From positions 1 to 56,401 of the forward strand of contig CACHHD010000005.1 of assembly GCA_902579605.1 (NCBI GenBank): a stretch of DNA of 56,401 nucleotides, given 5' to 3'. The stretch is from an uncultured Pelagibacteraceae bacterium (GTDB lineage: Bacteria > Pseudomonadota > Alphaproteobacteria > Pelagibacterales > Pelagibacteraceae). Below, piece after piece: positions 1 through 56,401 of the stretch. The notes beneath the pieces are model-generated. The model was not told the origin of the DNA, did not search any database, and was given only the letters and a program-made list of their open reading frames with translations. The translations under genes and the position numbers were made by a program. The first letter of the stretch is position 1, and each line of letters starts with the position of its first letter.

Positions 1-210
1 TATTTTGTAATAGTCTTTTTCTAATAAAATTTTACTATTAAGTTTTTCAAATCCTTTTTTAAAAGCTATATTGATTAATTCCTCTTTATTTTTAAAGGTA
101 TTTTTATTTACCTGTATATTATTAACAGTAAAAATACTTTCACCACATAAAACATTTCCAGTTTTGGATAAAATGATTAGAATGATAAATATAAATTTTA
201 ATTTTTTCAT
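1..210 (-). CDS. Exported protein, N-terminal part only (DUF2066-like)
   Basis: Only the first 70 codons lie in the window; the frame is open to the left edge. The ATG at 210 is followed by a Lys-rich start and about 16 hydrophobic residues ending near Cys22-Gly23, which reads as an export signal. Then come a short strand (FTVNNIQV) and a helix (INIAFKKGFEKL). This pattern, and the position divergent from purM with only 25 bases between, resembles the DUF2066 proteins often found beside purM in alphaproteobacteria. The family call is from pattern memory; molecular function is unknown. Confidence 0.6.
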   Translation of the reverse strand, partial: MKKLKFIFIILIILSKTGNVLCGESIFTVNNIQVNKNTFKNKEELINIAFKKGFEKLNSKILLEKDYYKI

Positions 211-235
211 ATTTTATTAATTATCATTATTATTG

Positions 236-1264
236 ATGAAAAAAAAACTCTATAGTTATAAAAATAGCGGCGTAAATATTTCTTTGGGAAACAGATTTGT
301 TAAACATATAAGCAAATTAACAAAAAAAAATGTCCAAAAAACGAATAGAAACAAGACCCATAACAATATTGGTTCTTTTGGCTCTGTGTACGACATAAGT
401 TCTTTAGATATTAAAAAACCATTAATCGTCTCTTGTACCGATGGAGTTGGTACAAAATTAGAATTATCAGACAAGTTTAATAAATTAGATACAATTGGTA
501 TTGATCTAGTTGCTATGTGCGTAAATGATCTTATAGTTCAAGGTGCAAAACCATTATTTTTTTTGGATTATATAGCTGTAGAAAAAATTAAACTTTCAAA
601 ATTAAAAAAAATTTTTAGTGGTATTCTAAGAGGATGCAAAATTGCTAATTGTAATTTAATTGGTGGTGAGACAGCTGAAATGCCTGGCATTTATAAAAAA
701 AATAAATTTGATTTAGCCGGGTTTAGTACGGGTATAGTGTCAAGTAATAAAATTTTAAAAAATGATAATGTTAGAAATGGAGATATCATTTTAGCTGTCC
801 CTTCTTCTGGCATTCACTCAAATGGTTATTCTTTAGTGAGAAGTATTTTAAAAAAGAATAAATTACCTAATCGGTTAAAAAAAGAATTACTTAAACCAAC
901 AAAAATTTACGTAAATGAAATATTAAGATTATGCAAAAAAAATTTAATTCATTCAGCAGCTAATATAACTGGAGGAGGAATAATTGAAAATATTATAAGA
1001 TCTGTTCCTAGTAATCTTACAGCTAATATTGATTTATCAAAGATAAAAGTGCTTAAAATATTTTCATGGCTCAAATCAAAAAAAGTTTCTGACAAAGAAA
1101 TGCTTAGAACATTTAATTGTGGTGTAGGTTTTTGTTTGATAACAAAAAGAAAAAACTTTAAAAAAATTAAAAGTTATTTTAAAAAAGATTTTTCACCTTA
1201 TGAAATAGGATATATTTCAAAAGAAAATAAAAAATTAAACTTATATAATAAATTAAGATGGTAA
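236..1264 (+). CDS. purM: Phosphoribosylformylglycinamidine cyclo-ligase (AIR synthetase)
   Basis: Catalyses ATP-dependent closure of the imidazole ring (FGAM to AIR), the fifth step of purine synthesis in the cytoplasm. The 342-residue protein is of normal family length and shows the PurM hallmarks: SCTDGVGTKL near residue 65, the GGETAEMPG loop, VPSSGIHSNGYSL, and ITGGGIIENI in the C-terminal half. An in-frame TTG lies one codon upstream, but the ATG at 236 is the natural start. It overlaps purN by 7 bases, so the two are co-transcribed and act at neighbouring pathway steps. Confidence 0.97.
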   Translation: MKKKLYSYKNSGVNISLGNRFVKHISKLTKKNVQKTNRNKTHNNIGSFGSVYDISSLDIKKPLIVSCTDGVGTKLELSDKFNKLDTIGIDLVAMCVNDLIVQGAKPLFFLDYIAVEKIKLSKLKKIFSGILRGCKIANCNLIGGETAEMPGIYKKNKFDLAGFSTGIVSSNKILKNDNVRNGDIILAVPSSGIHSNGYSLVRSILKKNKLPNRLKKELLKPTKIYVNEILRLCKKNLIHSAANITGGGIIENIIRSVPSNLTANIDLSKIKVLKIFSWLKSKKVSDKEMLRTFNCGVGFCLITKRKNFKKIKSYFKKDFSPYEIGYISKENKKLNLYNKLRW

Positions 1265-1815
1265 GAATAAATACTTGTGTTTTTATTTCTGGAAAAGGCA
1301 CAAATTTAAACAAACTTATTTTAAATTCAAATACATATAATTTCCCAATTAAAATAAGATTAGTCGTAAGTAATAATAAAAATGCAGAAGGTCTTAGACT
1401 TGCAAAAAAATTTTCAATTCCATATATAATATATAGCAGTAATCAAACTCTGTCTGAAAATAAAACTTTAATTGAACTAAAAAAATATAATATTAATTTA
1501 ATTTTATTAGCTGGCTATATGAAAATTTTAACAAAGAAATTTATACGCTCTTTTAGAAAGCCTATTTTAAATATTCATCCGTCGCTATTGCCAAAATATA
1601 AGGGGCTTAATACTTTTGAAAAGGTGTTAAAAAAAAAAGAAAAAAAAACTGGATGCACTGTTCATTTTGTTACTGAGAAACTCGATGATGGAAAAATAAT
1701 TTTAAAAAAATTTTTTTATATTGATAAAGAAGACAATATTTTAACTCTCAAGAAAAAAACTCAGGCCCTTGAATATATTGCGTTTTCAGAGGCTATTTTT
1801 AGATTAATTCGATAA
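1258..1815 (+). CDS. purN: Phosphoribosylglycinamide formyltransferase (GART)
   Basis: Transfers a formyl group from 10-formyl-tetrahydrofolate to GAR in purine synthesis. The 185-residue protein begins with the ISGKGTNL phosphate-binding loop and has the folate-site segment LAGYMKIL. The catalytic Asn-His-Asp set is visible as ILNIHPSLLPKYKG followed by VTEKLDDG. It starts inside the last codons of purM. Its stop is one base from the convergent ndk stop, leaving no room for a separate terminator. The formyl donor links it to the formate-folate ligase near 49.3 kb. Confidence 0.96.
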   Translation: MVRINTCVFISGKGTNLNKLILNSNTYNFPIKIRLVVSNNKNAEGLRLAKKFSIPYIIYSSNQTLSENKTLIELKKYNINLILLAGYMKILTKKFIRSFRKPILNIHPSLLPKYKGLNTFEKVLKKKEKKTGCTVHFVTEKLDDGKIILKKFFYIDKEDNILTLKKKTQALEYIAFSEAIFRLIR

Positions 1816-1816
1816 A

Positions 1817-2227
1817 TTATTTGTTAAAAAAAAAGTCGATTTCAACTTTAGCGTTTTTTATTGAGTCTGAACCGTGAACTGAGTTTTTATCAATAGAAAC
1901 TCCATATAATTTTCTAATAGTTCCCTCTTCAGCATTTTTTGGGTCTGTAGCGCCCATTAAATCTCTATTTTTTAGTACAGCGTTTACACCCTCTAAAATC
2001 AATACCTCTATAGGACCTGAAGACAAATAATTACACAGTTGATCATAAAATGGTTTTGACTGATGAACTTTATAAAACTCTGCTGCTTCATCTTTAGAAA
2101 TATGAAGTTTTTTTGACTCTAATATTTTTAAATTGTTTTTTGTAAAAATTGATTTAATTTTTTCAGAAAGATTTCTTTCAACTGCATCAGGTTTAATAAT
2201 CGAAAGAGTTTGTTCTGGACTACTCAT
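1817..2227 (-). CDS. ndk: Nucleoside diphosphate kinase
   Basis: Balances NTP and dNTP pools by phosphate transfer through a histidine. The 136-residue length is typical. Visible motifs are SIIKPDAVERN at the N terminus, the GATDPKNAEEGTIR segment, and the active-site context SVHGSDS carrying the phosphorylated His. It lies directly downstream of pepA on the same strand with an 8-base overlap, so it is probably translationally coupled to that gene. Confidence 0.97.
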   Translation of the reverse strand: MSSPEQTLSIIKPDAVERNLSEKIKSIFTKNNLKILESKKLHISKDEAAEFYKVHQSKPFYDQLCNYLSSGPIEVLILEGVNAVLKNRDLMGATDPKNAEEGTIRKLYGVSIDKNSVHGSDSIKNAKVEIDFFFNK

Positions 2228-3677
2228 AATTTTCTTCGATAAGTTGATTAAGTAATCTCACTCCGAATCCTGTCGCGCCACCTGAATTTAAAGCGCCTCC
2301 ATATTTCGAAAATGCCATACCAGCTATATCTAGATGAGCCCATGGAGTTTTATTTAAAATAAATCTTTGTAGAAATTGGGCTGCTGTTGTTGAACCAGCA
2401 CCGCCAACATAATTAATGTTTTGAACATCAGCGTTTTTAGAATTCATAAGTTTATCATAATTTTTGTGAAGAGGCATTCTCCATAATTTCTCCTGAACAT
2501 TTTCACCAGCAGTTGAAATTTGTTTTGATAATTTATCATCGTTTGAAAAAAGTCCAGCATATTCAGATCCTAAACAAACTATAATGGCACCTGTTAATGT
2601 TGCTAAATCGACAATTATTTTTGGTTTAAATTTTTTTTCAGTAAATGTTAAAGCATCTGCCAAGACTAATCGGCCCTCCGCATCAGTATTTAATACTTCT
2701 ATGGTTTTGCCACTGTAAGATTTAACTATATCTCCTGGTCTTTGAGCATTGCCACTCACCATATTTTCTACAAGTCCTACAACACCGACAGCATTAATTT
2801 TTGCTTTTCTTAACGCCAAACTTTTCATTAAACCAACCACAGCAGCAGAGCCAGCCATGTCGTAAGTCATGTCTTCCATAAATCTTGCAGGCTTCAATGA
2901 GTAACCACCTGTATCAAAAGTAACTCCTTTTCCGACGAATGCTAAAGGCTTAGAATTATTCCTTGCTCCATTCCATTCCATGGTTACAAGATAAGATCCT
3001 CGAATGCTCCCTTTACCTACTCCAAGCAAAGCATTCATACCAAGTTTTTTAAGTTGTTTTTCATTATATATTTTTACCTTTAAACCATCTTTTCTTAGAG
3101 AGTTTAATCTTTTAGCATATTCATCTGGATGAAGAATATTTCCTGGCTCAGAAACTAAATCTCTTGCATAAAAAGTTCCTTCTTCTAAAGCCTTAAATTT
3201 TATTTGATTTTGAGACGAAGGTTTATTTTTATTTCCTATTATATTAAATGAAATAAGTCTTGTTTCTTTTTTTGTTTTATATTTATTAAATTTGTAAGAT
3301 TTTAATTTTAGTCCATGTAAAAAGTGTCCTAAAAAATTTTTTTGTTTGCTTACAATACTATCTGAATTGAGTGAGTATTCACTATTTTTTCCATAATTAA
3401 TGCGGTTATATAATTCTGCCCCTAAACTTTCTACATCTGAAATTTTTGAATTATTTTTAATTGATATAAGAACTATCTTTTTTTTTGAACTTACTTCAAA
3501 AACAAATATATTTTTTTTTAAATCACTAGTTTTTAACAAATCACTTATGTAAGAAAACTCTGTATTAGAAAGATATTTTTTCAAACTTTTAATATTAAAT
3601 TTATCATCAGCAAATAAGACTAAATTGGATGATGACTTGCTAATTATTTTTTTTAAATAGTTAATTTTAATAGACAT
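2220..3677 (-). CDS. pepA: Cytosol (leucyl) aminopeptidase, M17 family
   Basis: Two-metal aminopeptidase that removes N-terminal residues from peptides; a cytosolic hexamer in studied members. The 485-residue protein has the variable N-terminal domain and a C-terminal catalytic domain with VGKGVTFDTGGYSLKP (metal Lys and Asp), MTYDMAGSAAV, and the signature NTDAEGRLVLAD. It is divergent from lptF across a 131-base promoter region. The position between ndk and the LPS export genes matches other alphaproteobacteria. Confidence 0.96.
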   Translation of the reverse strand: MSIKINYLKKIISKSSSNLVLFADDKFNIKSLKKYLSNTEFSYISDLLKTSDLKKNIFVFEVSSKKKIVLISIKNNSKISDVESLGAELYNRINYGKNSEYSLNSDSIVSKQKNFLGHFLHGLKLKSYKFNKYKTKKETRLISFNIIGNKNKPSSQNQIKFKALEEGTFYARDLVSEPGNILHPDEYAKRLNSLRKDGLKVKIYNEKQLKKLGMNALLGVGKGSIRGSYLVTMEWNGARNNSKPLAFVGKGVTFDTGGYSLKPARFMEDMTYDMAGSAAVVGLMKSLALRKAKINAVGVVGLVENMVSGNAQRPGDIVKSYSGKTIEVLNTDAEGRLVLADALTFTEKKFKPKIIVDLATLTGAIIVCLGSEYAGLFSNDDKLSKQISTAGENVQEKLWRMPLHKNYDKLMNSKNADVQNINYVGGAGSTTAAQFLQRFILNKTPWAHLDIAGMAFSKYGGALNSGGATGFGVRLLNQLIEENYE

Positions 3678-3764
3678 AAGTTTTAAATTAATAGAGTTGT
3701 TTGGTATATATGTGCAAATATAGAAGATTTCAATGGAATATTAGTCATAGTGTACTATCATAGG

Positions 3765-3793
3765 TTGAGTTTTAATAAAAGTTACATTATTTT
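3765..3793 (+). promoter_or_regulatory. Candidate sigma-70 promoter for the lptF operon
   Basis: TTGAGT at 3765-3770 and TATTTT at 3788-3793 are separated by 17 bases and lie 16 bases before the lptF start. The matches are moderate, and in DNA this AT-rich a chance -10 is easy to find. Confidence 0.4.
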
Positions 3794-3808
3794 ATACATC
3801 ATATTCTC

Positions 3809-4951
3809 ATGGTAAAAAACAAAATTTATAAATATATAACCTTCGAATTAGCCAAGACTTTTATTCTAATATTATTCTCATTATCATTAATAGCTTGGAC
3901 TGTTAGAGCAGTTAATTTTTTAGATCTGATAGTAGATAGTGGTTACTCTACGTCAACTTATTTTGCATATTCATTACTAAATTTAACAAATATAATGACT
4001 AAGTTTATCTCACTCAGTTTTTTATTAGCTTTGATACTTACTGTTATAAGATTAGAGCGACAAAATGAACTTATTGTTCTTTGGACCTCTGGAATTGCAA
4101 AATTCAAAATTGCAAATTTATTCTTTTATATATCTTTAATGGTATTATTAATTTATCTTATATTTTCCACAGTTATAACTCCGACCGCTTTAAATAAATC
4201 AAGAACTCTTATAAAAAAATCTGGAGTAGATACTGTAACAAATTTACTCAAACCTAATTCTTTTGGTGACACTTTCAAGGGTTTAACTTTTTATATAGAG
4301 GAAAAAAAAGATAACATAGTAAAAAATATCTTTATAAAAGATGACGGTAATAATTTAAATAGTCTATTGCCAGAAAAATCCTCTTCTAAAAATAAAACAA
4401 TAATTGCTGAAAAAGGAATGGTGGAAAAAAATAAAATTATTTTAGAAAAAGGAGTTATTCAATCTTATGAAGCTGACGACACAGTAAGAATAATACATTT
4501 TAATAAGACTTTATTAAATTTTGAAAATCTAGATAACCGAGTTATTAAAGATGTAAAAATACAGGAAACCTCTACTTTAAAAATTTTAAAGTGTTTAAAG
4601 GATTACTATTATAAAGAGTTAACTGATAAATACGAAAAAAATTGTCCTAAAAATAATATTGCGATTGTCATTGAAAATTTTTCAAGAAGAATAGTTATGC
4701 CTTTATATATCCCTTTGGTTTCAATCATAATATCTTTTATTTTAATTTATTCTAAAAATAAAAAATCAAAATTAATGAAAAGATATGCCTTTGGAGTTCT
4801 AAGTTTTTTTTTATTACTTTCATCTGAATTATTAGTAAGGTATTCGGGAATAACAAAAATTAATTTTTACATATATTTATGCATTCCTTTTATTTCGTTG
4901 CCAATTTTATATCTAATACTAATTAACAAGTTTAAAAGCGAGCTAAAATGA
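3809..4951 (+). CDS. lptF: LPS export ABC transporter permease LptF
   Basis: Inner-membrane permease of the LptB2FG complex that extracts lipopolysaccharide from the inner membrane. The 380-residue protein has the YjgP/YjgQ topology: three N-terminal membrane segments, a periplasmic jellyroll-like domain (about residues 130-270), then three membrane segments. The cytoplasmic stretch after helix 2 (VIRLERQNELIVLWTSGI) is typical of the coupling helix. It is first of a compact operon and shares a 4-base ATGA overlap with lptG. Assignment as F rather than G rests on gene order. Confidence 0.92.
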   Translation: MVKNKIYKYITFELAKTFILILFSLSLIAWTVRAVNFLDLIVDSGYSTSTYFAYSLLNLTNIMTKFISLSFLLALILTVIRLERQNELIVLWTSGIAKFKIANLFFYISLMVLLIYLIFSTVITPTALNKSRTLIKKSGVDTVTNLLKPNSFGDTFKGLTFYIEEKKDNIVKNIFIKDDGNNLNSLLPEKSSSKNKTIIAEKGMVEKNKIILEKGVIQSYEADDTVRIIHFNKTLLNFENLDNRVIKDVKIQETSTLKILKCLKDYYYKELTDKYEKNCPKNNIAIVIENFSRRIVMPLYIPLVSIIISFILIYSKNKKSKLMKRYAFGVLSFFLLLSSELLVRYSGITKINFYIYLCIPFISLPILYLILINKFKSELK

Positions 4952-6039
4952 ACAATAAAATCAATAATTACCTTCTAAGTAATTTTTTCAAAACTTTACT
5001 AAACTGTATTCTTCTTGCGATAGGTCTAGGTTTAATTTTAAATCTTTTCGAGGAAGTTGAGTTTTTTAAAAATTCAAATGAAAGTTTATTCCTTCCAATC
5101 CTTCTTACATTATCTTACATACCTAATTTGATTTTTATAAATTTAATGCCTTTTATTGTTTTTATTTCTGCTATGTGGTTTTTTGTTTCAATTAAACACA
5201 ATAATGAATTACTTACTTTAAAAGTTTTTGGTTACTCAAATGTAAAAATAATATCTTTAATTAGTATACTTGCCTTTTTATGGGGAATATTTATTTTATT
5301 AGTTATCAATCCAGTTACAGCTGACATGGTAAAATATTACGAAAAAACAAAATCTAATTATTCTACGGATACTGACCACTTAATAACTATAAATAGAAAT
5401 GGCGTATGGATAAAAGAAAAAAAAGGTAATGATTTGTATATAATAAATTCAAATAGATTAGAGAGCAATTATCTAATTAATGTTTCAATAAATATTATCT
5501 CTGATGGTAATTATGTTAAACAAAGAATTGAGTCCAAAAAAGCTTATATTCAATCCAATAAATGGATTTTAGAAAAACCTAAAATTTTTAAATTTGACGG
5601 TGGTGATAATATTTTCACTGAACAAAGAGAGAAACTGGAATTTAATTCTTTTTATAATGTTGAAAAACTCAATAATTTATTTAGAAATTTAGATACTATA
5701 TCTTTTGTTGATTTACTCACTGAAAATAAAAAATTGGTCAACAGGGGATATGAAAAAACAACTGTTTCAGAAAAAATAAATTCTTTTTTTGCTTTACCTT
5801 TTTTTCTGTCTTTAATGGTTATACTTGCGGGTATTTTTACAATTAACAACAGAAACGCTAATAATATTAATTATCTTATGATAGCTGTACTTTCGTGTGC
5901 GATTATTTATTATATGAAAGACTTATCTGTAGCTTTAGGAAAGTCCGATAGAATTTCACCCGAAATCTCAGTTTGGATTCCAGTTATTATTATAAGTTTG
6001 ATAAATAGTATAGGTTTACTTCAAATTAATGAAAAATAG
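4948..6039 (+). CDS. lptG: LPS export ABC transporter permease LptG
   Basis: Second permease of the LPS extraction complex, paralogous to LptF. The 363-residue protein again has three plus three membrane segments around a periplasmic domain (about residues 130-260). The coupling-helix region is IKHNNELLTLKVFGYS. The ATGA overlap with lptF and 11-base overlap with lptD indicate translational coupling. The ATPase LptB and the bridge proteins LptA and LptC are not in the window. Confidence 0.92.
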   Translation: MNNKINNYLLSNFFKTLLNCILLAIGLGLILNLFEEVEFFKNSNESLFLPILLTLSYIPNLIFINLMPFIVFISAMWFFVSIKHNNELLTLKVFGYSNVKIISLISILAFLWGIFILLVINPVTADMVKYYEKTKSNYSTDTDHLITINRNGVWIKEKKGNDLYIINSNRLESNYLINVSINIISDGNYVKQRIESKKAYIQSNKWILEKPKIFKFDGGDNIFTEQREKLEFNSFYNVEKLNNLFRNLDTISFVDLLTENKKLVNRGYEKTTVSEKINSFFALPFFLSLMVILAGIFTINNRNANNINYLMIAVLSCAIIYYMKDLSVALGKSDRISPEISVWIPVIIISLINSIGLLQINEK

Positions 6040-8359
6040 TTTTTTAAAAATTATTAAATTTTTACTTGTTCTTTTTTTATCAAGTAATTTATATGCTGAA
6101 AATTTAGAAATCACTTCGTCTACAGTAACATTAGATAAAAAAGACTCTAAAATGATTTTTAAGGGTAATGTAAGGGCTATTGATGAAAACAAAAATATTT
6201 TAGAAGCAAACGAGGCAAAATATTTAAAAAATGAAGATTTTTTAGAAAGTATAGGTTTCACAAAGATAATAACTGGTAATAATTATTTATTCGAAAGTAA
6301 AAATGTAAAATTTGATAATAAAAATAAAACTATAAAATCTGACTATCAAACTAAAATCATCGACCCAGATGGAAATATTTTTTTAGTTGATATGTTTAGT
6401 TATAATTCTATTAAAAATATTCTTTTCTCTAAAGGAAATATTGAATTAAAAGACAAAAAACAAAACATTTTTAAATTTACCGAAGTTTATATTGATGAGA
6501 AAAAGAAAAAAGTAATAGGTTCTGACGCAAAAATTTTTTTTAATGATCCAAGTTTCAAAGAAGATCCAAGAAATGACCCTAGAATTTTTGCAAATAGTGT
6601 TTCAATAAGTGAAGGTAATACCTCTGTGCAAAAAGGAGTGCTTACATTTTGTAGCTTTAGAGAAAACGATAAATGTCCACCGTGGGAATTTAGGGCAAAA
6701 AAAATTAGCCATAATAATCCCAAAAAAACTATTTATTATGATAATGCCGTTTTAAAATTGTACGATTTTCCTATATTTTATTTTCCCAAACTTTCTCATC
6801 CTGATCCTACAGTAGAAAGGAGATCTGGTTTTTTAATTCCCTCTTTTTTTAATAGTACCAATACTGGTGCAGGAGTAGATATACCTTATTTCTGGGATAT
6901 CGCAAAAGATAAAGATTTTACTTTCACTCCAAAGATTTATTCTGGTAGTGATCCTTTGTTTCTGGGTGAATACCGACAGGATTTCGCTAAATCATCTTTA
7001 ATTTTAGACGCAGGCTATACCGCTGGTTACGCAGACACATCTGGAAGTAGATCTCATATTTTTTCAAGATTTTATAAATCTTTTATAGAAAAAGAGAATG
7101 AGACAAGCAATCTAGAAATAAACTTACAACATGTTTCTAAAAGTTCTTATCCAAAACTAAATAAACTTCAAACTTCTTTGGTTGATTATTTGGATAATAC
7201 TTTAAAAAATTCTATTGATTATAACTATCAAAAAGATGATCTTTTTTTTAATACAAAAGTATCAGCTTTTGAAGATCTATCAAAAACAGGTAATGAAAGA
7301 TTTACATTTATTTATCCTGAAGCAACTTTAGAAAAAAATCTTTTTATGAGTGACGATTTTGGTATTGTTGATTTTAAATCAGAACTAATAGTAGAAAACT
7401 CAAATGTCAATCAACAAGTAGACGTTATATCTAATGAGTTTAATTGGATATCTAATAGCTCAGTAAATAATTTTGGATTAGAAAATGAGTTTTTGGGTTT
7501 ATTTAAGAATGTAAATTATAAAGCTAATAATGCAGAGTATTATAAAACTGACAACACCGTATCAGAATTTTATGGAGCTTTGGGTTTTAAATCAGAATTA
7601 GGTTTGTTCAAATTTAATGACGATAAATTAAATATTTTAAAACCAAAAATTTTATTCAAAATTTCTCCTGATGATTCGAGGAATATACATGAAAACCCAA
7701 CAACGTTAAATTTTGCCAATTTATTTAAGTTAAATAAAGTTAAACAAATTGATGAGATAGATACTGGATCAAATATAAGCCTTGGATTTGATTATAAAAT
7801 TCATAACATAGACGAAAATAAACAAATTATTGGAGAAAAATTTAGACTTGGTCTGGGCGCAGTCATTAGTGCTGAGGAAAATCGAGATATGCCATCCAAA
7901 TCAACACTTAACGAAAAATTTTCAGACCTAGTAGGACAAACATCATACAGTTTAAATGAGAATATTAAAATTACAAATAATTTTTTATTGGATCAAAACT
8001 TAAGCGACATAAATAAAAATGAAATTGAACTTGGTTTCAACTACCCTAAAACTAATTTTAATATAAGTTTTTTAGAAGAGGCAAAACATATAGGTAATAC
8101 AAAATACGTAAAATCAAAAGCAGAATATAACTTTAAAAATGGACTAATTTCATTCGACACGAAAAGAAATTTACTTACTAGCTCCGCAGAATTTTATGAT
8201 TTAAGTTACGAATATATTAATGATTGCTTAAAAGCAGGTATTGCTTTCAGAAGAGAATTTTATAGAGATAAGGATTTACAGCCAGAGGACTCCTTATTTT
8301 TTAAAATTACTTTTTCACCGCTGGGAACACTACAAACCCCAAGACCAAGCGATAAATGA
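6029..8359 (+). CDS. lptD: LPS-assembly outer membrane protein LptD
   Basis: Outer-membrane beta-barrel that inserts lipopolysaccharide into the outer leaflet. The 776-residue protein starts with an export signal ending near LYAEN. The next roughly 130 residues form an OstA/LptA-like jellyroll with repeated strand patterns (FKGNVRAIDENKNILEANEAKYL). A long barrel follows, with the LptD landmark YFPKLSHPDPTVERRSGFL around residue 250. It overlaps lptG at its start and the surA-like gene at its stop. No LptE candidate is adjacent. Confidence 0.93.
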   Translation: MKNSFLKIIKFLLVLFLSSNLYAENLEITSSTVTLDKKDSKMIFKGNVRAIDENKNILEANEAKYLKNEDFLESIGFTKIITGNNYLFESKNVKFDNKNKTIKSDYQTKIIDPDGNIFLVDMFSYNSIKNILFSKGNIELKDKKQNIFKFTEVYIDEKKKKVIGSDAKIFFNDPSFKEDPRNDPRIFANSVSISEGNTSVQKGVLTFCSFRENDKCPPWEFRAKKISHNNPKKTIYYDNAVLKLYDFPIFYFPKLSHPDPTVERRSGFLIPSFFNSTNTGAGVDIPYFWDIAKDKDFTFTPKIYSGSDPLFLGEYRQDFAKSSLILDAGYTAGYADTSGSRSHIFSRFYKSFIEKENETSNLEINLQHVSKSSYPKLNKLQTSLVDYLDNTLKNSIDYNYQKDDLFFNTKVSAFEDLSKTGNERFTFIYPEATLEKNLFMSDDFGIVDFKSELIVENSNVNQQVDVISNEFNWISNSSVNNFGLENEFLGLFKNVNYKANNAEYYKTDNTVSEFYGALGFKSELGLFKFNDDKLNILKPKILFKISPDDSRNIHENPTTLNFANLFKLNKVKQIDEIDTGSNISLGFDYKIHNIDENKQIIGEKFRLGLGAVISAEENRDMPSKSTLNEKFSDLVGQTSYSLNENIKITNNFLLDQNLSDINKNEIELGFNYPKTNFNISFLEEAKHIGNTKYVKSKAEYNFKNGLISFDTKRNLLTSSAEFYDLSYEYINDCLKAGIAFRREFYRDKDLQPEDSLFFKITFSPLGTLQTPRPSDK

Positions 8360-9282
8360 AAATTAAATATTTTTTCTTCATAATTCTAATTATTTTCAAG
8401 TTTAGTTTAACTAATGCTAAAATTAATGACAAAATAATTGCAAAGGTTGGTAATGAAATAATTACAAACTATGATATCATTAATGAAGTTAACACAATTT
8501 TAGCGCTGTCAAATAAAACCGCAAATCAAAGTGATTTTAGGGACTTAAAAGTTATTGCATTTTCAAGTTTAAAAAAAAATATAATTCAAAGTATCGAGAT
8601 AAAGAAGTATGGAATCAATAAATTTAGTGAGACAGATTTAAATAATTACATTTCAAAATTAGAGCAAAATATGAATTTAAATAATACTAGTCTAGAGGAA
8701 CAATTTAAACGTTACGATGCTAATTATAAAAAATTTATTGATAAGACTATTGTTAACCTTAAATGGAATACTTTAATTTACTCATTATACAAAAAACAAT
8801 TAGATATAGATGAAGAATTAATAAAATCAGAAATTAACGAGCAAATTAATCAGGAAAAGGAGATTAAGGAATTTAATCTATCTGAAATTGTTGTCGAAGA
8901 ATGGAGCGAAGAAAAACTAAATAAAATTTTAAGAAGTATAGATAGTATTGGATTTGAAAAAACAGCATCGCTATATAGTAGTGCTATTTCTTCATCTCAA
9001 GGTGGAAATATTGGTTGGTTGCCCTCAAGTTCAATTTCACCAATTTACTTAAAAGAAATAATAAAATTAGAAAAAGAAAAAGTATCAAAACCAATCAAGT
9101 TAAATAATAATATAATACTTATTAAACTTAATGATATAAGAACAATGAATAAAAATAATTTGGATGTAAGCAAAATAGAAATCAATGTTATAAATAAAAA
9201 AAAAGAGGAAAAACTAAAAATTTTTTCTAGTTCACATTATTTAGATTTAGAAAAAAAGACGTTTATAGAAATTAATGATTAA
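8356..9282 (+). CDS. surA: Periplasmic peptidyl-prolyl isomerase / outer-membrane chaperone, SurA-like
   Basis: Likely periplasmic chaperone for outer-membrane proteins such as LptD, encoded just upstream. The 308-residue protein has a hydrophobic signal (about 20 residues), a SurA-type N-terminal helical domain (KVGNEIITNYDIINE), and one parvulin-type domain (about residues 175-275; SSQGGNIGWLP is recognisable). Classical SurA is over 400 residues with two parvulin domains, so this is a shortened single-domain form. It overlaps lptD by an ATGA and pdxA by 8 bases. Confidence 0.85.
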   Translation: MKIKYFFFIILIIFKFSLTNAKINDKIIAKVGNEIITNYDIINEVNTILALSNKTANQSDFRDLKVIAFSSLKKNIIQSIEIKKYGINKFSETDLNNYISKLEQNMNLNNTSLEEQFKRYDANYKKFIDKTIVNLKWNTLIYSLYKKQLDIDEELIKSEINEQINQEKEIKEFNLSEIVVEEWSEEKLNKILRSIDSIGFEKTASLYSSAISSSQGGNIGWLPSSSISPIYLKEIIKLEKEKVSKPIKLNNNIILIKLNDIRTMNKNNLDVSKIEINVINKKKEEKLKIFSSSHYLDLEKKTFIEIND

Positions 9283-10222
9283 GTTTGCAATTATTTTAGG
9301 GGAACCTAATAGTATTAACTCAGAAATATTAGCAAAATCAAATGCTCATAAAAGTAAAGCGGTCGTCATAGGAAGCTATAATTTATTGAAATCTCAACTG
9401 AAAATTCTAAAAATTAAGAAAAAATTAAAAAGAATTAAAAGAATAGACGATATAAAAAAATCGGGAGAAATTTTGAATGTTTTGGATATACCTCTTAAAT
9501 TTAAAAATCCTTTTTCTGTCAACCCTGAGAAAAGTTCCTCGTATATAAAAAAATGTTTGATTTTAGGCCATCAATTATGTTTGCGGAAAAAAGTTAAGGG
9601 AATAATAAACTGTGCAATAGATAAAAAAAATTTATTTAAAAATAAAAATATGGGAATTACAGAATATTTGGCAAAAAAAAATAAGGTTTATAAATCTGAG
9701 GTAATGTTAATTTATAATCAAAATATTTCTGTTGTGCCTTTGACAACTCATATTAAAGTAAGAGAAATATCTAAATATCTTAAAAAAAATTTGTTAATCA
9801 AAAAAATTAGGTCATTGCATAAAAACTACTTGAAATACTTCAAAAAAAAACCTCGTATAGCTGTATTAGGGTTAAATCCACATAATTTAGAATTTAAAAA
9901 AAATTCGGAGGAAGTAAAAACTATTTTGCCTGTTATTAGTATTTTAAAAAAAAATTACAAGATTTTTGGACCTTATTCATCTGATACAATTTTTTTAAAA
10001 GACAATTTACAAAATTTTGATGTAATTGTCGGAATGTATCATGATCAAGTTTTGGCACCGTTTAAAGCTTTATTCGGATTCGATGCAGTAAACATAACAC
10101 TAGGTTTGCCTTATATTAGAATGTCACCAGATCACGGTACTGCCAAAGATAAAATTAAATTAAAAGTATCAAATCCACAAAGTCTCAATAGATGTATTGA
10201 TGTAATGTCTAGACTAACTTAA
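9275..10222 (+). CDS. pdxA: 4-hydroxythreonine-4-phosphate dehydrogenase (divergent PdxA)
   Basis: PdxA oxidises 4-phosphohydroxy-threonine in pyridoxal-phosphate synthesis. The 315-residue protein keeps the three expected metal histidine contexts: TTHIKV, YHDQVLAPFKALFG and the MSPDHGTAKDK region, with NITLGLPYIR between. Other conserved parts are altered: the opening loop reads GEPNSINSEI instead of the usual GDPAGIGPE-like loop, and the NPHAGE-like segment reads NPHNLEFKKNSEE. It sits in the conserved surA-pdxA-rsmA order. Family placement is firm; unchanged activity is less certain. Confidence 0.88.
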   Translation: MIKFAIILGEPNSINSEILAKSNAHKSKAVVIGSYNLLKSQLKILKIKKKLKRIKRIDDIKKSGEILNVLDIPLKFKNPFSVNPEKSSSYIKKCLILGHQLCLRKKVKGIINCAIDKKNLFKNKNMGITEYLAKKNKVYKSEVMLIYNQNISVVPLTTHIKVREISKYLKKNLLIKKIRSLHKNYLKYFKKKPRIAVLGLNPHNLEFKKNSEEVKTILPVISILKKNYKIFGPYSSDTIFLKDNLQNFDVIVGMYHDQVLAPFKALFGFDAVNITLGLPYIRMSPDHGTAKDKIKLKVSNPQSLNRCIDVMSRLT

Positions 10223-11016
10223 TGAAATTTAAAAAATCTTTAGGTCAAAATCTTTTAATAGATAAAAACATATTAAAAAAAATACTTTCGCTAACCTCAT
10301 TTAAAAATAAAAATATTTTAGAAATTGGAGCTGGCACTGGTAATTTAAGTTCTGAAATTTTAAAACAAGAACCCAAAAAATTAACTTGCATAGAAAAGGA
10401 TAAAATTTTTTTTAACAACTTGAAAGTTCTTTTTGAAAACCAAAAAAATTTATTGATAGTGAATGGAGATATATTAAGTTTAAAATTGGAAAAAATGATA
10501 TCAGATGGAACAATTATAATCGGAAATTTACCCTACAATATTTCAACTCAAATTTTAATAAAATTTATAAGATTTCACCCTTGGCCTCCAAAATTTAAAA
10601 AATTAATTTTTATGTTTCAAAAGGAGGTTGGAGAAAAAATAATTGCTAGCTTAGGTAATCGTAATTACTCAAGATTATCGATAATAACTAAATCTAGATT
10701 AAAAATATTAAATTATTTTTACGTATCTAAAAATTGTTTTTTTCCTAAGCCAAAGGTGGACTCGATTGTTATTGAATTTCAACCGATTATTAGAAAGGAT
10801 GCAAGTTTTGAGTCAATAAAATCACTTGAGTATATAACGAATGTTTTTTTTTCTAATAAAAGAAAGATGATTAATAAAACTTTCAAAAAGCTAAGGATTG
10901 ATAGTGATAAATTTTTGAAAAATCAAAACATAGATATGACTTTAAGACCAGAAAACCTTAGTGAAGAATTATTTTATAAAATAACCCAAGTCTACGAAAA
11001 AATAAAAATTAAATAA
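10222..11016 (+). CDS. rsmA: 16S rRNA dimethyladenosine transferase (KsgA)
   Basis: Dimethylates two adjacent adenines in the 3' hairpin of 16S rRNA during late 30S maturation, using S-adenosylmethionine. The 264-residue protein starts KKSLGQNLLID, has the SAM-binding ILEIGAGTGNLS motif, and the catalytic NLPYNIST motif near residue 97. It begins on the last base of the pdxA stop (TAATG). Its 3' end overlaps the convergent gmk stop by 8 bases. Confidence 0.96.
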   Translation: MKFKKSLGQNLLIDKNILKKILSLTSFKNKNILEIGAGTGNLSSEILKQEPKKLTCIEKDKIFFNNLKVLFENQKNLLIVNGDILSLKLEKMISDGTIIIGNLPYNISTQILIKFIRFHPWPPKFKKLIFMFQKEVGEKIIASLGNRNYSRLSIITKSRLKILNYFYVSKNCFFPKPKVDSIVIEFQPIIRKDASFESIKSLEYITNVFFSNKRKMINKTFKKLRIDSDKFLKNQNIDMTLRPENLSEELFYKITQVYEKIKIK

Positions 11017-11584
11017 AAGACATTTTATTCTTTTTATAGCTCTGAATAATTTTTTCAATTTGGCCAAAGCAGCTTTCCAAGTCATTATTAATCACAACAT
11101 AATCATAATCAAACCAATGCTGTACATCGTTTTCATACTGTTTTAGTCTTTTTTTTACTATTTCTTCATTGTCTTGATTTCTGTTTATTAATCTTTTTTT
11201 AAGTTCTGATTTATCTGGAGGTAAAATAAATATTCTAATCAAATTTAATTCTTTGTACTCTGACAACTTTTTTGTACCTTGCCAATCTATATCGAAAACA
11301 ACATCATAATTTTCTCGATGTAGTTTGTTTACAGACTCTTTAGATGTTCCATAATAGTTATCAAATATTTTAGCATGCTCATAAAAATTATTGTCTTTTA
11401 TAAGCTTTTCAAATTTATCTTTGTTAACAAAATGATAATCAACCCCATCTATTTCATTTGGTCTAGGTTTTCTAGTAGTGTGAGAAATGGAAATTTTAAT
11501 GTTAGGATATTTTTGACTTAGTTTTTTCGTAATTGTTGTTTTCCCAGCACCTGATGGTGAAGACAATACTATGTTGAATCCCAA
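11009..11584 (-). CDS. gmk: Guanylate kinase
   Basis: Phosphorylates GMP to GDP, linking guaA/guaB output to GTP. The 191-residue protein opens with the P-loop SSPSGAGKTT at about residue 8 and shows SHTTRKPRPNEIDGVDYHF (GMP binding) and the lid segment KKRLINRNQD. No ATG lies upstream before an in-frame stop. The start is TTG at 11584, supported by an AAGGGA ribosome-binding site 6 bases upstream and by the normal P-loop position. Last gene of the fabD-fabG-acpP-gmk cluster. Confidence 0.95.
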   Translation of the reverse strand: MGFNIVLSSPSGAGKTTITKKLSQKYPNIKISISHTTRKPRPNEIDGVDYHFVNKDKFEKLIKDNNFYEHAKIFDNYYGTSKESVNKLHRENYDVVFDIDWQGTKKLSEYKELNLIRIFILPPDKSELKKRLINRNQDNEEIVKKRLKQYENDVQHWFDYDYVVINNDLESCFGQIEKIIQSYKKNKMSFI

Positions 11585-11600
11585 AACTAATCCCTTTTAC

Positions 11601-11843
11601 TTATTGAGCAGATTTACTCTCAATAAACTTTATTGCATCACCTACTGTTAATATTTTTTCAGCTTCACTATCAGAAATTTCTGAACCAAATTCCTCTTCA
11701 AAGGCCATTACTAATTCCACAGTGTCTAAGCTGTCCGCTCCAAGATCGTCAATGAAGCTAGCTTCGTCTACAACTTTTTCTTCTTCGACACCGAGATGAT
11801 CTGCAACTATTTTTTTTACTTTTGAACCAATTTCTTTTGACAT
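11601..11843 (-). CDS. acpP: Acyl carrier protein
   Basis: Carries growing acyl chains on a phosphopantetheine arm attached to Ser of the DSL motif, seen in [19 protein letters not shown] (Ser about residue 37). At 80 residues and strongly acidic it is a standard type II ACP. AAGGA lies 7 bases before the ATG. It sits between fabG and gmk; a promoter-like sequence in the fabG-acpP gap suggests extra transcription beyond read-through. Confidence 0.97.
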
Positions 11844-11863
11844 GAATTTTCCTTATTTTAGTT

Positions 11864-11893
11864 AATATAATCTTACTAAGATTATTAATACAA
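11864..11893 (-). promoter_or_regulatory. Candidate acpP promoter with overlapping inverted repeat
   Basis: On the minus strand TTGTAT (11893-11888) and TATATT (11869-11864) are 18 bases apart, placing transcription start about 14 bases before acpP. The spacer contains a 7-base inverted repeat (ATAATCT / AGATTAT). The -35 match is weak. The repeat has no T-run after it, so it is unlikely to be a terminator. Confidence 0.35.
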
Positions 11894-11897
11894 ATTG

Positions 11898-12632
11898 TCA
11901 AGCCATATACATTCCGCCGTTTACATGAATTGTTTCCCCTGTAATATAAGAAGCCTCATCAGAACTTAAAAAAGCTACACAATTAGACACGTCTTCTCCT
12001 GAACCCATTTTACCTATCGGAATTTTAGATAGAAGTATAGACCTTATCTTTTCAGGAATGTTTTTGGTCATGTCTGAAATAATGAATCCAGGTGAAACAC
12101 AATTTACTGTTATATTTTTCTTTGCATATTCTATCGAAAGACTTTTAGACATACCAATTGTACCTGCTTTCGAAGCAGCGTAGTTTGTTTGTCCTATGTT
12201 TCCAGTATGGCCTACTATTGAAGTTATATTTATTACTCTTCCAGAACTTCTTTTTAACATTTTTTTTATTGCATATTTTGATAGTAAAAATGTTGAGGTC
12301 AAATTCACATCAATCACTTTTTGCCATTCTTCATCTTTCATTCTTAATGATAAACTATCTTTATTTATACCAGCATTATTTACGAGAATATCTAATCCAC
12401 CTAGCTCATCTGAAACCTCTTCTATAAATTTCTCTATATTAGAATGAGATGAAATATCAAATTGTTTAACTTTAATTTTGCTAAAGTCTTTTTTAAGTTT
12501 TTCAAGTTTTTCTGAATTAGTTCCAGTGCCTAAAACTTCTGCATTTAGCGATAAGAATTTTTTTACCAAAGACCCTCCGATGCCTCCTGTAGCACCTGTA
12601 ATTAAAACTTTTTTATCTTTTAAATTAATCAT
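11898..12632 (-). CDS. fabG: 3-oxoacyl-[acyl-carrier-protein] reductase
   Basis: NADPH-dependent reduction of 3-ketoacyl-ACP in fatty-acid elongation. The 244-residue short-chain dehydrogenase shows the cofactor loop TGATGGIG, the NNAG motif, the catalytic Ser-Tyr-Lys set (ITSIVGHTGN, then YAASKAG), and the C-terminal INGGMYMA-type ending (VNGGMYMA). It lies two bases after fabD in a conserved fab cluster, which supports FabG over other short-chain dehydrogenases. Confidence 0.96.
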   Translation of the reverse strand: MINLKDKKVLITGATGGIGGSLVKKFLSLNAEVLGTGTNSEKLEKLKKDFSKIKVKQFDISSHSNIEKFIEEVSDELGGLDILVNNAGINKDSLSLRMKDEEWQKVIDVNLTSTFLLSKYAIKKMLKRSSGRVINITSIVGHTGNIGQTNYAASKAGTIGMSKSLSIEYAKKNITVNCVSPGFIISDMTKNIPEKIRSILLSKIPIGKMGSGEDVSNCVAFLSSDEASYITGETIHVNGGMYMA

Positions 12633-12634
12633 TC

Positions 12635-13555
12635 TTAATTTTTTATATCATCAATTTTAGTTATACTTCTAGTAAATACTTTTTCGTTTGTTCTTTTTAC
12701 TAACCCACTTAATACCTTTCCTGGTCCAATTTCAATAAAATCATTAATACCATTTTTAATCATGTATTCTACGCTTTCTCTCCATCTTACTTGAGAAAAT
12801 ATTTGTTTATATAATAAATCTTTTATGTCATCACTTTCTTCTGCTGGAAGAGCTGTAACATTGCTTATAAGTTTAAGGTCAAGGTTTTTGAAATGTGTCT
12901 TTTTTAGAAGTGACTTCATTCCCTCTGCAGCTGGTTTCATTAGTGAGCAATGGAATGGAGCACTAACAGGTAAAAATATAGATCTTTTTTTTTTAGTTTT
13001 TAAATCTTTACTAAAAGTAATTAATTTTTCTTTATTTCCACTTAAGATTATCTGTCCTGGAGAATTATCATTAGCGATTTCACAGATACCTTTTATTTTA
13101 TCAAATTCTTTAATTAAGGATTTTAACTCATTACTATCCACGCCCATGACGGCTAACATTGCACCCACGCCTTCTGGGACAGCTGCTTGCATTAGTTTTC
13201 CTCTTTCATGCACAAGTATTGCACCATCCTCTAAACTTAAGGACCCTGAAGCTACAAGTGCGCTATATTCTCCTAAAGAGTGACCAGCAATATATTTTAT
13301 TTTAGATAGATCAAAATTAAATTCTTGTTTCATTACACTAAATATAGCAAAACTTGTAATTAAAATCGCAGGCTGTGTAATTTCTGTTTTTTTAAGTTCG
13401 TCATCAGATCCGTTCAAAATTACTTTCGACAAATTAAATTTAAGGGCTGTGTCTGCCCTATCAAATATTTCCCTAGCTATCTTAAAATTACTGTAGAATT
13501 CATTAGCCATTCCTGTTTTTTGAGAACCTTGTCCTGGAAATAAAATTGCTTTCAT
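12635..13555 (-). CDS. fabD: Malonyl-CoA:ACP transacylase
   Basis: Loads malonate onto ACP. The 306-residue protein has the N-terminal FPGQGSQ motif, the nucleophile elbow GHSLGEYSAL (Ser near residue 92), and a catalytic His in PVSAPFHCSLM. It is first gene of the fabD-fabG-acpP-gmk cluster and divergent from rpsF across an 86-base promoter region. Confidence 0.97.
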   Translation of the reverse strand: MKAILFPGQGSQKTGMANEFYSNFKIAREIFDRADTALKFNLSKVILNGSDDELKKTEITQPAILITSFAIFSVMKQEFNFDLSKIKYIAGHSLGEYSALVASGSLSLEDGAILVHERGKLMQAAVPEGVGAMLAVMGVDSNELKSLIKEFDKIKGICEIANDNSPGQIILSGNKEKLITFSKDLKTKKKRSIFLPVSAPFHCSLMKPAAEGMKSLLKKTHFKNLDLKLISNVTALPAEESDDIKDLLYKQIFSQVRWRESVEYMIKNGINDFIEIGPGKVLSGLVKRTNEKVFTRSITKIDDIKN

Positions 13556-13585
13556 TTTAATTGCTATACATGCTTATAATTAATG

Positions 13586-13614
13586 TTGAAATGACTTTTT
13601 TATAATAGTATAAA
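13586..13614 (+). promoter_or_regulatory. Probable sigma-70 promoter for rpsF-rpsR-rplI
   Basis: TTGAAA (13586-13591) and TATAAA (13609-13614) have an ideal 17-base spacer and lie 27 bases before the rpsF ATG. The resulting leader of about 20 bases is too short for the S6:S18 autoregulatory RNA known upstream of rpsF in many bacteria. Confidence 0.6.
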
Positions 13615-13641
13615 ACTCGCTTAATATTAATACAAATAATT

Positions 13642-13968
13642 ATGAATTTCTACGAACATACTTTAATAGCCAAGCAAAATCTGTCACAAAAAGACGTGGA
13701 TAGTATTGAAAAAAAATATGAGGATATAATAAACAAAAATTCGGGCAAAGTCCTTAAAATTGAAAAATGGGGATTATTGAACTTTAAAAGAAAAATTAAG
13801 AATTATACTAAGGGTTATTATCTTCATTTTAAATTAGAAGGAGAACCATCAACACTTGAAGAAATTAAATCTAAAACTAAATTAGACAATAATATAGTAA
13901 GATTTTTAACAGTAAAATACAAGGAACTAGATTTGAAAACTGAATATTTTTCAAAAAATAAAAACTAA
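13642..13968 (+). CDS. rpsF: 30S ribosomal protein S6
   Basis: Component of the 30S platform that binds with S18. The 108-residue protein shows the S6 pattern: YEHTLIAKQNLSQKDVD at the start, then KIEKWGLLNFKRKIKNYTKGYYLHF, followed by an Asp/Asn-rich region and VRFLTVKY. The stop overlaps the rpsR start by one base (TAATG). Confidence 0.97.
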   Translation: MNFYEHTLIAKQNLSQKDVDSIEKKYEDIINKNSGKVLKIEKWGLLNFKRKIKNYTKGYYLHFKLEGEPSTLEEIKSKTKLDNNIVRFLTVKYKELDLKTEYFSKNKN

Positions 13969-14237
13969 TGAAAAAAAGAAAAAATAATTTTAAGAACTCT
14001 CGAAACTCACTAAATAAATTAAGTTTGTTTCAAAAAAGTGATTCTAGGTTTTCTAGAAAATGTCCTTTTTCAGTTAAGAACGCACCAATTATAGATTATA
14101 AAAATATTACTTTATTACAAAAATATATAACGGAAACTAATAAGATAATTACATCAAAAATAAGCAATGTATCTTTAGGAAAACAAAAAAAATTGGCGAG
14201 AGAAATAAAAAAAGCCCAAATCTTGGGAATAATTTAA
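13968..14237 (+). CDS. rpsR: 30S ribosomal protein S18
   Basis: Small 30S protein, partner of S6. The 89-residue protein has a basic Asn/Ser-rich N-terminal extension, then the core with IDYKNITLLQKYITETNKI and the C-terminal QKKLAREIKKAQILGII. The first cysteine of zinc-type S18 is retained as RKCPF, but no full zinc set is visible. Six bases separate it from rplI. Confidence 0.96.
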   Translation: MKKRKNNFKNSRNSLNKLSLFQKSDSRFSRKCPFSVKNAPIIDYKNITLLQKYITETNKIITSKISNVSLGKQKKLAREIKKAQILGII

Positions 14238-14243
14238 AAAAAA

Positions 14244-14708
14244 ATGCAAGTCATTCTATTAGAAAATATATCAAAACTAGGAAAAATTGGTGATCTAGTT
14301 AAAGTAAAAAATGGTTACGCGAGAAACTATTTATTAAGACAAAATAAAGCATTAAGAGCCAACAAAGAAAATATAGAATTAGTGAATAAAAATAAGTCTG
14401 AATTAACAAAAAAAAATGCTGAGATAAAAAATAAATTTATAGAAAAAGCAAATAAAATAAAAAATAAAAAAATTAAGGTTTATAAAGCAATTAAAGAAAA
14501 TGGTGATTTATATGCCTCAATAAAACCAAAAGAAATTTCTAAAATTATTTTGGATGAACTTAAAGCTGAAATAGGACCTTCAGAAATTATAATAAAAAAA
14601 GACATAAATAAGATTGGTCAGTTTGAAGTAAATATTGTTCTTCATTCAGAGGTTCAAACAAACATATTTCTGATAGTTGAAAAACTAGATAAATTACAGA
14701 ATAAATAA
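14244..14708 (+). CDS. rplI: 50S ribosomal protein L9
   Basis: Binds 23S rRNA near the L1 stalk. The 154-residue protein has the diagnostic N-terminal domain (MQVILLENISKLGKIGDLVKVKNGYARNYL is the region, residues 1-30), a long Lys-rich connecting helix, and the C-terminal domain with GDLYASIKPKEIS. Third gene of the S6-S18-L9 operon; dnaB follows 71 bases downstream. Confidence 0.97.
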   Translation: MQVILLENISKLGKIGDLVKVKNGYARNYLLRQNKALRANKENIELVNKNKSELTKKNAEIKNKFIEKANKIKNKKIKVYKAIKENGDLYASIKPKEISKIILDELKAEIGPSEIIIKKDINKIGQFEVNIVLHSEVQTNIFLIVEKLDKLQNK

Positions 14709-14779
14709 TCTTCCACAGGTTGAAAAAAAGGTGTGTAACTTAAAGTTTAAAAAACTTTATTATAGATTAGAATAAATAC

Positions 14780-16204
14780 ATGGAAAAACTTGAATTAGCA
14801 CAAAATCAAAAACAAAATAATGAAATTCCGTCTAATATAGAAGCTGAACAACATTTACTCGGTTCAGTTTTAGTAAATAACGATATTATAGACGAAATAG
14901 CTAATACTATAAATTCAGAAAAATTTTACGATCCAATTCATATAAAAATTTATGAAGTTATTGAAAATTTGAATAGTAAAGGAATGATAGCTAACCCGAT
15001 TACACTTAAAAATTACTTTGAAAAGAATCAAGGGCTTGATGAGGTGGGAGGGGTAGATTATCTTGTCAAATTAACTAGATTTTCTTCTTCAGTTAAACAA
15101 GCAATTGATTATGCTAAAATAGTACATGAAAATTATGTTAAAAGAGAACTTGTCAAAATTTCACAGCTTATTAAAGATGATACATTAAATATCGATGAGG
15201 ATAAATCTTCTGACACAATAATAGAAGATGCAGAAAAACTTCTTTTTGACCTTGCCGAAAGAGGCTCTTTTTCGCAATCTTTCATTAAGTTCAATTTAGC
15301 TCTTGATCAATCAATTAGTATGGCTGAGCAAGCAATGAAAAATGAACAAGGTATCGTAGGAGTCCCAACGGGCTTAACAGATTTAGATGAAAAATTGGGT
15401 GGATTACATAAATCAGATTTGGTTATAATTGCTGGTAGACCTTCAATGGGTAAAACTGCCTTAGCGACAAACATTGCTTACCACGCAGCAAAAGATATTC
15501 AAACTAAAGGAAAAAAATCTGCGGTAGCTTTTTTTTCTTTGGAAATGTCTTCAGAACAACTTTCAACAAGAATTTTATCAGAACAATCTAGAATAAAGTC
15601 AAATGATATAAGAAGAGGAAAAGCAACTGAGGAAGAGCTAGGACGTTACATTGAAACTTCAAGAGATATTTATGAACTTCCATTATACATAGATGAAACG
15701 CCTGCAATTACAATTTCAACTTTGAGTAACAGAGCGAGGAGAATTAAAAGACTTTTTGGATTAGATTTAATTGTAGTTGATTATATACAATTGATGAGGA
15801 CTAATTCAAAAAGAAATGATGGTAGAGTTCAAGAAATATCTGAAATAACGCAAGGATTAAAAGCTTTAGCAAAAGAACTTGGAGTTCCCGTGTTAGCATT
15901 ATCTCAATTATCTAGAGCAGTAGAACAAAGAGATGATAAAAAACCACAATTATCCGATTTGAGGGAGTCTGGATCAATAGAGCAAGATGCAGATGTAGTA
16001 TTATTTGTATTTAGGCAAGAGTATTACGAAGAAAAAAAACAACCAAAACTAGGATCTATTGAGTATGCAGAATGGCAATCTAAAATGAGTGATATTGCTG
16101 GCTTAGCAGAAATATTAATAGGCAAACAAAGACACGGTCCAACTGGAAATATTCAAGTAGAATTTGAGGGAATGTACACAAAATTCAAAGATTTGAAATC
16201 ATAA
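14780..16204 (+). CDS. dnaB: Replicative DNA helicase
   Basis: Hexameric fork helicase. The 474-residue protein has the N-terminal helical domain (IPSNIEAEQHLLGSVLVN), a linker, and the RecA-like motor with Walker A AGRPSMGKTA, Walker B LDLIVVDYIQLM, and ALSQLSRAVEQR with DLRESGSIEQDADVV. It follows rplI, the common bacterial order. The alr and radA genes often found after dnaB in alphaproteobacteria are absent here; an RND exporter comes next. Confidence 0.97.
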   Translation: MEKLELAQNQKQNNEIPSNIEAEQHLLGSVLVNNDIIDEIANTINSEKFYDPIHIKIYEVIENLNSKGMIANPITLKNYFEKNQGLDEVGGVDYLVKLTRFSSSVKQAIDYAKIVHENYVKRELVKISQLIKDDTLNIDEDKSSDTIIEDAEKLLFDLAERGSFSQSFIKFNLALDQSISMAEQAMKNEQGIVGVPTGLTDLDEKLGGLHKSDLVIIAGRPSMGKTALATNIAYHAAKDIQTKGKKSAVAFFSLEMSSEQLSTRILSEQSRIKSNDIRRGKATEEELGRYIETSRDIYELPLYIDETPAITISTLSNRARRIKRLFGLDLIVVDYIQLMRTNSKRNDGRVQEISEITQGLKALAKELGVPVLALSQLSRAVEQRDDKKPQLSDLRESGSIEQDADVVLFVFRQEYYEEKKQPKLGSIEYAEWQSKMSDIAGLAEILIGKQRHGPTGNIQVEFEGMYTKFKDLKS

Positions 16205-16228
16205 ATGAAATAACATTTTTCATTTTTT
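16203..16228 (+). terminator. AT-rich hairpin after dnaB
   Basis: An 8-base inverted repeat (AAATGAAA at 16203-16210, TTTCATTT at 16218-16225) starts in the dnaB stop codon and runs into a short T-run. The stem is all weak pairs except one G-C, so efficiency is doubtful. Confidence 0.4.
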
Positions 16229-16258
16229 CCAATTTTAAGATATATCATTTACTTATCT

Positions 16259-18736
16259 ATGTTTTTAAAACTTTATAGTAAATTAGTTTTAGATTTTCAC
16301 AAATTTACATTACTATTAATTTCATTGTTTATAATCGTATCTTTTTATTACGCTAAAAATTTTAATTTGGATGCATCATCAGATGCTTTACTATTAGAGG
16401 GGGACAAGGATTTAGAATATCTTCGTGAAACAAATAGCCGTTACGGCTCAAAAGATTTTCTTTTTTTAACTTACGCTCCAATAACGAATTTTACGGATGA
16501 AGATACTATTATAAATATACAGTTACTGAAGTCAAAAATTGAAAAATTGACTTGGGTAGACAGTGTTATAACAATTATTGATGTTCCACTTTTAAAAAGT
16601 AGTGATGAGCCATTAATGGAAAGGCTTAAAAATTACAAAACTCTTTCCTATCCAAACCTAGATAAAAATCGAGGCTTTCAAGAAATTTTAAATAGTCCTA
16701 TTTATAGAAATTATGTAATCAGCGAAGACGGAAAAACATCTGGCATAGTAATTTATTTAAAAAAAGATGAAAGGTTAAATGAATATATTAAGTTAAAAGA
16801 AAAATATTATTACGAAAATAAGGAAAAAAAACAAAGTAGTTTAGAAAAAAGAAAATATAAAGAGTTTTTAAAAGAATACGAAGAATATAAAAATTTATAT
16901 AACATAAGAAATCATCAAAATATTTCTGAGATACGAGAGATAATTAATAGATATGGAGAAAATGCAAAAATTCACTTAGGTGGAATTCCAATGATAGCCG
17001 ACGATATGATGAGCTATATAAAAAATGATATTATAGTTTTTGGGATAGGTGTTTTTGTTTTTATTATTTTAACTCTTTGGTTTATCTTTAGAAATATCAA
17101 ATGGGTTGTTATGCCTTTATTAGGTTGCGCAACCTCCGTAATAATAATGATAGGATTGTTAGGCTTTGTGGGATGGAAAGTTACGGTTATATCATCAAAT
17201 TTTATTGCCTTAATGTTAATTCTCAATATGGCAATGAATATTCATGTCACTGTAAGATTTCTTCAACTTAAAAAAGAGTACCCAAGTTTGACAAAAAAAG
17301 AAGCAGTTATAGAGGCAAGTAAAAAAATGATGTTGCCAATTCTATATACTGTTTTAACAACTATATGTGCGTTTCTTTCACTTATTTTTAGTGGAATAAA
17401 ACCTATTATTGATTTTGGCTGGATGATGACTTTGGGATTAACAGTTTCTTTTGTAGTTACGTTTCTGCTTTTGCCATGTTTATTAAATATTTTTTCATCA
17501 GAAAATGAAATTGATGTAAAAGATACTGAAAAGTCTCACATCACGAGTTTACTAGGTTCTTTAGCAAAAAAAAATAATATCGTAATATTTGGTACCACCA
17601 TAGCAATTGTAATAGCAAGTATATTGGGTATTTCGAAACTAGAAGTTGAAAATAGTTTTATAAATTACTTTGATAAAGAAACAGAAATTTATAAAGGAAT
17701 GAAAAAAATTGATGATGATCTTGGTGGAACAACTCCTTTAAATGTAATTATAAAATTTCCAACCAAACAAGAGGTTAAAGAAAATGATGATGAGTTTTCT
17801 GAGTGGGAAGAGGATGATGAAAATAAAGATGATAAAGCAAAATATTGGTTCACGAGAGATAAAATGGATAAAATTTTAAAGGTGCATGATTATTTAGATT
17901 CATTGCCTGAAATAGGTAAAGTTTTATCTTTTGGTTCAATACTTAGGGTTGCTGAAGATTTAAATAAAAAAGAACTCCAGAGTTTAGAAATTGCCGTTTT
18001 ATATAGCAAAATTCCAGATGAAATAAAAAAAGAAATAATATCTCCTTATATCTCAGTTGATAATGATGAAGCAAGAGTTGCAGTTAGAATAAAGGACTCT
18101 TTGAAAGATTTAAGAAGAGACGATTTGATTAAAAAAATAAATACTGAACTTAATACAAAATTAGGTTTAGAAAAAGATGAATATAAATTAGCTGGTGTTT
18201 TAATATTATTCAACAACTTGTTGCAAAGTTTATTTAAGTCTCAAATTCTAACCCTCGGAATAGTAATATTGGGTATATTTGCCATGTTCTTTATTTTGTT
18301 CAGAAATATTACATTATCATTTATTGGTGTTGTTCCCAATTTTATAGCGGCATTCTTTATTCTCGGTATTATCGGTTTGATGGGAATTCCTTTAGATATG
18401 ATGACTATCACGATTGCAGCAATTACCATAGGAATAGCAGTAGATAATAGCATTCATTATATTTATAGGTTTAAAGAGGAGTTTAAGAAAATAAAAAACT
18501 ATAATAAGACTCTTGATAGATGTCACAGTACTGTTGGTATTGCTATTTTAAACACCTCAATAACGATTGTTTTTGGTTTTTCCATATTAGTACTATCTAA
18601 TTTTATTCCTACTATATATTTTGGAGTGTTTACTGGTATAGCTATGCTTTTGGCAATGATTTCAGTTTTAACTTTACTCCCAAAACTATTATTAATTTAC
18701 AAGCCTTTTGGTAAAGAGAGTGACGATCTCATATAA
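16259..18736 (+). CDS. RND-superfamily exporter (MMPL family)
   Basis: Predicted proton-driven inner-membrane exporter; substrate unknown. The 825-residue protein has the RND two-fold layout: helix 1 (about residues 15-35), a first periplasmic domain, helices 2-6 (about 260-420), helix 7 (about 440), a second periplasmic domain, then helices 8-12 (about 660-815). Asp in AVDNSIHYIYRF fits the helix-10 proton-relay region. An unusually acidic stretch sits in the second periplasmic domain (NDDEFSEWEEDDENKDDKA). HpnN-type hopanoid carriers are possible relatives. It overlaps cvpA by one base. Confidence 0.85.
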   Translation: MFLKLYSKLVLDFHKFTLLLISLFIIVSFYYAKNFNLDASSDALLLEGDKDLEYLRETNSRYGSKDFLFLTYAPITNFTDEDTIINIQLLKSKIEKLTWVDSVITIIDVPLLKSSDEPLMERLKNYKTLSYPNLDKNRGFQEILNSPIYRNYVISEDGKTSGIVIYLKKDERLNEYIKLKEKYYYENKEKKQSSLEKRKYKEFLKEYEEYKNLYNIRNHQNISEIREIINRYGENAKIHLGGIPMIADDMMSYIKNDIIVFGIGVFVFIILTLWFIFRNIKWVVMPLLGCATSVIIMIGLLGFVGWKVTVISSNFIALMLILNMAMNIHVTVRFLQLKKEYPSLTKKEAVIEASKKMMLPILYTVLTTICAFLSLIFSGIKPIIDFGWMMTLGLTVSFVVTFLLLPCLLNIFSSENEIDVKDTEKSHITSLLGSLAKKNNIVIFGTTIAIVIASILGISKLEVENSFINYFDKETEIYKGMKKIDDDLGGTTPLNVIIKFPTKQEVKENDDEFSEWEEDDENKDDKAKYWFTRDKMDKILKVHDYLDSLPEIGKVLSFGSILRVAEDLNKKELQSLEIAVLYSKIPDEIKKEIISPYISVDNDEARVAVRIKDSLKDLRRDDLIKKINTELNTKLGLEKDEYKLAGVLILFNNLLQSLFKSQILTLGIVILGIFAMFFILFRNITLSFIGVVPNFIAAFFILGIIGLMGIPLDMMTITIAAITIGIAVDNSIHYIYRFKEEFKKIKNYNKTLDRCHSTVGIAILNTSITIVFGFSILVLSNFIPTIYFGVFTGIAMLLAMISVLTLLPKLLLIYKPFGKESDDLI

Positions 18737-19281
18737 TGAGCAATTTTTTTGAGGAAATAGTAAATATAATAAATATATTTGATTTATTTGTAGCAATAAT
18801 TTTTGTCTATTGCATCGTACAGTGTTTTATCAAAGGTTTCTCATTAAGTTTGATATCATTTATGAAATGGGTGATATCAACTATTGTTACAATTATTCTA
18901 GTTCCTAGACTTCAGCCAGTAGTTAGCGACTATATAGAGTCTGAATTTATCAATAATTTAGGTTTGGGTGTTGTAATTTTTATCTTTACTCTATTTCTGA
19001 CAATTCTTATTGGTAAGGCTTTGAGTAAAACTGTAACCTGGACAGGAGTGGGATCAATAGATAAATCTTTTGGCTTATTATTTGGTTTTTTTAAAGGCTA
19101 TATTGTTTCAGTGTGTATATTTTCCATATTAAATTGGTTTTATCCGTTTAAAAATTGGGGTATATCAACAGAAGATGCTTTGTCTTTTAATTTAATTAAT
19201 AAAGGAAGTGAAATATTAATTAAGGAGTTTCCTTCTGGAGATGATCTAATTGATACAAAAGAACAAATTGAAAAAATTTAA
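18736..19281 (+). CDS. cvpA: CvpA-family inner membrane protein
   Basis: The 181-residue protein has four hydrophobic segments and the CvpA landmarks: an N-terminal INIFDLFVAII helix, the CIVQCFIKGFSLSLISFMKW region, and the loop SIDKSFGLLFGFFKGYIV. CvpA was named for colicin V production; its general role is thought to be in envelope or stress physiology. The cvpA-purF pair is conserved, and here the end of cvpA overlaps the purF start region by up to 32 bases. Confidence 0.9.
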   Translation: MSNFFEEIVNIINIFDLFVAIIFVYCIVQCFIKGFSLSLISFMKWVISTIVTIILVPRLQPVVSDYIESEFINNLGLGVVIFIFTLFLTILIGKALSKTVTWTGVGSIDKSFGLLFGFFKGYIVSVCIFSILNWFYPFKNWGISTEDALSFNLINKGSEILIKEFPSGDDLIDTKEQIEKI

Positions 19282-20719
19282 ATCTGATAAATTAAATGAG
19301 GAATGTGGTATTTTTGGAGTATCAAACCATGAAAACGCGTCTAGGGTAGTTGCGCTTGGATTGCATTCTCTTCAACACAGAGGTCAAGAGGGTTGTGGAA
19401 TTGTGTCTTTTGATGGTACAAGCTTTCACTCGGAAAAAAGACAAGGTTTAGTTGGTGATCACTTTACAAATATTGAAACTTTAAAAAAATTACCAGGTAA
19501 TTCCGCTATAGGTCACAATAGATATTCAACAACTGGCGAAACATCTCTAAGAAATATACAACCTTTTTTTGCAGATTTATATCATGGTGGTTTAAGTATT
19601 GCTCATAATGGAAATCTTACTAATGCTATATCTTTAAGAAATGATCTTGTAAAAAATGGTTCAATTTTTAGAACTACTAGTGATACTGAAACAATTGTTC
19701 AATTAATTGCAAAATCTAAGAGAGAAAAAATATTAGATAAAATTACAGAGACTTTATTTAAAATTCAAGGAGGTTATGCTCTTGTGATTTTAACTAATAA
19801 AAAATTAATTGGAATACGAGATCCGCTTGGAATAAGACCTTTAGTGATAGGAAAATTAGGTAAATCATATATATTTGCATCGGAAACATGCGCATTAGAT
19901 ATTGTAGATGCAAAATTTATTCGAGAAGTTGAAAATGGAGAAATAGTTGTTATAGAAAACGATCAAATTAAAAGTTTTAAACCATTTAATAAAATTAAAT
20001 CTAGACCATGTGTTTTTGAATATATTTATTTTGCTAGACCTGATAGCATTCTAAAAGGTGAATGTGCTTATGAGTACCGCAAAAGATTAGGGATAGAACT
20101 AGCAAAAGAGTCAGAAATTGAAGCTGATATGGTTGTGCCCGTTCCAGACTCAGGGGTACCCGCAGCAATAGGTTATTCTCAGGCTTCTAAGATTAAATTT
20201 GAGCTTGGCTTAATTAGAAATCATTATGTTGGAAGGACGTTTATCGAGCCAACTCAAAATATCAGAAGTTTTGGTGTAAAACTTAAATTAAGTTCTACAA
20301 AAAGTATTTTAAAAAATAAATCCATTGTTTTAATTGATGACTCTCTCGTTAGAGGTACAACGTGCAGTAAAATAGTTAAGATGCTTTTTAAAGCAGGAGT
20401 AAAAGAAGTTCATGTAAGAATAGCATGTCCAGAAATAAAATATCCAGATTTTTACGGTGTAGATATGCCTACAAAAAAAGAGCTTCTATCAAGTAATAAA
20501 AATAAAACTGAAATTTGTGAATTTTTAGGTGCAACAAGTGTGAAGTTTTTAAGCATTGATGGTTTATACAAAGCTTTATTAAATGAAAAGAGAAATAAAG
20601 ATTATCCACAATTTAGTGATCATTATTTTACTGGAGAATATCCTATTAAAGCTCTTGATAAATTAGGAAATGAAAAAATAACTCAACTATCTTTACTTAG
20701 TAATAAATCAAGTTCTTAA
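19250..20719 (+). CDS. purF: Amidophosphoribosyltransferase
   Basis: First committed step of purine synthesis: PRPP plus glutamine to phosphoribosylamine. The 489-residue protein has an Ntn glutaminase domain (nucleophile in NEECGIFGV, Cys19 from the chosen start; then RGQEGCGI and GHNRYST) and a PRTase domain with the PRPP loop VLIDDSLVRGTT. No in-frame ATG precedes the Cys. TTG at 19250 is chosen because GGAG lies 9 bases upstream; TTG at 19268 is the alternative. Either gives a short propeptide, as in Bacillus-type PurF where cleavage exposes the Cys. Confidence 0.95.
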   Translation: MIQKNKLKKFKSDKLNEECGIFGVSNHENASRVVALGLHSLQHRGQEGCGIVSFDGTSFHSEKRQGLVGDHFTNIETLKKLPGNSAIGHNRYSTTGETSLRNIQPFFADLYHGGLSIAHNGNLTNAISLRNDLVKNGSIFRTTSDTETIVQLIAKSKREKILDKITETLFKIQGGYALVILTNKKLIGIRDPLGIRPLVIGKLGKSYIFASETCALDIVDAKFIREVENGEIVVIENDQIKSFKPFNKIKSRPCVFEYIYFARPDSILKGECAYEYRKRLGIELAKESEIEADMVVPVPDSGVPAAIGYSQASKIKFELGLIRNHYVGRTFIEPTQNIRSFGVKLKLSSTKSILKNKSIVLIDDSLVRGTTCSKIVKMLFKAGVKEVHVRIACPEIKYPDFYGVDMPTKKELLSSNKNKTEICEFLGATSVKFLSIDGLYKALLNEKRNKDYPQFSDHYFTGEYPIKALDKLGNEKITQLSLLSNKSSS

Positions 20720-22044
20720 TTAAGTCTATAAATTCTCTTTTTTTTATCTACAAATATCATTTCGTTTTTTAAAAAAATAACATCGCTATAAATATCAAAG
20801 GTATTTTTTTTAATTGAACTGACGTTAAATTTTTCTAAATCGATTTCTATAAAATAGGAATTATCAGAAATTAAAACTAGTTTTGAGTTTGCGATGTAAA
20901 TGTGATTGATTTTTTTTATCTTTTTTTTGAAGCTTTTATTCAAATAATTTTCAATCATTGAATAAATACTTTTTGAAAATAAAATTTCTCCTGTTTCTTT
21001 GCTTATTAATATTAAGTAATTATCATTATTTACCGTTAAAATCATATTGCCAGATGAGGCTGGTAATAATCTTGATTTAACATTTAAATCCCATTTTTTT
21101 TCTCCATTGCTCGTTAGTAAAGAAATTTTTTTGTCAGTAGATATTATAATATTATTTTTTGAGACAACTATAGGATTTGCTCGAAAGATAATTTCCGTCT
21201 CAGGTTTAAAATTTTGTATCCAATTAATTTCTTTTGAATTTATTAAATTAAGAGAATATAAGGTTCCGCTTGTAGAAAGAAATAATAGATTATTTTTTTC
21301 ATCGAAGGCAAGATTACTTTTAAAACTGGATACTGTTTTTGAAGGTTGAGTATAAAATTCATCAATTTTTTTTCCATCTTTAATGTTAATTAAAATAATT
21401 TTATTTTTCTCATCTGAAACGAACAGAGTATTATCAATAATTTTTGAATTTGATCTAAAAGGTATCAAGTAGTTTTTTGCCCAATTTACTTTATTATTTT
21501 TATAATCAAGAGAATAGATATAGCCAAAGTTATCAGTAACAATTATCGATTCATCTTTTAGCAATATTTCAATATCTTTATTAGTTTTTTTCATTTTTTT
21601 TTTGTAAAAATTGTATTTATAAATTAGTAGATTGCTACTTAAAGAGTAAACTCCAACGTTTCCTTTTTTATCAGAGAAAAAAAGATTATCTCCTTTACCC
21701 AAAATACTATTATTTATCTTTGCATTTGTTATTTTAGACAATTTTTTATATTTTCCGTTATTAAAAAATTTAACATTTTCGATATTATTAAATTTATTTT
21801 GATTACTTTGACTCCAATTTTCAAAAGTTTTTGGAGAATTTAGTTTAAGCTTTTGATTTAAAGAAAGCTCTTTTTCCCCAATTACAATCTCCTTCTTTTT
21901 GAAAACTAGCTCTAAATTTGATTCTGTCTTTTCTAACTTTTTTTTTGTTATTTGATCACTACCTTGCCAGATACCAGTTTTATTATCAAATGAACAACTG
22001 TTTATAAAAATAATAATAATAATAAAATAAAATATTTTATTCAT
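20716..22044 (-). CDS. bamB: BamB-like outer-membrane assembly lipoprotein (PQQ-type beta-propeller)
   Basis: The 442-residue protein begins with a lipoprotein signal ending in INSC (Cys about residue 17). It continues with repeated blade patterns such as GKGDNLFFSDKKGNVGVYSL, IIDNTLFVSDEKNKIILI and GNMILTVNNDNYLILIS. BamB is a propeller scaffold of the BAM complex that folds outer-membrane proteins such as LptD. It follows a YfgM-like gene by two bases, as in the common yfgM-bamB-der order, but der is missing here. Sequence is strongly diverged, so the call leans on architecture and context. Confidence 0.8.
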   Translation of the reverse strand: MNKIFYFIIIIIFINSCSFDNKTGIWQGSDQITKKKLEKTESNLELVFKKKEIVIGEKELSLNQKLKLNSPKTFENWSQSNQNKFNNIENVKFFNNGKYKKLSKITNAKINNSILGKGDNLFFSDKKGNVGVYSLSSNLLIYKYNFYKKKMKKTNKDIEILLKDESIIVTDNFGYIYSLDYKNNKVNWAKNYLIPFRSNSKIIDNTLFVSDEKNKIILINIKDGKKIDEFYTQPSKTVSSFKSNLAFDEKNNLLFLSTSGTLYSLNLINSKEINWIQNFKPETEIIFRANPIVVSKNNIIISTDKKISLLTSNGEKKWDLNVKSRLLPASSGNMILTVNNDNYLILISKETGEILFSKSIYSMIENYLNKSFKKKIKKINHIYIANSKLVLISDNSYFIEIDLEKFNVSSIKKNTFDIYSDVIFLKNEMIFVDKKKRIYRLN

Positions 22045-22046
22045 CC

Positions 22047-22610
22047 TTACATTTTAGAATTTGTAAATTCTTTTGCTTTAAGAAATTCACCTTTTGATAA
22101 ATAATATTTTTTTATGTAATCTGAAACGGTACTTTTCCACAACGAGTTAGATATTATCAAAGGTTTTAAATTATTTAATAACTCATTTTCTGTGATTTCA
22201 TCCCCAATAAAAATTACTTTCTTAAATATAAATAAGTTTTTTGTTTCTGGATCTAAACTTGAAATGGATAAAATTTTATCAAAATACCCTAAAATTTCTT
22301 TTTTATTTTTTACCAAATTATTATCAATAACTAAATTTAGTGCTGAAGGTGAATAAAAATCATTTTTTTCATTAATTATACCAATTAATATTTCAACTGC
22401 CTCTATTGTTTTGTTTTTCTCAATAAATATTTGTGCTTTATTAAAATTTTTTGAAATGTCTACATTCTTTTTATTCTTGTATTCATTTATAAATATAAAA
22501 GAAAATAAAATTATTAGAATGATAATGATTAATGAAATAATCTTAATTCTATTTTTTTTTAAAAAACCAGTTAAAGTTAGTTTATCATTATTTAAATCTT
22601 CATCTGTCAT
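22047..22610 (-). CDS. YfgM-like membrane-anchored TPR protein
   Basis: The 187-residue protein has a short cytoplasmic N terminus, one membrane helix (about residues 23-42) and a Lys/Asn-rich helical periplasmic region of TPR character. That is the layout of YfgM, which associates with the Sec translocon and periplasmic chaperones. The two-base spacing to the BamB-like gene is the strongest support. The gene upstream is panB, two bases away, and all are read in one direction from psd. Confidence 0.75.
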   Translation of the reverse strand: MTDEDLNNDKLTLTGFLKKNRIKIISLIIIILIILFSFIFINEYKNKKNVDISKNFNKAQIFIEKNKTIEAVEILIGIINEKNDFYSPSALNLVIDNNLVKNKKEILGYFDKILSISSLDPETKNLFIFKKVIFIGDEITENELLNNLKPLIISNSLWKSTVSDYIKKYYLSKGEFLKAKEFTNSKM

Positions 22611-22612
22611 TA

Positions 22613-23386
22613 TTAAAAACTGTGTTTATTTCCTGGAAATTTTTTGCCTTTAATTTCACTACTAAATTTTTTAACCGCTTTATTTATAATAAGTTTCAAG
22701 TTACTGTATTTTTTAACAAATTTAGGATGAAAACCGCTGATACCTAACATGTCATCTGTAACTAATATTTGACCATCACAAAAGGATGAAGAGCCAATTC
22801 CAATAGTTGGTATTATCAATGTTTGAGTAATATCTTTAGCAGTTTTTTTTGAAATACACTCTAAAACTACTGAAAAAGCACCAGCGTTTTCTATGTGTTT
22901 TGCCAATTTAATAAGTCTGACCTTATCTCTATTATTTTTTCCTTCAACTTTAAATTTTTTTTTAAATTGAGGGGTATAACCAATATGTCCCATAACATTT
23001 ATTTTTGACTTAGTAAGTTTTTTTACAATATTTAAATTACTATAATTATTTTCAATTTTAACCGCATCACATTTAGACTCTTTTAAAATGCGTTTTGCAT
23101 TTGATAAGGCCTGCATTGGTGTTTTATAACTATTTTTTGGCATGTCTACGACCACTAGAGACTTTGTTGCATTAAGTTTAACTGCCTTTGCATGGTTTAT
23201 AACCGTGTCTAAGTTTAAATTATGAGTATTTTTCATGCCATATAATACATTTGCCATTGAGTCGCCTATTAATATTAAATCACAATATTTATCCAATATT
23301 TTTGCAATGGATTGGGAATAAGAAGTTAAACAAACTATTTTACTTTTATTTTTTTTTTTTAAAAAATTGTTTATTTTTTGTTTCAT
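22613..23386 (-). CDS. panB: 3-methyl-2-oxobutanoate hydroxymethyltransferase
   Basis: Adds a hydroxymethyl group from methylene-tetrahydrofolate to ketoisovalerate, first step toward pantothenate and CoA. The 257-residue protein shows the PanB pattern: CLTSYSQSIAKILD, LILIGDSMANVLYG, KIENN (metal/acid), the GHIGYTPQ loop and TIGIGSSSFCDGQILV. Its start overlaps the guaA stop by one base. panC is not in the window. Confidence 0.95.
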   Translation of the reverse strand: MKQKINNFLKKKNKSKIVCLTSYSQSIAKILDKYCDLILIGDSMANVLYGMKNTHNLNLDTVINHAKAVKLNATKSLVVVDMPKNSYKTPMQALSNAKRILKESKCDAVKIENNYSNLNIVKKLTKSKINVMGHIGYTPQFKKKFKVEGKNNRDKVRLIKLAKHIENAGAFSVVLECISKKTAKDITQTLIIPTIGIGSSSFCDGQILVTDDMLGISGFHPKFVKKYSNLKLIINKAVKKFSSEIKGKKFPGNKHSF

Positions 23387-24957
23387 TATTCAAGTTCAAT
23401 TGTACTTGGTGGTTTTGAGGTTATATCATAAACTACTCTGTTAATGCCTGAAACTCCATTTATAATTTTGTTAGATATTTCGCTTAAATATTCATTGGTA
23501 AAACTATATTTAGCTGCTGTCATACCGTCCTCAGAAGTAACAGCTCTTAATAAACAAGTATACTCAAAAGTTCTAGTATCTCCCATAACACCTACTGTCT
23601 TGACTGGCAAAAGGGCAGCATAAGCTTGCCAGATTTTATTATAAAGTTTATTTTTCTTTAAACTTTTCATGAATATATCATCAGCTTCTTGTAATATTTG
23701 AATTTTTTTCTCTGTTATTTTTCCAACTATTCTTATTGCTAAACCAGGGCCAGGAAAGGGATGTTTGTTTAATATTAAAGGATCTAACCCGAGTGATTTT
23801 CCTAAGCCCCTTACCTCGTCCTTGAAAAGTTCCTTTAAGGGTTCAATCAATTTTAATTGCATTTTTTTTGGAAGTCCCCCAACATTATGATGTGATTTAA
23901 TTTTAGATGTTTTGCTACCAGACGCTGATCTGCTTTCAATAATATCAGGATAAAGTGTTCCCTGAGCTAAATATTTTACTTTTTTAAACTTTCTGGCTTC
24001 TCTTTCAAAGATTTTGATAAATAATTTTCCAATTATTTTTCTTTTATTTTCTGGGTCAGTAACGTTTTTAAGTTTTTTGTAGAAAAGTTTTCTACAATTA
24101 ATTAATTTTAAATTTAATTTATATTTATTTTTAAAAAGATAATAAGTATTTTTAAATTCATTTTTTCTTAAAAGACCTGTATCAACCATTATGCATTTAA
24201 GATTTTTTTTTATTGCTTTATTAATTAGCAAAGCTACAACACTACTATCTACACCCCCGGAAAGAGCACAAATAACTTTATCTGACTGTATCTTGTTTTT
24301 TAAATCATAAATAATTCTATTTTTTTCGATATTTATAATCCAATTTTTTTTAATTTTACAAATATTTAAAACAAAGTTTTTAATAATTCTGTGCCCATTT
24401 ATGGTATGAGTAACCTCAGGATGAAATTGAATTCCATAAATTTTTTTTTTTGTATGTTGTATAGCAGTAAATTTGGAGTTAAACGTAGATGCTATATTAA
24501 TAAAATTTTTGGGAATTTTATAAACAGCGTCTTGATGGCTCATCCAAACTTTAGCTTTTTTAAATTTAAAAAATTTGTTAAATAAAATTGAATTATATTT
24601 TTTTTTTAAAATTGCTTCGCCAAACTCTCTTTTTTTTTCAGACTTTTTAATTTTTCCCCCAAAAACTTTAGATATTAATTGTAATCCATAGCAAATACCT
24701 AGAACTGGAATATTTTTTTCAAAAATTTTTTTAGAGATTTTAGGGTATGTTTTTTTTGTTACTGTAGAAGGTCCTCCAGATAAAATAATGCCTTTGATCT
24801 TTGCAAAATTTTTAACTTTGCCAAATTCTTCTAAATTCATAATCTCACAATAAACTTTAAGCTCTCTAATTCTTCTTGCTATCAATTTTGTTACTTGAGA
24901 ACCAAAGTCTATTATAAGAATTTTGTCTTTTTTTTTTAAATTAGTCTTTGAAAACAT
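23386..24957 (-). CDS. guaA: GMP synthase (glutamine-hydrolysing)
   Basis: Converts XMP to GMP. The 523-residue protein has the class I glutaminase domain first (LSGGPSTV; nucleophile in GICYGLQL; catalytic His in FHPEVTH), then the ATP pyrophosphatase domain ([15 protein letters not shown]) and the dimerisation domain ending [17 protein letters not shown]. It follows guaB with only one TPR gene between, so the two enzymes that make GMP from IMP are probably co-transcribed. Confidence 0.97.
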
Positions 24958-25380
24958 TTATTTATTCAATATATCATCTAATTTAATTTGTAATTTTGAA
25001 GTCTGATCACATAAATTTTTACAAACTTTTTTAAAATTTTTTATAAGTTTTTTGGTCTCAGAATAGTCAGATTTTCTTATTTTAAGTTGTGCTAAATTTA
25101 AAACTGCTTCTTCATTTTTTGGGTTTAATAAAATTACTGTTTTTAAATAAGCTTCCTCTTGTTCATCGTTTTTTTTAAAATTATAAATCTTCGATAGGTA
25201 GAGATATGAATTTTCATTTTTAGGATTAAAAACTATATCTTGCTCAAATTTAAATTTGGCTAAATCATATTTTTTCTCACTAAATAAATTTTTTCCTTTT
25301 TCAAAGTTGTTTATTTCAGCTTTTAAAGCTGTAAAAAATAAAATAAGGACCATAATATAAATTTTTTTAATTGTTTTCAT
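24958..25380 (-). CDS. Exported TPR protein
   Basis: The 140-residue protein has a hydrophobic export signal (ending near LKAE, about residue 22) and about three TPR-like helical pairs (KNLFSEKKYDLAKFKFEQ, NSYLYLSKIYNFKKNDEQEEAY, NEEAVLNLAQLKIRKSDYSE). A Cys pair near the C terminus (KVCKNLCDQ) could form a disulfide. Its start overlaps guaB by ATGA and its stop abuts guaA, so it is embedded in the gua operon. Nothing ties it to GMP synthesis beyond position; function unknown. Confidence 0.75.
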   Translation of the reverse strand: MKTIKKIYIMVLILFFTALKAEINNFEKGKNLFSEKKYDLAKFKFEQDIVFNPKNENSYLYLSKIYNFKKNDEQEEAYLKTVILLNPKNEEAVLNLAQLKIRKSDYSETKKLIKNFKKVCKNLCDQTSKLQIKLDDILNK

Positions 25381-26456
25381 AACTTATAATTTGTTGTGCT
25401 TTTAATTGTCTCTACGCTGTGAACCATACTTTCATAGAATCCTGCTTTTGTAATTTTAATAAATTTAGATCTTTTACCAACTTCCTCTATTTTTTTAGCT
25501 CCTATATAACCCATAGACGATCTGAGACCACCTTGTAATTGATAAATTATTTTAGATACTGGACCTTTAAACAATACTCTGCTTTCAACACCTTCAGGAA
25601 CAAACTTGGTTTTATCCTTATAGCTTTTTTGAAAGTATCGTTCAGAGGATCCAGATGACATTGCCCCAATAGATCCCATGCCTCTATAAAGCTTATATAA
25701 TTTTTTTTTAATTTTAAACTTTTTACCAGGACTTTCCTCTGTGCCAGCAAATATTGATCCCATCATTATAGCGTCTGCTCCTGCAGCTATTGCTTTAATA
25801 ATATCGCCTGAAAATTTTATTCCACCATCAGAAATAATTTTAACTTTTCTTTTATTCATTGCCTTTTTTACATTAAGCAAAGCAGTGATTTGAGGAACTC
25901 CTATTCCAGCCACCATTCTAGTTGTGCAAATAGATCCCGGTCCTATTCCAACTTTTAAAATATCAGCTCCTGTATTGTAAAGAAGTTTTGCTGCTTCACC
26001 AGTGGCGATATTTCCAACACAAATCGTAATTTTATTTGAAAATTTCTTTATTTCTTTCAAAATTTTTAACACATTGTTGCTGTGACCGTGAGCTGTATCG
26101 ATAACCAACATATCTGTTCCATAGTCAATTAAGTTTTTTGCTCTAGTCAATTCCTTTTGGGAAGTTCCTATTGCTGCCCCAACCTTTAAATTATTATTTT
26201 TAACTTTTTTAATTTCATTACATTGTTTTTTAATTTCTAAGTTTCTATGTATTACTCCAATTCCGCCATTTTTTGCCATTGCTATAGCCATTTTTGATTC
26301 TGTGACTGTATCCATAGCAGATGAAATAAAAGGAATTTTAAGATTTATCTTATCTGATAAATTGACATTTATATTGGCGTTTGCTGGGGTAATTGACGAA
26401 AATTTTGGTATTAATAAAACATCATCAAATGTAAGGGCTTCTTTTATTGTTTCCAT
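25377..26456 (-). CDS. guaB: IMP dehydrogenase lacking CBS domains
   Basis: Oxidises IMP to XMP, the NAD-dependent branch step to guanine nucleotides. The (beta/alpha)8 core is complete: [21 protein letters not shown], the active-site loop [11 protein letters not shown] with Cys177, [23 protein letters not shown], and the flap [10 protein letters not shown]. The protein is 359 residues against about 490 for typical bacterial GuaB. The two CBS modules expected between strands 2 and 3 are replaced by a few residues (about 80-90). The frame is intact, so this is a compact enzyme, not a broken gene. Confidence 0.95.
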
Positions 26457-26482
26457 ATAAACTTATATACAATTTTGTAAAT

Positions 26483-27100
26483 TTATAAAGTCTTAATTCC
26501 AACGCAATGTATATAAGTTTCTTTGGAATAATCCCTACTAGAATCAGGTTTAAAAAAGTTAACTTTTCGAAATTTATTTTTAGCTAAATTTTTTACATTA
26601 TCGAAGTCTTGACCATTAAAAACCTTCGCAATTACTCTTCCATTATCTTTAATTACATAACTTGAAAAATCTATAACCTCTGCACACAAAGCATTCGTTC
26701 TTATACAATCAAGGTCTTTATTGCCAGTAGTATCAGCGGCCATGTCTGAAATCAGTAAATCTGCTTTACTATTGAGTTTTTTTAATATGTTTTCTTTTGA
26801 TTTTTCCTCTCGAAAATCGCAACATAAAAAATCTACACCTTCAATTTTTTCCATTTTTTTTATATCAACAGATAAAATTTTACAATTTTTAAGATTTTTT
26901 TTTAGAACCTGAGACCAGCCTCCTGGATAACTGCCAAGATCAATAACTGTTTTACATTTTGAAAAAATTTTGAATTTTCTATTTAGCTCTAAAAGTTTAT
27001 ATGCTGATCTAGATCTGAAACCAGAGCTTTTTGCCTGTTTGAAGTATTGATCTCTGTGTTGTTGAATTATCCAGTTTTTTGAGCTTTTGTTTTTTTTCAT
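26483..27100 (-). CDS. rlmE: 23S rRNA 2'-O-ribose methyltransferase RlmE (FtsJ/RrmJ)
   Basis: Methylates a uridine in the A-loop of 23S rRNA late in 50S assembly. The 205-residue protein has the start pattern QQHRDQYFKQAKSSGFRSRSAYKLLEL, the SAM-binding VIDLGSYPGGWSQVL, the catalytic region LISDMAADTTGN, and a C-terminal KVFNGQDFDN. Catalytic Lys and Asp contexts are preserved. It starts on the last base of the pssA stop (TAATG). Confidence 0.95.
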   Translation of the reverse strand: MKKNKSSKNWIIQQHRDQYFKQAKSSGFRSRSAYKLLELNRKFKIFSKCKTVIDLGSYPGGWSQVLKKNLKNCKILSVDIKKMEKIEGVDFLCCDFREEKSKENILKKLNSKADLLISDMAADTTGNKDLDCIRTNALCAEVIDFSSYVIKDNGRVIAKVFNGQDFDNVKNLAKNKFRKVNFFKPDSSRDYSKETYIHCVGIKTL

Positions 27101-27888
27101 TATAAAATGTCTTCATGCTCATCCTCAGTATTATCAATTTTAACTGAATTCAATTTTTTGAAGTAAGTAATACAAGCAATTGGTATTGATAAAATGTATA
27201 GTAAACTAAATGTTAATAATGTTTCAAAGGTAAAGAACATCAAAGTTACTAAAAATATTCCAATCGCTAAAAGTATGAAAACTGTTAAAGCAGGCTTTAT
27301 TTTAATATTCTTAAATGAATATGTTGGCACTTTGCTGATTAATAGTACGGCAATAATCAGAGTGAATACTGGTACAAAGTAATTTATATTAATTAAAAAA
27401 TTAAATTCTGTAAGCTCTAAAACTAAAGGAGACAATATTAATAAAGCGCCTATTGGAGAGGGAACTCCTTCAAAATAATTTTGTTTCCAAGACTCTTCAG
27501 GTTTAAATTTTGTTAAGTTAAATCTTGCTAATCTTAGAACACAACAAACAGAATAAATCAATGTAATAGCCCAGCCTAATTTTCCATATTTATTAAGTTC
27601 CCAAAAATAAATTATAAAAGCTGGAGCTATCCCAAAGCTTACAAAGTCTGTTAAAGAATCTAATTCTTTACCGAAATCAGATGTTCCTTTTATTAATCTG
27701 GCTATTCTGCCGTCTAAAGCATCTAATATAGCTGCTAATGTAATGAAAATTACAGCCATACTAAAATTAAGATCAAGCGAAAATTTTATTGAACTTATTC
27801 CTAAACAAACTCCAGCTATGGTTAAAATATTCGGTAGAATATATCTTGTTTTTTTTGACTCAACTATTTTAAATTTTTTTTGTTCCAT
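27100..27888 (-). CDS. pssA: CDP-diacylglycerol-serine O-phosphatidyltransferase
   Basis: Makes phosphatidylserine from CDP-diacylglycerol and serine in the inner membrane. The 262-residue polytopic protein carries the CDP-alcohol phosphatidyltransferase motif with all expected residues: DGRIAR, eight residues, then GKELDSLTD. It follows psd with a one-base overlap, so the two phosphatidylethanolamine-pathway enzymes form a unit. Confidence 0.95.
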   Translation of the reverse strand: MEQKKFKIVESKKTRYILPNILTIAGVCLGISSIKFSLDLNFSMAVIFITLAAILDALDGRIARLIKGTSDFGKELDSLTDFVSFGIAPAFIIYFWELNKYGKLGWAITLIYSVCCVLRLARFNLTKFKPEESWKQNYFEGVPSPIGALLILSPLVLELTEFNFLININYFVPVFTLIIAVLLISKVPTYSFKNIKIKPALTVFILLAIGIFLVTLMFFTFETLLTFSLLYILSIPIACITYFKKLNSVKIDNTEDEHEDIL

Positions 27889-28535
27889 TATTCTTTTGCT
27901 AACAAACTTTCACCTGCAACTACGTTTTGTCCGAGTTTAGCTAATATTTTTTTATTATTAAAAAAAAGATCTACTCTACTACCAAATCTAATCATACCAA
28001 CTCTCTCACCTTGTTTTAAATTTTGATCTTTACTTACCTCACAAATAATTCTTCTGGCTATCAATCCTGCAATTTGAACGATTATAATTTCTTCCCCTTT
28101 ACTAGATAAAATTTTATAGTAATTTCTCTCATTTTCTTTACTAGCTTTATCTAATGAAGCATTTAAAAATTTTCCTGGTTTGTAAAAAATTTCTTCAATT
28201 TTTCCGTCTATTGGTGTTCTGTTCACATGACAATTAAACACGTTCATAAAAATACTTATTCTTGTAAATTTTTTGTTCTCTAATCCTAATTCTTCAGGTC
28301 CATTTATTTCAGAAATATCTGTGATAAGTCCATCTGCTGGACTAACTAAAAAAGAATTATCACTAATTGAAACACGATCTGGATCTCTAAAAAAATAATA
28401 AACCCATATTGTTACTAACAACATAATTGTTGCTAAAAAATTTGAGAAAAACCAAATTATGAATGTTATAATTAATGAAATGGCTAGAAATTTGTAGCCT
28501 TCTTTATGTAATTTAGGAAAAACGTTGTTTATCAT
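27888..28535 (-). CDS. psd: Phosphatidylserine decarboxylase (short form)
   Basis: Decarboxylates phosphatidylserine to phosphatidylethanolamine using a self-made pyruvoyl group. The protein is about 215 residues from ATG 28535; an upstream TTG at 28544 is less likely. It has two N-terminal membrane segments (about 13-45), conserved SPADG and the His-containing NCHVNRTP region. The self-cleavage site is the Gly-Ser in RFGSRVD near the C terminus. Length and layout fit the short Psd type. Overlaps pssA by one base. Confidence 0.94.
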   Translation of the reverse strand: MINNVFPKLHKEGYKFLAISLIITFIIWFFSNFLATIMLLVTIWVYYFFRDPDRVSISDNSFLVSPADGLITDISEINGPEELGLENKKFTRISIFMNVFNCHVNRTPIDGKIEEIFYKPGKFLNASLDKASKENERNYYKILSSKGEEIIIVQIAGLIARRIICEVSKDQNLKQGERVGMIRFGSRVDLFFNNKKILAKLGQNVVAGESLLAKE

Positions 28536-28550
28536 AATTGTCAATAAAGT

Positions 28551-28577
28551 TTGATAATTTCTCTTAATATGTATAAA
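28551..28577 (+). promoter_or_regulatory. Candidate icd promoter
   Basis: TTGATA (28551-28556) and TATAAA (28572-28577), spaced by 15 bases, lie 25 bases before the icd ATG in the short region divergent from psd. The spacer is shorter than ideal. Confidence 0.4.
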
Positions 28578-28602
28578 AATCTCACATAATCAAATTATTT
28601 TT

Positions 28603-29817
28603 ATGGCAAAAATTAAGGTAAAAAATCCAATAGTTGAGCTAGATGGCGACGAAATGACTAGAATAATATGGTCATTTATTAAAAAAAAACTAATTGAGCC
28701 TTATCTTGAGTTGGACATTAAGTATTATGATTTGGGTATTAGTAGCAGGGATAAAACATCTGACCAAATAACAGTTGACTGTGCAAATGCGATTAAGAAA
28801 TTTGGCGTAGGTATTAAGTGTGCAACAATAACACCTGATGAGGCAAGGGTAAAAGAGTTTAAATTAAAAAAAATGTGGAGATCACCTAATGGTACAATAA
28901 GAAATATTCTTGGTGGAACAGTTTTTAGGGAACCGATAATTTGTAAAAATGTACCTAAGCTAGTACCTGGGTGGACTAGTCCAATTATAATTGGAAGGCA
29001 TGCTTTTGGCGATCAGTACAGAGCAACAGATTTTCTTGTTCCTGGTAAAGGAAAATTAGAAATGAAATGGACCTCAGCTGATGGAAATCAAAAAAAAGAA
29101 TTTGAAGTGTTTAACTTTCCAAGTTCGGGTGTTGCTTTATCAATGTATAATCTAGATAACTCAATAAAAGATTTCGCTAGAGCTTGTATGAACTATGGAT
29201 TACAAAGAAATTATCCAGTTTACTTGTCTACTAAAAACACAATATTAAAGGGGTACGATGGAAGATTTAAAGATTTGTTTCAAGAAGTCTTTGATAAAGA
29301 GTTTAAAGAAAAATTTCAAAGAAATAAGCTTACTTACGAACATAGATTAATTGACGATATGGTTGCTTGTGCAATGAAATGGAACGGTGGATACGTTTGG
29401 GCTTGTAAAAACTATGATGGAGACGTTCAATCTGACACTGTTGCTCAAGGCTTTGGTTCTTTAGGCTTAATGACAAGTGTTTTGATGACACCGGATGGTA
29501 AAACTGTAGAGTCTGAGGCAGCGCATGGAACTGTAACTAGACACTTTAGAATGCATCAACAAGGAAAAGAAACATCAACTAATCCTATTGCATCTATATT
29601 CGCTTGGACAAGAGGATTAGCTCATAGAGGTAAGCTTGATAATAATAAAGAATTAGTTGAATTTTCTAAAAGTTTAGAAGAAGTCTGTATAAATACAGTT
29701 GAAAGCGGCTTTATGACTAAAGATTTAGCAATTCTTATAAACAAGTCTACAAAATATCTTACAACTAATCAGTTTTTAGAGGCAATTGATAGTAATTTAA
29801 AAAAGAAACTTAGCTAA
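28603..29817 (+). CDS. icd: Isocitrate dehydrogenase (NADP, eukaryote-like subfamily)
   Basis: Oxidative decarboxylation of isocitrate to 2-oxoglutarate in the TCA cycle. The 404-residue protein has [15 protein letters not shown] at the start, [21 protein letters not shown] (isocitrate binding), the metal-site region [26 protein letters not shown] in two parts, and [10 protein letters not shown]. These features belong to the dimeric IDH subfamily shared with mitochondria, not the E. coli type. Its 3' end overlaps the convergent alaS stop by 8 bases. Confidence 0.96.
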
Positions 29818-32485
29818 TTTTTTTAATAATTTCTTTAAAAGCTTTTTCAATTTTATTTTTGTCTACCCCTCCGGCTTGAGCAAAATCTTTTCGTCCTCCA
29901 CCACCCTTTCCACCTAAAATCTCTGATGCAATTTTTACTAAATTAACTGCATCATATTTAAATGTAAGATCTTTAGATACGCCCACTGCTACGCCTACTT
30001 TATCTTCAAAAGTTGAAATACTTATTATTATACCAGACTCAATCTCTTTCTTACCTTGATCGATTATCCCTCTTAATTCTTTTGGTGGAAAATCTTTCAA
30101 AAGTTGTTCACGAATTATAATTTTTCCTATTTTTTTCTCTTTAATTATATTTTTACTTTTATCTTTTTTAATGTTTTCTATTTTTACTTGATCCAATTGT
30201 TTGTTTAAATTTTTTAAGTTTTCAGATAAATTTAATTGATCTTTGTAATCTGGTTTTATTTTCAGAAGCTTAAGCTCTTTTTTCACAGCTTCTATCTCTT
30301 CTTTTAAATTTTTCTCTTTTAAAGATTTACTTTGCTTTTGAGAACTTTCATATATTTCTAATTGCTTATCTCTCAAAGCTTCTACTCTTCTCACCCCAGA
30401 TGCAATTGATGATTGACCTATAACTTTGAATTTTCCTACTTCTTTAGTATTTCTAACATGTGTACCTCCACATAATTCTGTTGAGAAGAAACCATTATTT
30501 TCTTTACCCATAAATACTACTCTGACTTCCTCACCGTATTTCTCACCAAACAAAGCTAGAGCGCCCATTTTTACAGCTTCTTTTGGTGTCATAATTCTTG
30601 TTTGAACATCACTGCTACTTTCGACTATTTCATTAACTACTGAATTGATTTTAGTCATTTCAGCTTCAGAAATTGGTTTATTATGACTAAAATCAAATCT
30701 TAATCTATCGGGTGAAACTAAAGAACCTTTTTGAGTAACATGCTTACCAAGTGTTCTCCTTAAGGATTCATGAAGTAGATGTGTTGCTGAGTGATTAGCT
30801 TTGGAATTATTTCTTTTTTCAATATCTATCTCTAAATTTACACTTTGTCCTACTTTAATTTTTCCTTTTTTAATATCTCCTGAGTGAACAAAAAGATCGC
30901 TCATTTTTTTTTGAGTATCTATTATATTTATTTCGCACTCAGAAGTATAAATTATGCCTTGATCACCTACTTGACCGCCAGACTCGCCGTAAAAAGGAGT
31001 TTGATTTGTTATAATTTCAATTTTATCTCCAGCACTTGCATTATCAACAAATTTATTATCTTTTGATAATTTTAAAACTACGCCTTCTGCCTTATCAAAT
31101 TCGTAACCTAAAAATTCTGTTGGTTTTAATTCTTCCCTGATTTTAAACCATTTTTCTTCAATAGATTTATCTCCAGACCCTTTCCAGTTTGCTCTTGCTA
31201 AAGCTTTGCTTTTTTCCATTTCTTTTTCAAATGAGGAGCTATCAACTTTAACATTTTTTGTACGTAAAATATCTGCAGTTAAGTCAACCGGGAAACCATA
31301 AGTATCATACAATTTAAAAGCTATTGATCCTGGAAGAATATTATTTTTTACTTTAGGCAAATTTTCATCAAGAATTTTCATTCCTCTTTCAAGAAGAGAG
31401 GAAAATTTTTCTTCCTCATTTTTTAAAGTTTCAATTATAAGATCTTTGCCATTTGTTAATTCAGGATAACTATATTGCATTTCATCTAATAAAACTTTAA
31501 AAAGTTTATGAAAAAGTGGTGATTTACTTCCAAGAGAATGAGCATGTCGCATTCCTCTACGCATTATTCTTCTTAAAACATAACCTCGACCCTCATTGGA
31601 AGGTAAAATTCCCTCAGCAATTAAAAAACTACTTGCTCTAAGATGATCAGCTATAACTCTGTGACTAGCTATAGTTTTCTCATTAATTGATGTTTTGGTT
31701 ATTTCTGATGATGATGTCATAATTTTTTTAAAATGATCTATTTCATAATTATCATGTGTACCTTGTAGCACGGCAGTCATTCTCTCTAGACCCATACCTG
31801 TATCTACAGAAGGTTTAGGAAGATTAATTCTTTTATCTTTAGTAATTTGTTCGTATTGCATAAAAACGAGATTCCATATTTCTATAAATCTGTCTCCATC
31901 TTGTTCTGGGCTTCCAGGTGGTCCTCCTTGTAATTTTTCTCCATGGTCATAAAAAATTTCAGAACATGGTCCACACGGTCCAGTGTCACCCATCGACCAA
32001 AAATTATCTGTTGTTGAAATTCTTATTATTTTATTTTCACTCAACCCAGCTATTTTTTTCCATAGGTTAAAAGATTCATCATCTTCATGAAAAACAGTTA
32101 CAGAAAGTTTGTCTTTAGGTAGTTTAAAATCTCTTGTTAATAAATTCCAAGCATGATGTATTGCTTGCTCTTTAAAGTAATCTCCAAATGAAAAATTGCC
32201 AAGCATCTCAAAAAATGTATGGTGTCTTGGGGTGTAACCCACGTTTTCAAGATCATTATGTTTTCCTCCTGCTCTTACACATTTTTGTGATGTTGTTGCT
32301 GTTTTATATGGCCTTTTTTCTAGTCCGGTGAAAACATTTTTAAATTGAACCATTCCAGAATTAGTAAACATTAAAGTTGGATCATTATTAGGCACAAGAT
32401 TACTTGAGTCTACTATTTGATGATTATTTTTATTAAAATACTCTAAAAACTTTTTTCTAACATCTGTAAGTAAAATTTGACTCAT
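29810..32485 (-). CDS. alaS: Alanine-tRNA ligase
   Basis: Charges tRNA-Ala and edits Ser/Gly mischarging. The 891-residue protein has the class II catalytic domain ([30 protein letters not shown], the [15 protein letters not shown] region), the editing domain with zinc ligands NHSATHLLH and CGGTH, a coiled-coil linker (about 730-790), and the C-terminal domain ending in [16 protein letters not shown]. Full length with no breaks. Likely monocistronic; recA lies in a separate downstream-coordinate cluster. Confidence 0.97.
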
Positions 32486-32529
32486 ACTTTATTAAATACA
32501 GATATTTTTAAGGTTGTCTATAAAAGAGA

Positions 32530-32904
32530 TTAGCCTGTTTTTTGCTTTCCGTTGTCGACGACTAAGCAAATTTCTGATTTTGTGAGAAATCTTTGACCAG
32601 TTCCATTATCTAATGAAAACATACCGCCAATTCCTTTAACTGCATCTATCGTTAAGTCAGTGTGTTTCCATTTTTCATATTGATCTCCATTCATATAAAA
32701 AGGAACCCCGCCTATTTCACCTAATTTAACGTCGTTATCTCCTAAAGGAAACTCTCCTTCTTTAAAGCACATTGGAGCGCTGCCATCACAACACCCTCCT
32801 GACTGATGAAACATTAGTTTTTCACCGTATTTTTCTTGTAGTTTAGATAGCAAATTTAATGCTGCATGTGTGGCTGATACTTTCATTTTTTGTGTACGGC
32901 CCAT
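32530..32904 (-). CDS. DUF779 family protein, aldehyde-dehydrogenase partner
   Basis: The 124-residue protein contains the DUF779 pattern: ATHAALNLLSKLQEKYG, then HQSGGCCDGSAPMCF, GDNDVKLGEIGGVPFYM, and WKHTDLTIDAVKG. The Cys cluster suggests metal or redox chemistry, unproven. DUF779 genes are repeatedly found next to NAD aldehyde dehydrogenases, as here (33 bases downstream of one). The start may be the ATG at 32904 or the in-frame ATG at 32886; neither has a clear ribosome-binding site, and the first lies inside a hairpin. Confidence 0.88.
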   Translation of the reverse strand: MGRTQKMKVSATHAALNLLSKLQEKYGEKLMFHQSGGCCDGSAPMCFKEGEFPLGDNDVKLGEIGGVPFYMNGDQYEKWKHTDLTIDAVKGIGGMFSLDNGTGQRFLTKSEICLVVDNGKQKTG

Positions 32905-32919
32905 GATATAGAATCATGG
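32901..32919 (-). repeat. Inverted repeat over the DUF779 start codon
   Basis: CCATGAT and ATCATGG flank a 5-base loop, forming a perfect 7-base stem that contains the first ATG of the DUF779 gene. It may limit translation of that start, or mark that the real start is the ATG at 32886. There is no T-run, so it is not a typical terminator. Confidence 0.5.
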
Positions 32920-32937
32920 ACCATTATATATTATTGG

Positions 32938-34491
32938 TTAAAAGAAGCCCAATTTTTTCTCAGCATAAGAAACGTGTAAGTTCTTGTTCTGTCTATAATG
33001 ATTTAACATCATTTTATGTGTCTCTCTACCTACACCTGATTGTTTATAGCCACCAAATGGTGAATGAGCTGGATATGCATGGTAACAATTTGTCCACACT
33101 ATACCTGCTTGTATCGCTCTTCCCATTCTATAAGCAATATTACCATTTCGAGTCCAAACGCCTGCGCCTAAACCGTATAGAGTATCATTCGCGATTCTTA
33201 ACGCGTCTGCTTCATCTTTAAATTTAATAACAGAAACAACTGGTCCAAAAATTTCTTCTTGAGAAATTCTCATATCATTTTTAGCTTCAAAAATAGTTGG
33301 TTGAATATAGTTTCCTTTTTCTAATCCACTATTTAATTTAGCTTGAGATCCTCCAGTAAGAACTTTAGCACCCTCTTTTTTACCAAGATCAAGATAAGAT
33401 TTAATTTTCTCTACTTGTTCTACAGAAGCTTGTGCTCCGATCATAGTTTCCATTTTTAAAGGATTGTCCTGAACAACTGCTTTAGTTCTTTTAATACATC
33501 TTTCCATGAATTTGTCATAAATAGACTCTTGAACTAATGCTCTACTCGGGCAAGTGCAAACCTCACCTTGGTTTAAATTGAACATTACAAATCCCTCAAC
33601 ACATTTATCTAAGAAATCATCATCTTTTTCCATAATGTCTTCAAAGAAAATATTTGGAGATTTTCCACCTAATTCCAAGGTTATCGGAATTATGTTTTGC
33701 GCAGCATACTGCATGATCAATCTACCAGTTGTTGTTTCTCCAGTAAAAGCAACTTTAGCTACTCTTTTAGAGGACGCTAAAGGTTTTCCTGCTTCTAGTC
33801 CGAAACCACTTACGATGTTAACCACGCCTGGAGGTAATAAATCCCCAATTAGTTCCATCATAACCATGATTGATGCTGGTGTTTGTTCAGCTGGTTTTAA
33901 AACCGAACAATTACCTGCTGCTAAAGCTGGTGCTAATTTCCATGTTGCCATTAATAATGGAAAATTCCAAGGAACTATTTGACCAACTACTCCTAAAGGT
34001 TCAGGTATATTATATGAATATTGAGAATTGCTTATTTCAGCCACAGAGCCCTCTTCTGCTCTGATTACTCCGGCAAAATATCTCCAGTGATCAATCACCA
34101 AAGGTAGATCTGCTGCCATACATTCCCTAATAGGTTTGCCATTATCTAAACATTCAGCTGTTGCTAATAAATTTAGATTTTTTTCTAATACATCAGCTAT
34201 TTTATACAAGATATTTGATCTCGTAGTGATGTCTGTTTTTCCCCACTCTTTAAAAGCTGCGTGAGCCGCATCCAATGCTGCTTCCACATCTTTTTCATTT
34301 GAACGTGCTACAGAACAGATTATCTCATTAGAAATCGGGCTAGGATTGTCAAAATATTTTCCCGACTTAGGTTCAACAAATTTACCATTTATATAGTTTC
34401 CGTACTTAGCTTTAAATGGAAATTTAACCTTCAAATGAGAGGTATCTAGAGCTGCTGACACTTTCGAGCTTTTTGCTTGTTGTGTGCTCAT
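32938..34491 (-). CDS. NAD-dependent aldehyde dehydrogenase (AldB/ExaC type)
   Basis: Oxidises a short aldehyde to the acid, with acetaldehyde the usual substrate in this subgroup. The 517-residue protein has the cofactor-binding [28 protein letters not shown], general base Glu273 in [10 protein letters not shown], and catalytic Cys312 in [20 protein letters not shown] sits just before the ATG, a very strong ribosome-binding site. The DUF779 gene follows in the same direction. Exact substrate cannot be told from sequence. Confidence 0.93.
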
Positions 34492-34623
34492 TTCCCCTCC
34501 TTGTTAATTACCTAATTAAACCCAAAATTGACAAAATTGTACAGACTTAATTAATATTTATTTTTCAATTACAATTTTTAATTGATTCAATTTTTAGTTG
34601 TTTAATATTTCATGGGAAACAAG

Positions 34624-34651
34624 AATTAGGGGGTCAGTGACCCCCTTAATT
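34624..34651 (-). terminator. recA transcription terminator
   Basis: A near-perfect palindrome 10 bases past the recA stop has a GC-rich core GGGGGTCA / TGACCCCC (34629-34636, 34638-34645) extended by AATTA arms. In this AT-rich DNA such a core stands out. A short T-rich tract follows on the minus strand. Confidence 0.75.
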
Positions 34652-34661
34652 TTGGAGATGA

Positions 34662-35762
34662 CTATTTATCCTCGTCTTTGCTAATCTTTTCTTTAGGTGA
34701 AGGATTGCCTTCAAGCTCCTTAGTTATTGCAGCTGCCTTTTCTCTTACGGCTTTTTCTATTTCTTCAGCAACATTCGGATTTTTTTCTAAATATAATTTG
34801 GCATTCTCTTTACCTTGCCCAATTTTTTCACCTTTGTATGCGTACCAGGCACCTGACTTCTCAATGATGTCTGCTTTAGCACCCAGGTCGATTAATTCAC
34901 CATTTTTACTGATACCTTTTCCATACATCAAATCGAACTCTACAACCTTAAAAGGAGGAGCTACCTTATTTTTGATAACTTTCACTCTAGTCGTGTTTCC
35001 AATGATTTGATCCTTATCTTTTATGGCACCAATTCTTCTAATATCCATTCTAACAGAAGAATAAAATTTTAATGCATTTCCACCTGATGTAGTCTCTGGA
35101 TTTCCAAACATGACTCCTATTTTCATCCTAATTTGGTTTATGAAAATTACCATCGTGTTTGACTTTGCTACTGAGCCTGTAATTTTTCTAAGAGCTTGAC
35201 TCATTAATCTTGATTGCAAACCTACGTGATGATCGCCCATTTCACCTTCTAATTCTGCTTTTGGTGTTAAAGCTGCTACCGAGTCTACTACAAGCACTGA
35301 GACAGAACCTGATTTAATTAATGTATCAGTTATCTCTAAAGCTTGCTCTCCTGTGTCAGGTTGAGAGATTAGCAATTCATCCGTTTTAACTCCTAATTTT
35401 TTTGCATAAGCTGGGTCCATAGCATGCTCTGCATCAACAAAAGCACATATGCCTCCAGCCTTTTGGGCTTCAGCTACTACTTGTAAGGCTAAGGTTGTTT
35501 TTCCTGATGACTCTGGACCATAAATTTCTATTATTCTTCCTTTAGGTAGTCCGCCAATTCCAAGAGCTAAATCTAAACTTAAAGATCCAGTCGAAATTGC
35601 CTCTACATCTAAAGCTTCTTGTTGACCAAGTCTCATAACTGAACCTTTGCCGAAATTTTGATCAATTTGGCTTATGGCAGCCTCTAAGGACTTGTTTTTT
35701 TCCTTAATTTCTTGGGTTTTTTTATTGTCTGGCTTAACAACTTTTAAATTATTTTTTGTCAT
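34662..35762 (-). CDS. recA: DNA recombinase RecA
   Basis: Forms filaments on single-stranded DNA for homologous recombination and repair. The 366-residue protein has Walker [11 protein letters not shown] (about residue 80), Walker [10 protein letters not shown], the L1/L2 DNA-binding loops ([34 protein letters not shown]), and a Lys/Glu-rich C-terminal tail. It is transcribed alone between a hairpin terminator and a regulatory region with an SOS-box-like element. Confidence 0.98.
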
Positions 35763-35801
35763 TTTTTATCCTTTTTTTTTGTTCGAATCGTTAATCTAAA
35801 T

Positions 35802-35826
35802 GTACACATTTTGTTCTTTTTATCAA
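35802..35826 (-). promoter_or_regulatory. recA promoter with SOS-box-like element
   Basis: Read on the plus strand, GTAC (35802-35805), seven bases, GTTC (35813-35816) differs by one base from the alphaproteobacterial LexA box GTTC-N7-GTTC. On the minus strand TTGATA (35826-35821), 16 bases, then TACATT (35804-35799) could be the promoter, with the box over its spacer and -10. No lexA gene is in the window to support the reading. Confidence 0.4.
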
Positions 35827-35833
35827 GTAAATT

Positions 35834-35852
35834 AAAAAAAGGCTTTTTTTTT
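35834..35852 (-). terminator. Candidate terminator of the tolC-like gene
   Basis: A run of seven A and nine T around GGC lies just past the tolC stop, ending in a T-run on the minus strand. An AAAGGC segment in the last codons of the gene (within 35869-35878) could pair with the GCCTTT here to give a stronger stem. It lies upstream of recA, where termination would insulate the two genes. Confidence 0.4.
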
Positions 35853-35856
35853 GATA

Positions 35857-37152
35857 TTAGGGAGTTTTAAAGGCCTTTAGGTCCAATTCTCCAACTTGGC
35901 TAAGAAGTCTCATCTTAGAAATTATATAATCTTTTTTAGCTTTCGCATTGGAAATTCTTGCCTCTAAAAGCAAACTTCTAGACTGAATAACATCAAGTGT
36001 TGTTCGCGTATTACCAGAGTCATATTCTAAAGTTATACCTTCGTTAGCAATTTCTGCTGCTTTTAGTTGAGCTTCTGTTGATGCTAAGACGCTTTGAGCA
36101 GATTGGAAAAAAGACCAGGAAATTGATGTTTGAGTTTTAATTTCATTCTCCTTATCTTCTAATAATAGGGCGTTTTTTTCTCTTTTATGTTTAAATTTTT
36201 TAATTGAAGAAAAATTTTTACCACCTTTTATTATTGGCCAAGTAACAGTTGCTTTTACAGTTTCTTGTTCGTCCTCATCAATTGTAGCGCTTAAATCTTT
36301 ATTCTCTGTTTTAGAGTAATTAATAGTTGCTGAGGGTGAAAGTCTTGCTTTTTCAACACTTAATTCTTTTTCAGAAATAGCTAAATTTATCCTAGCAATT
36401 AGGAGACTTGGATTATTGGAGTTTGATAGATCAAGAGCATATTTAAGGCTTTTTGGCATTAAAAAAGAAACATCAAAATTATCATTTAAATCTTTAGGGG
36501 CAGTAATTCTGTTTATTCTCTCAAACTCTGCTATTGCTGAAACGTATTCTGACTCTGCTTTTATAAACGCGGCTTGAGCTCCAGCCAAAGATGACTCAGA
36601 TTGAGCTAAATCAGTTAAGCTAATCTCTCCCTTTTGAAGTCGTGATTTATCTGACTCCACTTGACGTTCGAATAAATCAACATTGGCTAAATTAAAATTT
36701 TTACTTTTGTTTTTAAAAATTAAGTCGTAATAAGCTGAAACAGATTTTAAAATAGTATCTTGTTCAACCTGTTTATATTCATTTTTTGCTTTTTCGAATT
36801 CAAGCCTAGATTTTTTGAAATTATTATAACCTTGAAATCCTTGAAAAATTTTTTGGTCAATTGATATTTTTTTTGTTTCTGTATTTCTTTTAGTATTACC
36901 AGATCGTGATCCTGACTGATCTATGATATTTGATGTTTCTGTGCTCGATTGTGAGCCTGAAATTGTAAGGCTAGGAAAAAATTCACTCATTGAAATATTC
37001 TCATTTTGTTTAATAGCTTTTAGATTTTCACGTTCAGCATTTATTTTAGGATTATTTTTTAAAGCAGATTTTACGTAAAAAAGAGCATTGTTTTCCGCTA
37101 AGAGATTATTAAAATTTAGTGCTAGTAAAAAAATTAAAAAATATTTGATCAT
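35857..37152 (-). CDS. tolC: TolC-family outer membrane efflux protein
   Basis: Trimeric outer-membrane channel for type I secretion or efflux pumps. The 431-residue protein has an export signal (about 19 residues) and two similar long-helix halves. The first has ALKNNPKINAERENLKA and FQGYNNFKKS; the second has LALSNSNNPSLLIARINLAISEKELSVEKARLSPS in parts, plus DSGNTRTTLDVIQSRSLLLEARI. The partner membrane-fusion and inner-membrane pump genes are not adjacent. Start overlaps the glycerate kinase stop (ATGA). Confidence 0.9.
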   Translation of the reverse strand: MIKYFLIFLLALNFNNLLAENNALFYVKSALKNNPKINAERENLKAIKQNENISMSEFFPSLTISGSQSSTETSNIIDQSGSRSGNTKRNTETKKISIDQKIFQGFQGYNNFKKSRLEFEKAKNEYKQVEQDTILKSVSAYYDLIFKNKSKNFNLANVDLFERQVESDKSRLQKGEISLTDLAQSESSLAGAQAAFIKAESEYVSAIAEFERINRITAPKDLNDNFDVSFLMPKSLKYALDLSNSNNPSLLIARINLAISEKELSVEKARLSPSATINYSKTENKDLSATIDEDEQETVKATVTWPIIKGGKNFSSIKKFKHKREKNALLLEDKENEIKTQTSISWSFFQSAQSVLASTEAQLKAAEIANEGITLEYDSGNTRTTLDVIQSRSLLLEARISNAKAKKDYIISKMRLLSQVGELDLKAFKTP

Positions 37153-38039
37153 TTAAAATTTATTGATTTAATTTTGTGTGAATTATCTATAAGCACTATA
37201 ACATCATTTTTTTTAAAATTTTTTGCCATATGAATTGTTAATCTTTCATAAAACATTATAAATCTTTTTATCTGATTATTATTCATAGTTTTTTTTTTAG
37301 ATTTTAATCTAAGTTTTTTTTCTTGAAGTATTCTCCATTTTAAAACATGTCTAAAATTTGGAACTTTCAAATATACTTTTTTGTCTATTAAATTATAAAT
37401 TTTTTTATAATTTGTCTTTAACTCATTATTTACTTTTTTCCTCCAAGTCAACTTTGTATCCTCTTCTTTTTCGAGAATATTCATTGGTTTTTTTAATTCT
37501 TTAAGTTGTTGAGGTTCCGCCCCAACACACCATCCTTCAAAAATTATAATATCAGGTTTTTTTTTTATTTTCTGCCAATACCTAGCTTTAAATCTATCAT
37601 CAATTGACTTATCAAATTTAGGTATTTTTACAGAATTAAATTTCTTTTTTAAAAGAGCATTAATAGTTCTGTAAAGCATTTTACAGTCATGAGTTCCGGG
37701 AACACCTCTAGTCAAAAATAACGGGTGTATGTATTTTGACATCTTTTTCCTTTCAGACGAAGTTTTATAAAAATCGTCAATTGAAAAACACACTACGTTT
37801 AAATTGAAATTTAATTGTAACACTATCTTTAAAATTTGGGCGATAGTAGATTTGCCGGATCCCTGACCACCGGATAAACTAATTAATAAAGGTTTTTTTC
37901 GAGACTTGCATTGTTTAAAAAGTCTATTGCAAAAAGGTATGTAGTATTTTTTAAGTTGTATCTCCTTATCTTTAAATGTTTCACCGGTTAACTCTTGTTT
38001 TCTAATAAATTTTAGATATGTTTTTTTTAGATCTGACAT
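37149..38039 (-). CDS. D-glycerate 3-kinase (plant GLYK-type P-loop kinase)
   Basis: Likely phosphorylates D-glycerate to 3-phosphoglycerate. The 296-residue protein has a P-loop SLSGGQGSGKSTIAQIL (about residue 52), FSIDDFYKT, HPLFLTRGVPGTHD, PKFDKSIDDR and IIFEGWCVGA. This is the pattern of the GLYK/uridine-kinase-like family, unrelated to bacterial GarK/GlxK. Start moved to ATG 38039 from an upstream TTG. A sugar or nucleoside kinase role cannot be excluded. It would return glycerate from serine or glyoxylate breakdown to central metabolism. Confidence 0.8.
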   Translation of the reverse strand: MSDLKKTYLKFIRKQELTGETFKDKEIQLKKYYIPFCNRLFKQCKSRKKPLLISLSGGQGSGKSTIAQILKIVLQLNFNLNVVCFSIDDFYKTSSERKKMSKYIHPLFLTRGVPGTHDCKMLYRTINALLKKKFNSVKIPKFDKSIDDRFKARYWQKIKKKPDIIIFEGWCVGAEPQQLKELKKPMNILEKEEDTKLTWRKKVNNELKTNYKKIYNLIDKKVYLKVPNFRHVLKWRILQEKKLRLKSKKKTMNNNQIKRFIMFYERLTIHMAKNFKKNDVIVLIDNSHKIKSINFK

Positions 38040-38055
38040 AATCAAAATTTAAATA

Positions 38056-38421
38056 TTATTCTTTTTTATCTAAAGGATGATTATTCCCATCAGCAACGTT
38101 AATATTTTTTATTTTAAATGAATCTATTTCATCTATACAGCCAATATTAAAAGCTGTTAAAGAAGGATTAATTCTTGGATTATGATGAGTATATATTCCA
38201 CAATTAATGCAAAAGTAGTGTTTAGCAATCTTAGAGTGAAACTGATATAATTTTAATTTATCATTTCCTTTAATAATTTTGAAATCTTCATTTTTAACAA
38301 TAGACATAATTGCTCCTTTTCTTTTACAAATAGAGCAATTGCATCTCATTATTTTATCTAACCGTTCTGGTGTGTTAATTTCTGCTTCCACATCTCCACA
38401 ATGGCATCTAAGTTTTCTCAT
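38056..38421 (-). CDS. GFA/CENP-V domain zinc protein
   Basis: The 121-residue protein carries the GFA zinc ligands: CHC near residue 5, CNCSICKRKG near 28, and FCINCGIYTHH near 70. The family includes glutathione-dependent formaldehyde-activating enzyme, but most small members have no proven activity. A formaldehyde role is attractive given the C1 genes in the window, yet it remains inference. A perfect TATAAT lies only 5 bases before the ATG on this strand, so the message could be almost leaderless; no convincing -35 accompanies it. Confidence 0.85.
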   Translation of the reverse strand: MRKLRCHCGDVEAEINTPERLDKIMRCNCSICKRKGAIMSIVKNEDFKIIKGNDKLKLYQFHSKIAKHYFCINCGIYTHHNPRINPSLTAFNIGCIDEIDSFKIKNINVADGNNHPLDKKE

Positions 38422-38543
38422 AATAAATTATAACTCATTTTTTTGACGTAAAGTAACACTTATAAACATTGAAAATATTAAGATTTTAAATGTTCTTGTT
38501 TTGATTCACTTTTGACTTCATTTTAGACTCAGAAATCAACTAT

Positions 38544-39416
38544 TTAGTGTGTAAACTTTTGTGTGTCTTCCAAATTTGTATCCAAGTTTTCAAGTTTCTT
38601 TTGATTTGATTTTGTTGAAATTATGAAAATTAAAATATTAAATATTACAATTGTAAATTGAATAATAGGTGAAATTATTCCAATGTATGGATACAAATAA
38701 GATAGTAAAACTAAAAATAAAGCTGATCTTATAAAAACATTCATTTTGAAAACTGCTATAATAGAAAAAGAGTGAACTATTAGTTTAAACAGAGGCATCT
38801 TAGATGGGCCATAGTATCTTTTTCCTCTTATGCAATTTATATTTCCAAGTTTTGTTATGTTATTTTTTACTGTTCCAGAAAAATTGTAAACTATTGTTGG
38901 ATCTTTTATTATAATTTCAGCATCCTTTTTTGTTATTATACTATAGTTTCCAAAATTCATTAATTTGCCTGTAAACAAAAATGTTAAAATTTTGTGAATG
39001 GAGTAAAAAATTGTGAATATGGGCCCTTCTGATCTTTTTACTCTTTTAGCTACAACTGAAATATCTTTTAACTTTCTTGCTTTATTAATTAAGTCAAATA
39101 TTTCCTCAGGTCTATCCTCTCCATCTGCATCCATTAAAATTAAATTATCAAATTGAAAATTTTTTAATGCATATTTTATTCCATTCGCTAAACAAATGGC
39201 ATGACCTTGGTTAATTCTCATATTCAAAATTTCTATTATTTCAAAACAAATTGGCACAGATATAGATGATATTTTTTCTTGTGAACCATCATTAACTGCT
39301 ATTAATTTAAATGAAATGTCCTTAAAATTTATAACTACTTTATTAATCTCATTTATCAATTTAGTAAAAGACTCCCAATCATTATAAACTGGGGTTATAA
39401 TTATGATATTTTTCAC
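38544..39416 (-). CDS. Family 2 glycosyltransferase, polyprenyl-phosphate sugar synthase-like
   Basis: The protein is about 290 residues: a GT-A domain (ITPVYNDWESF; DGS; acidic motif MDADGEDRPEEI near residue 90; RRW-like region replaced by IRGKRYYG) followed by two C-terminal membrane segments. That is the layout of dolichyl/undecaprenyl-phosphate sugar synthases. GTG at 39416 is chosen as start: it overlaps the previous stop as GTGA and has AGGAG four bases upstream; a TTG at 39434 is rejected. The preceding membrane glycosyltransferase probably uses its product. Confidence 0.87.
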   Translation of the reverse strand: MKNIIIITPVYNDWESFTKLINEINKVVINFKDISFKLIAVNDGSQEKISSISVPICFEIIEILNMRINQGHAICLANGIKYALKNFQFDNLILMDADGEDRPEEIFDLINKARKLKDISVVAKRVKRSEGPIFTIFYSIHKILTFLFTGKLMNFGNYSIITKKDAEIIIKDPTIVYNFSGTVKNNITKLGNINCIRGKRYYGPSKMPLFKLIVHSFSIIAVFKMNVFIRSALFLVLLSYLYPYIGIISPIIQFTIVIFNILIFIISTKSNQKKLENLDTNLEDTQKFTH

Positions 39417-40786
39417 TTGGCTCCTATCATACAAATTCCAATAGGTTTAATTGTACCATATATTCCAGGACAGAATTTTTTTAAAATATCAGGGTTGCCA
39501 GTGTAAATAACACCTGTATTTGAATTTATTGATGATAAATTATTTTCAATAGTGTTAAACCAAATTGGTCTTGAGCTTAAATGATAAGATAAATTACCAG
39601 CATACCATTCATCCCCAACTACGATTGAAATATTATTAGTAAAGTTTCTGTCCCATCTCCGTTGTACTAAATCAGATATTTCCTTTCCGGGATAATCAGT
39701 TCTTTTAAATTCATTAGAAAGTGAAACAAATAAATAAGTTGCTGGAGATAAGATAAAAAATAGAGCAAAAGAAAATAAAAAATTTCTCAAATTTTTGTTA
39801 TTTAAATGATCTTTAAAAATTTGAATTAAAAGAACACCAAAAAATAAATAAAAAGGCGTCATCCACATTGTTCTTATCTTTGCTCCAGCAATTACCGATG
39901 TAAGAATTATTAATATTATTGGAATGATGTTTATAAATAGTAAAAAATACCTATCTTTTTTTACGTTATTAAAGTTAATTTTTTTTATTTTTATAAATGT
40001 AAGAAGCATAATAATGACCGGAATTAAAATTCCTATTTGTTTAACTAAAAATAATAGAGGGTTATAAAAATGATTTAAAATGTTAACCCCTCCAATCTCA
40101 GTTCTGTTTAAAGCATAAGTAATTGTTATAAAGTCATTTTCAAATAACCAAATTAGATGAGGTATTAAAAATAATATAAATATTGCTCCAGGAATGAGAA
40201 GCTTAATATTAAAGGTTTTTCTTCGAACTGAGTCCAAAATAAAAATAATTTTAATAGCAAAAATTAAATAAATAAAAAGGTATTTTGTTAAGAAACCAAT
40301 TGACATAAAAATACCTAGCAAAATTAAATCTGAAGTTTTTTTATAGGTGATCGATTTCCAAGAGTAATAAACAACAAGTGTCCAAAAAGGTAATAAACAA
40401 ACATTTACATTAAATTCTGGAGTAGTAAAATTATAAAAGTATATTCCTTCTAAAAATAATATTGAACATAAGGAGTATAATTTATTCCTAAAAATCAAAT
40501 TTGATAACTTCCATACGTATATAAAAGCAACTATAACAAATATTTGACTTAATAAATAATATGCCCAATCCTGGTTACCAAAAAAACTGTAAACTAACTC
40601 TACCATGAAAGCACTAACTGGAGGATGTTTTGAATACCCCCAAGATAAGTTACTTCCCCAAGCCAAAGCTTCTATAGTATCAAGAGGTAAATTAATATTA
40701 GATAAAGTAGGAACTAATGTCCAAATAGTAAGATGGGTTAGTAAAAAAATGTAAAGAACGATTGTATAATTATTTTTAATCAACAT
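39413..40786 (-). CDS. Membrane glycosyltransferase, GT-C (ArnT/PMT-like, GT39/83)
   Basis: About 457 residues with around ten membrane segments in the first 360 residues and a soluble C-terminal part. The first periplasmic loop has the acidic GT-C region followed by GYSKHPPVSAFMVELVY, typical of ArnT/PMT family proteins that take sugar from a polyprenyl-phosphate donor. Start is ATG 40786; a TTG three codons earlier is less likely. Paired by a 4-base overlap with the GT2 gene. The acceptor is probably an envelope glycan or lipid A, not determinable here. Confidence 0.87.
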   Translation of the reverse strand: MLIKNNYTIVLYIFLLTHLTIWTLVPTLSNINLPLDTIEALAWGSNLSWGYSKHPPVSAFMVELVYSFFGNQDWAYYLLSQIFVIVAFIYVWKLSNLIFRNKLYSLCSILFLEGIYFYNFTTPEFNVNVCLLPFWTLVVYYSWKSITYKKTSDLILLGIFMSIGFLTKYLFIYLIFAIKIIFILDSVRRKTFNIKLLIPGAIFILFLIPHLIWLFENDFITITYALNRTEIGGVNILNHFYNPLLFLVKQIGILIPVIIMLLTFIKIKKINFNNVKKDRYFLLFINIIPIILIILTSVIAGAKIRTMWMTPFYLFFGVLLIQIFKDHLNNKNLRNFLFSFALFFILSPATYLFVSLSNEFKRTDYPGKEISDLVQRRWDRNFTNNISIVVGDEWYAGNLSYHLSSRPIWFNTIENNLSSINSNTGVIYTGNPDILKKFCPGIYGTIKPIGICMIGAK

Positions 40787-40816
40787 AGTTATCAAAATAA
40801 TACAATTTTAAGACTA

Positions 40817-40844
40817 TTGACACGCTTAAATTCAAATCTATACT
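40817..40844 (+). promoter_or_regulatory. dksA sigma-70 promoter
   Basis: A consensus -35 TTGACA (40817-40822), 16-base spacer, and TATACT (40839-40844) place the transcription start near 40851, eight bases before the ATG at 40859. Among the best promoter matches in the window. It overlaps what could otherwise be read as an in-frame TTG start for dksA. Confidence 0.75.
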
Positions 40845-40858
40845 CCCCCGAATTCAGT

Positions 40859-41281
40859 ATGGTAAAAAAAAGTATTAATAAAAGATATACCCCAAGTCAA
40901 AAGGAAAAATATATGTGTGCTAAACACAAAAAGTATTTTTCTGACGAATTAGTAAGATGGAAAAAGGATATTATAAAGGCTAATAATCTTGGAAATTTAT
41001 TAAATTCATCAGATGACAGTATGTCCTCTGCTGATATGGTTGATCAAGCTTCTTCTTATACGGACAAATCTGTAGAGATGAAAGCCTTAAACAGAAGTAG
41101 AAAACTTATAGCAAAAATTGATCTGGCCTTGAGACGGATAAAAGATGGAACTTACGGTTTTTGTGAAGAAACAGGTGAGCCTATTGGTTTAAAAAGGCTA
41201 ATGGCTAGACCTATCGCTACACTGACTATAGAGGCACAAGAAAAACATGAAAGGAATGAGAAAATTTTTGTTGATGATTAA
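40859..41281 (+). CDS. dksA: RNA polymerase-binding transcription factor DksA (zinc-poor form)
   Basis: Binds the RNA polymerase secondary channel and works with ppGpp in the stringent response. The 140-residue protein has a coiled coil with the tip DMVD (Asp59, Asp62) and the C-terminal globular motif. Only one of the four zinc cysteines remains: FCEETGEPIG has Cys102 and Thr105, and positions 123 and 126 are Thr and Ala. This matches alphaproteobacterial DksA known to work without zinc. ATG 40859 is used because the promoter overlaps the upstream TTG. Confidence 0.94.
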   Translation: MVKKSINKRYTPSQKEKYMCAKHKKYFSDELVRWKKDIIKANNLGNLLNSSDDSMSSADMVDQASSYTDKSVEMKALNRSRKLIAKIDLALRRIKDGTYGFCEETGEPIGLKRLMARPIATLTIEAQEKHERNEKIFVDD

Positions 41282-41904
41282 ATTTTAGGGATTTTTTCCC
41301 CTGTATTAAGTAAATCATAACCTTTAATAACATTTTCACGAGATGAAATTTCCTCGTACCATCTAGATAAATTTTTAAAATTTTTAAGCCCAATATCATG
41401 CCAATCATGTCTAGCTATCCACGGAAAAGTAGCTATATCTGCAATAGTATATTCATCATATGCAAGATACTTCGAATTTTTTAATCTCATGTCTAATTCA
41501 AAATAAATTCTCTCCCCAATCTTAAAATATCTTTCTTCACCGAATTTACTTTTCCCCGGATTATAATGATGAAACTGATGGTGCTGACCCAACATAGGTC
41601 CAACATAAGCCATCTGACCAATTAACCATTGATTAATAATTGTTCTTTTATTTTTATCATAAAACTTACCGCTTTTTTCAGCGAGATAAATTAAAATCGC
41701 ACCTGACTCAAACAAGCTTATTTTTTTATCATGGTCAATTATCACAGGAATTTTTCTAAATGGACTGATTTTTTGAAACTCAGGTTCAAATTGTTCTTTT
41801 TTATTGATATTTATTTTTGTAATTTTATATTTATAACCTATTTCCTCGAGCATAATAGAAATTTTTTTACCATTAGGAGTATTAGAGGTAAAAACTTCAA
41901 TCAT
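41278..41904 (-). CDS. Glutathione S-transferase family protein (YfcG/YghU-like)
   Basis: The 208-residue protein has a thioredoxin-fold N-terminal half (TSNTPNGKKISIMLEE; cis-Pro region FRKIPVIID; glutathione site LFESGAILIYLAEK) and a helical C-terminal half (WLIGQMAYVGPMLGQHHQF, YTIADIATFPWIARHDW). The TPNGKK active-site region and GPMLGQ segment are those of the YfcG/YghU disulfide-reductase GSTs. Overlaps the ferredoxin reductase by ATGA and the convergent dksA by 4 bases. A redox role fits its neighbours. Confidence 0.9.
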   Translation of the reverse strand: MIEVFTSNTPNGKKISIMLEEIGYKYKITKININKKEQFEPEFQKISPFRKIPVIIDHDKKISLFESGAILIYLAEKSGKFYDKNKRTIINQWLIGQMAYVGPMLGQHHQFHHYNPGKSKFGEERYFKIGERIYFELDMRLKNSKYLAYDEYTIADIATFPWIARHDWHDIGLKNFKNLSRWYEEISSRENVIKGYDLLNTGEKIPKI

Positions 41905-42917
41905 TTTTTTATGCCAAGACGATCTTGAATTTCTTTTGATGAAGTAGTGAATTGAAATCTATATTTCTCGTTAGGCCTAGCTCTTTTAAAACACTCAACT
42001 GAAGCTAAAGCAGCCTCATGAAAGCCGGATAGAATAAGTTTTAACTTTCCTGGATAACTACAAATATCTCCGATTGCAAATATTCCTTGTTTATTTGTTT
42101 CAAAGTTTTTAGTATTAACCTCAATAGTCTTTTTACTCATACTTAATCCCCATTCAGCGATCGGACCTAATTGCATGATTAGTCCAAAGAAACCTAAAAT
42201 AATATCAGTTTCAATATTTTCGGTCTTTTCGTCATTATTTTCTATTTTTACAAATTTTAATTTATCACCCTCATTTACTGATTTTATTTGAAAGGGTGTT
42301 TTAATTAATATCTTTCCTTTTTTTTTTAATTTTTCTAATTCTTTTAAAGTATGTGGAGTGCCTCTAAATTCTTCTCTTCTATGTATTAATGTTACTTTTG
42401 AGTAGTTTGAAAATTCTAATGCCCAATCTAAAGCTGAGTCACCTCCTCCAAATATTGAAATTTTTTTATTTTTAAATAAATTTTTATCTGTGACAGAATA
42501 AAAAACAGATTTATCCTCAAATTTAGTTAAACTTTTTAAAGGTAATTTTCTCGGCTCAAAAGACCCTACTCCACCTGCAATAATAATATTTGGGGTGTGA
42601 AAAATTTTATTTTTATTTGTTTTGACCACCCAAATACCTTTTTTATCTTTTATTTCTTGCACTCTTTCTTTTAAATGGAATGTTGAGCCAAAAGGTCTAA
42701 TTTGTTTTAATAAATTGTCTGTCAAAGATTTTCCACTACATTCTGGCACTGCAGGTATGTCATAAATTGGTTTATCGGGATAAAGCTCAATACATTGGCC
42801 TCCAGCTTTATCGAGGTTATCAATAATTTCAGATTTTAATCCTTTTATTCCTAGCTGATGAACTGCGAATAAACCTACAGGACCAGCTCCAATTATAACT
42901 ACATCTGTTTTGATCAT
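41901..42917 (-). CDS. Ferredoxin-NADP reductase, thioredoxin-reductase-like
   Basis: FAD enzyme moving electrons between NADPH and ferredoxin. The 338-residue protein has FAD-binding VVIIGAGPVGLFAVHQLG, GGQCIELYP (no CxxC thioredoxin-type dithiol), the NADP site IFGGGDSALDWALEF, RREEFRGTP, and the second FAD motif IFAIGDICSYPGKLKLI. Lack of the redox-active Cys pair and the C-terminal extension indicates type 2 ferredoxin reductase. It overlaps the ferredoxin gene by one base, its obvious partner. Confidence 0.93.
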   Translation of the reverse strand: MIKTDVVIIGAGPVGLFAVHQLGIKGLKSEIIDNLDKAGGQCIELYPDKPIYDIPAVPECSGKSLTDNLLKQIRPFGSTFHLKERVQEIKDKKGIWVVKTNKNKIFHTPNIIIAGGVGSFEPRKLPLKSLTKFEDKSVFYSVTDKNLFKNKKISIFGGGDSALDWALEFSNYSKVTLIHRREEFRGTPHTLKELEKLKKKGKILIKTPFQIKSVNEGDKLKFVKIENNDEKTENIETDIILGFFGLIMQLGPIAEWGLSMSKKTIEVNTKNFETNKQGIFAIGDICSYPGKLKLILSGFHEAALASVECFKRARPNEKYRFQFTTSSKEIQDRLGIKK

Positions 42918-43237
42918 TAAGTTTGTTTCTCTGGTGTTGTTACAGTTAGTCCGTCAATTTCATCTGAGACAATAATCTGACAACTCAATCTACTATTTTT
43001 TTTTGGATCATATGCCATATCAATCATATCTTTTTCTGCATCTTCAGGAACAGGTAATTTATCAAACCATGATTCTTCGACATAAACATGGCAAGTTGCA
43101 CAAGCCATTGATCCACCGCAATCAGCATCTATCCCAGGGACATTATTTTGTACAGCTCCTTCCATTACAGTCAAACCATTTTCAACGTTAAATGTTTGTG
43201 ATATTCCTTTCTGATCAATGTAAGTAATTTTTGGCAT
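42917..43237 (-). CDS. 2Fe-2S ferredoxin (adrenodoxin/putidaredoxin type)
   Basis: Soluble electron carrier. The 106-residue protein has the cluster ligands in [16 protein letters not shown] (Cys-x5-Cys-x2-Cys) and the fourth Cys in RLSCQIIV, with an acidic partner-binding helix between. Adrenodoxin-type ferredoxins serve hydroxylases or iron-sulfur assembly. It is immediately followed by its reductase, and is separated from the proteorhodopsin gene upstream by a strong terminator, so it is probably not simply co-expressed with it. Confidence 0.95.
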
Positions 43238-43261
43238 TTATTTTAATATAAGTATCTAATG

Positions 43262-43296
43262 AAAAAGGGCAAGTACGTAAAACGTACTCGCCCTTT
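43262..43296 (-). terminator. Strong proteorhodopsin terminator
   Basis: Two 15-base arms (43264-43278 and 43282-43296) flank a 3-base loop. On the minus-strand RNA the only non-Watson-Crick position is a G-U pair, so the stem is continuous, with GGGC and ACGT cores, and ends in a U-run. It begins 18 bases past the proteorhodopsin stop. This is among the most stable hairpins in the window, fitting a highly expressed gene. Confidence 0.9.
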
Positions 43297-43313
43297 AAAA
43301 GTTTATGATCTAA

Positions 43314-44084
43314 TTATCTAGATGCTAATCTTGTATTTTGCATCGCTGCTGCCCAAATCACAAGACCAAAAGCGATCTTATTGATAAAGTCAGCTAGGTT
43401 GTAAATAATGTTTAATGCATTAGCATCAACACCACCAGTTAAATAACCGAATACATATCCTAAAGGATATATAGCCCAACCGATTGTTACGATAATTCTC
43501 ATTGCGCTAAACGCAGTTGACATAGCCTTGTTACCTGACTTTGCAGCTGCAGTTCCAGCTTCACCTGAGAATATTTCAAACAAGATGTAGATCCATCCAG
43601 CCATTCCAATTACGAAACCTACAAATGGTTGAATGTAACCAGCTTCACCTAAGTATCCACCGATTAACATTACTAAAGAACCAATTAATAGTTTCCAGAA
43701 AATAGAAGTTGGCACCTTTCTTACAGCTGCCAAGATTAGATAGAATTCTACCATTTGAAGTGGCACAGTAATTAACCAGTCAATATATCTGTATACTGTT
43801 GGTGTATCACCAGTTGTCACCCAAACGTCTCGCATATACATATAATGGATAAATGCAACACCAGTAACTAGTCCAGCTACTGAAATTGATGTTCTCCAAG
43901 ATGCTGCTACCGTACCTCTTTCTGCGAAAAAGAATACTGTAGTTGCGATCATACCCATAGACACAAGCCAGAAAGATATTCCTACGAAATCTCCTGTCTC
44001 AAGCATAGGCGTCGCTGCGTTAGCTGAGCCAGTAATACCTAAAAAGGCAACCGCCGCTAAAGCAATTAGACTTAATTTTCTCAT
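43314..44084 (-). CDS. Proteorhodopsin, blue-light type
   Basis: Retinal-binding light-driven proton pump of the inner membrane. The 256-residue protein has a cleavable signal (after ANA, residue 23) and seven helices. Key residues, with usual numbering in brackets: His80 (75), proton acceptor Asp102 (97), Glu113 (108) as donor, and Schiff-base Lys236 (231) in DFINKIAFG. Tuning position Gln110 (105) predicts blue absorption. A strong GGGAGG ribosome-binding site and a strong terminator frame the gene. No retinal or carotenoid genes are in the window. Confidence 0.98.
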   Translation of the reverse strand: MRKLSLIALAAVAFLGITGSANAATPMLETGDFVGISFWLVSMGMIATTVFFFAERGTVAASWRTSISVAGLVTGVAFIHYMYMRDVWVTTGDTPTVYRYIDWLITVPLQMVEFYLILAAVRKVPTSIFWKLLIGSLVMLIGGYLGEAGYIQPFVGFVIGMAGWIYILFEIFSGEAGTAAAKSGNKAMSTAFSAMRIIVTIGWAIYPLGYVFGYLTGGVDANALNIIYNLADFINKIAFGLVIWAAAMQNTRLASR

Positions 44085-44117
44085 GAAAACCTCCCTCGTT
44101 AGTTAGTTTTCTTTTTT

Positions 44118-44164
44118 AGTTTATTAATAAACTATCTAGTAAGTGATTAATTTATCATTACTAG
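44118..44164 (-). promoter_or_regulatory. Inverted repeats upstream of proteorhodopsin
   Basis: Two dyads lie 34-80 bases before the gene: a perfect 16-base palindrome (AGTTTATT / AATAAACT, 44118-44133), and an 11-base inverted repeat with one bulged base (CTAGTAAGTGAT / ATCATTACTAG, 44136-44164) around a 6-base loop. They may be protein-binding sites or leader hairpins. No confident -35/-10 pair was fixed; CTGACC-N17-TAAATT on the minus strand is one weak option. Confidence 0.45.
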
Positions 44165-44216
44165 ATTAGCTGGTCAGAACCATAATAAAAATCAGTGTTA
44201 CAGTGAAGTCTTTTTT

Positions 44217-44263
44217 TAAAAAAAAAACCCCGTATTTATTGGATTTTTGGGTTTTTTTTGGGG
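44217..44263 (+). other. Hairpin with alternative pairings in the prpE leader
   Basis: An A-run ending CCCC (44228-44231) can pair with GGGTTTTTTT (44249-44258), giving a terminator-like stem and T-run on the plus strand, or with GGGG at 44260-44263. It lies 49 bases before prpE in the divergent region. Depending on where transcription starts it could be an attenuator for prpE or only DNA between two promoters. Confidence 0.35.
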
Positions 44264-44311
44264 ATATTTCTGTTTAGTATGGGTTAAACACATAAATTCA
44301 TAGGAGCTGAT

Positions 44312-46210
44312 TTGCAGGGCAAATATAGAGAAGTATACGATTCTTCGATAAGCCAAAAAGAGAATTTTTGGAAAGAATTAGCTGAAAATATATTTTGGTA
44401 TAAAAAACCAAAGAAAATTTTAAACTCTTCTAACCCTCCTTTTTATAAATGGTATGAAGATGGCATAACAAACACTTGTTACAACGCAATTGATTTTCAT
44501 ATAGATAATGGCAGAGGAGAAAAGTTAGCAATTATTTATGATAGTCCAATTACAGGAACAAAAAAAACTTTTACTTACAATCAACTTAAAGAGAAAGTAT
44601 CTTTATTTGCAGGGGCGCTTAAAAATCAAGGAATAAATAAAGGTGATCGTGTAATAATTTATATGCCGATGATACCAGAAGCTGTAGTCGCAATGTTGGC
44701 GTGTGGAAGAATAGGTGCAGTTCATTCAGTTGTCTTTGGTGGTTTTGCTGCAAATGAGTTAGCTAGCAGAATAGATGACTCTAAAGCAAAAATTGTTGTT
44801 TCTGCCTCTTGTGGTTATGAACCTGGACGTGTCGTTGAATATAAACCACTTCTTAATAAAGCTTTAGAACTATCAAAACACAAGCCTAGTAAATGTATAA
44901 TTTTTCAAAGAGAGAAAAATAAAGCAGTTCTAGACTCAAAAATAGATATAAGCTGGGAAGATTCTCTTAAGGATGCGAAAAGTGAAGATTGTATTGAAAT
45001 GAATGCCAACGATTACGCTTATATACTTTATACATCAGGAACAACAGGTCTTCCTAAAGGTATAGTGAGAGATATTGGTGGACACATAGTAGCGCTTAAA
45101 TGGACTATGAAAAATATTTACAACATTAATCAAGATGATGTTTGGTGGTCAGCAAGTGATATTGGATGGATAGTTGGTCACTCTTATATCGTATACGCAC
45201 CTTTATTTTATGGATGTACTACAATTCTTTTTGAGGGAAAACCAGTTGGAACTCCTGATGCAGGAGTTTTTTGGAGAGTAATTTCTGAACATAAAGTGAA
45301 ATCTTTATTCACTGCTCCTACTGCTATCAGAGCAATTAAAAAAGAAGATCCTGAGGGTAAATTTTTCAAAAAATATAATTTAAGTAACTTTGATACATTG
45401 TTTTTAGCTGGTGAGAGAGCTGACCCCGATACAATAAAATGGTTTGAAAATTTATCGAATTCACCAGTTATAGATCATTGGTGGCAAACAGAGACGAGTT
45501 GGGCAATTACATCTAGCTGTACTGGTATAGAAAAGTTTCCAGTTAAATACGGTTCTGCATTTAAACCAGTGCCTGGATACGATCTTAAAGTTTTAAATTC
45601 TGAGGGAAAAGAAGTTAGTCCTGGAAAAATGGGAGATATAGTTGTGAAACTTCCCTTGCCTCCAGGTACATTTCCAACTTTATGGGGAGCAGACAAAAGA
45701 TATAAAGAAAATTATATGACTAATTACCCAGGTTATTATCAAACATACGATGCGGGACATATTGATGAAGATGGATACGTTTGGATAATGTCTAGAACCG
45801 ACGATATTATAAATGTTGCTGGGCATAGACTTTCAACAGGAGCAATTGAAGAAGTACTAGCTGAACATAAGTCTGTTGCTGAATGTGCAGTACTAGGTAT
45901 TGCAGATAAACTTAAAGGACAGTTACCAATTGGACTGTTAGCTCTTAAGGCTGGCGTACAACAAAAAAATGAGGAAATAATAAAAGAATGTGTTTCAATG
46001 GTAAGAGATAAAGTTGGTCCAGTTGCAGCTTTTAAAATAGCTATTGTTGTTAAAAGATTACCAAAAACAAGATCGGGAAAAATATTAAGAGGGACTGTGA
46101 GAAAAATTGCAGATAATGAGCCTTACAAAATGCCAGCTACAATAGATGATCCGTTAATTCTCGATGAGATTAAAGAGGATTTAATTAAAAATAATATTTT
46201 AAAAACTTAA
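44312..46210 (+). CDS. prpE: Propionyl-CoA synthetase-like acyl-CoA ligase (PrpE/Acs family)
   Basis: Activates a short-chain acid to its CoA ester via an acyl-adenylate. The 632-residue protein has the AMP-binding loop YTSGTTGLPKGIV, WWSASDIGWIVGHSYIVY, GKPVGTPDAGVFWRVI, WWQTETSW, and the C-terminal catalytic Lys in PKTRSGKILRG. KGIVRDIGGH and the APTAIRAIKKEDP segment favour propionate-type enzymes over acetyl-CoA synthetase. The start is TTG with GGAG 5 bases upstream; no ATG fits. The 3' end overlaps the convergent dihydroorotase by 12 bases. Confidence 0.9.
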   Translation: MQGKYREVYDSSISQKENFWKELAENIFWYKKPKKILNSSNPPFYKWYEDGITNTCYNAIDFHIDNGRGEKLAIIYDSPITGTKKTFTYNQLKEKVSLFAGALKNQGINKGDRVIIYMPMIPEAVVAMLACGRIGAVHSVVFGGFAANELASRIDDSKAKIVVSASCGYEPGRVVEYKPLLNKALELSKHKPSKCIIFQREKNKAVLDSKIDISWEDSLKDAKSEDCIEMNANDYAYILYTSGTTGLPKGIVRDIGGHIVALKWTMKNIYNINQDDVWWSASDIGWIVGHSYIVYAPLFYGCTTILFEGKPVGTPDAGVFWRVISEHKVKSLFTAPTAIRAIKKEDPEGKFFKKYNLSNFDTLFLAGERADPDTIKWFENLSNSPVIDHWWQTETSWAITSSCTGIEKFPVKYGSAFKPVPGYDLKVLNSEGKEVSPGKMGDIVVKLPLPPGTFPTLWGADKRYKENYMTNYPGYYQTYDAGHIDEDGYVWIMSRTDDIINVAGHRLSTGAIEEVLAEHKSVAECAVLGIADKLKGQLPIGLLALKAGVQQKNEEIIKECVSMVRDKVGPVAAFKIAIVVKRLPKTRSGKILRGTVRKIADNEPYKMPATIDDPLILDEIKEDLIKNNILKT

Positions 46211-47512
46211 AGGTTTTCCCTTGGACTCTACTATTACTTTTCCATCGGCCATTACTAAAATTCCATTTATAATTGTTCCTACTGGAAATCCTTTCACTTT
46301 ATAGTTATGAAATGGTGTCCAACCACATTTGCTAGCAATCATCTCATTTTTAATTGTCACTTCTTTATTCATATCGACTATAGTCAAATCGGCATCATAA
46401 CCCTCTTTGATAAAACCTTTATTTTTAATTCCAAATATTCGGCAAGGATTTTCACACATCAAATTTACGAGTTGGTTAAGAGTTAATTTCCCATTATTAA
46501 CATGATCAATCATAACTGGAAAAATAGTTTGAACTCCCGGCATCCCTGATGGAGTATTAGGATATTCTTTATCTTTATTAATCTTTAAATGAGGTGCATG
46601 ATCTGATCCTAATACATCAACAATATTATTTTTAATAGCAGTCCAAAGCCGATCATAATGTTCTTTGCCGCGTAATGGTGGATTCATTTGAGCATAAGTA
46701 CCCAATTTTTCATAACAATCTGGAGCATACATTGTTAAATGTTGAGGAGTAGTTTCGAAGGTAACATTTTTTTTATGCATTGATAAAAAATCTACTTCTT
46801 CTTTTGTGGTAACATGCAATATATGAATTTTTTTATTAAATCTTTCTGCAATTTTTACCATTCTACGAGTTGATGATATTGCACATTCAACGTTTCTCCA
46901 TTCAGGGTGAGAATGAACATCCCCTTTTTTTATAAATTTTTTTCGTAAATTAATAATCTCCTCATCTTCAGAATGAATAGAAACAACTCTATCGCTACTT
47001 GATATTACTTTTTCAATATCAGCCTCTTTGTCCACCAATAAATTTCCTGTAGAGGAACCGGCAAAAAGTTTAACACCGCAGCAACCTTCAACATTTTTAA
47101 GTTTCGCAAGTTGATCAGTATTAGTAGGAGTTGCTCCAAAGTAAAATGCGTAATTGCTATGCATTCTATTTTTAGCTGCTTGAAGTTTCTTTTCAAATTC
47201 AACTAGATTAGCTGTTGGTGGATTAGTATTAGGCATTTCAAATAATGATGTTACTCCGCCTAATACAGCTGCTCTACTTCCACTTTCTAAATCTTCAGCA
47301 TCAGTTGAACCAGGTTCTCTAAAGTGAACTTGCGTATCTATTATACCAGGTAAAACAATTTTATTTTCTGCATCATAGACTTTATGGTTATTTAAGTCGG
47401 CTTTACCAATTGATTTTATTTTCCCTCTTGATAAAGTAATATCTGTATTTACTAGCTTACCATCTATGTAGCAAGTTCCATTTTTTATGATGAGACTATT
47501 ATTATCAGACAT
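46199..47512 (-). CDS. pyrC: Dihydroorotase-family amidohydrolase (type I)
   Basis: Dihydroorotase closes carbamoyl-aspartate in pyrimidine synthesis. The 437-residue protein has most ligands expected of a binuclear amidohydrolase: carboxylated Lys148 (GVKLF), His180 (SIHSEDE), His233 (LHVTT), Asp304 (GSDHAPH), and His63 before FREPG. The usual DxHxH motif reads DTQVH, so Gln61 replaces the first metal His. My recollection is that a clade of alphaproteobacterial proteins shares this change. True dihydroorotase is likely but a related amidohydrolase is possible. Confidence 0.8.
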   Translation of the reverse strand: MSDNNSLIIKNGTCYIDGKLVNTDITLSRGKIKSIGKADLNNHKVYDAENKIVLPGIIDTQVHFREPGSTDAEDLESGSRAAVLGGVTSLFEMPNTNPPTANLVEFEKKLQAAKNRMHSNYAFYFGATPTNTDQLAKLKNVEGCCGVKLFAGSSTGNLLVDKEADIEKVISSSDRVVSIHSEDEEIINLRKKFIKKGDVHSHPEWRNVECAISSTRRMVKIAERFNKKIHILHVTTKEEVDFLSMHKKNVTFETTPQHLTMYAPDCYEKLGTYAQMNPPLRGKEHYDRLWTAIKNNIVDVLGSDHAPHLKINKDKEYPNTPSGMPGVQTIFPVMIDHVNNGKLTLNQLVNLMCENPCRIFGIKNKGFIKEGYDADLTIVDMNKEVTIKNEMIASKCGWTPFHNYKVKGFPVGTIINGILVMADGKVIVESKGKPLSF

Positions 47513-47550
47513 AAATTTTGTTTATAATATACAATATTAAAACTATTAAA

Positions 47551-48423
47551 ATGAAAAAAGATCAAATTAATATTTTAAAAGATAGAGGAATAATCTCAGT
47601 TTTTGGTAAAGATTCTAAAGAGTTTCTTCAAAATATAATTACGAATGACATTAATATTGTTAATAAAGATAATAGTATTTTTTCAGGAATTTTTACTCCT
47701 CAAGGAAAATATCTTTATGAATTTTTTGTAATAAAATCAGATGACGGATATTATTTAGATAGTCCAGAAGAATATGTAGATGAATTAAAAATTTTTCTAG
47801 AAAAATATAAACTTAATTCGGATGTTAAAATTAATAGTGTTTCTAATAATTATGTTGTGGGTGTAATTTCAAATGAAAAATTCGAGGAATTAAAAAAACA
47901 AGAGAATAAGAATGCTCAAACCCTAATATATAGAGGTAGCCCTGTTTTTAAGGACCCGCGATCAAAAAAATTGGGATCAAGAGTTTTATCAAATCTTGAG
48001 AAGTTATATCTAACTATAAAAAAATTAGCACTTAAAATTCAAGACAATAACAATTATTTTAGTGTGGCTCATGAGGCTGGGGTACCAATTAAAAACTTGA
48101 GGGAATTACAAAATAACTTATTTGGACTTGAGGCTAATTTTGAGGATCTTTCAGCAATAGATTTTAAAAAAGGGTGTTATATAGGCCAAGAAAATACAGC
48201 AAGAATGAAATTAAAAAATAAAATAAGAAAGAAACTTTTGCCACTAATATCAGAAGATAATTTAAAAATTGGAAGCGAGATTACATTAAATGGTGACTCA
48301 ATTGGTAAACTTTTAATTGGCAATCCTTACCCTTTTGGATTAATTAATATTTTCAATAAAAATTTATCGGAATTAAAAAATAAAGAAATTTTAGTGGGTA
48401 AACAAAAAGCAAAAATAATTTAA
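47551..48423 (+). CDS. ygfZ: Folate-binding YgfZ/GcvT-like protein
   Basis: YgfZ proteins bind tetrahydrofolate and help maintain certain iron-sulfur enzymes. The protein is about 290 residues from ATG 47551; an in-frame TTG at 47518 is rejected because it sits in the short divergent promoter region. The family signature KGCYIGQE appears near residue 210, followed by a basic stretch. The N-terminal fold (GIISVFGKDSKEFLQNIITND) is also typical. Two bases separate it from the racemase-family gene. Confidence 0.93.
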   Translation: MKKDQINILKDRGIISVFGKDSKEFLQNIITNDINIVNKDNSIFSGIFTPQGKYLYEFFVIKSDDGYYLDSPEEYVDELKIFLEKYKLNSDVKINSVSNNYVVGVISNEKFEELKKQENKNAQTLIYRGSPVFKDPRSKKLGSRVLSNLEKLYLTIKKLALKIQDNNNYFSVAHEAGVPIKNLRELQNNLFGLEANFEDLSAIDFKKGCYIGQENTARMKLKNKIRKKLLPLISEDNLKIGSEITLNGDSIGKLLIGNPYPFGLINIFNKNLSELKNKEILVGKQKAKII

Positions 48424-48425
48424 TT

Positions 48426-49133
48426 ATGATAGGGATTTTAGGTGGCATGGGTACTCAAGCTGGTTTAGATTTTTCCACGAAGTTGGCAAAATTATATAGA
48501 GGGAAACTAGATCAAAAATACCCAATTTTCGTTTTATATAATAAGTCTGATGTGCCTAAAAGATTGAGTGACAAAAAAGTTTATAAAAAGGTTTATAGAA
48601 GTTTATACCAAGGTTGTGTTTTTTTACAAAAAAATAATTGTAAATTCATTACTATTCCATGTAATACTGCACATCATTGGTTCGATGATTTAAAAAAAAA
48701 CGTAAAAATTCCAATACTTAGTATGCCTAAAGAAGTATTTGCGTTTGCTAAAAAAAATTGCGCTCGTGGATCTAAAGTTGGAATTCTGGCAACTGAAAGT
48801 ACACTTAGTACTAAAATCTATCACAAATTTTTTGAAAAAAGATATAATTTAATTGAGCCAACACAAAACTTACAAAAAAGAAATGTAAATAAGTCTATTA
48901 ACTTCGTAAAAAAAGGTAAGGTGAAAGAGGCAGAAAAAGTAATTAAGCCAGTTATAAAATATCTTTTAAAAATGAAATGTAAAAAAATTATTCTTGCTTG
49001 CACTGAACTTCCTGTAGCCATATTTGCTTTTAAGTCTTTTAAAAAAGTAAAATCATCAAAAACTTTTTTTGATCCTAATTTAATTTTAGCAAAAGCAGCG
49101 ATGAAAAAATATAATTTAAAGGGCACTAAGTAG
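48426..49133 (+). CDS. Aspartate/glutamate racemase family protein
   Basis: Cofactor-independent racemases of this family use two cysteines. Both contexts are present in the 235-residue protein: PCNTAHHW (about residue 78) and LACTELPV (about residue 183), with the start GILGGMGTQAG. This is nearer to the aspartate racemase/YgeA group than to MurI. Whether it makes a cell-wall D-amino acid or acts on another substrate is open. Its 3' end overlaps a small ORF on the other strand. Confidence 0.9.
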   Translation: MIGILGGMGTQAGLDFSTKLAKLYRGKLDQKYPIFVLYNKSDVPKRLSDKKVYKKVYRSLYQGCVFLQKNNCKFITIPCNTAHHWFDDLKKNVKIPILSMPKEVFAFAKKNCARGSKVGILATESTLSTKIYHKFFEKRYNLIEPTQNLQKRNVNKSINFVKKGKVKEAEKVIKPVIKYLLKMKCKKIILACTELPVAIFAFKSFKKVKSSKTFFDPNLILAKAAMKKYNLKGTK

Positions 49134-49235
49134 TCTCGATAGTGATGCCAAAATACCATAACCACTTAACTCTATAAATAATACAATAAGGACAATAAGA
49201 ATTATCTTTCTTCTTTTTCTAATAAACTCAACCAT
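49116..49235 (-). CDS. Possible 39-residue single-pass membrane protein
   Basis: ATG at 49235 opens a 39-codon frame ending TAA at 49116. The product has a basic start (MVEFIRKRRK), then a hydrophobic run (IILIVLIVLFIELSGYGIL) and a short polar tail, which is a textbook small membrane protein. It fills most of an otherwise unexplained 191-base gap and overlaps the 3' end of the racemase gene by 18 bases. No clear ribosome-binding site was found. The hydrophobic pattern could arise by chance in AT-rich DNA. Confidence 0.5.
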   Translation of the reverse strand: MVEFIRKRRKIILIVLIVLFIELSGYGILASLSRLLSAL

Positions 49236-49324
49236 ATTGAACCATAACACATTTCTTATAAGGGCTAAATTGAAAAAATAATGATTTGTATACACAGGTT
49301 TAATTTTTATATATAGGAGTTCTA

Positions 49325-51010
49325 ATGGTTAAAATTAAGTCTGATATTGAAATTGCTAGAAAAGCAAAGATGCAGCCGATCGGCAATATTTTAAAAAAAT
49401 TTAAAATTCCTGATACTCCTTTTGCTTTTAGCCCGATGGGCCGCCATGTAGCAAAAATAAATTTAAGATATATTAAAACACTTAAAGAAAAAGAAAAAAA
49501 TCTAGTGCTGGTAACTGCAATTACACCAACTCCTGCTGGAGAAGGCAAAACGACTACTTCAGTTGGATTAAATGATGGTTTGAATAAGATTGGAATGAAA
49601 TCAATTGTTTGTTTAAGAGAACCAAGTTTAGGTCCGTCATTTGGCATGAAAGGTGGAGCTGCTGGAGGTGGTTATGCTCAAGTAGTACCAATGGAAAGAA
49701 TTAATTTGCATTTTACAGGGGATTTTCACGCTATTACAACTGCTCATAATTTATTATCAGCGTTAATTGATAATCATATTTATTGGGGGAATAAATTGAA
49801 TATAGACATAGAAAATATTGTTTGGAAAAGAGTCGTAGATTTAAATGATAGAAGTTTAAGAAAAATAAGAATTAATTTAGAGCAGCTTAAAGCTAACCAT
49901 CCCAGAAATGATAGTTTTGATATTACTGTAGCCTCTGAGGTCATGGCTATTTTCTGTTTATCAAATGACATTGGTGAATTAGAGAGAAAAATTGGGAATA
50001 TTACAATTGCATATACAAAAAACAAAAAACCTATTTTTGCAAAAGATTTAAAAGCTCAAGGACCCATGACAGTATTATTAAAAGAGGCGTTTAGACCAAA
50101 TGCAGTTCAAACTTTAGAAAATAATCTTGCAATTATCCATGGTGGTCCTTTTGCAAATATCGCTCATGGATGTAATTCAATCTTAGCTACTAAAACTGCA
50201 TTAAGATTGTCAGATTACGTAATTACTGAAGCAGGATTTGGTGCGGATTTAGGGGCAGAAAAGTTTTTAGATATTAAATGTCGTAAAGCAGGTCTTCAAC
50301 CGAAATGCGTTGTCCTCGTTGCAACAATTAGGGCGCTGAAAATGCATGGTGGTGTTTTAAAAGAAAATTTAAAAAAAGAAAATTTGAATGCGCTTAAAAA
50401 AGGCCTTCCAAATCTAGAGAGGCATATTGAAAATATAAAAAAATTTGGATTAGATCTTATAGTAGCTATTAATCGGTTTGAAACAGATACTAAAAAAGAA
50501 ATTGAAATAATTGAGGATTTTTGCGCTAATTTGAATATTAAAGTGAGCCTTTGTACTCACTGGGCACATGGCGGGAAAGGTACGAAAGATTTAGCTGAAA
50601 AGGTTGTAAAGCTTTGTAAAAAAACAAAAAAATCAAAATTTAACTTTATTTACAAGGATAAAAATTCATTAACAAAAAAAATTGAAATTATTGCAAGCGA
50701 GATTTATAGAGCAAGTGGTGTTGAATTTACAAAAGAGTCTAAAAACCAACTTAATAAAATAGAAAAAGCGGGGTACTCAAATTTTCCAATTTGTATAGCC
50801 AAAACACAATATAGTTTTTCAGTAGATCCTAAATTAAAAGGGGCGCCTATAGGACACAATTTAAAAGTAAGAGATGTGAGATTGTCTAGTGGTGCTGAAT
50901 TTGTGGTAGTAATTTGTGGATCGATAATGACGATGCCAGGATTACCAAGAGTACCTTCTGCTGATAAAATTAGATTAAATAAAAAAGGTGATATTGAAGG
51001 TTTGTTTTAA
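49325..51010 (+). CDS. fhs: Formate-tetrahydrofolate ligase
   Basis: ATP-dependent joining of formate to tetrahydrofolate, or the reverse to release formate and gain ATP. The 561-residue protein has the P-loop [39 protein letters not shown] in two parts, [13 protein letters not shown], and a C-terminal [17 protein letters not shown] lies 6 bases before the ATG. Its stop is one base from the convergent formate dehydrogenase stop, so opposite strands hold the two formate enzymes. Confidence 0.97.
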
Positions 51011-51011
51011 A

Positions 51012-52211
51012 TTATTTTTTTTTATATTTAGCGGCTTCTTCAGATCCACCTGTTGCACTTCCTTTGCTGTAGGAGTGAGCTCCCATTCCAGCTAACTGCC
51101 CATCTTTAACAATTAAGTACTGTTCTCTTATTGGTTTTTTATCAAAAAAACATTCTAAGATTTCTCTTACACCAGCTGCATATCGAAATTGGGCTGACAA
51201 AGAAGTTCCTGATGTATGAGGTGTCATTCCATGATTTGGCATAGATCTCCATACATGATCATTTGGCGCCGGTTGAGGAAACCAAACATCTCCAGCATAT
51301 CCACTCAATTGACCAGACTCTAAGGCTTTGGCTATAGCTTCTCTATTACAAATTTTACCTCTAGCTGTATTAATTATGTACGCACCTTTTTTCATTTTAC
51401 TAATTAGTTGATTATCGAATAAGTTCTCGGTCTCAGGATGAAGAGGACAATTTATCGTTACGACGTCACAAACTTTTACTAAAGATTCAACAGACTCATG
51501 GAACGTTAAGTTTAACTCTTTTTCGACTGATTCTGGTAATTTGTGTCTATCAAAGTAATGTAAATGAACATCGAAAGGTTTCATTTTTCTTAATGCATCT
51601 AATCCTATTCTTCCTGCTGCAACTGTGCCTACATGCATACCTTCTACATCGTAGGATCTTTGAACTGCATCAGCTATATTCCAGCCACCATCTTTAACTA
51701 TAGCATGTTGATTATGGTAATCTCTTACTAATGATAAAATCATCATAACTATATGTTCAGCTACTGATCTAGAATTACAATATGTAACTTCAACTACATC
51801 TATTTTATTATCCATAGCTGCCTGCAAATCAACGTGATCAGAGCCGATACCTGCTGTAATTGCCATTTTTAAATTTTTTGCAGACTTTATTTTTTCTTTA
51901 GTTAAGTAATACGGCCAAAATGGTTGTGATATGACTATATCACTATCAACAAGTTCTTTGTCTGCTTTACAGCCTTTAGCATCTTTGTCAGAGGTAACAA
52001 CCAAAGTATGACCGTTTGACTCTAAAAACTTTCTTAAACCTAATTCCCCAGACACACAACCCAGGAGTTCTCCAGGTTTAAAATCTATTCCTTTTGGAGA
52101 TGGTAAAGTCATTCCGTCAGGATATTTATCTAATTTTGGTAAACTTGATAAAGGATAACTTTTAGGCATTCCTTTTTTTGGGTCGTCATAAAGAACGCAT
52201 AGTATTTTCAT
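51012..52211 (-). CDS. fdh: NAD-dependent formate dehydrogenase
   Basis: Oxidises formate to CO2 with NADH formation; metal-free D-2-hydroxyacid dehydrogenase superfamily. The 399-residue protein matches the methylotroph-type enzyme: PFWPYYLT, AGIGSDHVDLQAA, VTYCNSRSVAEH, the cofactor loop GTVAAGRIGLDAL, NTARGKICNREAI (catalytic Arg), and the catalytic His in MTPHTSGTSLSAQ. With fhs it completes a route from formyl-folate to CO2, giving ATP and NADH, consistent with C1 oxidation reported for SAR11. Confidence 0.97.
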   Translation of the reverse strand: MKILCVLYDDPKKGMPKSYPLSSLPKLDKYPDGMTLPSPKGIDFKPGELLGCVSGELGLRKFLESNGHTLVVTSDKDAKGCKADKELVDSDIVISQPFWPYYLTKEKIKSAKNLKMAITAGIGSDHVDLQAAMDNKIDVVEVTYCNSRSVAEHIVMMILSLVRDYHNQHAIVKDGGWNIADAVQRSYDVEGMHVGTVAAGRIGLDALRKMKPFDVHLHYFDRHKLPESVEKELNLTFHESVESLVKVCDVVTINCPLHPETENLFDNQLISKMKKGAYIINTARGKICNREAIAKALESGQLSGYAGDVWFPQPAPNDHVWRSMPNHGMTPHTSGTSLSAQFRYAAGVREILECFFDKKPIREQYLIVKDGQLAGMGAHSYSKGSATGGSEEAAKYKKK

Positions 52212-52276
52212 TAAGTTATTTGACTACTAACAATAATCAAAGTCAATTGTAATTTAACTTTAGTTGACACCATATT

Positions 52277-54022
52277 TTATTGACCTAAAGCTTCTCTCGC
52301 CTGCTCTACTGTATAATTTGTACCATATTGTTGATTATAGGCAGCAACAGCAGAAGCAAAATCATCAAAGCCCATGCCTTGCATTGTAGCATCGAGATCT
52401 ACTGTCACTCCAGCAGCGCTAGCGGCAGCAATGGTATCAGCAACCTCTTGTAAACTTGACTGTGCTGCTGCAGCTAACTGTCCTGCATCAAAATCGGATA
52501 AAGTACCAGCTGCAAGTTGTTCGATAACATCCAAATTACCTTGATACGCCGAAGCATATTCTTCAACAGACCAATTGGCACCATACTGTGCATTAGCTAA
52601 ATCTGTTAAATCTGAATAATTATTAATATCTAAACCTCTCAGATCCCCTAGAGCTTGAGCAAAATCATCCAAAGTAAATGAAAAACTAAAACTTTCACTA
52701 GCTTGTGAGATTGTTTCCTGAATACCATCAAGGGACTCATTTGAAATTACGTCTTTAAAATCCTCTAAATCTAAAAGCTCTCTAAAGTTTTGAATTGCTA
52801 ACTGAGCTTTTACCTCCTCTATCTGGTCATCACTTAAATTTACTTCAATACCTGCCGCGTCTTTAACTTTAGTTGGAATAGGACTCTTCCAAGCATTTGC
52901 CCAATCACTTAATACCCATTTATTCATTATTTCTACAGATGCTAGCTGCATATTTAAAGACTCTAGTCCAACATCAAGATCTTTTCTATAAACTTCTAAT
53001 AATTTATTTACGGGTAACCCATTATCTTCAAGATTTAAAATATCAATTTGAATTTCATTAGATTTTTTGTTTTTATTTAATTTTATAAATTTTGTGATCT
53101 CTCCAAGAATTTTTAATTGATTTTGATCAAACTCACTAAAGTCAGCTTTTGATAAATCTTGCTCAAATTTTTTTGGTAAGTGATTTTTTTTTAAATCTTT
53201 AACAACAAAATTAGCTAATTTGAAACCACTAATTGATGCAGATATATTTTTTTCGTTGAAGGCTGGCAATTCATTTATAAGAGAACTTATAAGCTCGTAC
53301 TCTTTATATTTTTCACCTTTTTTAAGAGAATTATCTAATTTATTATAATTTTTACGAAATTCTTTTTTAAAGCCATTTTTGCTTAATCTCTGTTCTTGGT
53401 ATTTTTCAAGAGTTTTTCTTACATTAGTTATATTTTTTGAAATATTCTCATTTATTTTTAATTTTTCTTTCTCTAATTTTGATAGCTTCACTCTTGAATT
53501 TTCACTTTGGCTAAATAGTAAATGCATCGTATAGTAATAATCTAATGCCTTTTTTGGGTCGTCTTCTATTTGTAAACCAAGGGCTTCTCTCATTGTTTTT
53601 CTAGCTTGATTTAAATTATAAATTTTTTGAATATTTGTTTTTACAGATAAACTTGGATATTTGTCCTCAAAATTCTCTAATGTATATTTGCTTTCTTTTA
53701 GTTGTTGCATGTAAAAGAATTCAAAATATGCCATGCCCAACATCATTTGTCCTGGATATTTATTAAGAAGATGTTTTTGTTTAACGAAAATTTTTGATAT
53801 TCCTTCTTTTGACTTCTGAGATTTTGCGTAAAAATTATTTATATTTTTAGGAAATAGTCCATTTGGAGAATAATTAATTTTTTTATATTTTCCAATGTCT
53901 TTAAGATCCTCTAAAAATACACCCAACTCTCTCTCTTTTTCAGATCTTTCGCTGCTATAAATTTCAGTTAATACAAAAAAACTTATAAATGAAATTATCG
54001 CTAGTTTAGGCCAAAAATTCAT
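52277..54022 (-). CDS. Exported protein of unknown function with GC-rich C-terminal repeats
   Basis: I do not recognise this 581-residue protein. It has an N-terminal export signal or anchor (about residues 5-24), then a long Lys/Glu/Asn-rich helical region (to about 420), then an Ala/Asp/Gln-rich acidic C-terminal part. That part holds two copies of a repeat (about 430-497 and 523-581), aligned as SLDGIQETISQAS with SLQEVADTIAAAS, and NAQYGANWSVEEY with NQQYGTNYTVEQA. Start is ATG 54022; the longer frame begins inside a tRNA-like remnant. The repeat coding DNA is much richer in GC than the rest. Confidence 0.8.
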   Translation of the reverse strand: MNFWPKLAIISFISFFVLTEIYSSERSEKERELGVFLEDLKDIGKYKKINYSPNGLFPKNINNFYAKSQKSKEGISKIFVKQKHLLNKYPGQMMLGMAYFEFFYMQQLKESKYTLENFEDKYPSLSVKTNIQKIYNLNQARKTMREALGLQIEDDPKKALDYYYTMHLLFSQSENSRVKLSKLEKEKLKINENISKNITNVRKTLEKYQEQRLSKNGFKKEFRKNYNKLDNSLKKGEKYKEYELISSLINELPAFNEKNISASISGFKLANFVVKDLKKNHLPKKFEQDLSKADFSEFDQNQLKILGEITKFIKLNKNKKSNEIQIDILNLEDNGLPVNKLLEVYRKDLDVGLESLNMQLASVEIMNKWVLSDWANAWKSPIPTKVKDAAGIEVNLSDDQIEEVKAQLAIQNFRELLDLEDFKDVISNESLDGIQETISQASESFSFSFTLDDFAQALGDLRGLDINNYSDLTDLANAQYGANWSVEEYASAYQGNLDVIEQLAAGTLSDFDAGQLAAAAQSSLQEVADTIAAASAAGVTVDLDATMQGMGFDDFASAVAAYNQQYGTNYTVEQAREALGQ

Positions 54023-54068
54023 CCTATTAAATAAGCACAAAAAAAAACATTTGTAAATTTTAACTATT

Positions 54069-54117
54069 TGGTGCGGTCGGAGAGACTCGAACTCCAAAGG
54101 GCTCGATTAAATCTCAA
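54069..54117 (-). pseudogene. tRNA-Leu-like 3' end remnant (candidate attachment site)
   Basis: The minus strand ends GTTCGAG, CTCTCC, GACCGCACCA (54069-54089), a T-loop, partial T-stem and acceptor strand with CCA. A loop TTGAGAT with a GAG (Leu) anticodon sits at 54117-54111. A matching 5' acceptor GCGGTCG, D-arm and paired anticodon stem are missing. GTGCTCG at 54158 could pair imperfectly and gives 90 bases, but the other arms do not fold. It looks like a tRNA 3' duplicate left by integration, or a decayed gene. Confidence 0.5.
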
Positions 54118-54191
54118 CGTGAATAACACTTTTTCCAAGAGTAGACTGTAACGAGCACAATATCAACACAGTCAGAAAGGAAATCCATTTT

Positions 54192-54377
54192 TTATTTTAG
54201 CAGCCTTCTACCCACAAAAACAATTACTGCTAAACCAAGATATACAAAAGTAACCCAAGAAGGAAAATTAAAGTACCAACTGCTTGCTATGAAGATTACT
54301 ACAAATAAAGGTGTGTAAGGTATAAGTAAAATAGTCGAAACATTTGCTAAAAATTTATTTTTGCTCTCTTTTGCCAT
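54192..54377 (-). CDS. Small two-helix membrane protein
   Basis: A 61-residue protein with a charged start (MAKESKNKF), two hydrophobic segments (about residues 14-32 and 38-56) and a basic end (VGRRLLK). No known family is recognised. It follows the upstream exported protein by one base and is probably co-transcribed with it. Confidence 0.65.
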   Translation of the reverse strand: MAKESKNKFLANVSTILLIPYTPLFVVIFIASSWYFNFPSWVTFVYLGLAVIVFVGRRLLK

Positions 54378-54378
54378 G

Positions 54379-54978
54379 TTATTCTGAAATCGAATTTATA
54401 ATACTTATTAAATCTCTCTTTATTTTATTACAATTCTTTCTCTCACATCCTAGAGCTGCTGCAGTTAAACCACCTTTTGTTTGAAAATAATAAATATAAA
54501 AAAATTGGTTTTTAAATGGACCATCATGTTCCATATACAAATTTAAATTACGGTTAATTTCTTTAGCTTTAGTTTTGCAGTTATACTGCTTTAAATTTGG
54601 TTTATTATACATTTTTGAAAATATAGATTTCATTTCACTGCAAATCTCTTTCAAATCATAAGCAAAGTATTCTTTGATATTTCCGTTCATCACCATCATA
54701 TACATATTGTTTATAGCAGGATCCATAGCTTTGTTGGGAAAATAATACTCAATATTCATTTCTGTTTTGGTCATTCCAGCTAGAACATCATTTGTATATT
54801 CTTTATTCAATTCCGAACCGTCAAAATCTTTCAAAAGATCGTCTATGTTTTGATCTTGTAGAGCAGTGTAGTCAGATGGAACGTCTATAAAAAAGCCAAA
54901 TCTAGACCTAATTTCTTTAGAATATGCGCTTTCAATTATAAAGAAAGATATTAAGATCAAGTATAATTTTTTTATCAT
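54379..54978 (-). CDS. Exported protein of unknown function
   Basis: The 199-residue protein has a clear signal peptide (about residues 1-20, ending ESAYSKE) and no later membrane helix, so it is probably periplasmic. The first mature part (RFGFFIDVPSDYTAL) resembles the start of small periplasmic domains that follow signal peptides in other proteobacterial unknowns. Four Cys (near residues 108, 122, 179, 184 by estimate) could form two disulfides. Divergent from the 55.0 kb gene across 44 bases; upstream partner of the 61-residue membrane protein. Confidence 0.7.
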   Translation of the reverse strand: MIKKLYLILISFFIIESAYSKEIRSRFGFFIDVPSDYTALQDQNIDDLLKDFDGSELNKEYTNDVLAGMTKTEMNIEYYFPNKAMDPAINNMYMMVMNGNIKEYFAYDLKEICSEMKSIFSKMYNKPNLKQYNCKTKAKEINRNLNLYMEHDGPFKNQFFYIYYFQTKGGLTAAALGCERKNCNKIKRDLISIINSISE

Positions 54979-55022
54979 GCTGATATAGTATGTTAATTTC
55001 TGTGAATTAAAAGATTTTTATT

Positions 55023-55916
55023 ATGAAATTAGTAAAATTATCTCTTGTTTTAGCCTTTTTTAAACAAGTAAAAAATATTAAAAAATTTTTAATAATCATT
55101 AATGTTGGAATTTTCTTGTCCATATTTGCAACAACTGCAAGTTTAATAACTTTCTTTGTTGAGAAAAAAATTAACGATATTGAATTTGAAATATTAAATA
55201 CTCAATTAGAAATCAAAAATTACTCCGATCTTATATCCGAAATCACAAATTTAAAAGCAATGATTGTTCAGCTTATGAATAGCGAGAGAGATATAAACAC
55301 ATTATATGAGTATATATCTACACAACCTATTCCTGATGCATTGATTAGCGTTAATGACATATATCTTCCTGATTTGGTTGTGGAAGGTAGCAGAGACGAT
55401 TTTCAAGAAATAATAAACTTATTTGATGACAAAGAATTTGGATTAGACGTTCAAAGAGATGTTTTTTTAGAATTTTATGGAGAAGATTCTTATCAACTAA
55501 AAGAATTTGATAAAATAACACAAGAACTTGTAAATATAAAAAATTTTGATATTAAAAAATATCAAAGTTATTATAATAAAGTTTTTGATTTTAAACCCAT
55601 AGACTTGTCCGGTGAAATTAATGATTACACAACAATCAAAGATTTCAATAATCCAATTTATTTAGATTATTTAAAGATGTTTGAGATTTATGAATCTGCT
55701 ATTGTTTATACAAATCTTATGGAAGAGTTGTCATTTGATTTCAAGTTAGGTTTTGAGGGAATACTTCAAGAATTAAATAACGATTTAATACGTTATTCCA
55801 ATAATGAGAGAAATATCATTATATTTGCGTTTATTTTTCAGGTTATAATATTTTTAATCATTCAAATTTTTGAAATTACTTCCTTACAGAGAGAAATGAA
55901 AAATACAAAAATATGA
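55023..55916 (+). CDS. Membrane protein with two terminal helices and a large extracytoplasmic helical domain
   Basis: I do not recognise this 297-residue protein. It has an N-terminal helix (about residues 22-44), an acidic helical domain of about 215 residues with an initial coiled-coil stretch (EFEILNTQLEIKNYSDLISEITNLK region), and a C-terminal helix (about 265-285). The predicted topology is both ends in the cytoplasm with the domain in the periplasm. Its TGA overlaps the next ATG (ATGA). The layout recalls adapter or sensor-input proteins, but no signalling domain is attached. Confidence 0.7.
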   Translation: MKLVKLSLVLAFFKQVKNIKKFLIIINVGIFLSIFATTASLITFFVEKKINDIEFEILNTQLEIKNYSDLISEITNLKAMIVQLMNSERDINTLYEYISTQPIPDALISVNDIYLPDLVVEGSRDDFQEIINLFDDKEFGLDVQRDVFLEFYGEDSYQLKEFDKITQELVNIKNFDIKKYQSYYNKVFDFKPIDLSGEINDYTTIKDFNNPIYLDYLKMFEIYESAIVYTNLMEELSFDFKLGFEGILQELNNDLIRYSNNERNIIIFAFIFQVIIFLIIQIFEITSLQREMKNTKI

Positions 55917-56401
55917 GAAGAGGTAAATTAAACAATATAGCCTATAAATTAGTAATAGTTTCTGCAATTTTTACTGTCATTTCTTATGCGGCAGATCAGA
56001 TGGTAATTAGAAGTGAGGATAAAGTCAGGAATTTAAATGTAAACTATAATAATTTACAAGCTGAAATAAAATCGCTTGAAAGTCTTCAGCTAGCTTTGAG
56101 TAACATTGGCACTCAATCAATTTCTTTATTATCAAATTTAAAACAAAGAAACTTTTGGCTTAAAAATATAATATTTCAAAAAATTGAAGGTAAATCAATT
56201 AAAGAGAGTTTATCAGTAAGAAAAGTTGATCAAATAGATTTTGCAAATAATGTGTTATTTAACCTTTATCAATATCAAAAGCGAATTCAAGATCAGTCAA
56301 GTTCTATGAGTTATGAGTTTGCTAAAATAATCGAGACTAATCCTAAATTTTTTAGTGTAGAAAAATATTATATCAAAAATGTTAAAAAATTTGATGATTT
56401 G
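55913..56401 (+). CDS. Membrane-anchored coiled-coil protein, 3' end outside window
   Basis: A frame of 163 codons runs from ATG 55913 to the right edge without a stop. It begins MRRGKLNN, has one membrane helix (about residues 10-28), then a polar helical region (KVRNLNVNYNNLQAEIKSLES) of coiled-coil type. It is translationally coupled to the preceding gene and has a similar anchor-plus-helical-domain plan, so the two products may interact. Function unknown; the missing part may hold a recognisable domain. Confidence 0.7.
   Translation, partial: MRRGKLNNIAYKLVIVSAIFTVISYAADQMVIRSEDKVRNLNVNYNNLQAEIKSLESLQLALSNIGTQSISLLSNLKQRNFWLKNIIFQKIEGKSIKESLSVRKVDQIDFANNVLFNLYQYQKRIQDQSSSMSYEFAKIIETNPKFFSVEKYYIKNVKKFDDL

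Follow-up and report, generated by a model that had tools for sequence, protein, structure and literature searches.

A fused member of an apparently undescribed two-part protein family, putatively exported, in SAR11 bacteria

INTRODUCTION

SAR11 ranks among Earth's most abundant groups of bacteria, according to PMC7029224. In one SAR11 genome, a gene of 581 codons changes its base composition sharply within a single reading frame, on the way to a C terminus that carries an internal repeat. The gene lies on contig C5, whose whole length of 56,401 bases was analysed and is called the window below (the assembly comprises 29 contigs and 974,097 bases and is 80.5% complete). What produces such a step, and what might the encoded protein do? 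The initial annotation proposed an acquired or separately constrained module, for example a surface or binding domain of variable copy number, fused to an AT-rich exported protein.

RESULTS

Domain layout and internal repeat

The gene was delimited by its open reading frame and by its full-length relatives. Counted from ATG, the protein has 581 residues; an alternative ORF of 606 residues is the same frame extended to an upstream TTG. Its parts are as follows.

52277..54022, minus strand: the gene in question, 581 residues, with putative signal peptide, N-terminal domain, middle domain and C-terminal helical module
53954..54022, minus strand: putative signal peptide, residues 1–23, a lysine followed by a hydrophobic stretch, judged by eye
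53375..53962, minus strand: N-terminal domain, termed A, predicted to be mostly helical and elsewhere in SAR11 genomes a stand-alone protein
52691..53374, minus strand: middle domain, with a counterpart near the start of a long second protein, termed B, where A is a separate gene (genomes G389 and G114)
52280..52690, minus strand: C-terminal module of 137 residues, here lysine-free, Ala-rich, with eight predicted helices and a Gly-Gln end

By eye, the N terminus of the window protein and of its relatives looks like a typical Sec signal peptide, making export putative, and residues 3–16 form a helix in the AlphaFold2 (AF2) model. No further membrane segment was seen by eye behind it. The window protein contains no cysteine, and its net charge per 100 residues is about +7 in the A domain, −3 in the middle domain and −13 in the module. 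Neither an outer-membrane or cell-wall anchor nor a secretion partner was recognised for it, and it lacks the GGxGxD nonapeptide repeats of RTX/type I secretion.

The module contains two similar blocks on either side of an Ala-rich spacer.

52547..52642, minus strand: repeat copy 1, module residues 17–48, from internal alignment
52385..52546, minus strand: Ala-rich spacer, GC peak of 0.457, from G+C counts
52289..52384, minus strand: repeat copy 2, module residues 103–134, from internal alignment

The core given by the initial annotation, N-x-Q-Y-G-x-N-[WY]-[ST]-V-E, is matched exactly by NAQYGANWSVE and NQQYGTNYTVE. Two C-terminal repeats are indeed present, alike over about 32 ungapped residues (33 had been given), but the unit of 60–68 residues proposed for them is wrong, the spacing being 86 residues. 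Specifically, the blocks reach a Smith-Waterman score of 54 against a shuffle mean of 26.4, with 3 of 5000 shuffles scoring as high, and hhalign comparisons between the module halves give 22.9 and 24.4, whereas 60 column shuffles reach no more than 17.1. Of the 13 sequences aligned, 10 show the repeat clearly, its score being equalled by 5 or fewer of 1000 shuffles; in the other three it is weak or lost, with 39 (L012), 341 (L010) and 465 (L011) of 1000 shuffles reaching that score. At the DNA level, no tandem repeat was detected in the module, which holds a single 15-nt near-match, 303 bases apart. Nor does copy number vary as had been supposed: both blocks align without large gaps in 15 of 15 sequences and have merely diverged in L010, L011 and L012.

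Origin of the GC step

The G+C counts first reported, 32, 27 and 9 per 60 in the lines starting at 52381, 52441 and 53401, were reproduced exactly, and the shift is sharp, from 0.269 before the module to 0.406 in the last 137 residues. The description of a GC-rich repeat does not hold, however: the peak sits in the Ala-rich spacer (0.457), and the copies themselves have 0.354 (copy 1) and 0.417 (copy 2). Had an AT-rich host gene captured a GC-rich module of foreign origin and varying copy number, an unusual composition and a genuine internal repeat would be natural, and the GC of the module is reached by none of 508 stretches of 137 codons drawn from the other genes of the window.

Codon positions speak against such an origin. 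GC at positions 1, 2 and 3 is 0.384, 0.237 and 0.185 before the module and 0.591, 0.431 and 0.197 within it, so that the third position (GC3) is flat; GC3 is 0.187 in the window's other genes and is at least as high as that of the module in 192 of the 508 stretches. Furthermore, a calculation from the module's own amino acids and the codon usage of the window predicts a GC of 0.407, against 0.406 observed, and the same calculation predicts 0.268 for the protein before the module, against 0.269 observed. There is no lysine among the 137 module residues, compared with 13.8% before the module, and Ala plus Gly make up 28% compared with 7%. All 16 relatives measured share the step (0.375–0.418 in the module versus 0.239–0.281 before it), and their GC3 is higher in the module in 3 and lower in 13. 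Because GC3 is flat, composition predicts the shift and the relatives share it, the step reflects the protein itself and not where the DNA came from. The tail's amino acids bring about the GC-rich stretch as a side effect. Thus, even a strong GC step inside a gene of an AT-rich genome can stem wholly from amino-acid composition, and GC3 shows so at once.

Conservation and predicted structure of the module

A contig search with six patterns, one of them derived from the module itself, yielded 15 relative loci, 14 of which are full length over the query and one of which (L014) is truncated at a contig end. All 15 are from Pelagibacteraceae or Candidatus Pelagibacter, that is, SAR11. Full-length relatives with the module number 16 besides the window protein, 14 of nearly equal length and two extended at the N terminus, and the module with both blocks is present in all 17 proteins. 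In the two longer relatives, of 672 and 713 residues (L028 and L029, also numbered L154 and L155), the module is kept and a SHOCT-like stretch lies near the N terminus. This stretch resembles the SHOCT domain (PF09851) with 27.9 bits in L028, at a curated cut-off of 27, and stays below the cut-off in L029 (23.9), whereas PF09851 was not reported in the window protein.

Judged by the alignments, the module is the best conserved part of the protein. Among 15 aligned proteins (the window protein and 14 relatives), mean pairwise identity is 0.618 over residues 20–215, 0.628 over residues 216–443 and 0.769 over the module, and median dN/dS is 0.091, 0.078 and 0.047, respectively, from the 29 to 30 of 38 close pairs that gave usable values. 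The final Gly-Gln is invariant in the alignment, with one Asn added behind it in L011.

AF2 modelled the whole protein with a mean pLDDT of 67.5. Averaged over ten residues, pLDDT is 74–93 across residues 31–300, except for 66 at 251–260, then 31–51 across residues 351–520, and 73–83 in the last 40 residues. Folded alone, the module forms eight helices with a pLDDT of 84.5 and a pTM of 0.74; two of the five models reach 84 and three just 58–64. In the predicted fold, the module can be read as three helix-turn-helix units, at module residues 25–36/42–61, 66–75/80–92 and 111–122/128–134, the outer two being the repeats described above. In Foldseek, neither the whole model nor the module had a match at E ≤ 0.001. 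The best VIA Z score, 3.8 to a mini-haemoglobin, is within the range that may reflect just a common arrangement.

These results divide the original proposal. That the module is separately constrained is borne out, in that the C terminus is predicted to form a separate domain and the A domain is elsewhere joined to quite different C-terminal regions. That it was acquired is contradicted by the 16 relatives, which share the module, both blocks and the GC shift, the outcome that the initial annotation had itself named as refuting its view. A profile search with the module alone, the check suggested at the outset, covered 397 genomes of the order. It gave 11 matches, each within this protein save one in a fragment of it at a contig edge, and there were none in 328 other genomes of a phylum sample. 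As the module is the most conserved part, has flat GC3 and is confined to this protein, a recent acquisition or a change of copy number is unsupported. Two more distant fused proteins do carry the N-terminal part without the module, as an acquisition would allow; taken together, we regard that origin as very improbable.

Fused and split forms of the family

The fetched loci comprise 17 fused proteins with the module, two fused proteins without it (865 and 915 residues) and 31 free A ORFs, L014 being left out. The two fused proteins without the module match the window protein just to about residue 319. Directly downstream of the free A, an ORF of at least 150 residues was found in 29 of 31 cases. 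When every frame is started at its first ATG, the gap from A to this second gene is −41 to +3 in 27 of the 29 pairs and +83 in the other two, and the genes overlap in 21. In G389, profile positions 22–213 of the window protein fall on a 295-residue frame and positions 230–403 on an adjoining frame of 1486 residues; in G114, positions 71–213 and 220–400 fall on adjoining frames of 295 and 1483 residues. Since the alignment of the window protein splits over two adjoining frames in this way, the fused and split forms are homologous, the homology between the middle domain and B resting on these two genomes.

The tails of the family are of several types: an Ala-rich helical domain (in the window), coiled-coil-like stretches, 36-residue tandem repeats and Pro/Gly-rich ends. 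The last 300 bases of the second genes have a GC of 0.353–0.663 in 27 of 29 cases, the exceptions being L152 (0.257) and L068 (0.331, cut off by the end of the stretch). In four B genes in which the last and first 300 bases were compared, GC1 and GC2 are higher at the end in all four, and GC3 goes up in three (0.14 to 0.33, 0.16 to 0.27 and 0.17 to 0.22) and down in one (0.20 to 0.15). Given the rise of GC3 in three of the four, the GC content of those tails is mainly, though perhaps not entirely, due to composition.

Several B proteins are of note in themselves. One group with Pro/Gly-rich ends (L063, L073, L137–L144, L146, L147, L149 and L150) has genes for 767–840 residues with a GC of 0.44–0.47, and the last 300 bases reach 0.55–0.66 in an order that is AT-rich. 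A cysteine pair ends 7 of the 31 C termini that lack the module (29 B proteins and two fused ones); it lies at or next to the C terminus in L062, L065, L066, L067, L070, L071 and L072, for example as GPCGEPSC, on tails that otherwise differ, and could be a disulfide or a processing signal. A B protein from the window's own genus (L064:2185–3831) consists in part of about nine copies of a 36-residue repeat. Its kinship to the module is borderline: hhalign gives a score of 18.2, reached by none of 100 column shuffles, at a probability of just 3%, but the module HMM scores the protein no better than shuffled sequence. Pfam rows with high scores for L064 were treated as artefacts of the tandem repeats, since no stretch passes singly.

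Distribution and database searches

Three queries, the whole protein (A1), the module (A2) and the N-terminal domain (A3), were run against genome sets; these overlap with the loci of the contig search and are not independent of them. SAR11 genomes in the survey tables are about 0.5–1.4 Mb in size, many of them incomplete. Among 397 genomes of the order Pelagibacterales, A1 and A3 each occur in 33 and A2 in 11, every query being confined to 2 of 13 genera. Of the 33 genomes with A3, 4 belong to the genus of the window and 29 to a single second genus within that family; two of the 33 encode three A domains. Within the window's genus (37 genomes in one set, many incomplete), the fused form with the module was found solely in the window's genome. 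In a class sample of 327 genomes, A3 matched the window's own genome alone, as did A2 in the phylum sample of 329. By these sequence searches, the family is sporadic within Pelagibacterales and, in the samples covered, restricted to that order.

Neither the window protein nor its profiles had a credible match in Pfam, PHROGs, NCBIfam, PADLOC or PDB sequences. In the literature searched, a set with a minority of subscription papers and no bioRxiv preprints, no title or abstract start among the matches listed describes the family. The family of A domain and module thus appears undescribed in the databases and literature covered.

A conserved front with exchangeable tails, found also in a two-gene form, recalls polymorphic toxin systems, and the protein might be a secreted effector or toxin in which A serves as carrier and the variable tail of B as the active end. 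Weak pointers in this direction are SmhA, the sole PDB sequence match of the A profile (E 0.74), and SmhB, at rank 31 of the fold search (E 4.0). However, no credible toxin, immunity or defence family matches the window protein (no PADLOC anti-phage defence family at E ≤ 0.1), and many tails are of low complexity, rich in Pro, Gly or Ala, unlike a catalytic domain. The PADLOC rows obtained for one B protein (L060) were discarded, being confined to a coiled-coil-like stretch. We consider a toxin role improbable.

Insertion site at tRNA-Leu

Next to the gene lies a fragment of a tRNA gene, and the gene is absent from four near relatives at this place.

54067..54094, minus strand: 28 nt identical to the 3′ end of tRNA-Leu(GAG), of which contig C1 of the same genome has the intact gene
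52257..54066, no strand: extra DNA compared with four near relatives, containing solely the gene in question

Thirteen relatives of the genus share, at 93–98% identity, a gene for a 2-hydroxyacid dehydrogenase, presumably formate-dehydrogenase-like (FDH-like). In four of them (L124–L127), tRNA-Leu(GAG) directly adjoins this gene, giving an empty site; in the other nine, the tRNA is not in the fetched 8.7–9.5 kb. Similarity to L124–L127 ends at 52248–52263 of the window and restarts on C1 at 2303–2325, by the tRNA. Between these break points lie the gene in question, the 28-nt tRNA copy, what remains of C5 and the beginning of C1; the two contig ends may adjoin, open frames running off both. 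The tRNA copy and the absence of this DNA from the four relatives suggest a two-part, tRNA-linked island that extends from the FDH-like gene to tRNA-Leu and measures at least about 6 kb. It resembles the outcome of two neighbouring insertions at a single tRNA, of which the inner contains this gene alone. A further copy of the tRNA end, which a simple two-event model might predict, was not found on the FDH side (at best 12 of 25 positions match, against a background of up to 14). No integrase was seen by eye in 54096–56401 or in C1:1–2324, between which the contig break falls.

Elsewhere in the putative island, two adjacent ORFs at 55023–55916 and 55913–56401 resemble membrane proteins and, by eye, each other; for the first, neither Pfam nor NCBIfam gave anything at E ≤ 0.01. 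On the other side, a few kb from the gene, a gene at 48426–49133 resembles Asp/Glu racemases, and its relative directly adjoins a free A/B pair in two genomes of the same genus (L063 and L137).

The position of the window gene differs from that of other fused loci. In 11 of the 17 fused-module loci, at least one of two neighbour families is also in the fetched stretch: c2, which we take to be CinA-like, or c3, which we take to be gamma-glutamylcyclotransferase-like. The split pair of L071 adjoins the same c2 and c3, so that one region can house either the fused or the split form. Close behind the gene, ARAGORN identified an intact tRNA-Met in L010 and a tmRNA in L011. A T-arm pattern for tRNA fragments hit none of 17 loci, but it overlooked both of the RNA genes just named as well and is hence uninformative.

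The tRNA-Leu copy beside the gene, the empty site in four relatives and the structural RNA genes of L010 and L011 are what would be expected of cargo or a structural gene of a phage-derived element integrated at tRNA-Leu. Pelagiphages are indeed described in PMC6811365 as integrating at a tRNA-Leu; the site given there, however, is tRNA-Leu(TAG), and the one here is tRNA-Leu(GAG). Moreover, ARAGORN found no tRNA or tmRNA gene at 14 of the 16 relatives' loci scanned, and PHROGs yielded no match to the window protein at E ≤ 0.001. No relative was present in 50,697 phage records or in plasmid records, and two short-pattern scans of viral contigs gave 42 and 24 candidate stretches, none of which was confirmed. 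A phage origin is unlikely on this evidence.

DISCUSSION

The window gene is best read as the one-gene form of an apparently undescribed two-part SAR11 family that would be exported and act in the cell envelope or at the cell surface, a reading to which we give about an even chance. In part A, a putative signal peptide would be followed by a domain made up mostly of helices. Part B would comprise the middle domain and a C-terminal region that varies by family type and is here acidic, lysine-free, Ala-rich and helical. Both parts would cross the inner membrane through Sec, as the signal peptide seen by eye suggests, and, as their genes are fused or overlapping, A and B may form one cell-envelope assembly, a single chain in the fused members. 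The tail would then be the exposed, functionally divergent part, possibly serving at the cell surface in binding or as a structural, fibre-like element.

The main rival of this envelope or surface reading is a purely periplasmic role, in which the protein would be a scaffold or a chaperone-like envelope protein, never exposed, whose acidic Ala-rich tail docks another envelope protein. A putative signal peptide without a further membrane segment would suit such a protein, as would the compact predicted module and its strong purifying selection, with little of the fast change expected of a surface antigen. Sporadic presence, variable positions and very different tails fit exposed accessory proteins better, and we find an exclusively periplasmic role doubtful, though it deserves to be taken seriously.

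Returning to the two-part envelope or surface family, a broader picture can be drawn tentatively. Streamlined SAR11 cells might possess a modular exported-fibre system, made of a conserved A and interchangeable B tails, confined to Pelagibacterales in the samples searched, encoded by fused or overlapping genes at several variable positions in up to three copies per genome, and diversifying the surface under phage predation or for attachment. In any case, a probably exported family with one conserved half, several tails and variable positions is a candidate for surface differences between SAR11 cells.

The principle of a conserved front with a variable tail is of an already known kind. Compared with the A/B pairs of SAR11 (for example L060, L067 and L071), the window protein has a homologous A, and the start of B matches its middle domain in two genomes, but the genes of the pairs are separate, usually overlapping, and the module HMM does not score above shuffle level in the 13 proteins compared. 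The largest of the hypervariable, surface-related SAR11 regions in PMC2217521 is presented there as mainly containing LPS-type genes, and the A-domain family does not figure in the passages considered; like those regions, however, the family described here occupies variable genome positions, some of them near structural RNA genes.
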